From an uncultured Candidatus Nemicrothrix sp. (GTDB taxonomy: Bacteria; Actinomycetota; Acidimicrobiia; Acidimicrobiales; Acidimicrobilacustridaceae): a stretch of 38,466 nucleotides of DNA. Location: the NCBI GenBank assembly GCA_903867185.1, contig CAIPQK010000130.1, positions 1 through 38,466 of the forward strand, read 5' to 3'. The translations under genes and the position numbers were made by a program. Shown here one piece after another: positions 1-38,466 of this stretch (positions are counted from its first letter, which is position 1; the number at the start of each line of letters is the position of its first letter). Below the pieces are notes generated by a model that was not told the origin of the DNA, searched no databases, and worked only from the letters and a program-made list of their open reading frames with translations.

Positions 1-1361
1 CCTACGTCGCGACGTACCGCGTTCTGTCGGCTGATGGTCATCCCGTAAGTGGTGCATTCATTTTCGGCGTCGGTTCCGGTGCCGTCGATACAAATGCTCG
101 ACCAACTTCGAGCGGTGACCGACTTTGGGAAATCATCGGCGACATCGCGCGAGCAATCATGTACTTGTCGGCCCTTCTTGCCGCTGGCGTTGCGTTCTTC
201 CTCGCGTTTCTTCACGACCAGGCCGATGATCGATGGCGGATTGTTCCGGTCGTTCGGATCGGTTCGTACCTTGCCGTAGTCGGCGCAATCGGCATCGTGA
301 TGAGTCAAGCGGCGCTCCTCACCGGAAAAGGAGCGGGCGCAATCACCGACACAACGGTGCTTCGGAACGTGCTCACCGAGAACCTCGGTTGGTCGCTCGC
401 GATACTGATGATTGGTCTCGCCGCCGTTCATCTCTCAACCGACATCACCAAAAGAGTCGTCTCACAATCGCTCGCTCTCTATGGCGGGCTGGTCGTCACC
501 GTTTCATTTGCTGTGTGGGGTCACGCGTCGGAACTCACGCCCCGCGTGCTCTCACTCGCGGCCGATGCGGTCCATGCCACCGCTGCCGCGCTGTGGTTGG
601 GTGGACTTGTTGGTCTGCTGATGGTGCTCAAGATGCGATCGGCCAGCTCGGTTCGGTCCACCGCGCTCATCATCGGTCGCTTCTCACGTATGGCGTTCTG
701 GACCGTTCTCGCGCTCGCGATTGCCGGGCTCACACTGACGCTGACTGGATCAAACGCAAGCATGCATTCGCTTGTCACCACGACCTGGGGTCAGCTCGTT
801 CTCGCCAAGATTGGCCTCACCCTCATTGTCGTGATCATCGCGGCTTGGAATCGACGCACGCTTGTGCCTTCGCTCACCGCGCCGGTCGAAGACGATCCCG
901 CATTACCCGTGCGTTGGGCGACGCTTCTGCGCACTGTACGAGCCGAAGCGCTTCTGTTAGTCGTCATAGTTGGCCTGACGGCAGTTTTGGTGAACACTCC
1001 TCCTGCTCGTTACGCCGCCACCGCGAAATCGGGGCGTGTCGATATCGTGCAACGTGTCGAGACTGGCCAAGTTGCACTCGCCGTTGACCCCGCTGTTGTC
1101 GGGTCAAATCGCGTTGAGGTTCGCTATACCGATGGGACTGGACAAAACATCAACGTGGCGAACAGTATGTCGATTGAGTTCTCGCAACCAAGTGCCGGAG
1201 TGGCGCCGATCACTCGACAAGTTCTGGCCTCCGAACCGGGAGTTTTCGTGATCGAAGGAAACGAACTTTCCGTTGCTGGCACTTGGACAATCACCGTTGC
1301 TGTTCGTACCGGAGATTTTTCTGAACAGCGCACCTCCTTCGAAGTCCCCGTTCATCGCTAA
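1..1361 (+). CDS. CopC-CopD copper resistance fusion protein (5' end outside window)
   Basis: This is the 3' part of a gene open in frame from base 3. The first residues read YVATYRVLSADGHPVSGAF, the C-terminal strand of a CopC domain. In CopC the Asp and His of the DGH motif are Cu(II) ligands. A CopD domain with about eight hydrophobic segments follows (bases about 150-1000), then an exported C-terminal beta domain of about 110 residues that resembles YtkA/FixH-like domains. CopC binds copper outside the membrane and CopD is thought to move it across. An internal ATG at 159 would give only the CopD part, but the CopC residues upstream show that the frame starts earlier. The next gene begins 17 bases downstream and is a second copper-binding family, so the two probably form an operon. 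Fusion of CopC and CopD is common in actinobacteria. Confidence 0.85.
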   Translation, partial: YVATYRVLSADGHPVSGAFIFGVGSGAVDTNARPTSSGDRLWEIIGDIARAIMYLSALLAAGVAFFLAFLHDQADDRWRIVPVVRIGSYLAVVGAIGIVMSQAALLTGKGAGAITDTTVLRNVLTENLGWSLAILMIGLAAVHLSTDITKRVVSQSLALYGGLVVTVSFAVWGHASELTPRVLSLAADAVHATAAALWLGGLVGLLMVLKMRSASSVRSTALIIGRFSRMAFWTVLALAIAGLTLTLTGSNASMHSLVTTTWGQLVLAKIGLTLIVVIIAAWNRRTLVPSLTAPVEDDPALPVRWATLLRTVRAEALLLVVIVGLTAVLVNTPPARYAATAKSGRVDIVQRVETGQVALAVDPAVVGSNRVEVRYTDGTGQNINVANSMSIEFSQPSAGVAPITRQVLASEPGVFVIEGNELSVAGTWTITVAVRTGDFSEQRTSFEVPVHR

Positions 1362-1378
1362 CCCCCCAAAGGATCGTC

Positions 1379-2050
1379 ATGAAGATGTCCCGTCGTTTCC
1401 TCGCAGCGTCCGCCGTTTCGTTCGCCGCAGTGGTTGCCCTTGCCGGTCCGGCATGGGCTCATGCCGATGCCACCGCAAAAGCGGAGCCCGCTGGTCGCAC
1501 CGCCATCACGATCTCGCTGGAACACGGCTGTAACGGCAACCCAACAACGGGCCTTCGCGTGTCGCTGCCTGCCGGAGCTACCGCCGTCAAGGGAATGGAC
1601 TCTGATGGATGGACCTCGACCGTCACCGCTTCAGAAATTTCGTGGACAGGTGGATCGCTTCCAGCCACAACCTCTGGCGACTTTGCCTTCAGTCTCATTC
1701 TCTCGCAACCATCGGGTTCGACCGTTGTGCTTCCGACCATTCAACGTTGCGCCAAGAACACTGAAATCGCCTGGATCGAAGCCGACAACGGCGACGAATC
1801 CGAATCCAGCCATCCCGCGCCGCAATTCGAAGTTCCCATCAATGACAGCGCCGCGGTTACTGGAACTGCAGGAAGTAACGCATCGCCGTCGACAACCGCG
1901 CGAATGGCAACACAAACAAACGCCATCACCGATGAAGGCAGCAAGACGAGCACTGGGGGCCTCTACGTCTTCATTGGAGTGTGCGCAGTTTTAGCTGGAG
2001 GTGCCGGCGCACTCTTCATGAAGTACAGAAAGAAGTCCCCAAAGGCTTGA
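1379..2050 (+). CDS. YcnI-like (DUF1775) copper-binding envelope protein
   Basis: The 223-residue protein has a signal peptide ending AWA, so the mature protein would begin at His28. An N-terminal histidine is the copper ligand in the YcnI/DUF1775 family. The body keeps family landmarks: a TTGLRVSLPAG strand, a SWTGGSLPA motif, and two cysteines (in HGCNG and in QRCAKN) that could form a disulfide. A Thr/Ser-rich linker leads to one transmembrane helix (about residues 195-215) and a basic tail, so it is anchored with the domain outside. AAAGGA lies about six bases before the ATG. It sits between CopC-CopD and another envelope protein, a common actinobacterial copper arrangement. The usual HV/HVTV start of the mature protein is not conserved here (HADA). 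Confidence 0.8.
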   Translation: MKMSRRFLAASAVSFAAVVALAGPAWAHADATAKAEPAGRTAITISLEHGCNGNPTTGLRVSLPAGATAVKGMDSDGWTSTVTASEISWTGGSLPATTSGDFAFSLILSQPSGSTVVLPTIQRCAKNTEIAWIEADNGDESESSHPAPQFEVPINDSAAVTGTAGSNASPSTTARMATQTNAITDEGSKTSTGGLYVFIGVCAVLAGGAGALFMKYRKKSPKA

Positions 2051-2057
2051 TCTGACG

Positions 2058-3083
2058 ATGACATTCGCGCGACGACTCGGATTGTGTTTCGCATTTGTTG
2101 TGGTGCTCGTTGTTCTGCGAGCTACTTCCGCAGAGGCTCTCTCTGTTCAACCAACCGATTGGAGTTCGTCGATCACCTCGATCTCACCTTCGGCCGAGGC
2201 TGTCAGCATTGAGGTTGTTGCGGGCGGCGAAGCCGTGCGCCTCACCGCGCAACCTGGTCACACCGTGGTCGTCTTGGGCTACCAAAATGAGTCCTACCTT
2301 CGAATTACTAGCGAAGGCGAAGTTCAGGCCAACGATCGATCTCCGACGTTTTGGGCGAACAAAAGTGCTACGGGAACCGGTTCTGTTCCAGCAACAGCCG
2401 ATACCAACGCCGAACCAGAGTGGACCACGATTGCTACTGACGGCTCAATGCTTTGGCACGACCATCGCGCTCACGCCATGCCGGGGATTGCCACCGCCAC
2501 GAACTGGACAATTCTCTTAACGGTTGATGGCTTGCCCGTTGTCGTTCGCGGTGAACTCACCCGTGCGCCAGCTCATGCGCCACTTCTGGAATTCATCCTC
2601 GCCATTCTTTCTGCTGCCCTTGTCGTGGTCCTCGGGTTTCGGTGGGCCTGGCGAACAAGCACTCTCGCTCTTCTCGTGGGAAGCATCCTGTCTTTCATCG
2701 TCTCTGTTGGTGGCTGGTTCAGCGCTCCTGCTGGGTTCCTCCACCCGTGGCTTCACCTCCTCGTAGCAATGCTTGCCACCGTCCTCGCTGTTGGCTCATC
2801 GCTACTCTCACGAGCTTCGAGTCGGTTGCGCGTAATGGTCCTACTTGCTGCCACCGCCGCATTGGGCTGGTGGGTTGCTCTCAACCTCCCCTCCCTCATC
2901 GCAGCGTTTATTCCGAATTCACTCTCTGCCAACATCGTCCGATTCGTCATTGCCCTCGGCGGCGGCATCGTTGTCGGCGTTGCTGTAATCATTGTGATGA
3001 GCGGTGGTTTCGCAGACCTTGCAACGCAGAATCAGGCCGTGGTCGGTAATGAAAGCGAGGCCGGCTCGGTTTCAGGTTTGTGA
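2058..3083 (+). CDS. Copper-cluster membrane protein with WHDHRAH motif, function unknown
   Basis: The 341-residue protein has a signal peptide ending near SAEA, an extracytoplasmic beta-rich domain (about residues 25-175) and four or five transmembrane helices (about 180-325). The exported domain contains ESYLRI and, near residue 135, WHDHRAHAM; the three closely spaced histidines and one aspartate could bind metal. Similar proteins occur beside CopC/YcnI genes in other actinobacteria, from memory, but I know of no assigned function. It follows the YcnI gene after seven bases, so co-transcription is likely. Its last 52 bases overlap the 3' end of the opposite-strand sigma factor gene. No Shine-Dalgarno sequence is visible, which suggests translational coupling. 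Confidence 0.75.
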   Translation: MTFARRLGLCFAFVVVLVVLRATSAEALSVQPTDWSSSITSISPSAEAVSIEVVAGGEAVRLTAQPGHTVVVLGYQNESYLRITSEGEVQANDRSPTFWANKSATGTGSVPATADTNAEPEWTTIATDGSMLWHDHRAHAMPGIATATNWTILLTVDGLPVVVRGELTRAPAHAPLLEFILAILSAALVVVLGFRWAWRTSTLALLVGSILSFIVSVGGWFSAPAGFLHPWLHLLVAMLATVLAVGSSLLSRASSRLRVMVLLAATAALGWWVALNLPSLIAAFIPNSLSANIVRFVIALGGGIVVGVAVIIVMSGGFADLATQNQAVVGNESEAGSVSGL

Positions 3084-3823
3084 TCGTTGCGCGTTGGCAG
3101 CGGGCCGTAGCGTCCCGAGATTGACCTACGAAGTTCGTGCAGCGCGTCGGTTCGCAGTTGGCTGATTCGAGAACGAGTCACCCCAAGTTCGTTCGCTAAT
3201 TCCGCCGCTGTCTGCCCATGAACGAATTGACCAAGAATCACTTCGCGCTGGCGACGAGGGAGCGCGTTGACCGCCTCGCGCAAATAGGCAAGAAGTTCCG
3301 CTTGCTCGAGGACGTCAGCGACATCGAGTTGTGCGCTATCGACAAGATCCTCGCTTCGGAACAGTGCTTTGCCGTCTTCGGAGGATTCATGATCAAGTCG
3401 ACCAACAGTGCTGATCTCGAGAAGCGCCTTGACCTTTTGGACCTTCTCGCAGGAGGTCCCCGATTCGGCGGCAAGTTCATCGATTGTTGGGCCTCGACCG
3501 TAGCGAGCGGTCAGCGCGTTCTCGACCATCGCAATACGGCGGGCAGCCGATCGAAGTGATCTCGGTGCCCAATCGTCGGCCCGCATCGCATCGAGTACCG
3601 CGCCACGAATTCGCGTTGCTGCGAAACGTTCGAATGGGATGCCGCGAGTTGGGTCAAACCTCCACGCTGCTTCGACCAATCCAAGGGCCCCAGCCCGAAT
3701 CAATTCGGCGCGTTCCACATGCCGCGGAAGATGTGTTGCAAGCGAGGCCACCACTTTCGGAACAACCTCGAGACCTTGCTCAATAAGCGCCGTGACCTCG
3801 GGATCCATTGATTTCCCGTTCAT
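3032..3823 (-). CDS. RNA polymerase sigma factor, FliA/WhiG family
   Basis: The 263-residue protein has sigma-70 regions 2, 3 and 4 in order. Region 2 (about residues 25-85) includes GLVEAAWRFDP and GIPFERFAATRIRGAVLD, typical of the FliA/WhiG group. Region 3 (about 95-140) includes RGPTIDELAAESG. Region 4 (about 190-240) has ALPRRQREVI and the helix-turn-helix GVTRSRISQLRTDALHEL. It has no N-terminal region 1.1, as expected for a group 3 alternative factor. AAGGGGG lies six bases before the ATG at 3823. FliA controls flagellar genes and WhiG controls sporulation genes; nothing in the window shows which regulon applies here. No anti-sigma gene is adjacent. The 3' end overlaps the convergent gene by 52 bases. 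Confidence 0.88.
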   Translation of the reverse strand: MNGKSMDPEVTALIEQGLEVVPKVVASLATHLPRHVERAELIRAGALGLVEAAWRFDPTRGIPFERFAATRIRGAVLDAMRADDWAPRSLRSAARRIAMVENALTARYGRGPTIDELAAESGTSCEKVQKVKALLEISTVGRLDHESSEDGKALFRSEDLVDSAQLDVADVLEQAELLAYLREAVNALPRRQREVILGQFVHGQTAAELANELGVTRSRISQLRTDALHELRRSISGRYGPLPTRNDHKPETEPASLSLPTTA

Positions 3824-4021
3824 GACTTGCCCCCTTCGCGCGTAGTGCGCGATCCCGCTCCCAAGAGATGACGAAACCCCCAGGCCGCCATCGTTCCCGC
3901 CAACCGCGTGATTGCCGGATCGACACCATAGGAACGGTCGCGACCCATTTTCTGGTCACCCCGGCCTCTTTTTTCTAGGTCAAGCGGCCCAAATCACTGG
4001 GACCAGCACCAGCACCGTCTC

Positions 4022-5014
4022 TCAGGCGCGTGATTCACCCTCAAAAACTGCCGCTCGGACGCCACGCCGGGCCAGTTCTGCGAGGAAGGCCAGGGAATCA
4101 ACTGATTCGGCCAATCCCGCCGCGCCCACGCGGTTCAGTGCTCCGTCGACAATGAATCGCGATGCGACGGCAGCCACCGCACCAGCAGCCACTGCTGGTC
4201 GGTCCATCGCTCCATAGACCACGACCGATCCTCGGCCTTCGCTACGACCGCGCACTTCAACGCGCACGGCGCCAGGGCCGCCTTCGGGATCGGTAGGCCA
4301 CAACATTGGCAAACGAGACGTGAGACGGTCGCGACGGGTTGCCGAAACTCGCGAGGTCACTCGTCGAACGTCGGGAAAAGCGGGAACCAACACGAGCGCG
4401 TCGGGGAGTTCAGCTCGATAACAATCCTGCGGACCAATCGGATCGGGAAACCAACACAGTTCGCGACCCGAACCGCCAGGCCGGAAATCCCATGCACCGT
4501 CTCGCCAATCGATCGCGCCACGACCGAGCGCACGGTGATGCTGGCGGGCGCAGGCCGGTCCACCCGTGCCCGACTTCGCAATATGAATCTCGTCGATCTG
4601 TTCGAATTTTTTTGTGGCATGCGCAGCAAGGACACAAGTGAGTCCGGGTGCAAATCCCGCTCCGACCACCACGTGCACGTTTCGCTCACGAGCTTGAGAA
4701 TCAAGCGCGAGGAGTGCTTTCACGTCGGTCACGTCATCGGACGTACTGACGACATGAATTCCTTGGCGAACAAAACGTTCAGCGAGATGAGTTTGCGTTC
4801 GCGCTGGACCAGAGAGCACCACGACATCGACATCGAGCGGATCATCGAGCGCACCACGATTGATGCTTGCTCTCTCGCCGAGGCTTTGCGCGACCATCTC
4901 GACGCGGGTTCGCCGCTCGTCACGAAGCACAACATCGTCGTCATCGGTGGACACAAGTTGTCGAGCAAGACGCGCACCTACCGCGCCAACACCGAGAATT
5001 CCGATACGCGCCAT
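4022..5014 (-). CDS. Saccharopine dehydrogenase-like NAD(P)-binding oxidoreductase
   Basis: The start chosen is the ATG at 5014, which opens MARIGILGVGAVGARLA, a Rossmann first strand with the GxGxxG dinucleotide motif. An upstream ATG at 5128 would add 38 residues of poor quality before this fold. GAGFAPGLTCVLAA (about residue 120) matches the saccharopine-dehydrogenase-like middle region. The 330-residue length is short for lysine-pathway enzymes. The substrate cannot be read from the sequence, so this should not be called a lysine enzyme. It is isolated between the sigma factor gene and tRNA-Ile, without an obvious Shine-Dalgarno sequence. The intergenic stretch 3824-4021 holds no gene or convincing terminator that I can see. 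Confidence 0.7.
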   Translation of the reverse strand: MARIGILGVGAVGARLARQLVSTDDDDVVLRDERRTRVEMVAQSLGERASINRGALDDPLDVDVVVLSGPARTQTHLAERFVRQGIHVVSTSDDVTDVKALLALDSQARERNVHVVVGAGFAPGLTCVLAAHATKKFEQIDEIHIAKSGTGGPACARQHHRALGRGAIDWRDGAWDFRPGGSGRELCWFPDPIGPQDCYRAELPDALVLVPAFPDVRRVTSRVSATRRDRLTSRLPMLWPTDPEGGPGAVRVEVRGRSEGRGSVVVYGAMDRPAVAAGAVAAVASRFIVDGALNRVGAAGLAESVDSLAFLAELARRGVRAAVFEGESRA

Positions 5015-5155
5015 GTCAGTCGAGACCAGGGCCAGAGAGTTCGCGCCAGCCGCCCGAACGAGGTGGAGCGACACCTGATCCGCGGAGCCGAACGGCGGCG
5101 GCGACGAGCGCCCCCATGCCGATGGCAACCATGGCCCGTCGGATCATTTTCATCG

Positions 5156-5229
<74 letters not shown>

Positions 5230-5282
5230 GAACTGGCCGGGGCGTCACCATACCGGACCCCCTCGCAGCCGGGAAAACCGGA

Positions 5283-5768
5283 TCAGGGACGGGGGTTGCG
5301 GGCCACCTGTGCTGTCTCGAGTTCGACCACCGTAAATCGAAGCCCACCAAAGACTCCGGCGATCAGATTGAACAGCACGCTGGTGATGACAGCGAACAGT
5401 GCCCCGGCCACAAAGAGGGCGATCCCGGCGACTGCCGCTCCTTCAAAAACCTTGATTCCATCAATGGAGAACGAGCTTTCGGCGAGCAACTGCGCGAGGA
5501 AGTTTTCGACCTTGCCAAGGCTGCCGGTCGCCACCGCTCCCTGCCACAGCAGCACGGCGGCCACATCGATGATGAGCCACAAACAAAGCGCAAAGGACAG
5601 CGACACCCGCAACATTGCCCACGGGTCGATCCGAGTCACAACCCGCTCTACCTGACGAGCCTTCACGGCCTTGCCCTGAGCCCTTGGTGCTCCCCTCTGG
5701 GGAGGAGGAGGGGCTCCGGGGGTCGGGGGCGCCGAGAAGCTAACTCCGGGCGTCTGGTCGACGGTCAT
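5283..5768 (-). CDS. DUF3566 transmembrane protein
   Basis: The protein (161 residues from the ATG at 5768) has a Pro-rich disordered N-terminus, then RIDPWAMLRVSLSFALCLW and two hydrophobic helices (roughly residues 58-80 and 108-135) ending in a VFGGLRFTVVELET segment. This is the DUF3566 pattern, the family of the mycobacterial protein next to gyrA. Its function is unknown; a role near the divisome or gyrase region is sometimes guessed but is not shown here. A GTG at 5816 would make a longer form overlapping the upstream gene. I prefer 5768 because TACACT lies exactly six bases before this ATG with no Shine-Dalgarno sequence, the pattern of a leaderless transcript. Confidence 0.85.
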   Translation of the reverse strand: MTVDQTPGVSFSAPPTPGAPPPPQRGAPRAQGKAVKARQVERVVTRIDPWAMLRVSLSFALCLWLIIDVAAVLLWQGAVATGSLGKVENFLAQLLAESSFSIDGIKVFEGAAVAGIALFVAGALFAVITSVLFNLIAGVFGGLRFTVVELETAQVARNPRP

Positions 5769-5774
5769 GGCCGA

Positions 5775-5780
5775 AGTGTA
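5775..5780 (-). promoter_or_regulatory. -10 element TACACT for leaderless DUF3566 mRNA
   Basis: On the minus strand TACACT is followed by six bases and then the ATG of the DUF3566 gene. TAnnnT about seven bases upstream of a start codon, without a ribosome-binding site, is typical of actinobacterial leaderless genes. The same hexamer with the same spacing precedes dciA. Confidence 0.5.
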
Positions 5781-5809
5781 CGCACCAACCGGCTCACCGC
5801 ACGACAGGG

Positions 5810-6142
5810 TCACCACTGGCGCCGGGCACGAGCAGTGGCCCGTTCATCTCCAAGCCGCACGATAACTTCGACCTCTTGGCCGCGAGCCTCAAAGGATTCA
5901 AGAACCACCCCATTGGCCTCGGCCACTGACCCGGCACGGTCCTCGCCCTCGGCCGCCCCCGCTAGAGCGACGGCGTCGGCTGCGGCCTGCGCCTGCGCTC
6001 GCCGATCAACCTGCATCCCGAGGCGAACAACAAGCAGACCCATGAGCGCAACGACGAGGAGGACAACCGCAACCATCGGGAGGATTTGTCCCGCGTCGCG
6101 GCGATTCGCTTTGCGGCAATCGCTCTTGCCTCGATAGTGCAT
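5810..6142 (-). CDS. Small Tad (TadE/G-like) pilus-type membrane protein
   Basis: The 110-residue protein opens with a basic stretch, then DAGQILPMVAVVLLVVALMGLL, a single N-terminal transmembrane helix, followed by DRRAQAQAAADAVALAGA. This is the Tad / putative Flp pilus assembly TadE/G-like signature found in short actinobacterial secreted proteins. The ATG at 6142 is preferred over a TTG at 6148 because GGGGGAG sits six bases ahead of it. No other tad or flp gene is present, so a pilus role cannot be claimed. It lies between gyrA and DUF3566, which are normally adjacent in actinobacteria, so it may be an insertion into that conserved pair. Confidence 0.75.
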   Translation of the reverse strand: MHYRGKSDCRKANRRDAGQILPMVAVVLLVVALMGLLVVRLGMQVDRRAQAQAAADAVALAGAAEGEDRAGSVAEANGVVLESFEARGQEVEVIVRLGDERATARARRQW

Positions 6143-6252
6143 GCACAACTCCCCCGTGGCGGATCACAAATCCGTTTTTCTCAACGACGGATCAGATCCG
6201 TGATGAACGCTGGGGAATCGCGACGGGTAAAACGCCCCGCCGAGGAAAAGAT

Positions 6253-8754
6253 TTACGCGTCGTCGTCTTCGGTGCCAAGCACCGGAGCAACCGAGGCAAC
6301 CGTCTGACCGCCCGTGACGTTCATGACTTTGACGCCGGTTGCATCGCGGCCCTGCGAAGAGATCTCGCGGACCTCCATGCGGATGACCGTGCCAACGCTA
6401 TTGATCACGAAGATTTCGTCGTCGATGCCAACCATGAATGCAGCAACAACCGAGCCCTTCTTCTCGTTGATCTTGATGCCACGAACACCCTGACCACCAC
6501 GACCCTGACGATTGAACTTGTCGAGTTGTGTGCGCTTTCCGTAACCACCATCGGTGACGATGAGGATGGCTGCGTCGTCACGAGTCACGTCGCAGGAAAC
6601 AACTTCGTCGCCAACACGCATCTTCATGCCGCGAACACCGGCTGCCGCTCGACCCATGGCCCGCACTTCGTCTTCGGCGAATCGAATGGCTTGACCCGCC
6701 TTCGACAGCATGAGGATGTCGTCGCCACCGTTGGTGGGAATGACGCGAACGAGTTCGTCGGTGTCTTTCAAATTGATAGCGATTAGGCCAGCGCGAAGCG
6801 AAGAGTCGTATTCGGTGAACTTGGTCTTCTTGACCTGACCGTTCTTGGTGCAGAAGAACAAGAACTTGTTGGTCTCGTAGTCACGAGTGTCGATGATCGC
6901 CTGGATCTTTTCATCGGGCTGCAGCGGAAGCAGGTTGACCACGGCCGTGCCGCGAGCAGTGCGTTCCTTCATCGGGATTTCGTGCGCCTTGAGTCGGTAC
7001 ACCCGACCGCGCGTTGAGAAGAACAGCAGATACGCATGCGCTGTCGTATGGATGATGTGCTGGACGTAGTCCTCGTCTTTGAGTTTGGTTCCGGCAACAC
7101 CGCGACCGCCGCGTCCCTGCAGCTTGAAGGAATCGGAAGACACGGTCTTGATGTAGCCCTTGGCCGACATCGTGACCACGAGCTCTTCATCGTCGATGAG
7201 GTCTTCGATATCGAGGTCGCCGACATCGAACGTGATCTGGCTGCGGCGAGGCTGCGCGTAGGTTTCGCGCACAGCGCCGAGTTCTTCGCTGATGACGGCA
7301 CGCTTTTTGGCGTCATCGCCAAGGATGGCTTCGAGTCCTTCGATGGTCTCGCGCAACTTGGCCATTTCCTCTTCGAGTTGCGACCGGCCCAAACGAGTGA
7401 GGCGCGACAACTGCATGTCGAGGATGTGCTCGGCCTGTTCGGTGGAGAACTCGAACGGTGCGGCCATAAGCGCTTCGCGAGCGGCCTGTTTATCGGCCGA
7501 TGCGCGGATCGCGGCGATGATTTCATCGATCAGGTCGAGCGCCTTCAGCAAACCTTCAACGATGTGCGCTCGGCGTTGTGCTTCGTCGAGGCGGTACTGC
7601 GAACGACGAGTAATGACTTCGATCTGATGATCGACATAGGCCACGAGTGCGTCGCGAAGATTGAGCGTGCGCGGAATGCCATCGACAAGCGCCACGGTGT
7701 TGACCGAGAAATTTGTCTGCAGCGGCGTGCGCTTGTAGAGGTTGTTGAGAATCACCAGAGCCGGCGCGTCGCGCTTGAGGCGCAGGACCAAACGCATCTT
7801 GCCCTTGGCGGATTCATCGTTGAGTTCCGCGATGCCCTCGAGTTCGCGGTTATCGACCAGTTCTTTGACCTTCACGATGAACTGGTTGGGGCTCACCTGA
7901 TACGGAAGTTCCGTAATGATGATGTGATCGGCGCGTGCGCCTTCTTCGATTTCTGCTTTGCCACGAAGCTTGATTGACCCGCGACCAGTTCGGTACGCGT
8001 CGATGATTCCTTGACGACCCATGATGAGCGCGCCGGTCGGGAAATCAGGGCCTTTGACGAACTCCATGAGATCGTCGGGCGTTGCTTCCGGGTGTTGGAG
8101 GAGGTGATTCACCGCGTCGATCACTTCAGCGAGGTTGTGCGGCGGAATGTTGGTTGCCATACCAACCGCGATTCCCTGCGAACCATTTACCAACAGGTTG
8201 GGGAAACGGCTGGGGAGAACTACTGGTTCTTGAAACTCACCTGAATAGTTGTCAACGAAGTCGACAGTGTTTTCGTCGATGTCCGCGAGCATGTCGAGTG
8301 CCATCGCCGCGAGTCGACATTCGGTGTAACGCGCTGCTGCCGGTGGTTCGTCAAGTGAACCGAAGTTTCCCTTCGGATGCACAAGCGGATGGCGCAATGA
8401 AAACGATTGGCCCATTCGGACGAGAGCGTCGTAAATCGCGGAGTCACCGTGTGGGTGATATTTGCCCATGACTTCGCCAGTAACGCGGGCGCATTTCATG
8501 GTCGGACGATCGGGAAGGGCACGAAGGTCGTACATGCCCCACAGGATGCGGCGGTGAACGGGCTTCAGGCCGTCGCGCGCGTCGGGAAGAGCACGCGAAA
8601 CGATGACCGACATGGCGTAATCAAGAAAGGAGCGTTCCATCTCCTCCTGGATCTCAATTGGCTCGATGGTCCCAAATGTCACCGGGGGCGCGTCACCTGT
8701 GCCGGTGTCGTCTCCGGAGTTTTCGCCATCGTCCGATGTCTTCTTCTTCGCCAT
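6253..8754 (-). CDS. gyrA: DNA gyrase subunit A
   Basis: This 833-residue protein is full length. The breakage-reunion domain holds the catalytic Tyr143 in ARYTECRLA. The quinolone-resistance region reads [15 protein letters not shown], with Ser105 and Asp109 intact at the two classic resistance positions, so no known quinolone-resistance change is visible there. The C-terminal beta-pinwheel carries two box motifs, QGRGGRG at residue 546 and QGRGGQG at residue 750. With GyrB it introduces negative supercoils using ATP, at and ahead of replication forks. It lies 35 bases downstream of gyrB on the same strand, almost certainly in one operon. The tail TEDDDA is acidic. The 104 bases after its stop (6149-6252) contain small inverted repeats but no clear terminator. 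Confidence 0.98.
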
Positions 8755-8789
8755 CTGTTGCCTGTGGTTCCTGTCGTCGGGCGGCTTCC

Positions 8790-10742
<1,953 letters not shown>

Positions 10743-10983
10743 TTACCGGGACTTCGCCGGTGGATTGTTTGCGTTACCTACACGTGCAACTTTTGCTGTG
10801 GGTTTTGCTGGAAACGTTCACGGTGAACGACAGCGTCACACGGCACATGAAACAAGGTTTCGGTACTGCGTGAACTGCGAGCACTGTGTGTTTCACAGCC
10901 CTGCGATCCTACCAGTGCAACGCGTGTTTTCCGGGTATTACCGGTGGCAAATCATGGCGCGCGTAGAACGACAGAGAACAGGG

Positions 10984-11319
10984 TCAGCCGGCCTGTTCAG
11001 GTCGCACACGCACCTCGATCGCGTCGATCGCGTTTGGTCCGAGTTCGGTTCGCAGACGTTCAACAAGATCGTGTTCGAGAAAGCGCAATTGCGTTGCCCA
11101 CGCCGGATCGGAAACAGCGACAACAAGTGTGGTTCCGCGCATCGAGACTGGCCGACTCTGTGCAGCAATGGCCTCGCCAACAAGATCTGACCAGCGCCCA
11201 AACACTCGTGTGGTGACATCGGCGGACGGTCCACCGAGGTGGCGAACGATGCGATCGAGGCTGGCGTTCATCGACACAGGATCGCTCGGCGCGGCGTCAG
11301 GCAGCGGTTCCCATGGCAT
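10984..11319 (-). CDS. dciA: DciA-like helicase loader (DUF721)
   Basis: From the ATG at 11319 the protein has 111 residues and contains the DUF721/DciA core: SLDRIVRHLGG, RVFGRWSDLVGEAIAAQSRP, then TTLVVAVSDPAWATQLRFLE. The family pattern is W..vVG..ia..t.p......L.v...s..W...L. DciA proteins interact with and help load the replicative helicase DnaB, and this window also has dnaB. The gene lies in its usual actinobacterial place between recF and gyrB. The open frame continues upstream into recF, but the residues before 11319 do not resemble the family. TACACT lies six bases before this ATG, and there is no Shine-Dalgarno sequence, which suggests a leaderless start. Confidence 0.85.
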   Translation of the reverse strand: MPWEPLPDAAPSDPVSMNASLDRIVRHLGGPSADVTTRVFGRWSDLVGEAIAAQSRPVSMRGTTLVVAVSDPAWATQLRFLEHDLVERLRTELGPNAIDAIEVRVRPEQAG

Positions 11320-11325
11320 AAGCGC

Positions 11326-11331
11326 AGTGTA
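11326..11331 (-). promoter_or_regulatory. -10 element TACACT for leaderless dciA mRNA
   Basis: In the 46-base gap after recF, TACACT is followed by six bases and then the dciA ATG. The hexamer and spacing are identical to those before the DUF3566 gene. It suggests dciA has its own promoter in addition to read-through from recF. Confidence 0.45.
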
Positions 11332-11365
11332 GGGATCGCTTCCGACAACGGGGCGATCGTTCGTA

Positions 11366-12445
11366 TTATTCGGGCCGAACCGCCGCACCCGAAACGCGTA
11401 ACACCAGTTCGGGCGTCGCTCCTGGTGGCAATCCAGCTGCACTCGATAACACCGTTTGGCCCGGCGGCAGATGGGCCAGAAGCGCCGCGCTTCGGTCGGG
11501 ATCGAGTTCAGAAAACACATCGTCGAGCAAAAGGATCGGGGACGACCCGGTTGCATCGGCAACAACGCGATGAGCCGCTAACCGCAACGCCAGAGCCAAT
11601 GATCGTTGTTCGCCTTGCGAGGCGTGTGTTCGCGACGGCAACCCGTCGAGATGAAGGACGAGATCGTCGCGATGTGGCCCAACGAGCGAAACGCCCCGGC
11701 GTAACTCGTCGCGACGCGCCGCCTCGAGCGCTGCGGCAAGGCCCTGTTCTCGCCATGGCGCGTCGTAGGTTGTTGTTACGGGCACCGGACGACCAGCAAC
11801 TTGTTCGTAGGCAAGGTTCAACGCAGGAGCGAGTTCTGTCACTAGTTCGTCTCGAGCATGCGCGAGAGCTTCTCCGGTTTCAATCAACTTTGTGTCCCAA
11901 ACGCTGAGAGTCGACTCGATGTCGGGAGTAAGTCGGCCTCCTGCTTGTTTCAACAAGGCATTGCGCTGCTTCAAAATTTTTTCGAGGTCAGATCTCAACG
12001 AATCAAACGCTGGACGGCGAGCCACCAAAGCATCATCGAGATACTGGCGTCGTTGCGCTGGTCCTCCCTTTACCAATTCAAGGTCGTCGGGCGAAAACAC
12101 CGAGACTCGCAAGGCGCCGAGTAGGTCCCGGGTCCGAGCAAGCTTTTGTTTGTTCACCTGCACTCGACCGCGGCCCGTTGACGCGAGCTCCGCCTCAATA
12201 AGGAGTTGTCGGCCTTCGCGTTCGCCTTCGGCGCGGATGACCGCCGAGGAAGCGCCGGCCCGAACCAACGCATCGTTTGGCGCACCGCGAAACGAAGAAA
12301 GCGTGGCGAGGTAGCCAATGGCTTCCATCACGTTGGTCTTGCCTTCGCCGTTGGCGCCAAGTAGCGCTGTAAGCCCTGGTGCAAACGAAATATCTGCGCT
12401 GGCGTAGGACCGGAAATCGGTGAGCCAGAGACGAGCGAGCCGCAC
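11366..12445 (-). CDS. recF: DNA replication and repair protein RecF
   Basis: The 359-residue SMC-like ATPase has the Walker A motif GANGEGKTN near residue 30, a signature motif SQGEQRSLALAL and Walker B ILLLDDVFSELD near the C-terminus. RecF binds single/double-strand junctions at gapped DNA and, with RecO and RecR, helps load RecA. The start is GTG at 12445, one base after the dnaN stop codon, so translation is probably coupled to dnaN. The ending VLRVSGAAVRPE is typical in length. No frameshift or missing motif is seen. Confidence 0.96.
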   Translation of the reverse strand: MRLARLWLTDFRSYASADISFAPGLTALLGANGEGKTNVMEAIGYLATLSSFRGAPNDALVRAGASSAVIRAEGEREGRQLLIEAELASTGRGRVQVNKQKLARTRDLLGALRVSVFSPDDLELVKGGPAQRRQYLDDALVARRPAFDSLRSDLEKILKQRNALLKQAGGRLTPDIESTLSVWDTKLIETGEALAHARDELVTELAPALNLAYEQVAGRPVPVTTTYDAPWREQGLAAALEAARRDELRRGVSLVGPHRDDLVLHLDGLPSRTHASQGEQRSLALALRLAAHRVVADATGSSPILLLDDVFSELDPDRSAALLAHLPPGQTVLSSAAGLPPGATPELVLRVSGAAVRPE

Positions 12446-12446
12446 G

Positions 12447-13547
12447 TCAGTTACGGATCGGCATCAACAAGTACAAGAAATCGTCGGTCTCGTTGCCTCG
12501 AATGAGAACCGGGCTTGTGGGCCGAGCAATTTCGATCGTGATTTCGTCGGAAGGTGCTGCTTCGATTCCCGCTCGTAAATATTCTGGGTTGAACGAAATC
12601 TCGAGTTCTTCGCCAACATGTCGCGCGTCGATAACTTCATCGGCCTTGCCAACATCAAAGGTTTCCGCAATCAATTCGACGGAATCGTTTTTGATGTCGA
12701 GACGGATTTTGGTTGTTTCTTTGGAAAGAAGACCAACGCGCTTCAGCGCGTCGAGGAAAATTTCGCGTTCGATCGTGAGGCGGTTTGGGTGTGAGTCCGC
12801 TGTCTTCGGGAGAAGGTTTTCGTAATCAGGGAAGCTTCCGTCGAGAAGTTGACTCACAAGACGAACGCCGTCGACCTCGAATGAGACATATCGCTCGGCA
12901 AGACGAATCGTGACCGTCTCTGCTGTCGAAAGTAGGCGGTTGAGTTCTTTGAGTGCCGAAGAAGGAACCAGAACCTTTTGGCCCTCGGTAAGGATCGATG
13001 TTCCGGGAAGATCGCGAATGGCAAGTCGGTACGTATCGGTGGCGACGAGCCGAATTCCGGTTCCGTGGGCGGCGATCGAAACACCGGTGAGTTCGAACTT
13101 CCGTGATTCGTCAGTGCTCGCCGCCGAAACAACCTGAGAAATCGCGTCGCGCAAAAGTGCTGCGTCGATCGTGACAGCAGAGTCAGTCGCTTCTGGCATC
13201 GGTGGGTAATCGATGGCGATGGTCTTGACGGCGAACTGCGAACGCCCGGACCCAATACGAACTTCATTGTCGTCCGCCTCGAAGGTGACCGCTCCTTCGG
13301 GAAGGTTGCGAACAATTTCAGTTAGAAGTTTGGCGGGAACCAGAACGGTCCCGTCGCGAGACCCGGACACCGATGCAGTCGCGATGATGGTGAGGTCGAG
13401 ATCACTCCCGGTCACTTGAAGATCGTCGCCAACCAGCACGAGGTTGAGACCGGTTAACGCTTGGCGCCCGGAGCTCCGCGGAGTAACGCCGCGAGAGGCA
13501 ACGGAGATGGCTTCGACGAGGGGATCTCGCTCACAACGGAACTTCAC
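12447..13547 (-). CDS. dnaN: DNA polymerase III beta subunit (sliding clamp)
   Basis: The 366-residue protein begins MKFRCERDPLVEAISVASR and ends YLLMPIRN; the C-terminal P-I-R style ending is the clamp signature. It consists of three repeated clamp domains of about 120 residues. As a dimeric ring it tethers the polymerase to DNA. The start is GTG at 13547. It follows oriC and precedes recF, the classic dnaA-dnaN-recF order. The Shine-Dalgarno sequence is weak (AGGAAAG about 12 bases upstream). Confidence 0.97.
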   Translation of the reverse strand: MKFRCERDPLVEAISVASRGVTPRSSGRQALTGLNLVLVGDDLQVTGSDLDLTIIATASVSGSRDGTVLVPAKLLTEIVRNLPEGAVTFEADDNEVRIGSGRSQFAVKTIAIDYPPMPEATDSAVTIDAALLRDAISQVVSAASTDESRKFELTGVSIAAHGTGIRLVATDTYRLAIRDLPGTSILTEGQKVLVPSSALKELNRLLSTAETVTIRLAERYVSFEVDGVRLVSQLLDGSFPDYENLLPKTADSHPNRLTIEREIFLDALKRVGLLSKETTKIRLDIKNDSVELIAETFDVGKADEVIDARHVGEELEISFNPEYLRAGIEAAPSDEITIEIARPTSPVLIRGNETDDFLYLLMPIRN

Positions 13548-13866
13548 GTCGGCTCACTTTCCTGACAGACGGTCGTACTTGATGTTGTTTTAAAAAAGAA
13601 GGAGAAATAGGTAGTGGTAGTAATAAGGGCTGTGGATTGTGGACAAACCAGTGTTTTCCCAGCGTATGAGTGGTTTTGTTGTCCGGCGCTCATCCACAGC
13701 AGTCCACAGTCTGAACCGCGGGAGTGACAGCGCGGGGGATGACTGTCGGTTCGTCCCCTGTTCATGCAGTAGCGCGCGCGCCCTGGTCCACCGGGTTGTC
13801 CACCGCGCGAGTGTTCGGAATGACGCGCGGGTGTTCGGGAAAAGGTGGTTGTGGCGAACATGACGA
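13548..13866. other. Probable chromosomal replication origin (oriC)
   Basis: This 319-base non-coding gap lies between dnaN and dnaA. It contains a perfect actinobacterial DnaA box on the minus strand (TTGTCCACA, 13638-13646), and on the plus strand TCATCCACA (13690-13698, one mismatch), CAGTCCACA (13700-13708), TGGTCCACC (13784-13792) and TTGTCCACC (13796-13804, one mismatch). An AT-rich stretch (about 13588-13609) lies at the dnaN side, separated from the first box by a triplet run. Genes on either side diverge from here, and parS lies about 5.5 kb away. GC skew would test it, but I did not compute it. Confidence 0.85.
13612..13646 (-). promoter_or_regulatory. DnaA-trio-like unwinding element with GC clamp and DnaA boxes
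   Basis: Going from the boxes toward dnaN the order is: perfect DnaA box (13638-13646), a two-mismatch box overlapping it (13631-13639), a GC clamp (GGGC, 13627-13630), then five in-phase triplets (13612-13626). Read 3' to 5' on the plus strand these triplets are AAT, AAT, GAT, GGT, GAT. The published DnaA-trio consensus is 3'-(G/A)AT-5', and four of the five fit it. An AT-rich segment follows. This is the arrangement of the bacterial basal unwinding system. The call is inferred from motif order alone. Confidence 0.6.
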
Positions 13867-15279
13867 TCAGTTGTTCCTGATTCGTTGAGTGAGTTCGGTG
13901 ACCTGGTCGTAGATCTGTCGGCGTTCTTTCATAAGGCCACTGATTTTCTCGACAGCATGAATAACGGTGGTGTGATCTCGTCCGCCGAAATCGCGAGCAA
14001 TGGCCGGGTAACTGAGGTCGGTCATTTCTCGCATGACGTACATTCCGATTTGGCGAGCGGTCACCAGTGGACGACGACGGCTTTGTCCTCGGATCTCCTC
14101 GAGGGTGAAATCAAACATTTCCGAGGTCTTCTCGAGGATCAACGCAGGTGTGATGGGTCGCGGCTGAGTGTGGGTGAGGATGTCGCTGAGGACCCCTTCG
14201 GCCAATTCAACAGTGAGGGGGTTGCCGGTGAGGCTGGCGAATGCGCAGACCCGGATAAGCGCACCTTCAAGCTCACGAATGTTGTTGGTGATATTTGAGG
14301 CAATGAATTCAAGGACGTCGGGCGGTGGAGCGACGGGCTCTCGCTCGGCCTTTTTGCGGAGGATGGCGAGCCGGGTTTCCAGTTCAGGGGGATTGATCTC
14401 GGTGATGAGCCCCATCTTGAAACGGCTGCGGAGCCGATCCTCGAGGGTGGAAATGGAATCAGGCGGCCGATCTGAGGAAAGCACAATTTGGGCATTGGCT
14501 TGATAGAGCGACTCGAACGTATGGAAGAGCTCTTCTTGAAGGCCCTCCTTTCCTTCGATGATCTGAATGTCATCGAGAAGTAAGACGTCGATTTCGCGGT
14601 AGCGCTTCTTGAATTCCGGCATGGTGTTCTGACGAATGGCGTCGACGTACTGATTCAGGAATTGTTCGGTCGAGACATAACGAACCTGATGGCCGGGGTA
14701 GATCTCGCGGACATAGTTAGCAATGGCCTGGAGAAGATGGGTCTTGCCAAGGCCAGCGTCGCCATAGATGAAGAGCGGGTTGTACGACTTTGCTGGCGTC
14801 TCGGCGACGCTGAGGGCCGCGGCGTGGGCGAACCGGTTCGATGTACCGGTGACGAATGCGTCGAAGGTATAGCGAGGGTTCACGGGAAGCCCGAGCTCCG
14901 CCGACGGGGGCGGCGTTGTCCCCAGATTTGTAGGAGTTGTCAACAGATCTTGCCCAAGGTTGTGGGTATCTGTGGCTGCACCTGTGGGTGGAGCTGGGGA
15001 GAAGTTTGCTGCTGGCGGCGCGACGTCGGTTTGGACGTGAATGAAAAGCGAGATATCGCTTTGCCCAATGTCAGCGAGCGCACCGGAGACCAAGGTGAGA
15101 TAGCGCGTCTCAAGCCGTTCCTTGACTACAGAACTGGGCACAGCGACCGAAAGTACGGTTCCCTCGAGATCGAGGGGCGTCACCATCGAGAACGTGGTCA
15201 TCCACACGGCCTCGGAGACCTGCTCGCGCAAAGCAACCGTGCACTTCGTCCACAACTGTTCGGCTTGGTCCACCTGCAC
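13867..15279 (-). CDS. dnaA: Chromosomal replication initiator protein DnaA
   Basis: The AAA+ ATPase has Walker A GDAGLGKTH, Walker B VLLLDDIQII, and the C-terminal DnaA-box-binding helix-turn-helix signature GRDHTTVIHAVEKI. Domain I (AEQLWTKCTVALREQVSEAVW) opens the protein, and a Pro/Ala/Thr-rich linker precedes the ATPase. I chose the GTG at 15279 (470 residues) because AGGGG lies about five bases ahead and domain I starts immediately; GTGs at 15309 and 15321 are alternatives. DnaA-ATP binds oriC boxes and opens the duplex. Several DnaA-box-like sites lie around and just upstream of the start, which fits autoregulation. Confidence 0.97.
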   Translation of the reverse strand: MQVDQAEQLWTKCTVALREQVSEAVWMTTFSMVTPLDLEGTVLSVAVPSSVVKERLETRYLTLVSGALADIGQSDISLFIHVQTDVAPPAANFSPAPPTGAATDTHNLGQDLLTTPTNLGTTPPPSAELGLPVNPRYTFDAFVTGTSNRFAHAAALSVAETPAKSYNPLFIYGDAGLGKTHLLQAIANYVREIYPGHQVRYVSTEQFLNQYVDAIRQNTMPEFKKRYREIDVLLLDDIQIIEGKEGLQEELFHTFESLYQANAQIVLSSDRPPDSISTLEDRLRSRFKMGLITEINPPELETRLAILRKKAEREPVAPPPDVLEFIASNITNNIRELEGALIRVCAFASLTGNPLTVELAEGVLSDILTHTQPRPITPALILEKTSEMFDFTLEEIRGQSRRRPLVTARQIGMYVMREMTDLSYPAIARDFGGRDHTTVIHAVEKISGLMKERRQIYDQVTELTQRIRNN

Positions 15280-15609
15280 GACGGCCCCTGACAATGGGTT
15301 TGGTTCCACAACAACGTGCACACTTGTGGAAAAAGTCGGCCGCTGTCCACACGGGGTGGTTTGCCGCCCTTCAGCACAGGTGTGCCCCATCCTGAAGCGC
15401 CGTTATCGAGGCCCTGTGGATGGGCGCGGGACCGTAGCACGACACCGGTGTTGCTGCATCTGGCCTCCACCCTCTAGCGTTGGCCTCCGAACAGGTGTCG
15501 GGCTCCTTGCGCACGCGTCAGGCCGGGCCCGTTTCCACACCACAACCCTTGTCTAAGAATCAACGATCTGTCGGATCCCTACTGGGTCTCCAGGTCGCGG
15601 AGGCCCCTC
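15280..15609. promoter_or_regulatory. dnaA-rpmH divergent intergenic region with DnaA-box-like sites
   Basis: This 330-base gap separates the divergent dnaA and rpmH genes. DnaA-box-like sequences are TTTTCCACA on the minus strand (15325-15333, one mismatch) and CTGTCCACA on the plus strand (15343-15351, one mismatch). Weaker sites are GGTTCCACA (15302-15310) and CCATCCACA on the minus strand (15415-15423). Two more one-mismatch sites lie just inside dnaA (15198-15206 and 15246-15254). Such clusters upstream of dnaA usually serve autoregulation and may also help origin function. No other gene is visible here. Confidence 0.6.
15451..15480 (+). promoter_or_regulatory. Candidate rpmH promoter (TTGCTG-18-TAGCGT)
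   Basis: TTGCTG (15451-15456) and TAGCGT (15475-15480) are separated by 18 bases and face rpmH, whose start is about 130 bases downstream. The -10 fits the actinobacterial TAnnnT form. A TAGCGT also occurs upstream of panB. This is a motif match only. Confidence 0.35.
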
Positions 15610-15744
15610 GTGAAGCGTACGTTCCAGCCCAATAACCGCCGCCGGGCGAAGAAGCATGGCTTCCGTTCCCGCATGGCCACCCGTGCAGGTCGCAACGTTC
15701 TGCGATCTCGCCGCCTTAAGGGCCGCAAACGGCTGTCGGCCTGA
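15610..15744 (+). CDS. rpmH: 50S ribosomal protein L34
   Basis: The 44-residue protein starts at GTG and reads [20 protein letters not shown], ending LKGRKRLSA; this is the highly conserved basic L34. GGAGG (15599-15603) lies six bases before the start. It is too short for many ORF callers. L34 is a late-assembling large-subunit protein. It heads the rpmH-rnpA-yidD-yidC-jag cluster found next to dnaA in most bacteria, and its stop codon overlaps the probable start of rnpA. Confidence 0.98.
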
Positions 15745-16091
15745 TCTGGCGAATTCGTGATCGCCGCACGTTCGAAGAACTGCGACGGCGCGGTCGTCGG
15801 GTTCGTCGTGGCACGGTGGCGGTAACCATGTTGGCGTCGTCGGTGTCAGTTGACGAGCCGCCGAGAGTCGCGTTCGCCGTGTCCCGCAAGGTCGGAACCG
15901 CCGTTGTGCGGAATCGTCTGCGCCGGCAGGTACGAGCCCACCTCGGCGAGCTGCGAGCGGCAGAAAGCCCCCTTTTCCCTTCAGGTTCTTGGCTTTTTGC
16001 CATTCAGCCTGGAGCGGCAGAAGCCGACCGGTCGGTCCTTCTGGCCGACGTTGAGAGTTGCCTCGGCCGTCTTGTTGGGAGTTCCCAATGA
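15741..16091 (+). CDS. rnpA: Ribonuclease P protein component (start codon non-canonical or unresolved)
   Basis: The protein matches Rnp[19 protein letters not shown] at the N-terminus, [20 protein letters not shown] with the RNR signature in the middle, and the right total length. It helps the RNase P RNA mature tRNA 5' ends. The oddity is the start. The conserved N-terminal helix lies upstream of the first GTG in frame (15816). Back to the in-frame stop at 15717-15719 there is no ATG, GTG or TTG. Candidates are CTG (15741, overlapping the rpmH stop), ATC (15744) and ATT (15753). I give 15741, which makes 116 residues; the true start is uncertain. A 91-residue GTG form would lose the conserved N-terminus. 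The stop overlaps the yidD start as ATGA. Confidence 0.85.
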
Positions 16092-16378
16092 GCGCGGTCT
16101 GTGGGCACAACCACGATTTGTCGCGCGCGACTGACCCCGAGCATCGCCCGTCGTTTCCTGCGCGTCTGACGGCATGGGGTGTGCGCGGCTATCAATGGTT
16201 GTTTGCCGGCCGGGTTTCGCCCTGCCGTTACGTCCCGACCTGTTCGTCCTACGCCCTCGAAGCACTCGAGGTGCATGGGTTCGTGCGGGGTTCTTGGTTG
16301 TCGATTCGACGACTGGGCCGGTGCCATCCTTGGGGTGGTTCAGGATGGGATCCCGTTCCCGATAGGAAGGCCGCCTAG
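16088..16378 (+). CDS. yidD: Membrane protein insertion efficiency factor YidD
   Basis: The 96-residue protein has the YidD core: [39 protein letters not shown], then [14 protein letters not shown]. The paired cysteines and the CHPW motif are family marks. It is a small membrane-associated protein thought to help YidC insertion. The start is ATG at 16088, overlapping the rnpA stop as ATGA, so translation is probably coupled. It is three bases from yidC. An in-frame start at 16058 would add ten unlikely residues. Confidence 0.95.
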
Positions 16379-16381
16379 TCA

Positions 16382-17548
16382 ATGGAAGCGTTTTTTAAAG
16401 CCTTCGCGTCAGTGTTGGCGTTCTTCTACGACATCACCGGGAACTATGCCGTTGCCATCATCCTCCTGACATTGGTGGTGATGATCATCGTCACGCCGCT
16501 GACCCTCAAGGGCACGCGGTCGATGATGGTGATGCAGCAGCTCCAGCCGGAAATGAAGAAGATTCAGGCCCGGTACAAAGACGACCGACAGAAGCTCAAT
16601 GAAGAACTTCTGAAGTTCTATAAGGAAAACAGCATTAATCCGCTGGGCGGCTGCTTGCCCCTCTTGGTGCAGATGCCCGTGTTCCTTGTGCTCTACCAGG
16701 TGCTGCGGGGCCTCACTCGTCGAGTGAGCGATCTCGGCGCCGACGTCGGTTGGGTGGCGAACCAGTTCAGCCACGGCGTCACACCAACCAAGGCACCAGC
16801 ATTCGAACGCGTGTTCGATCCAGCGTGGATCAATCCCTCCACGAAGATGTACCAAAATCTCTCGACCTCCTATCAGATGGAGGCATTTGGCCTCGATCTT
16901 TCAGAGAGCGCGAGTCAAGCAATGAAGCAAGGCATTGGACATGCCCTGCCGTTCTTCGTGCTGATTGTGATTGTTGCCATTAGTGGCTTCATTCAGCAGC
17001 GACAGATTCAAGGCCGAAACCCAGGAGCTCAAACCAATAACCAGCAGCAAATGATCATGAAGATCATGCCGTTCTTCCTGCCGGTGATTTCGTTCGGTCT
17101 TCCTGCCGGTTTGGTTCTGTACTTTGCCGTATCGAACCTCTACCGAATCGGTCAGCAGGCATTCATTTCGAAGAGCATCTATGGCATTAGTGCCCCTGAC
17201 GGCACCAAGTCCTGGAAGCACCTCTTCGGCTTTGGTGTACAGCCCAAGGCTGCCCCGAAGTCGAAAAAGTCCACGTCGAAGTCCATCAGCGCAACCTCTC
17301 GCCCCGCCAAGAACGCAGGGGCCAAGGGTGGCGCAGGCAAGGGTTCGACGAAGGCACCAGCCAAAGCTGGGGCCTCCAAGGGCGGTCGGACAACCGGCCG
17401 CACCACCACCAGTTCCCGAGACACCAAGGGCAGCGATTCACCAAAGGATCAGAATCGCGAAGCGTCGACACCGTCGACCCCCTCGTCCGACGCCAGCGAT
17501 ACGTCATCGCCGCCGTTGCAGCCTCGGGCGCGCAAGAAGAAGAGGTAG
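16382..17548 (+). CDS. yidC: Membrane protein insertase YidC
   Basis: The 388-residue protein is the short Gram-positive type without the large periplasmic loop. The first membrane helix (about residues 22-42) is followed by TPLTLKGTRSM, which includes the conserved arginine of the hydrophilic groove, a charged cytoplasmic coiled hairpin (QPEMKKIQARYKDD), then NPLGGCLPLLVQMPVFLVLY and three further helices. A long C-terminal tail (about residues 283-388) is rich in Lys, Ala, Ser and Pro and probably contacts ribosomes. YidC inserts membrane proteins alone or with SecYEG. No lipobox is obvious at the N-terminus. AGGAAGG lies about 11 bases before the ATG. Confidence 0.97.
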   Translation: MEAFFKAFASVLAFFYDITGNYAVAIILLTLVVMIIVTPLTLKGTRSMMVMQQLQPEMKKIQARYKDDRQKLNEELLKFYKENSINPLGGCLPLLVQMPVFLVLYQVLRGLTRRVSDLGADVGWVANQFSHGVTPTKAPAFERVFDPAWINPSTKMYQNLSTSYQMEAFGLDLSESASQAMKQGIGHALPFFVLIVIVAISGFIQQRQIQGRNPGAQTNNQQQMIMKIMPFFLPVISFGLPAGLVLYFAVSNLYRIGQQAFISKSIYGISAPDGTKSWKHLFGFGVQPKAAPKSKKSTSKSISATSRPAKNAGAKGGAGKGSTKAPAKAGASKGGRTTGRTTTSSRDTKGSDSPKDQNREASTPSTPSSDASDTSSPPLQPRARKKKR

Positions 17549-17554
17549 TACCAC

Positions 17555-18406
17555 ATGGAGTGGGTGGAAATCACCGGCCGCACCGTCGAAGAGGCGAAAG
17601 ACGCGGCACTTGATCAATTAGGCGTCGACACTGTTGATGCAGAGTTTGAAATTCTCGAAGAACCCTCACGGGGACTGTTCGGCAAGACGAAGGGCCAGGC
17701 ACGAGTCCGGGCTCGTATTGCGCCGACCCGGCCCCGACCGAAGGTCGAGCGACGTGATCGTCGCAAGAAAAGCAGTGGAACTGGTGGGGGCCGCAACAAA
17801 GCCCAACGACCAACTGAACCTGCGACCGACGCGGCCCCGGCCGCACCAGCATCCAACGGCAAGCGCCCCAATCGCCGCAGCAGCGGCCCGAAGGCCGAGC
17901 CCACCGAGAAGGAAAACACCACCGTGACTGAAACCGTTGATGTCGATCTGGCGGAACACTCCCGCATCGTCACCGAGTTCCTCGATGGATTGGTCGATTC
18001 ATTCGACCTCGAGGGTCGTGTCGAAGCCGTGTCCATTGATGAGGAAACCACCGAGGTTCGAGTCGAAGGACGCGACCTTGGGATCCTCGTGGGCCCGAAG
18101 GGCAACACCCTCGCCGCCATCCAGGAACTCTCCCGGACGGTTATTCATCGCAAGGTGTCGGGCACGGCCGCAGGCCGCGTCCGCCTCGACGTTGCTGGGT
18201 ATCGCCAGCGCCGCCGTGAAGCCCTTGAGCAGTTCACCCGGGGAGTGGCCGAAGAGGTTCGTACCTCCGGTGTCCAAAAAGCCCTCGAGCCGATGGGATC
18301 AGCTGACCGCAAGGTTGTGCACGATGCGGTGAACGAGATCGAAGGCGTTTCCACCATTTCTGAGGGCGACGAACCTCGTCGCCGCGTGGTGCTCATTCCG
18401 TCCTGA
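17555..18406 (+). CDS. jag: Jag/KhpB RNA-binding protein
   Basis: The 283-residue protein has three parts. The Jag_N domain (residues 1-50) opens MEWVEITGRTVEEAKDAALD and includes SRGLFG. A basic, Ala/Pro-rich linker of about 70 residues follows. Then come a KH-type domain with the GxxG loop VGPKGNTLAAI (about residue 172) and an R3H domain with REALEQFTRGVAEEV. KhpB proteins bind RNA and are tied to cell-division and envelope control in Firmicutes. It starts seven bases after yidC, with GAGGTAG about ten bases upstream. A strong terminator lies 33 bases after the stop, so it ends this operon. Confidence 0.93.
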   Translation: MEWVEITGRTVEEAKDAALDQLGVDTVDAEFEILEEPSRGLFGKTKGQARVRARIAPTRPRPKVERRDRRKKSSGTGGGRNKAQRPTEPATDAAPAAPASNGKRPNRRSSGPKAEPTEKENTTVTETVDVDLAEHSRIVTEFLDGLVDSFDLEGRVEAVSIDEETTEVRVEGRDLGILVGPKGNTLAAIQELSRTVIHRKVSGTAAGRVRLDVAGYRQRRREALEQFTRGVAEEVRTSGVQKALEPMGSADRKVVHDAVNEIEGVSTISEGDEPRRRVVLIPS

Positions 18407-18438
18407 CCGACAGAGTGAGTAGTACCTGAGTCTGAGTC

Positions 18439-18473
18439 GATGGCCCCGCCTGGTGCGGGGCCATCGTCGTTTT
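18439..18473 (+). terminator. Rho-independent terminator after jag
   Basis: Perfect 11-base arms GATGGCCCCGC (18439-18449) and GCGGGGCCATC (18455-18465) flank the loop CTGGT and are followed by GTCGTTTT. It ends the rpmH-jag operon and also argues against long 5' versions of rsmG that would run through it. Confidence 0.85.
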
Positions 18474-18545
18474 CCGAGGCCCCCAGGATTCTGTGTGGGG
18501 CCTGGAGTGTCGCCGGAGCGGGTCTGCGGGTGCGACAATGAGCAG

Positions 18546-19157
18546 GTGCAACCCTCTCCCCCATTGCTGGCGGTCCTTGAGCGAGCTCGGCGCCTTGGCG
18601 TTCTGGGTCCCGGGCCGGTCCTCGACCACGTCGTTCACGCTCAAGGTTTCATCGATGTCCTCGCTGAACTTCCGGAAGGGTCGTTGGTGGTGGATCTCGG
18701 ATCCGGTGGTGGAATCCCTGGATTGGTGATTGCCGAGGCCCGACCCGACCTCCGGGTTCTCCTTCTGGATTCGCTTGAGCGGCGGGTCGCGCTCTTGGCC
18801 GAGGCCGTCGTTGCGATGAACTGGGAGGGTCGGGTCATTGCCGAGCTAGCTCGAGCAGAAGACACCGGCCGATCCCCGCAGTGGCGGGGCCAGGCCGATG
18901 CGGTGACTGCCCGCTCCTTCGGTCCCCCAGCGACGGTGGCGGAATGTGCGGCCCCTTTGCTTCGAGTCAACGGGATCCTCGTGGTCAGCGAACCGCCGGA
19001 AGCCAGTGACCGGTGGCCAGCAGAAGGGCTGGCGATCGTGGGCATGACCGACGAAGGCTCTCCCGTGGCGGGCATGCGCCGATTGCGCCAGACGTCGACC
19101 TGTCCCGAGACCTATCCACGCAGGGTGGGTATGCCGGCAAAGCGACCGTTGTTCTAG
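18546..19157 (+). CDS. rsmG: 16S rRNA (guanine-527-N7) methyltransferase RsmG
   Basis: From the GTG at 18546 the protein has 203 residues, the usual RsmG length. The SAM-binding motif reads VVDLGSGGGIPGLVIAEARP, followed by LLLDSLERRVALL and ADAVTARSFGPPATVAE. It methylates 16S G527; loss causes low-level streptomycin resistance in other bacteria. The frame is open further upstream, but those residues do not match the family and would overlap the jag terminator. There is no Shine-Dalgarno sequence; GACAAT lies six bases before the GTG and may be the -10 of a leaderless transcript. It precedes parA as in most actinobacteria. Confidence 0.92.
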   Translation: MQPSPPLLAVLERARRLGVLGPGPVLDHVVHAQGFIDVLAELPEGSLVVDLGSGGGIPGLVIAEARPDLRVLLLDSLERRVALLAEAVVAMNWEGRVIAELARAEDTGRSPQWRGQADAVTARSFGPPATVAECAAPLLRVNGILVVSEPPEASDRWPAEGLAIVGMTDEGSPVAGMRRLRQTSTCPETYPRRVGMPAKRPLF

Positions 19158-19176
19158 CTACTCGTTCCCGAGGGAA

Positions 19177-19192
19177 TGTTTCACGTGAAACA
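19177..19192. promoter_or_regulatory. parS centromere site 1
   Basis: TGTTTCACGTGAAACA is a perfect match to the bacterial parS consensus and a perfect palindrome. It lies in the rsmG-parA gap, 48 bases (start to start) from a second identical copy. ParB, encoded just downstream, loads here. Confidence 0.97.
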
Positions 19193-19224
19193 GGTTGAGG
19201 GAGACGCGGCGAACGTCGCGGACG

Positions 19225-19240
19225 TGTTTCACGTGAAACA
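19225..19240. promoter_or_regulatory. parS centromere site 2
   Basis: This is a second perfect TGTTTCACGTGAAACA. The two copies lie about 5.5 kb from the probable oriC, where parS clusters are expected. The remaining gap up to parA (19241-19455) contains a GC-rich CCCGGG repeat but no recognisable gene. Confidence 0.97.
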
Positions 19241-19455
19241 TGAAGGCCCGCAAGAGCCAGGATGCGCTCTAGGTGGGGTCGTGCCGGGATGCCGAGTTGA
19301 ATCCTTGACCCGGGGGCCCGGGACGGGCAGGATGGCCACCGCTGATCGCTTCCTGCGATTTTGCCCCTCCGACTGCGGTGTGTGCCGCCGAATCCGAGTT
19401 GAGATCCATGGAATCTGATGAATCTGGTAACGGAGCGGATGGGGGAGACCATGGC

Positions 19456-20304
19456 GTGAAGATGCCAACCAACCTTTCTGCCGCCGAGGCTGTGGTTGAG
19501 GGGGCCCGTCCCATCTCCGCCGAACGACCACTCCCTCGAGTCATTGCGGTGGCGAATCAGAAGGGTGGCGTGGGAAAGACCACCACCTCGATCAACCTCA
19601 GTGCCTGTCTGGCAGAGCTGGGGTATCGCACCCTGGTCATCGATCTCGATCCGCAGGGCAACGCCTCCACGGGCCTGGGCGTCGACATTCGCTCGCTCGA
19701 GTCCTCAATGTATGACGTCATCCTCCACGACGTTCCCCTCGAGGACTGCATCGAAGGCACCGTGGTCCGCAACCTCTTTGTGGCCCCAGCCAGCCTCGAT
19801 CTGGCAGGTGCAGAGATCGAACTCGTGCCGGCCTTCAGCCGCGAGATGCGCCTGAAGATGGCGATCGATTCAGTAAAGGACGATTACGACTTTGTTCTGA
19901 TCGACTGTCCCCCATCGCTTGGCCTGCTGACGGTGAATGCCATGGCGGCGGCGACCGAAGTTCTGGTGCCCATTCAGTGTGAGTACTTCGCACTCGAGGG
20001 CCTCACCCAACTCACGAAGAACGTGGCGCTTATTCAGAAGAGCCTGAACCCGGCCCTGGAGATCAGCGCCATCGTTCTGGTTATGTATGCCCGCACCAAC
20101 CTGTCTGACGGGGTCGTTGCTGACGTACGGGAACACTTTGGCGACAAGGTCTGCCAGGAAGTGGTTCCTCGCTCGGTGCGGCTTTCAGAGGCTCCAGGGT
20201 TCGGACAACCAATCATCACATTCGATCCAAGTAGCCGGGGGGCAACTGCCTACCGGAAGTTGGCCAAGGAGGTCAGTGGTGGCACGCCGCAGCGGACTCG
20301 GTAA
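19456..20304 (+). CDS. parA: Chromosome partitioning ATPase ParA
   Basis: This is a deviant-Walker P-loop ATPase: VIAVANQKGGVGKTTTSINL carries the KGGVGKT signature, TLVIDLDPQGNASTGLG is Walker A', and DFVLIDCPPSLG is Walker B. ParA-ATP binds DNA nonspecifically and is stimulated by ParB to move origins apart. I chose the GTG at 19456 because GGGGGAG lies eight bases upstream; an in-frame ATG at 19408 would add 16 low-complexity residues with a poorer ribosome-binding site. It precedes parB and overlaps its start by 26 bases. Two parS sites lie about 215-280 bases upstream. Confidence 0.95.
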   Translation: MKMPTNLSAAEAVVEGARPISAERPLPRVIAVANQKGGVGKTTTSINLSACLAELGYRTLVIDLDPQGNASTGLGVDIRSLESSMYDVILHDVPLEDCIEGTVVRNLFVAPASLDLAGAEIELVPAFSREMRLKMAIDSVKDDYDFVLIDCPPSLGLLTVNAMAAATEVLVPIQCEYFALEGLTQLTKNVALIQKSLNPALEISAIVLVMYARTNLSDGVVADVREHFGDKVCQEVVPRSVRLSEAPGFGQPIITFDPSSRGATAYRKLAKEVSGGTPQRTR

Positions 20305-21178
20305 AGGTCTCGGATCTCTGATCCCGACCACGGAACGACTGCAGGACAGCGATGCAATCCTGCGGGAACTCCCCATTTCAGAAATCGTGGCCAATACCTA
20401 CCAGCCACGCAGTCATTTCGATGAAGAGGCACTGGTCAGCCTTTCTGCGTCAATCCGAGCGGTGGGCGTTCTTCAGCCCATTTTGGTTCGCGAGTTAGGC
20501 GAAGACTCCTACGAACTGATCGCCGGCGAACGACGCTGGCGGGCAGCGAAGCGGGCTGGGCTTCAGACCATTCCGGCCATCGTGCGCACGGCCGAAGACG
20601 AAGGTTCGCTCGAACAGGCCCTGGTCGAGAACCTTCACCGAGAAGACCTCGGTGCTCTCGAGGAAGCTGCCGCCTATCAGCAGCTCGTTGAAGAGTTCAA
20701 GCTCACGCAGGATCAGGTTGCGACCCGGGTCGGCAAGAGCCGTTCCTCGATCGCCAACACCATGCGGCTTCTCCAGCTTCCAACCAGCATTCAGCGTCTG
20801 TTGGGCGAGGGTCAGTTATCGGCCGGCCATGCCCGGGCCCTTCTCGGAACCCCCGACCGGGCCTTCCAGGAGAAGTTGGCCAAGGCCATCGTCTCGGAGA
20901 AACTCACTGTGCGCGAGGTCGAGGACCGAGTTCGCGAACACGGCGGAACTCCTGAACCTGAAGAGGCCACGGGTACCACCGGCGGGACCAAACCACTGCC
21001 CGTGGTGCGGGCCGCGCCGCTTCTTGAACTCGAGGAGATGCTGTCCGAGCATCTCGATACGCGGGTTGCGGTCTCGATGGGTCAACGCAAGGGACGCATC
21101 GTGATCGACTTCTCCACCCTCGAAGACCTCGAGCGCGTGTACCGAGTAATTGTGGATGGCAAAGAGCCGACGGACTGA
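20279..21178 (+). CDS. parB: Chromosome partitioning protein ParB
   Basis: From the GTG at 20279 the protein has 299 residues and starts ARRSGLGKGLGSLIP after the initiator, the common ParB opening that can stimulate ParA. It has the ParB/Srx CTPase motifs GERRWRAAKRAG and ENLHREDLGALEEA, a helix-turn-helix (TQDQVATRVGKSRSSIANTM) and a C-terminal dimerisation domain. AAGGAGG ends six bases before this start; a GTG at 20276 is an alternative. It binds parS and spreads as a CTP-dependent clamp. The gene overlaps parA by 26 bases. Confidence 0.96.
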   Translation: MARRSGLGKGLGSLIPTTERLQDSDAILRELPISEIVANTYQPRSHFDEEALVSLSASIRAVGVLQPILVRELGEDSYELIAGERRWRAAKRAGLQTIPAIVRTAEDEGSLEQALVENLHREDLGALEEAAAYQQLVEEFKLTQDQVATRVGKSRSSIANTMRLLQLPTSIQRLLGEGQLSAGHARALLGTPDRAFQEKLAKAIVSEKLTVREVEDRVREHGGTPEPEEATGTTGGTKPLPVVRAAPLLELEEMLSEHLDTRVAVSMGQRKGRIVIDFSTLEDLERVYRVIVDGKEPTD

Positions 21179-21293
21179 CAAACCTCCACCCAAACCTTTG
21201 GTGAAGGGTTCTGCACAGCCTGTGGATGAGGCTGTGGTCAACCGAAAACATGGTATTTGGGATCGGTGCTGAACAGGTGACAACAAAAAGCGA

Positions 21294-21319
21294 AAGGCCC
21301 CGGTTTGAACCGGGGCCTT
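21294..21319. terminator. Bidirectional terminator between parB and trxA
   Basis: Perfect inverted arms AAGGCCCCGGTT (21294-21305) and AACCGGGGCCTT (21308-21319) form an 11-12 bp stem. On the minus strand it is followed by a run containing CTTTTTG, a good terminator for trxA. On the plus strand CGTTGTTCTTCG follows, a weaker one for parB. The gap 21179-21355 holds no gene; one DnaA-box-like site (TCATCCACA, minus strand, 21221-21229) is present. Confidence 0.8.
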
Positions 21320-21355
21320 CGTTGTTCTTCGACCAGCGTCGAGGAGCGTTCTGAG

Positions 21356-21682
21356 TTACAAGAAGGGCTTGAAGTCCTCGAGGAGTTGCGACTTGCCCTT
21401 GGCGCCCACGATGCGGGCGGCTTCTTGGCCATCTTTGAACACGATCATGGTAGGGATGCTCATGACACCAAAGCGACGAGCAACATCGGGGTTGTCATCC
21501 ACATTGAGCTTGGCGATTGCGAGGCTGCCGGCTTGCTCGTCGGCGATCTCTTCAAGGATGGGGGCAATCATCTTGCACGGACCGCACCATTCGGCCCAGA
21601 AGTCGACGACGACAGGAACCGATGACGAGCCAATCTGCTCATCGAAGGTGGCGTCGGTGTAGGTGGAGATGTTCTCGGACAT
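21356..21682 (-). CDS. trxA: Thioredoxin
   Basis: The 108-residue protein has the active site FWAEWCGPCKMI and the cis-proline segment SIPTMIVFKDG, with normal thioredoxin length. It reduces protein disulfides in the cytoplasm and is recycled by thioredoxin reductase, encoded just upstream on the same strand. The ATG at 21682 is chosen because GAGGA lies about five bases upstream; an earlier start at 21751 would add 23 unrelated residues. The 210-base gap to trxB (21683-21892) holds nothing I can identify, so it may have its own promoter. Confidence 0.96.
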   Translation of the reverse strand: MSENISTYTDATFDEQIGSSSVPVVVDFWAEWCGPCKMIAPILEEIADEQAGSLAIAKLNVDDNPDVARRFGVMSIPTMIVFKDGQEAARIVGAKGKSQLLEDFKPFL

Positions 21683-21892
21683 GGTTCCTCGTTCACGTGA
21701 TGGCTGGTGGGTGCCAGCCCGGGTTAGATGAGATCTCTTCGTTTCGAACAAATGTTCGACTCACGTCAAACGCTTCGTCGTTACGAGGACGGCAGATCCT
21801 GAGGTTCAACTCGACGAGCTGAACCTTGATGATGACAACGCTACCGCGAGTCGGTTTCATTCCCGCTCAACACACATCGATGCACTACTGGA

Positions 21893-22852
21893 TCAATGGT
21901 GGGTGGCTTCGAGCCATCGCTCACAATCGATTGCCGCCATGCACCCTGAGCCAGCAGCGGTAATGGCCTGGCGATAGACGTGATCTTGGACATCGCCGCA
22001 GGCAAACACGCCTTCGATGTTGGTGAGCGACCCGTTATGGGTCACGAGGTAACCGTTCTCGTCGGTGGTGAGCTGACCGGCGAACAGATCGGTGTTGGGA
22101 CGGTGGCCAATGGCGACGAATACTCCCGTGACGGCAAGAGGTCGCTCTTCGCCGGTCACAGTGTCGGTGAGGGTGACTCCTTCAACAGTTTGATCACCCT
22201 GAATGGCGGTCACTGTTGAGTTCCACGCGAAACGTATTTTCTCGTTGGCGAACAATCGGTCTTGCATGATCTTTGATGCGCGAAGTTCTTCACGACGGTG
22301 AACAAGTGTGACGGTCTTGGCAAATTTCGTAAGAAAAAGCGCTTCTTCTATGGCGGAATCGCCACCACCAACGACAGCGATGTCGTGATCGCGGAAGAAG
22401 AAACCGTCGCAGGTCGCACAGGTTGAAAGACCGTGACCAAGCAAACGCGTTTCTTCTTCGAGTCCGAGCATGAGAGAACGCGCACCGGTGGAAACGATGA
22501 TGGAGTTGGCAATATGCGTGGGTTCGGGAGCGTCAACATCGCCGATCCACACTTTGAACGGGCGAACGGACAGATCAACTTTGGTGACCTTGCGAGTGAT
22601 GATCTCGGTGCCGAAACGTGTTGCCTGTTCGCGGAATTTCATCATGAGTTCGGGCCCCATGATTCCGTCGGGCCAACCAGGAAAGTTTTCAACCTCGGTG
22701 GTGAGCATGAGTTGTCCACCGGGCTGGTCGCTCGTTGAGGAAGGCTCACCCTCGATGAGCAGCGGCTCAAGGTTTGCTCGAGCGGTGTAGATCGCGCTCG
22801 TGAGTCCCGCGGGACCGGAACCGATGATGATGACATTGCGAACTTCAGGCAC
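21893..22852 (-). CDS. trxB: Thioredoxin reductase
   Basis: The 319-residue flavoprotein has the FAD-binding GSGPAGLTSAIYTARA near the N-terminus, the redox-active CATC disulfide in STCATCDGFFF (about residue 140), the NADPH-binding AVVGGGDSAIEEALFL and the C-terminal FAD motif VFACGDVQDH. It passes electrons from NADPH to thioredoxin. The start is GTG at 22852, with GGAG about five bases upstream. The trxB-trxA pair next to parB matches other actinobacteria. Confidence 0.97.
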   Translation of the reverse strand: MPEVRNVIIIGSGPAGLTSAIYTARANLEPLLIEGEPSSTSDQPGGQLMLTTEVENFPGWPDGIMGPELMMKFREQATRFGTEIITRKVTKVDLSVRPFKVWIGDVDAPEPTHIANSIIVSTGARSLMLGLEEETRLLGHGLSTCATCDGFFFRDHDIAVVGGGDSAIEEALFLTKFAKTVTLVHRREELRASKIMQDRLFANEKIRFAWNSTVTAIQGDQTVEGVTLTDTVTGEERPLAVTGVFVAIGHRPNTDLFAGQLTTDENGYLVTHNGSLTNIEGVFACGDVQDHVYRQAITAAGSGCMAAIDCERWLEATHH

Positions 22853-22923
22853 AGGGACTCCAGATGTCGATGACCGTGTCGGTCAAGTCAGTTGGTGGGG
22901 GAGCGTGTTGGTGGAGAAACCAC

Positions 22924-23337
22924 TTAACGCTTGGAGGATGCCCCCGCTGAAGGGGCAGGTGCATTGCGACGGAGGAACAACAGCGCCCCGACCGAAGTGA
23001 ACAGCACGCCGAGGATGAGATACGGCAGCCATACTCCCGAGGGAAGGGCTTCATCGAGGAGGCGAACCACCCCGATAACCATCAAGACCGCGATGACGAC
23101 GATGATCGTGCCGGCAAAAACGCCGAAGACCAGCCCGCGGGCGATCTTCATGATGGGCGTGGTGGTGCGATCTCGAACGGTCTCGACGGCGTTCACGATG
23201 GCGTCGGCGGCCTGCGCTGGCCAGTCGCCGCCAGCGAGTGATCCGACTGATGGAATCGATGGGATGGGGCGCGGCGGGGTCGACGATGATTCCTGTTTCG
23301 AACCGGAGGAAGTCGAAGCGTTCGGGCCCGTATCCAT
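22924..23337 (-). CDS. Small membrane protein with Ser/Pro-rich N-terminus, function unknown
   Basis: The 137-residue protein has a polar Ser/Pro-rich N-terminal third, an amphipathic stretch (PAQAADAIVNAVETVRDRTT), two transmembrane helices (roughly residues 70-92 and 103-122) and a short basic tail. I do not recognise the family. It lies between trxB and the kinase gene on the same strand. TAGGAT lies seven bases before the ATG with no Shine-Dalgarno sequence, so it is probably leaderless with its own promoter. A membrane partner for the neighbouring kinase is possible but is only a guess from position. Confidence 0.65.
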   Translation of the reverse strand: MDTGPNASTSSGSKQESSSTPPRPIPSIPSVGSLAGGDWPAQAADAIVNAVETVRDRTTTPIMKIARGLVFGVFAGTIIVVIAVLMVIGVVRLLDEALPSGVWLPYLILGVLFTSVGALLFLRRNAPAPSAGASSKR

Positions 23338-23344
23338 AATGGCG

Positions 23345-23350
23345 ATCCTA
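23345..23350 (-). promoter_or_regulatory. -10 element TAGGAT for a leaderless membrane-protein mRNA
   Basis: TAGGAT on the minus strand is followed by seven bases and the ATG at 23337, and no ribosome-binding site is present. The element lies in the 30-base gap after the kinase gene. Confidence 0.45.
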
Positions 23351-23367
23351 ACCGTGGGAACTCGTGG

Positions 23368-24870
23368 TTAGGAGGTGACGATGATGTCGGTGATTGTCAC
23401 CTGAAAGGGCGGTGTCTCTTTGAGTTGCGTAATCCAGAGCAAGACAGCGTTGCCACTGGCACCGTGGAGGTCGAGAGTGAGCGGACCCCGGATGTTCGTC
23501 GCGCTGGCACGCACCGTCCCCCAGCCAATGATGGTCGTCGGTGAACCGGTAGCGACATACGCCTCGAGTGACCATCCCGACGAAGGCGAATCAATCGTGA
23601 TGCTCCCCACGGGTCCTTCGGTCGCAAGATCGATGACGAGGCCGACACCTGATTTGAGATTGCCGAACTGGCGCGTCGAGTACACCTCGGTCGACCAGGA
23701 GGTCAGCGAATCGGCATCGACAGCGTTCATAGCGGACGGTTCGTTTTCGAAACCAGTTCGATCGACGGGATCGAAGGAGTGCGCAGTGGAAATGGCGAGT
23801 TGCCTCGGTGCCGTGGTGGTCGTTGCTGGTTGACTCGAAAAGAGAGTCTTTCCGGCATCGGTGTTGGCAATAAGAACCGCAATCAGAAGAAGCACCGCCA
23901 CGACAACGAGTGTCACAACGATTCCTGATCGTCCGCGCCTTACGCGGATGGGAGCGGGGGTTGGTGTGGTCGGTTTTGTCTCACTGGCGGGATCAGCAAG
24001 GACGTCGAGACGAGTCGAAAGCAACGCGGCACGCATGTCGTTGGCTGAAGCAAAGCGATCACTTGGCGCGCGAGACATTGCCCGCATGATCGTGGTTTCG
24101 AGATCTTGTGGAATTTCATTCAGAACCACCGACGGACGTGATGGATCTCGATGCATGCGCGCAAGCGCGAGGGCCGCTGGCGTATCGGCGCGGAACGGCG
24201 CTTCGCCACAGACGGCTTCGTAGAGGACGGCGCCTAACGCGTAGAGGTCGGTGCGCCCATCGACGGGACCGCCCTCAACTTGTTCTGGAGCGAGGTATTT
24301 CACCGTTCCCAGCACCTGTGCGGTGCGCGTGAGGTCGGGTTCATCGAGCACTTTGGCGATTCCAAAGTCCGTTACGAGCACTCGACCATCGTCAGAAAGA
24401 AGAATGTTTGCCGGTTTGATGTCGCGATGTATCACGCCAGCGCGGTGAGCAACCGCAAGGGCACCGACTACCTGAGCACCGATATGCACGACCTCGATCG
24501 GATCGAGAGCGCCGCGTTCGTCGAGAAAGTCTCGAAGCGTGCGACCACGTACAAGTTCCATAACAATTGCATCGCAACCGTCGAGGTCGACAGTGTCATA
24601 AATAGCAACAATCGACGGATCAACGAGTCGTGCCGCGGCGATTGCTTCGATGTGGAATCGCTGGCGAACAACCGGGTCGTTGGCAAACTGAGGATGAAGA
24701 ATTTTGATTGCGACAGCGCGACCAAGAATCAGATCGTCCGCTTCCCAGACTTCGGCCATGCCACCGACAGCAATTGGTTGACGAAGTTCGTAGCGTTGCG
24801 CGAGGACACGACCGACGAGTTCGCGGCTAGGAACTGAAGGGGGCACTGACCCCGGATCGTCCGCGTTCAC
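23368..24870 (-). CDS. Ser/Thr protein kinase with transmembrane helix and MviN-type extracytoplasmic domain
   Basis: The kinase domain is PknB-like and looks catalytically complete: glycine loop AVGGMAEVWEADD, lysine in AVAIKIL (codon 24703-24705), HRDIKPANILL with the catalytic Asp (24421-24423), DFG (Asp codon 24367-24369), and YLAPEQ. A cytoplasmic linker precedes one transmembrane helix (VTLVVVAVLLLIAVLIA) and an outside domain of about 150 residues with SWSTEVYST, GNLKSGVGLVIDL and SITIDSPSSGW. That part resembles the C-terminal discoidin-like domain of mycobacterial MviN (Rv3910), where it follows a pseudokinase fused to the MurJ flippase. No MurJ domain occurs here. The start is uncertain: the frame is open to an ATG at 24981, but that overlaps degV by 89 bases; GTG at 24870 or 24846 is more likely. 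Confidence 0.85.
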   Translation of the reverse strand: MNADDPGSVPPSVPSRELVGRVLAQRYELRQPIAVGGMAEVWEADDLILGRAVAIKILHPQFANDPVVRQRFHIEAIAAARLVDPSIVAIYDTVDLDGCDAIVMELVRGRTLRDFLDERGALDPIEVVHIGAQVVGALAVAHRAGVIHRDIKPANILLSDDGRVLVTDFGIAKVLDEPDLTRTAQVLGTVKYLAPEQVEGGPVDGRTDLYALGAVLYEAVCGEAPFRADTPAALALARMHRDPSRPSVVLNEIPQDLETTIMRAMSRAPSDRFASANDMRAALLSTRLDVLADPASETKPTTPTPAPIRVRRGRSGIVVTLVVVAVLLLIAVLIANTDAGKTLFSSQPATTTTAPRQLAISTAHSFDPVDRTGFENEPSAMNAVDADSLTSWSTEVYSTRQFGNLKSGVGLVIDLATEGPVGSITIDSPSSGWSLEAYVATGSPTTIIGWGTVRASATNIRGPLTLDLHGASGNAVLLWITQLKETPPFQVTITDIIVTS

Positions 24871-24892
24871 GCGGTAGAGGAATGACGGATGA

Positions 24893-25732
24893 TCACGGCC
24901 GCAGGTAGCACATGCCGATGACGCCAGGCCCACCGTGTGTGCCAATGACCGCGCCGATTTTTCCAAGACGCACCTGATCACGCGGGTAGCGCTCAGCGAT
25001 CATGTCAAGGAAGAGGTCGATATCTGGAGCTTCGCCATGAAGGATCGAGAGTTTTTCGACGGTTCCTTCGGCAAAGAGTTGGTCTCGCGCCCATTCCAGC
25101 GCGCGTTTGCGGGTTCGTTGTTTGCCAGCTTCTTCAACGGCACCGTCAACAATTCGAATAATTGGTTTCACCGACAACATGGAACCTAAGAGTGCTTTGG
25201 CGCTCCCGATTCGGCCACCCTTTTTAAGATTCTCGAGCGTGTCGAGCACCCCATAAATTTCGGTACGCGCAATCATCGATTCAACGAGGGCGACAATCGC
25301 GTCAGCGTCAGCGCCATTTCGCGCGGCGAGTGCAGCCTCGAGCACCATCGTGCCCAGACCACCTGTAAGCGATCGACTGTCGATGACACGCACATCGATA
25401 TCGCCATCGACTGCGGTCGCAGCATTGCGTGCAGATTGCACCGTTGCAGAAAGTTCACCGGAAAGATTGATGCACACCACTGCGCTTGCACCAACTGCTG
25501 CTGCACCTCGAAAGGCCTGTTCAAACCGGCCAGGTGAAGGAGCCGAGGTTTCGGGCAGCAGTCCGGTGCTGGCCATCTTTGCGTAGAAGTCTTCGACGCT
25601 GAGTTCCTCGCGGTCGATGTATTCATCGTTGCCAAAACGGATGTTTAACGGCACAACGCCGATGCTGTTGGTGGTGGTTTCCGCTTCGCTCAAGTCGCAG
25701 GAACTATCGGTGACGATGTGGACGCCGGTCAT
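24893..25732 (-). CDS. DegV family fatty-acid-binding protein
   Basis: The 279-residue protein has the DegV opening VHIVTDSSCDLS, the conserved TSAPSPGRFEQAF, INLSGELSATVQSA and VIDSRSLTGGLG motifs, and LENLKKGGRIG with the C-terminal THGGPGVIG. Family members bind fatty acids and, in Firmicutes, act as FakB with the kinase FakA. No fakA is seen here, so its partner is unknown. It sits between the DUF6049 and kinase genes, 36 bases after the former. Confidence 0.93.
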   Translation of the reverse strand: MTGVHIVTDSSCDLSEAETTTNSIGVVPLNIRFGNDEYIDREELSVEDFYAKMASTGLLPETSAPSPGRFEQAFRGAAAVGASAVVCINLSGELSATVQSARNAATAVDGDIDVRVIDSRSLTGGLGTMVLEAALAARNGADADAIVALVESMIARTEIYGVLDTLENLKKGGRIGSAKALLGSMLSVKPIIRIVDGAVEEAGKQRTRKRALEWARDQLFAEGTVEKLSILHGEAPDIDLFLDMIAERYPRDQVRLGKIGAVIGTHGGPGVIGMCYLRP

Positions 25733-25768
25733 GGTGCTCCCGTTCGATTGGTGACGGGAAGACGCTAC

Positions 25769-27760
25769 TCATCCACCTGGCGTTTGTGATGGTTCGTTCG
25801 CGGCGACCAAGGAGCGAGCCCGACGACGATGGCGGATGTGTCGGCCCCACCACACCAGTAAGAACAAGCCGGCTCCGAGGGAAAGGAAGAGTCCAACCCC
25901 CGAAATCGCTGTGGATCGAACGTCGATCCGGCTCGATGCGACGAGTACTCCTCCACCCGATGAGGTGATGGCGACATCGAGGGGGAACGCGCCGGAAGCC
26001 CTCGTCGTGACCTCGATATCGGTGCGAGTGGTACTCGAGGGGGCGAGAACGATTTCATAGGTGGTCCCGCTCGGAAATTCGAGTTTTGGGCTACTCACGT
26101 TGATCCGAACCAACGCTTCAACCGGAAGATCGTTAGTAATCACCAGCGGGATTTTTCCGCTTCTGGAAGTCAGGGTGACTTTTTGTGATTTCGGAAGGCT
26201 GATCGCCGAGGTAATCGCGAGAAGTTGATTGTTGGCGGCATCGAGCACCGAGGTTCGATCGTTTGTCGTCAGAGTTGCTTCAGCGGAGGCCAGAACCGTT
26301 GCTTCAACGGGGTCCACGATTTCGCCGCCCTTGGGGAGCATGGCGCGCAGTCCAAGCAGGTTCCACCGTGCCTGTTCGAGCCGTGCTCCGTAGGTACCAA
26401 GATCGGTTGGATCGTTACTTGTCCAGGAGCGCACGAGAGGTTTTTGGGTAGTTCCGGCAACACCAGTGCGAGTGAAGAGGTCATCAAGGGTGAGCGGCTG
26501 GAGAACCATGTTCCCCGCGGAGCCACTTTGGTTGCCCGTAGTTGCTGTCAACCCCGCGAGGAATTCTTTCAGCGCGGCGGTGTCGGTTGCGGCGGGAATT
26601 GTCAGAGCAATACCTCGGTCAGCACCGAGCTGTTCTTGGTGGAGCATCATCAACTCAGCCAGCGCTTGATGCGCACCGAGAATGGGATCGGTCGTCAGAA
26701 GGAAACGTGAAGAAGCGGCGTCATCATTGGCCATGGCCGAGAACGATGTTCCATTTTCACTCTCGACGAGGAAACGCTTGGTCAGCACCGAACTTTCATC
26801 CGACACCAATGAGGATCGAATTTGGGATGACTGGAGCACAACGGACCGCGTCCCTGATTGCGCGAGCAGATTGAGCGCGCTTGGAGTCACCGACGGATCA
26901 AGGACCAACGTTCGGCGGTCGGGGGCAGCTTCGAAGACGTTGGCGAGGATGCTGTCGCCGGTGGCGTATTCAGCGTTGAGGACCGAACTTTGGCCGGCAG
27001 AGATGAGTGAACCCGCATCGATCGTGACATAGGGACGACTCAGGGTTTGGCGGGCCTGCCTGTCGGGACGGGGTGAAGTGTCACCGGCTTCTGTTAACGC
27101 TTGAACAAGGAAGGGCGTTGCCGCGAGTGTCAGCGGCGTGCTTGCAGCTGCAGCAATGATGCGAAATTGCTCGCCGGCTCGACTGAGTTGTGCGTCGGAA
27201 AGTTGCGGAGCACCCTCGCGGCTCACGCCGAGTGGTGCATCGATCACAACCGTTGTCGCCACCGCCAGCGGCGTTGTGGGGGTTGTTGGTGTTGGAAGAC
27301 GCAAGAGATGTGTGACGATGCTGTCGAGGCGTGTTCCATTCGCCGCGGTGGCTTCGATGAGAACCGGGTACACGCCCGACTCGCTCAGAACGGTTCCGCC
27401 CTCGGGAGCGGGCCACTTTTCGTTCAGTGGAAGTGAGAGAGTTTTTGTTGAACGGGAGGCATCAAGAATGGTGGCGGGTGTGGAAAAAAGTGCACTTCCG
27501 AGTTGTTCGCCCGCAATGGTGCGATCAAGACGGCTTCGACTTGTGACTGCGCTGTAGAGAACAAGTTCAATTTTTGTGTTTGCGGGAAGGTCTCCGGTCG
27601 AAACCTCGGCGGTGAAGACGCCATTGGGTCCAACAAACGCTGTTTGGTGTGCGAGTTTCAGTTGGTGTGTGGCGGTCTGGGTGGTTTGTGCGTTTGCAAG
27701 GATCGGACACAGAACAAAGAGGAAAGCAGCGACGACGCCGACGCGCAGGATGCGACTCAT
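25769..27760 (-). CDS. DUF6049 family exported envelope protein
   Basis: The 663-residue protein has a signal peptide (GVVAAFLFVLCPILANAQ), a large extracytoplasmic region with beta-rich parts at both ends, and one C-terminal transmembrane helix (GVGLFLSLGAGLFLLVWW) followed by an Arg-rich cytoplasmic tail. Size, topology and position next to the cca gene match the actinobacterial DUF6049 family (Rv3909-like), normally found right beside mviN/murJ. No function is assigned; an envelope role is inferred from the neighbours. Its start overlaps the stop of the GNAT gene as ATGA. The gene that usually follows, mviN, is replaced by degV and the kinase. Confidence 0.8.
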   Translation of the reverse strand: MSRILRVGVVAAFLFVLCPILANAQTTQTATHQLKLAHQTAFVGPNGVFTAEVSTGDLPANTKIELVLYSAVTSRSRLDRTIAGEQLGSALFSTPATILDASRSTKTLSLPLNEKWPAPEGGTVLSESGVYPVLIEATAANGTRLDSIVTHLLRLPTPTTPTTPLAVATTVVIDAPLGVSREGAPQLSDAQLSRAGEQFRIIAAAASTPLTLAATPFLVQALTEAGDTSPRPDRQARQTLSRPYVTIDAGSLISAGQSSVLNAEYATGDSILANVFEAAPDRRTLVLDPSVTPSALNLLAQSGTRSVVLQSSQIRSSLVSDESSVLTKRFLVESENGTSFSAMANDDAASSRFLLTTDPILGAHQALAELMMLHQEQLGADRGIALTIPAATDTAALKEFLAGLTATTGNQSGSAGNMVLQPLTLDDLFTRTGVAGTTQKPLVRSWTSNDPTDLGTYGARLEQARWNLLGLRAMLPKGGEIVDPVEATVLASAEATLTTNDRTSVLDAANNQLLAITSAISLPKSQKVTLTSRSGKIPLVITNDLPVEALVRINVSSPKLEFPSGTTYEIVLAPSSTTRTDIEVTTRASGAFPLDVAITSSGGGVLVASSRIDVRSTAISGVGLFLSLGAGLFLLVWWGRHIRHRRRARSLVAANEPSQTPGG

Positions 27761-28479
27761 TTGTCGAGACTTTCCGAAATGTTCAACGTAAGCACGGCCA
27801 GACCGGTTGGTTCATCGGAAAAGCCGAGATGGCGGTACAACGCGAGCGCGCGTTGGTTGATCTCTTGCGTGTTCACCAACACCGATGCACAGCCGCGCCG
27901 ACGACACCACTGAAGTGCATCGCCGATCAATGCAGTCCCGATTCCGTTGCCGTGGAACTCCGGGTGCACGGCAAGTCGCTGCAGGTAGCCAAAACGGCGG
28001 GCGACGCCGGCGATGTGGTAGCCGACAACACGGTCCCCGATGCAGGCGACGCGAAATCGTGATTTTGGTGTGGCGTGGCGGGCATCGAGGAGGCCGTTGA
28101 GGTCGAACCGCCAGAAACTGTCGAATGCCAGGCCGTCGAGGTCAAGGACAGCTCTGACATCGCGAGCCCGTCCGCGGCGCAACTGTGTCGAAGGAGCGCT
28201 CGTACCGGGAAGAGCGAACAGGTCGTGGCGCAGGAGGTGAAGCCGCTCATGCACAGAAAAGCCGTGATCAAGAAAGACGGGTTGCTCGGTGAAGGTCAGG
28301 GCCGGAGTGAGGACCGCCCGATAACCAGCATCGGTGACCGAAGAGAGCGCTCGGTTGAGTGCGTCAGGCGAAGGGGGAGAACCCGGGGTCGGACTGAGCA
28401 GGGCTAGCGCAGGGTCGCCCCGCCAAGGGCCGATCCGCATGCGGTCGGCATGCCCGGTGATGGTGTCAGTGCGTCGCAT
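27757..28479 (-). CDS. GNAT family N-acetyltransferase
   Basis: The 240-residue protein ends in a GNAT domain: VVGYHIAGVARRFGYLQRLA, then HPEFHGNGIGTALIGDAL (the acetyl-CoA pyrophosphate loop), and NQRALALYRHLGFS. The N-terminal 90 residues are less conserved. The substrate cannot be read; RimI-like protein acetylation is one possibility. It overlaps the DUF6049 gene by four bases, so the two are coupled. TAGGCT lies 12 bases before the ATG and could give a very short leader. It takes the position where a NUDIX gene lies in mycobacteria. It is divergent from cca across 94 bases. Confidence 0.85.
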   Translation of the reverse strand: MRRTDTITGHADRMRIGPWRGDPALALLSPTPGSPPSPDALNRALSSVTDAGYRAVLTPALTFTEQPVFLDHGFSVHERLHLLRHDLFALPGTSAPSTQLRRGRARDVRAVLDLDGLAFDSFWRFDLNGLLDARHATPKSRFRVACIGDRVVGYHIAGVARRFGYLQRLAVHPEFHGNGIGTALIGDALQWCRRRGCASVLVNTQEINQRALALYRHLGFSDEPTGLAVLTLNISESLDK

Positions 28480-28560
28480 GGTTCCGGCGCGAGCCTAGGA
28501 CCGATAGGCCTCTCACTCCTCTGCACGGGAACTCCGTCGGGTCGGTGGGGCTTGTCCCGG

Positions 28561-28566
28561 TAGCCT
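28561..28566 (+). promoter_or_regulatory. -10 element TAGCCT for leaderless cca mRNA
   Basis: TAGCCT is followed by seven bases and the GTG start of cca, with no Shine-Dalgarno sequence. The same hexamer precedes the DUF5318 gene. Confidence 0.45.
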
Positions 28567-28573
28567 CCGCCCG

Positions 28574-29959
28574 GTGATTCCCGATCGCCTTCGCCCGGTG
28601 CTTGAACGAACGGCCCCACTGGCTGAGCGGTTCGCCGCGTCGGGATACAAGCTCTATTTGGTCGGTGGTGTTGTCCGCGACCTCCTTCTCGGCCGCGACA
28701 TGTCTGATGGTCGAGATATTGATCTGACCACCGATGCTCTGCCGGCGGAAACCAAACGGCTTGTCAAGGGCTGGGCCGATTCGGTGTGGACCCAGGGTGA
28801 GCGGTTCGGCACCATCGGTTGCCAGACCGATGGCTGGACCTACGAGATCACCACCCATCGAGCCGAGGCCTACGACCCTGAATCTCGCAAACCCGAGGTC
28901 GTGTTCTCCGATGTGATCGAAGCCGATTTGTCCCGACGAGATTTCACGGTGAATGCAATGGCGTTGTCGTTGCCCGATCCCGTGCTGATCGATCCGTTCG
29001 GGGGGGCTGAAGACTTGGCGGCTGGCCGCTTGCGCACACCACTCTCGCCCGAAGAATCATTCTCTGACGATCCGTTGCGCATGTTGCGCGCTGCTCGGTT
29101 CCTCGCTGGTTACGGCCTGACGCCTGACGATGAGTTGGTCGCGGCGGCAACGTCAATGTGCGAACGACTGTCGATTGTTTCTGCCGAACGTATCCGCGAC
29201 GAATTCGACAAGTTGATGGTTGTCGATGACCCGACACCCGGTTTGTGGTTCCTTGCCGACACCGGGTTGATGGATCAGTTCCTTCCCGAGTTTTCGCGTA
29301 TGCGTTTGGAGCAGGATCCAATTCATCGCCATAAAGACGTACTGACGCACACCATTGCGGTTATTGGAAAGACAAGTACGAACCGTCTCGTGCGTTTGTC
29401 AGCGCTGTATCACGACGTTGGTAAGCCACGAACCCGCGCGATCGGCGATGCGGGTGTGTCGTTTCATCATCACGAAGTTGTGGGCGCCCGCATGACACGA
29501 GAGCGCATGAAGGCGCTGAAGTACTCGACTGAAGATGTAGAAGCAGTGACTCGTTTGGTCTTCCTTCATTTGCGCTTTCACACCTACAAAATGGGTTGGA
29601 CCGATTCGGCGGTCCGTCGCTTCGTGCGCGATGCGGGTGATCTTCTTCCTGAACTGATCGAACTCACACGTTGCGACTGCACGACGCGCAACGAACGTAA
29701 AGCTCAGGAATTATCGCGGCGCATGGATGAACTCGAAGTGCGTATCGATGAATTGCTGGCACGGGAAGAACTCGCGTCACTACGACCGGACCTCGATGGC
29801 AACACCGTTATGGCGCACCTTGGTCTCACCCCGGGTCGCGATGTTGGCGACGCGCTTGATTTCCTCATGGAACTTCGTTTGGAAGAAGGCCCGTTAGGCG
29901 AAGACGAAGCGAAGAAACGCCTTGATGCCTGGTGGGCGGCACGCATGACCGGCGTCTAG
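28574..29959 (+). CDS. cca: CCA tRNA nucleotidyltransferase with HD domain
   Basis: The 461-residue protein has the class II nucleotidyltransferase head: YLVGGVVRDLLLG and RDIDLTTDA with the two metal-binding aspartates (48 and 50), then SRRDFTVNAMAL, and the template-like motif DPLRMLRAARF. An HD domain follows (ALYHDVGKPRTR), as in actinobacterial PcnA/Cca proteins. The enzyme adds CCA to tRNA 3' ends; the tRNA-Ile gene here lacks an encoded CCA and needs it. A poly(A) polymerase role cannot be excluded from sequence. The start is GTG at 28574. Its stop lies nine bases from the 3' end of the convergent methyltransferase gene. Confidence 0.95.
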   Translation: MIPDRLRPVLERTAPLAERFAASGYKLYLVGGVVRDLLLGRDMSDGRDIDLTTDALPAETKRLVKGWADSVWTQGERFGTIGCQTDGWTYEITTHRAEAYDPESRKPEVVFSDVIEADLSRRDFTVNAMALSLPDPVLIDPFGGAEDLAAGRLRTPLSPEESFSDDPLRMLRAARFLAGYGLTPDDELVAAATSMCERLSIVSAERIRDEFDKLMVVDDPTPGLWFLADTGLMDQFLPEFSRMRLEQDPIHRHKDVLTHTIAVIGKTSTNRLVRLSALYHDVGKPRTRAIGDAGVSFHHHEVVGARMTRERMKALKYSTEDVEAVTRLVFLHLRFHTYKMGWTDSAVRRFVRDAGDLLPELIELTRCDCTTRNERKAQELSRRMDELEVRIDELLAREELASLRPDLDGNTVMAHLGLTPGRDVGDALDFLMELRLEEGPLGEDEAKKRLDAWWAARMTGV

Positions 29960-29968
29960 AACGAAGCG

Positions 29969-30667
29969 CTACACGCCGTCTTTTCGACCGCGCATGATGA
30001 CGGTCGACGGCACCGTTCCGCGACCGGAGCGAGCCTCGGGCTCGAGGAGAGCGTCGACGCGGAAGTTGGCGCGTGAGAACGATCCGAAGAGTTCGGCGAT
30101 TGACCGAGCATGGATTTCGATTCCGTCAACATCTCGCGGGGTGTCATCGCCGTAGCGACGCGCCAAACGGGACGAGGACGACGGGTCATGGTCGAGCATG
30201 AGCCACGCAGGAAGAGGAAGCGTCACACTGAAGGTTCCGCCGGTTCGGAGCACGCGATTGACCTGACGCAACACCCGATCAAAGTCATCGACGCGAGCAA
30301 GCGCGTAGACCGAAAGGGCCAAATCAATTTGATCAGCGCGCACAAACGCAAGATCGGCAAGGTCGCCGTGGTGAAGTTCCACCTTGACCTCGTTGACCTC
30401 GGCGAGTTGGCGGGCGGCATCGAGTCGTGTGAGGTCGTGATCGACGGCAATGACGTGGGCACCGGCGAGCGCCAAGCCCACCGCGTTGTGCCCTAGTCCA
30501 ACACCCAGTTGGAGAATCTTCTTGCCCTTCGGGGCGGTAACGAGACGTAACGCGTCGTCTCCGGGCAGGTCGGGGCCCCAGGTGACGGTGTCGAGTGGAA
30601 GTTCGGCTCGGCCGGGAAAAGAACTCGAGGGACTTGGGGACGGGCGAGGGGATCCGTAGTCGTTCAC
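29969..30667 (-). CDS. Class I SAM-dependent methyltransferase
   Basis: From the GTG at 30667 the protein has 232 residues. The SAM-binding motif I is ILQLGVGLGHNAVGLALAGA, followed by VIAVDHDLTRLDAA (motif II acidic residue), DLALSVYALARVDDFDRVL and LRTGGTFSVTLPLP. The substrate is unknown. CGGGAG lies about ten bases before this GTG; an ATG at 30712 is a less likely start. It is the only minus-strand gene in this stretch, convergent with cca (nine bases apart) and divergent from DUF5318. Confidence 0.85.
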   Translation of the reverse strand: MNDYGSPRPSPSPSSSFPGRAELPLDTVTWGPDLPGDDALRLVTAPKGKKILQLGVGLGHNAVGLALAGAHVIAVDHDLTRLDAARQLAEVNEVKVELHHGDLADLAFVRADQIDLALSVYALARVDDFDRVLRQVNRVLRTGGTFSVTLPLPAWLMLDHDPSSSSRLARRYGDDTPRDVDGIEIHARSIAELFGSFSRANFRVDALLEPEARSGRGTVPSTVIMRGRKDGV

Positions 30668-30746
30668 TTGGGCAGTCTCCCGCGGGCGACCGCACCGACG
30701 GTGGACCGACAACTGACGATGGACAGCGATGGGTGCAACCCGTCGC

Positions 30747-30752
30747 TAGCCT
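30747..30752 (+). promoter_or_regulatory. -10 element TAGCCT for leaderless DUF5318 mRNA
   Basis: TAGCCT lies eight bases before the ATG at 30761 and there is no Shine-Dalgarno sequence. It supports this start over the earlier in-frame starts at 30668 and 30722. Confidence 0.45.
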
Positions 30753-30760
30753 CGGCCTGT

Positions 30761-31171
30761 ATGGGTACCGCGTCACGACCCTTCCGCGGTGCCCCGGGTG
30801 GCAAAGGCGGCGAGATCGATTATCGACTCGCGCGTCAGCACCTCATTTCTGAATACAAGAAAGGTCGACTGGCGCAGCACGAAGTTTGTGATGCCCATCC
30901 CGAACTCGTGAGAGCGGCGCGTGAAGTTGGCCAGCCCACTAGCGAGGATTGTCCGATCTGCCAGGACCACAAACTGGTGCTGGTTTCCTATGTTTTTGGT
31001 CCACGGCTTCCGGCCTTTGGGCGGTGCATCACGACGGCCAAGGAGCTCAAAGCCTTTACCAAGCGCTCAAAAGAGGGCGAATTCGCTTGTTATGTCGTCG
31101 AAGTTTGCCCCGCGTGCCATTGGAATCATTTGGCCCGTACCTTCTTGTTGAACCCAGCCCGCTCGGCCTGA
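30761..31171 (+). CDS. DUF5318 protein with two CxxC pairs
   Basis: The 136-residue protein reads EIDYRLARQHLISEYKKGRL, then EVCDAHPELVRAAREVG, a CPICQDHKLVLVSYVFG segment and EFACYVVEVCPACHWNHLART. The two CxxC pairs could bind zinc. This is the DUF5318 pattern; in mycobacteria the family member (Rv0049) also lies beside ponA1, as here. Its function is unknown. It is 12 bases upstream of the penicillin-binding protein gene and probably co-transcribed with it. Confidence 0.85.
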   Translation: MGTASRPFRGAPGGKGGEIDYRLARQHLISEYKKGRLAQHEVCDAHPELVRAAREVGQPTSEDCPICQDHKLVLVSYVFGPRLPAFGRCITTAKELKAFTKRSKEGEFACYVVEVCPACHWNHLARTFLLNPARSA

Positions 31172-31183
31172 GTTCCTTTTCCC

Positions 31184-33370
31184 ATGCCCCCCTCCACCCG
31201 CGGCTCCGCCGCTTCCGGACGTCGTTCGTCGCGCGCACCCCGCAAAGCGGAGTCTTCTAGCGGTCGTCGCACCATTTTCTGGCGCTGGCGCCGCGCCTTC
31301 TTTGCGATTGGTTTGGTTGCATTGCTGCTCATGGCCGGTGCTGGTTATCTCTTTACTCAGGTTCCGCTTCCCGATAAAGACCCACCGCAATTGCAAACGA
31401 CGTTCATGTGTTCGTCTGATGTTTCGACAGGTTGCACAGCGGATAACTCCATTGCCCAACTTTCTGGCGGAGTGAACCGTATTTCTGTGGACTGGAATGA
31501 GATTCCGGCGGTCGTGGTCGATGCGGTGTTGTCGGCGGAGGATCGAACCTTCTTCCAACACGGCGGAGTAGATCCGACAGGAATCGTGCGCGCGCTGTGG
31601 ACCAACCTTCGTAATGGCGGTGTTTCTCAGGGCGGTTCGACGATTACTCAGCAGTATGTGAAGAACGTGTACCTCACACAAGAGCGAACCTTTACGCGGA
31701 AGATCAAAGAAGCGGCACTCGCCGTCAAGGTTGAGCGTGAGTTATCGAAACAGGAAATTCTGACCCGCTACCTCAACACGATTTATCTCGGACGCGGTGC
31801 CTATGGCATCGAAGCGGCATCTCGTGTGTACTTCGGAAAAAACCTTGATCAAATGACGTTGCCTGAGGCGGCGTATCTCGCAGGCCTTATTCGTTCACCA
31901 GAAACCGCAGATGCGAAGTTGCCCGAGAACGATCCGAAAGCAGTGCGTAGTCATCAGACCGCGATTGATCGCAGGGCCTCGGTGCTTGACGCGATGGTGG
32001 TGACGGGCGACATCACTGAAGAGGAAGCGACCGCAGCAAAAGCAAACAACTGGAGCGATGTTCTGGTGCGCAGCACACAGAACAACTACGGCACCGTGAC
32101 CCACCCTGAATGGGGAACGGAACATTTCGTCGATTATGTGAGGCATTGGCTGACCACAGACGGCGGATTTACCGATGCACAGGTCTATGGCGGAGGGCTC
32201 CGCGTCTACACGACGCTTGACATGACTGATCAGGGCGCGGCGGCCGATGCAATTACGTCAACGTTGAATCAACCGAATGATCCGTCGGCAGCCTTGGTGT
32301 CAATCGATGACGCGGGTGCGGTGCGCGCGATGGTGGGCGGTCTTGATTACAACGGAACGGGCAAGTACTCAAAGGTGAATCTGGCCGTTGGCACCGATGG
32401 CGGTGGCGCTGGTCGCCAGGCGGGTTCTTCCTTTAAAGCGTTCACGCTGTCTGAAGCGATGAATCAGAAAATGCCAATGTCGAAAACCTATGACGCTCCG
32501 TCGCGAATCGTGATTCCGAAAGCAGATGGCGGTCGTGATTGGAGCGTTGGGAATTACGCTGACGCTGGTTTAGGCCAACTCGATCTCATCTCCGCAACAA
32601 TGCGTTCATCGAATACGGCGTACGCGCAACTCATGATGGACGTCGGACCTCAGAACGTTGCTGATCTCGCGAAGCAGATGGGAATTACGAGCCCGTTGAA
32701 AGCGGTACCGGCATTGACGCTGGGTACGAGTGAGGTTTCTGTGCTCGATATGGCGTCGGGGTATTCGACGCTGGCGGACAACGGCGAACACATCAAGCCG
32801 ACGGTTGTTACCAAGGTGACTGACGCCAAGGGCAATGTTCTCTACGAGAACAAGTCGGTGCGCAAGCGAGTGCTCGATACGAAAGCGGTCGCGAAGGTGA
32901 ACTACATCCTCAACCAGGTGGTCGAGGGTGGCACGGCAACGGGAGCTCGTATTGGCCAGCCGGCAGCGGGCAAGACCGGCACGACGGAGAACTATCGCGA
33001 TGCTTGGTTTGTGGGGTTCACCTGCAAGCTGACCACCGCGGTTTGGGTGGGCTATCCCGACGGCACCTTTATGAAATCGGTGCACGGAATGTCTGTGACC
33101 GGTGGCTCATTCCCGGCCACGATCTGGCGCAAGTACATGACGGTGGCCACGAAGGGGAAGTCCTCGTGTCCGTTCCCGTACCCCAGTGATGACGGTGCGA
33201 ATCTGGGCTCAACCTCTTCCTCAACCAGCAGCAGCTCGACCAGTTCAAGCTCCTCGAGCTCGTCAACGATCAAACCCTCGACGACGACTTCTTCGAGTAC
33301 CTCGTCGACCAGTTCAACGACCTCAACCTCCTCAACGACAACGACGTTGGCGGGGTCTCCGATCAACTAG
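31184..33370 (+). CDS. Class A penicillin-binding protein (glycosyltransferase and transpeptidase)
   Basis: The 728-residue bifunctional peptidoglycan synthase has a basic N-terminus, one transmembrane helix (AIGLVALLLMAGAGYLF), and a GT51 domain with SAEDRTFFQHGGVD (catalytic Glu), GGSTITQQYVKN and RKIKEAALAVKVE. The transpeptidase domain has SxxK in GSSFKAFT, SxN in MRSSNTAYAQ and KTG in AGKTGTTENYRDAWFVGFT. It polymerises and crosslinks peptidoglycan outside the membrane. The C-terminal 60 residues are almost pure Ser/Thr (33208-33348), a low-complexity tail. It corresponds to PonA1 of mycobacteria by position. The 90-base gap to panB holds no terminator that I can see. Confidence 0.95.
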   Translation: MPPSTRGSAASGRRSSRAPRKAESSSGRRTIFWRWRRAFFAIGLVALLLMAGAGYLFTQVPLPDKDPPQLQTTFMCSSDVSTGCTADNSIAQLSGGVNRISVDWNEIPAVVVDAVLSAEDRTFFQHGGVDPTGIVRALWTNLRNGGVSQGGSTITQQYVKNVYLTQERTFTRKIKEAALAVKVERELSKQEILTRYLNTIYLGRGAYGIEAASRVYFGKNLDQMTLPEAAYLAGLIRSPETADAKLPENDPKAVRSHQTAIDRRASVLDAMVVTGDITEEEATAAKANNWSDVLVRSTQNNYGTVTHPEWGTEHFVDYVRHWLTTDGGFTDAQVYGGGLRVYTTLDMTDQGAAADAITSTLNQPNDPSAALVSIDDAGAVRAMVGGLDYNGTGKYSKVNLAVGTDGGGAGRQAGSSFKAFTLSEAMNQKMPMSKTYDAPSRIVIPKADGGRDWSVGNYADAGLGQLDLISATMRSSNTAYAQLMMDVGPQNVADLAKQMGITSPLKAVPALTLGTSEVSVLDMASGYSTLADNGEHIKPTVVTKVTDAKGNVLYENKSVRKRVLDTKAVAKVNYILNQVVEGGTATGARIGQPAAGKTGTTENYRDAWFVGFTCKLTTAVWVGYPDGTFMKSVHGMSVTGGSFPATIWRKYMTVATKGKSSCPFPYPSDDGANLGSTSSSTSSSSTSSSSSSSSTIKPSTTTSSSTSSTSSTTSTSSTTTTLAGSPIN

Positions 33371-33460
33371 GTCGACCATCTTTGTGGTGGGGGTCGGGGA
33401 CAGATAGCGTCGTATGTATCCGCCGGTAGCCGAGGGGCACTGGACGGCAGGAGGCTCCAA

Positions 33461-34324
33461 ATGAGCACGCGAATCACTGTTCCATCGGTTCAGGGCCGCA
33501 AGGTCCGACGCGGCGATGTCCCACTGGTGATGGTCACGGCCTACGACGCGCCCGGAGCACGAATGGCCGATGCTGCTGGCATCGACATGATTCTCGTTGG
33601 CGATTCTGTCGCAATGGTTGTTCTTGGTTATGAGGACACCCTGCAGGTGACGATTCCCGACATGGCTCATCACACCGCAGCAGTTGCGCGCGCAACCCCG
33701 GCGTCGCTCATCGTCGCCGATATGCCGTGGATGAGTTACCACGTGTCGGTTGCCGACACGGTTGTGAATGCTGCAGCACTTATTCGTGCAGGTGCGCAAG
33801 CCGTCAAACTCGAGGGTGGTCGTAAGCGACTCCCGATGATTGAGGCGCTCATCGATGCAGAGATTCCCGTCATGGGCCACATCGGACTTACCCCTCAATC
33901 GGTAAATGCCATGGGCGGGTTCAAGGTGCAAGGACGTAAGCACGAGGCAGCTCTCGCACTCGTCGACGACGCAAAGGCCCTTGCTCATGCAGGGTGTTTT
34001 TCCATTGTTATTGAAGGTGTCCCTGACGAAGTCGGCCGCATGATTACCGAGTCCATCGATATCCCCACGGTCGGCATCGGCGCTGGCTCTGGCTGTGACG
34101 GCCAAGTCCTCGTCTTCCACGACGTCCTCGGCATTGAAGATCGCGTGCTTCCCAAGTTTGTTCGTCGTTACGCCGATCTTGGCGCAGAGGGCGTTCGTGC
34201 ACTCGGCGCATATGCCGACGACGTGCGCACTGGTCGTTTCCCTTCGGCTGCCGAGAGTTATTCGCTTGAAGCTCGTACCGCTGAAACGCTTGGGTTGTAC
34301 GGCACGCCAATTTCTCCGGTCTGA
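33461..34324 (+). CDS. panB: 3-methyl-2-oxobutanoate hydroxymethyltransferase
   Basis: The 287-residue protein matches PanB throughout: VMVTAYDAPGARMADAAGID, ILVGDSVAMVVLGYEDT (metal-binding Asp), ADMPWMSY, GAQAVKLEGG, VMGHIGLTPQS and FSIVIEGVP. It makes ketopantoate from 2-oxoisovalerate and methylene-tetrahydrofolate, the first step of pantothenate and CoA synthesis. GGAGG ends six bases before the ATG. A possible -10 TAGCGT lies upstream (about 33408). The other pan genes are not in the window. DUF192 follows after four bases. Confidence 0.97.
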   Translation: MSTRITVPSVQGRKVRRGDVPLVMVTAYDAPGARMADAAGIDMILVGDSVAMVVLGYEDTLQVTIPDMAHHTAAVARATPASLIVADMPWMSYHVSVADTVVNAAALIRAGAQAVKLEGGRKRLPMIEALIDAEIPVMGHIGLTPQSVNAMGGFKVQGRKHEAALALVDDAKALAHAGCFSIVIEGVPDEVGRMITESIDIPTVGIGAGSGCDGQVLVFHDVLGIEDRVLPKFVRRYADLGAEGVRALGAYADDVRTGRFPSAAESYSLEARTAETLGLYGTPISPV

Positions 34325-34328
34325 GTTC

Positions 34329-34877
34329 ATGACGCGCGGCGCGATCGGTGTTGTTGGACTCGTCGCGCTGTTGTTCATTGCTGTCGGTTGCGGTTCGAGT
34401 GGTTCGAGTGGTCGGTCGAACGAACCGACAATTGCGCAGTCACCCTCTGCAGCGGAACGTTCATTGCGCAGCGATGGCTTTACGAAAGTGACGCTGCGTA
34501 TTCGTCACGCCGATGGTTCGATCGAGGTGCACTGCGTGTGGCTGGCCGACACCGAGGTTGAACGCGGTCGGGGTTTGAAGGAAATCACCGATTCGTCGAT
34601 CGGTGGCGGCGAGGCAATGGCGTTCCTGTGGGTACTCGACACCACGGCGGCGTTCTGGATGAAGGACACGTTGCTGCCGCTTTCCATCGCCTGGATCGAT
34701 TCAGCCGGGGCCTTTGTGGGTTCCGCCGATATGGATCCGTGCCCGGCTACTAGTTCGAGGTGCCCCGTGTTTCCAGCGTTTCGGCCCTATCGATTGGCCA
34801 TCGAAATGGCCCAAGGTCGGCTCCAGGACTGGGGAATTGGGCCTGATGCCACGATCACGCTGGCCGAGGCCTGCTGA
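34329..34877 (+). CDS. DUF192 family exported protein, probable lipoprotein
   Basis: The 182-residue protein has a hydrophobic N-terminus ending AVGCGSSGSSG, a lipobox-like site with Cys near residue 21, though the -3 position is Ala rather than Leu. The body shows the DUF192 pattern: LADTEVERGRGLKEI, AFWMKDTLLPLSIAWID and a DMDPCP motif. The function is unknown. I chose the ATG at 34329 because it opens directly on the signal sequence; the frame runs further upstream inside panB. Coupling with panB is likely. Confidence 0.8.
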   Translation: MTRGAIGVVGLVALLFIAVGCGSSGSSGRSNEPTIAQSPSAAERSLRSDGFTKVTLRIRHADGSIEVHCVWLADTEVERGRGLKEITDSSIGGGEAMAFLWVLDTTAAFWMKDTLLPLSIAWIDSAGAFVGSADMDPCPATSSRCPVFPAFRPYRLAIEMAQGRLQDWGIGPDATITLAEAC

Positions 34878-34893
34878 ACAGGCCGAACCGCTC

Positions 34894-34923
34894 TTGGGGG
34901 TTTGGGACACCCTCCGGTAGGGT
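34894..34923 (+). promoter_or_regulatory. Candidate rpsF operon promoter (TTGGGG-18-TAGGGT)
   Basis: TTGGGG (34894-34899) and TAGGGT (34918-34923) are 18 bases apart, in the gap between DUF192 and rpsF. Transcription from here would give a leader of about 80 bases before rpsF. Confidence 0.45.
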
Positions 34924-34963
34924 TCCATCTCCAATTGAAGCCCTGCCCTGAGCTTTCGGGGCT

Positions 34964-34986
34964 CCGGTTCCCGCCTTGCGGTCCGG
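34964..34986 (+). ncRNA. Hairpin in the rpsF leader, possible S6:S18 autoregulatory element
   Basis: CCGG (34964-34967) pairs with CCGG (34983-34986) and CCGC (34971-34974) with GCGG (34978-34981), with an asymmetric internal loop (TTC against T). A GAGC/GCTC stem lies just upstream (34950-34964). In many bacteria an S6:S18 complex binds an rpsF leader hairpin with an unpaired CCG. This one is similar in place and CCG content, but I could not fit the consensus fully. Confidence 0.3.
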
Positions 34987-35009
34987 ATCCAGAGGGAGGT
35001 GATGCGCTC

Positions 35010-35351
35010 ATGCGAGCGTATGAACTCATGATCATTTTCGACGGTGACGTCGAAGACACCGCAGTGAACGCAATGCTTGCCACGGTCAACACACTCGTTG
35101 AGGCCGGCGGCGGCACCGTTGCCAAGACCGATCGTTGGGGTCGTCGGCGTTTCGCTTACGAGATCAACCACAAGTGGGAAGGCATCTACGTCGTGCTTGA
35201 GATTTCGACCGAAGGTCGCGATCTGCACGAGGTCGAGCGTGTTCTCCACATCGCGGACGAAGTTGTTCGCCACAAGGTCATGCGTCTGCCCGAAAAAGAA
35301 GCCGCTCGACGCGGTCTGATGGGCGACGCCACCCCGGCCATTGCCGGTTGA
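35010..35351 (+). CDS. rpsF: 30S ribosomal protein S6
   Basis: The 113-residue protein opens MRAYELMIIFDGDVEDTAVN and includes DRWGRRRFAYEINHKWEGIY, the S6 core. GGGAGG lies about ten bases before the ATG at 35010. S6 pairs with S18 on the small-subunit platform, and both genes are in this operon with ssb between them. An earlier in-frame start at 34902 would run through the leader and is rejected. Confidence 0.97.
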   Translation: MRAYELMIIFDGDVEDTAVNAMLATVNTLVEAGGGTVAKTDRWGRRRFAYEINHKWEGIYVVLEISTEGRDLHEVERVLHIADEVVRHKVMRLPEKEAARRGLMGDATPAIAG

Positions 35352-35368
35352 GTGGGAGGACACATCTA

Positions 35369-35848
35369 ATGGCAGATAACACCGTGGTACTCGTCGGAAA
35401 CTGCACACGCGATCCCGAACTTCGTTTCACTGCTAGCGGTCAAGCAGTTGCGGCCTTTGGGCTCGCTGTGAACCGTCGCTGGCAAAACCGTCAGACGAAT
35501 GAGTGGGAAGAACAGGTTTCTTTCTTTGACGTCACCTGCTGGCAGCAGTTGGCCGAGAACGTTGCCGAGACAATCACGAAGGGCACTCGTGTCCTGGTGA
35601 ATGGTCGCTTGCAGCAGAGTTCGTGGCAGACCCAAGACGGCGACAAACGATCCAAGGTCGAAGTTGTTGCCGACGAGGTCGCTCCGAGCCTCCGCTACGC
35701 CACCGCACAAATCGTGCGCAACGAACGCCGTGAAGGCTTCGATGGTGGCGGCAACTCCGGCGGCGCCAATTCTGGTAGCGGTGGCACAACTCGCCCCGCT
35801 CCCAATGATCCCCCAGCTGGTTATGACAATGATGAGGAACCGTTCTAA
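35369..35848 (+). CDS. ssb: Single-stranded DNA-binding protein
   Basis: The 159-residue protein has the OB fold ([51 protein letters not shown]), a Gly/Ser/Asn-rich linker and the acidic tip DNDEEPF that recruits partner proteins. It coats single-stranded DNA in replication and repair. GGGAGGA lies eight bases before the ATG. Its stop and the rpsR start overlap as TAATG, so translation is coupled. Confidence 0.97.
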
Positions 35849-36312
35849 TGGCGAAGACAGCAGCACCCAAGCGCGGCAAGAACAAAGACAACGCTCGCCG
35901 CAGCAAGAAGAAGATCAGCCTGCTTACGCAGGAAAAGGTCGAGTTCGTTGATTACAAGGACATCAACATGCTTCGTCGGTTTATGTCCGACCGAGCAAAG
36001 ATTCGTGCCCGTCGTGTCAGCGGAAATGACTCACAGCAGCAGAAGGAAATCGCACGAGCAATCAAAAACGCTCGTGAAATGGCACTCCTGCCCTACACCA
36101 ACCGTGTCACCACTCAGCGTGGCGGCGGTCGTGACCGTGGAGATCGCGGCGACCGTGGAGATCGTGGCGATCGCGGGCTGAAGCTCGAGAACGCAGAAAT
36201 CCGCGAACCCGTTACTGCCGATGTCGTGATCGAGGAACTCGAAACAACGCTTATCGAGGCCGAAGTCACTGAGGTCGAGGTTGTTGCTGAAACCGTGGAG
36301 GTCACCGAATGA
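35848..36312 (+). CDS. rpsR: 30S ribosomal protein S18 with long repeat-bearing C-terminal extension
   Basis: Residues 1-88 are a normal S18: [54 protein letters not shown]18 usually ends there. This protein continues for 66 residues: an Arg/Gly patch, five Asp-Arg-Gly units encoded by a 9-base tandem repeat (36133-36177), then an acidic, Val/Glu-rich tail (residues 118-154). The stop overlaps the rplI start as ATGA, so the tail is within the operon and not a read-through into unrelated DNA. The role of the tail is unknown. Confidence 0.93.
36133..36177 (+). repeat. Five tandem 9-base repeats encoding Asp-Arg-Gly inside rpsR
   Basis: Units GACCGTGGA, GATCGCGGC, GACCGTGGA, GATCGTGGC and GATCGCGGG keep the protein pattern with mostly third-base changes, so selection on the peptide is plausible. 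The count could vary between strains by slippage. Confidence 0.85.
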
Positions 36313-36755
36313 AGCTCCTGCTCCGTTCCGACGTCAATGGTGTTGGCAAGAAGGGTGATGTGGTTGAGGTGGCCGATGGTTTCGGTCGCAACTACCTCCT
36401 TCCCAAGGGATTCGCCGTTCTCGCCACTGGCGGGGTCGAGGCCCAGGCCGCATCGATGCGCCGTTCACGTGATCAGCGTGACGCCGCCGATCGTTCCGCA
36501 GCTTCAGATATCGCTGCCAAGCTCGTGCCCGCGGTGATTGCCGTGTCGGCTCGTGCCAAGGCCGAAGGCGATCTCTTCGGCTCGGTCAGCGTCAATGAAG
36601 TAGTTGCCGCGGTTGCAGCGCAAACCGGCATCGAACTCGATCGTCACTCGATTCACATCGACGAAGCGATCAAGACGGTTGGCACGCACTCCGTGTCCGC
36701 CCGTCTGCACCCCGAGGTGCAGTTCCAGATCACTGTTGAGGTTTCGCCGGCCTGA
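36309..36755 (+). CDS. rplI: 50S ribosomal protein L9
   Basis: The 148-residue protein has the L9 N-terminal domain ([34 protein letters not shown]), the central helix and a C-terminal domain with [16 protein letters not shown] and [20 protein letters not shown] lies nine bases before the ATG, which overlaps the rpsR stop. A strong terminator lies 25 bases after the stop, so L9 ends the rpsF operon and dnaB has its own promoter. Confidence 0.97.
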
Positions 36756-36780
36756 GCCAGCGAGGTCAACGAGTACGAGA

Positions 36781-36816
36781 CCGAAGGGCCGGTTCGCCGG
36801 CCCTTCGGTGCGTTTT
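36781..36816 (+). terminator. Rho-independent terminator after rplI (UUCG tetraloop)
   Basis: Perfect 12-base arms CCGAAGGGCCGG (36781-36792) and CCGGCCCTTCGG (36797-36808) enclose the loop TTCG and are followed by TGCGTTTT. The UUCG loop makes the hairpin very stable. Confidence 0.92.
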
Positions 36817-37056
36817 CCCAGCGTGTGACGTTGGGCGTAATGACTCAGTCAAGGATTCGTTGTCCACACTGTGGGACCTCTAGTGCTGTCACAGGTCATT
36901 CCTAGAGTGATCCCATGGTACGTAAGGGTTTCGACAGGTTCAGTACTCCACAGGATGCAAAGGTTGTCCACACTCCGTCCACAGGGTCGTCCCCCGAAAA
37001 AACCGGGGTTGTCCCTCTACCGATCCCCAGCCAATCCGGGAGAGGCTTAGGGCCTC
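36817..37056 (+). promoter_or_regulatory. dnaB upstream region with a cluster of DnaA boxes
   Basis: This 240-base gap before dnaB has two perfect TTGTCCACA boxes in the same orientation (36860-36868 and 36964-36972). Weaker sites are TACTCCACA (36944-36952) and CCGTCCACA (36975-36983). No gene is visible. A small inverted repeat GAGGC/GCCTC lies directly before the dnaB ATG. The cluster suggests DnaA control of dnaB, or a DnaA-binding locus. Confidence 0.6.
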
Positions 37057-38424
37057 ATGAGTGAGTACGACGAACCTCGATCCGCCAACCGCCCTGCTGG
37101 GTCCGGTCGGGTCCCACCCCACAATCTCCAAGCCGAGGAGTCACTTCTTGGCGCCATGCTTCTTTCCAAAGAAGCGGTCTCTATCGCGTCCGAGGTGCTG
37201 ACGGCGGACAACTTCTATAAGCCAGCGCACGCGCACATCTTCGATGCCATCACCTCTTTGTCGGCCAGCGGTGAACCAGCCGACCCCGTCACCGTTGCCG
37301 AAGAACTCAGTCGTGCCGGTTTGCTCGAGGCCATCGGTGGTCCTGCCACGCTCGTCAACCTTCAAGCGGCAACGCCGGCGGTATCGAGTGCGTCGCGCTA
37401 TGCCCGCATCATTGAAGAGCATGCACTGTTGCGTCGTCTTATTGGTGTCGCCAGTGAAATTGCCGAGATGTCCTATGGCCTGCCCGAAGACGTCACGAAG
37501 ACTGTCGACCAGGCCGAAACCATGGTGTTCGAAGTTGCGCAACGTCGCGCCACCGACACGCTGGCGTCATTGTCCGATCTGCTGGGCACCAACCTCGATC
37601 ATCTCGAAGATGTCGTAAGCCGAGGCGAGACCATCACTGGTATGCCTACTGGTTTCCTCGATCTCGACGACCTGCTTTCTGGCCTGCAACCAAACGCGCT
37701 CTATGTCGTGGGTGCGCGCCCATCAATGGGAAAGACCGCGCTCGCGCTTGGCATGGCGTGCAACGCCGCAATCGAGTCGCATCGTCCGGTGTTGTTGTTC
37801 TCGCTCGAAATGGGCCAGCTCGAACTCACACAACGTTTGTTATGTGCCGAAGCCCGCGTCGATTCGCGCAAAGTGCGCACCGGCCAACTCACTGAATCCG
37901 ATTGGGGCAAAATCGCGCACGCCACAGGGCGCCTTGCCGATGCACCGATCTGGATCGACGACAACCCCAACGTCACCATCATGGAAATCCGCGCCAAGGC
38001 GCGGCGTTTGCGCAGTCGTCTCGGCGATCTTGGCCTGATCGTGGTCGACTATTTGCAGCTCATGAGTGGTCGCTCGAATGCGGAAAACCGGCAGGTCGAA
38101 ATTTCCGAAATTTCCCGAGGTCTCAAAATTCTTGCTCGTGAACTCGAATGCCCGGTGGTGGCGCTTTCGCAGCTTTCACGACAACTCGAAATGCGTGCCG
38201 ACAAGCGACCAATGCTCGCCGATCTTCGTGAATCGGGCGCAATCGAACAGGACGCCGACGTCGTCATGTTCATTTACCGAGACGACGTCTACAACCTCGA
38301 CTCACCCGATCGCGGCACCGCCGAGATTCTCATCAGCAAGCACCGAAACGGGCCCACCGGCATGGTGCGCCTTGCGTTCCTCGATCACTACACAAAGTTT
38401 GCCAACATGGCGCGAGGAACCTGA
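37057..38424 (+). CDS. dnaB: Replicative DNA helicase DnaB
   Basis: The 455-residue protein is full length with no intein. The N-terminal domain starts at PHNLQAEESLLGAML. The RecA-like motor has Walker A GARPSMGKTALALGM (about residue 220), LFSLEMGQLELTQRLL, Walker B LGLIVVDYLQLMSG, SQLSRQLEMRADKRPMLADL and ISKHRNGPTG near the end. It unwinds DNA at the fork as a hexamer; DciA, encoded at 10984-11319, is the likely loader. No clear Shine-Dalgarno sequence precedes the ATG. The 42 bases after the stop hold nothing recognisable. Confidence 0.97.
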   Translation: MSEYDEPRSANRPAGSGRVPPHNLQAEESLLGAMLLSKEAVSIASEVLTADNFYKPAHAHIFDAITSLSASGEPADPVTVAEELSRAGLLEAIGGPATLVNLQAATPAVSSASRYARIIEEHALLRRLIGVASEIAEMSYGLPEDVTKTVDQAETMVFEVAQRRATDTLASLSDLLGTNLDHLEDVVSRGETITGMPTGFLDLDDLLSGLQPNALYVVGARPSMGKTALALGMACNAAIESHRPVLLFSLEMGQLELTQRLLCAEARVDSRKVRTGQLTESDWGKIAHATGRLADAPIWIDDNPNVTIMEIRAKARRLRSRLGDLGLIVVDYLQLMSGRSNAENRQVEISEISRGLKILARELECPVVALSQLSRQLEMRADKRPMLADLRESGAIEQDADVVMFIYRDDVYNLDSPDRGTAEILISKHRNGPTGMVRLAFLDHYTKFANMARGT

Positions 38425-38466
38425 GTCATCCACGGCACGGTCGTCACTTTGACTGCGTGATCAAGC

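Follow-up and report, generated by a model that had tools for sequence, protein, structure and literature searches.

A free-standing, probably active receptor kinase at the MviN-type locus of an acidimicrobial actinobacterium and its kinship to the MviN pseudokinase module

The MviN pseudokinase is among the best-studied bacterial pseudokinases and is part of mycobacterial cell-wall control, a phospho-threonine in the juxtamembrane part of its tail recruiting FhaA. In the stretch of Candidatus Nemicrothrix DNA analysed here (38,466 nucleotides, hereafter the window), the position of mviN, between the CCA tRNA nucleotidyltransferase and DUF6049 genes on one side and trxB and parB on the other, is taken by a kinase gene with intact catalytic motifs. 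This raises the question of how such a kinase relates to the MurJ-pseudokinase-outer domain fusion of mycobacteria (Rv3910 type). An earlier reading of the sequence alone had proposed that it is the same module as the C-terminal half of MviN, in a free-standing and catalytically competent form.

The window kinase has 500 residues from a likely GTG start, which was picked from its position after degV and from the conserved N-terminus in A6; the open frame itself extends back to 24981, inside degV. The sequence-only reading had treated 23368-25732 as a single gene: the kinase gene is real and the remainder is degV (Table 1). A kinase domain is followed, as that reading had described, by one membrane helix and an outside part, which has about 140 residues. 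VAIK, HRDIKPAN and DFG are all kept in the translation and the alignment, so that the beta3 Lys, the HRD Asp, the Asn and the DFG Asp of a Hanks-type Ser/Thr kinase are in place; judged by these motifs, the protein is predicted to be catalytically competent and looks like a working enzyme. The gene is more than a chance open frame because named records hold 26 loci related to the window locus and because comparison with L013 gave dN 0.128 and dS 1.58 (dS being near saturation), values consistent with purifying selection.

Table 1. Positions and supporting evidence of the kinase gene, its parts and the neighbouring genes in the window.
Feature	Position	Strand	Evidence
ParA	19378..20304	+	profile match
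ParB	20087..21178	+	profile match
thioredoxin reductase trxB, MviN-locus marker	21893..22852	-	TIGR01292 above cut-off
small holin-like membrane protein	22924..23337	-	PF07332 weak, below cut-off; position conserved
free-standing receptor Ser/Thr kinase gene	23368..24870	-	ORF, 500 aa from GTG 24870
outer CBM32/F5-8C-fold domain, homologous to MviN-type C-terminal domain	23374..23793	-	sequence profiles; fold comparison
single transmembrane helix, model residues 315-334	23866..23925	-	AlphaFold model; hydrophobic stretch of translation
kinase catalytic domain, VAIK/HRD/DFG intact	24052..24792	-	Pfam PF00069 E 1.9e-39; residues aligned
DegV family gene	24893..25732	-	Pfam; 22 bases upstream of kinase start
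DUF6049 gene, MviN-locus marker	25769..27760	-	PF19516 E 1.4e-12
GNAT acetyltransferase	27757..28479	-	profile match
CCA tRNA nucleotidyltransferase	28574..29959	+	TIGR02692 above cut-off

The gene order in the window is CCA nucleotidyltransferase, GNAT, DUF6049, degV, kinase, holin-like gene, trxB, parB, parA. We defined a MurJ-associated locus kinase as a kinase with one transmembrane helix and a CBM32-like outer domain, having murJ, degV or DUF6049 upstream or trxB downstream, and the window gene is one of these.

The strongest tie to MviN comes from the outer domain. The Pfam search of the window kinase returned no match for this part of the protein. An HMM built from 24 Acidimicrobiia rows only matched the C-terminus of each of the seven fused MviN ORFs in the set at that stage (domain E 8e-16 to 2e-23) as well as the four Streptomyces-like copies (E 5e-14 to 7e-28), and hhalign aligned the window-type outer domain with the MviN C-terminus over 138 columns (99.7%, E 5e-26). 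The identity of the fused ORFs as MviN was compared with solved structures for the row L054, whose kinase part matched PDB 3oun, 3uqc and 3otv at about E 1e-154; 3UQC is the MviN pseudokinase according to the portion of PMC12599244 drawn on here. The AlphaFold model of the window outer domain (pLDDT 87.6, pTM 0.86) has a discoidin jelly-roll (CBM32/F5-8C) fold, its best match being the chitosan-binding CBM32 4zz5 (Z 14.5, rmsd 2.4, 119 aligned), followed by 4zxe, another chitosan-binding module (Foldseek E 4.9e-6; Z 13.8), and CBM32-type domains were also matched weakly at the sequence level. Although it shares the fold of these modules, the window domain is only 14-18% identical to them and sits on a kinase rather than on a glycoside hydrolase. 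Across the phylum the outer domain was found in 138 of 296 genomes. Its tree (144 columns, 10 of 74 inner branches starred) mixed locus and non-locus copies and was left aside for the direction of change.

Thus the window kinase shares with MviN the chromosomal locus, a kinase fold placed before one membrane helix and the CBM32-like outer domain. It differs from the fusion in being a separate gene that keeps all three catalytic motifs, with murJ elsewhere in the genome (contig C165), whereas MviN has MurJ in the same polypeptide and belongs to a pseudokinase family, ActPs3, described in the relevant part of PMC12599244 as having degraded catalytic motifs. The synteny and the outer-domain match both agree with what the sequence-only reading had proposed, and we consider the two modules almost certainly homologous.

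We then examined the locus across the phylum. The regions read comprised 40 of the class Acidimicrobiia with DUF6049, 20 mostly picked for a long murJ frame, 40 picked for outer-domain matches and three read for checks. A copy was called active when the Lys, the catalytic Asp, the Asn and the DFG Asp were all kept; motif scoring covered the outer-domain matches of fetched genomes, with the kinases of L103-L128 set aside. The usual order is CCA, DUF6049, murJ, (degV), kinase, trxB, with murJ or other members absent in many loci. The 80 outer-domain ORFs divide into 26 from Acidimicrobiia and, from other groups, 14 active copies, 16 unfused pseudokinases, eight fused copies, 14 lying elsewhere in their genomes and two partial ones. 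All 26 Acidimicrobiia locus copies are catalytically intact; outside this class 14 of 38 are intact, 16 being unfused pseudokinases and eight being fused to MurJ. Active unfused copies occur in 14 Acidimicrobiia families and nine others. Among the loci read, the fusion was seen only in family f69 (the mycobacterial group, eight loci). The sequence-only reading had given the mviN position and its fusion for both mycobacteria and Streptomyces: the synteny with DUF6049 and trxB matches, but the fusion does not hold for the four loci read of f64 (Streptomyces-like, a name that we inferred), where murJ and the pseudokinase occupy two neighbouring ORFs. At the level of sequence, then, the window kinase has the same locus and the same outer domain as MviN, intact motifs and a gene of its own, and pseudokinase copies stand at this locus in other lineages.

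In 33 of the 56 unfused locus copies the flippase gene lies upstream, at most 1.3 kb away and on the same strand, and its presence varies with the group: it was found upstream of nine of the 26 active Acidimicrobiia copies (17 had none, and 23 had degV upstream), nine of the 14 active copies of other groups and 15 of the 16 unfused pseudokinases. Since 22 of 40 active locus copies have no murJ upstream, adjacency to murJ is not required. The proposal that degV occupies the place of the flippase did not stand, since eight of the nine Acidimicrobiia loci that keep murJ have degV between it and the kinase.

In the 41 class loci (40 fetched plus the window), kinases with no detected outer domain were seen in L027, where the motifs are degraded, in L031, L045 and L048, where they are intact, and in L043, where the ORFs are split. 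No kinase was found on the stretches L017, L026, L028, L038-L041, L046 and L052, nor on L044, which ends near a contig edge; L038-L041 and L052 nonetheless keep DUF6049, murJ, degV and trxB. In f59 (L064 and L138) the kinase beside murJ keeps the Lys and has HGS in place of HRD and DFS in place of DFG, and we see it as a half-decayed intermediate on the way to a pseudokinase. Two long outer-domain ORFs considered as further fusions, L197 (1116 aa) and L198 (932 aa), were rejected, as they contain no MurJ domain, and the long frame of L199 gave no match with any of the eight models run.

Kinase-domain placement was less conclusive. The tree had 93 rows, 22 of them other Ser/Thr kinases (STKs; 20 distinct); L149, L132 and L014 were dropped, L035, L037, L033, L055, L062 and L150 were thinned, and L079, L081, L086, L087, L094, L096 and L102 were dropped from the outgroup. 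One branch (SH-aLRT 87) separated the other STKs and ten non-locus copies from a side holding every locus kinase, the fused domains and four non-locus copies from f55 and f84. Both groups forced among the other STKs were picked after the tree had been seen: this placement was rejected for the window-family kinases (AU p 0.012) but not for the fused MviN kinase domains (AU p 0.234), so that the kinase tree gave a mixed answer on the sequence-only reading. HMM scores gave the same picture, 13 of 14 unfused locus pseudokinases fitting the locus-kinase HMM best and six of seven fused MviN domains scoring no worse with the HMM of the other STKs. With hhalign and equal-sized sets the fused domains tied (mean 129.0 for other STKs vs 127.3 for locus kinases); they reached 156.4 against the full other-STK set and, somewhat better, 165.6 against the unfused pseudokinases of related families, a difference that shared decay could cause. 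The fused MviN domain thus appears too decayed to be placed by its kinase sequence alone, and we rested orthology on the locus and the outer domain.

As a stand-in for the organism tree we used a midpoint-rooted TrxB tree of 57 loci, which leaves out seven loci with no trxB on their stretch as well as L132 and L149; the pseudokinases of f53 and f56, whose stretches carry no trxB, are absent from it. Seventeen inactive rows, including all eight fused ones, form one clade (98*). The best tree shows five changes between the active and inactive states, and the starred branches alone force two. On the simplest reading, the loss of activity preceded fusion and took place once in the ancestor of the 17-row clade, with separate losses in f52, f59, f82 and one of the two f70 loci. 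Given the midpoint root, we infer rather than observe the direction of change: the active unfused state would be ancestral, catalysis would have been lost more than once and the MurJ fusion would have come later in one lineage. An ancestral active, unfused state, which the sequence-only reading had suggested, is very likely on this distribution and tree. The murJ gene was adjacent in 21 of 22 inactive rows vs 14 of 35 active ones (fused rows counted as adjacent); these amount to at most five independent pairs, so we make no statistical claim.

Searching the whole genome with the MurJ profile gave no match on the window contig (C130), a strong match on C165 and a second, on C82, that stayed below the cut-off, in line with the earlier expectation that the window has no flippase gene and that one might be encoded elsewhere. 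The C165 murJ is a separate gene of 560 aa, flanked by an amino-acid kinase/PUA gene and an aldehyde-dehydrogenase-family gene (here named proB and proA), with murJ on the opposite strand. Within the 1.5 kb of flank examined, murJ had matches to both flanks in L171, L172 and L174, to only one in L173, L175 and L169, and to neither in L170 (same family, f1), L176 and L177. This site, where murJ is flanked by proB-like and proA-like genes of the opposite orientation (L001 281-4305, L171, L172, L174), is seen in the window's genus and in one f9 genome and looks like a new home of the flippase gene, from which L170 of the same family differs.

The genome search found three Ser/Thr kinases, the other two carrying three and four PASTA repeats (Pfam). 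With such PknB/PASTA receptor kinases the window kinase shares the kinase fold, one membrane helix and an outer sensor domain, but its outer domain is CBM32-like: its Pfam search gave no PASTA match, and the PASTA kinase model NF033483 reached 364.5 bits through the kinase part only, against a curated cut-off of 450 bits. One PASTA kinase has a penicillin-binding protein as its neighbour and shares its contig with two FHA proteins (Pfam), one of them an FhaA_N+FHA protein of 219 aa. Besides the locus kinase, the genome thus has murJ, this FhaA_N+FHA protein and both PASTA kinases. As FhaA_N was found in 259 of 296 genomes, its presence does not discriminate between readings. Separately, the FhaA_N open frames are 454-590 aa long in the eight f69 genomes with fused MviN, and most of those in the remaining listed rows have 220-350 aa; the length of FhaA may track MurJ fusion.

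Taking these observations together, we think that the window kinase is probably the separate, catalytically competent form of the module that survives as the pseudokinase half of mycobacterial MviN. The gene might instead be an ordinary PknB/PknD-type receptor kinase that stands at this locus by chance and has acquired a common sugar-binding domain. Its best solved-structure relative is indeed PknB (E 1.6e-60), and the outer domain is mobile, being borne by 14 kinase ORFs away from the MviN-type locus. However, a kinase with this outer domain recurs between DUF6049 or murJ and trxB across many families, the tree test rejects a place for the window-family kinases among the other STKs, and nearly all unfused locus pseudokinases resemble the locus kinases most, which together make a chance arrival improbable. 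We give still less credit to the idea, raised in the sequence-only reading, of a fused MviN that was split again and regained catalysis. Homology itself agrees with it and nothing further does, while in the loci read the few fused copies are nested within the inactive clade of the TrxB tree and active unfused copies are spread over many families; it is implausible that Lys, Asp and Asp would have been regained in so many lines.

A more serious alternative accepts the homology and holds that the link to MurJ is gone in the window organism, the kinase sensing an envelope sugar and phosphorylating, for instance, division or cell-wall enzymes or the products of neighbouring genes. The absence of murJ from the locus in the window's family, its location elsewhere in the genome, the many active Acidimicrobiia loci with no murJ upstream and the ability of an active kinase to act at a distance all fit this alternative, which we rate as possible and somewhat doubtful; murJ beside the kinase in most unfused loci, and fused to it in f69, speaks against it. 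Fusion to MurJ in one lineage suggests that the kinase module and MurJ work together, and we put the chance that the window kinase controls MurJ or lipid II export at about even.

If the competent MviN-type module does act on the flippase, the CBM32-like domain would bind a sugar of the envelope, perhaps an amino-sugar from peptidoglycan or from its precursors, and this binding would alter how the kinase domains pair. Autophosphorylation would follow, along with phosphorylation by the kinase of a partner (FhaA, MurJ or another late peptidoglycan protein), and lipid II export would be adjusted in this way. In the window organism a single protein would both sense and phosphorylate; in mycobacteria the phosphate would be supplied by PknB, the dead kinase being kept as a docking platform. 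The relevant parts of PMC12599244 and PMC10166564 describe phosphorylation of the MviN tail by PknB, which recruits FhaA and restrains peptidoglycan synthesis; FhaA is instead argued to promote synthesis in the part of PMC11898655 that we drew on. More broadly, and tentatively, at slightly short of an even chance, an ancient receptor kinase, coupled to the lipid II flippase and bearing a sugar-binding sensor, may be common to Actinomycetota; it would have lost catalysis several times independently, nearly always beside murJ, its scaffold role outliving its enzyme role. In that case the mycobacterial MviN pseudokinase would be where a recurrent trend ended in fusion, and the window gene would show the original active state, now able to work away from murJ.

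A related gene may already have been noticed. In its S6 Fig legend, PMC10166564 lists a "protein kinase family protein" gene (gene 6) as frequent downstream of mviN orthologs lacking the extension, and its text, as far as drawn on here, restricts the extended pseudokinase to organisms that have an arabinogalactan layer. Gene 6, a kinase gene after murJ in actinobacteria with no fusion, is, judged by this description, probably of the window-kinase family; the passages on it make no link to the MviN C-terminal half, to an outer domain or to an active or dead state. The tie of the locus kinase to the MviN outer domain, its intact catalytic state and the order of loss then fusion were not found by full-text searches of open-licence PMC and appear to be new here. 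An active unfused relative makes the origin of the MviN pseudokinase testable, an origin not given in the portions of PMC12599244, PMC10166564 and PMC11898655 drawn on here. It also serves as a natural control for judging which properties the dead domain has lost and which it has retained, and the locus set includes partly decayed intermediates such as f59. Such a relative further suggests that, widely across the phylum, a sugar-sensing kinase may be linked to lipid II export.

Finally, we note three minor observations. In the mycobacterial group, L142 (7521-9653, genome G335) encodes a second kinase with intact catalytic motifs, whose outer domain is nested among the fused MviN outer domains (SH-aLRT 82) and whose kinase domain clusters with that genome's other STKs, a possible case of sensor-domain transfer. 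The loci L105 and L106 are 86-87% identical to the window outer domain and come from two records titled Bifidobacterium breve, which are probably mislabelled MAGs. In the juxtamembrane stretches, which we read by eye and which did not align with confidence, several families have a short FLRxEGR-like motif immediately ahead of the membrane helix (L064, L152 and L155).
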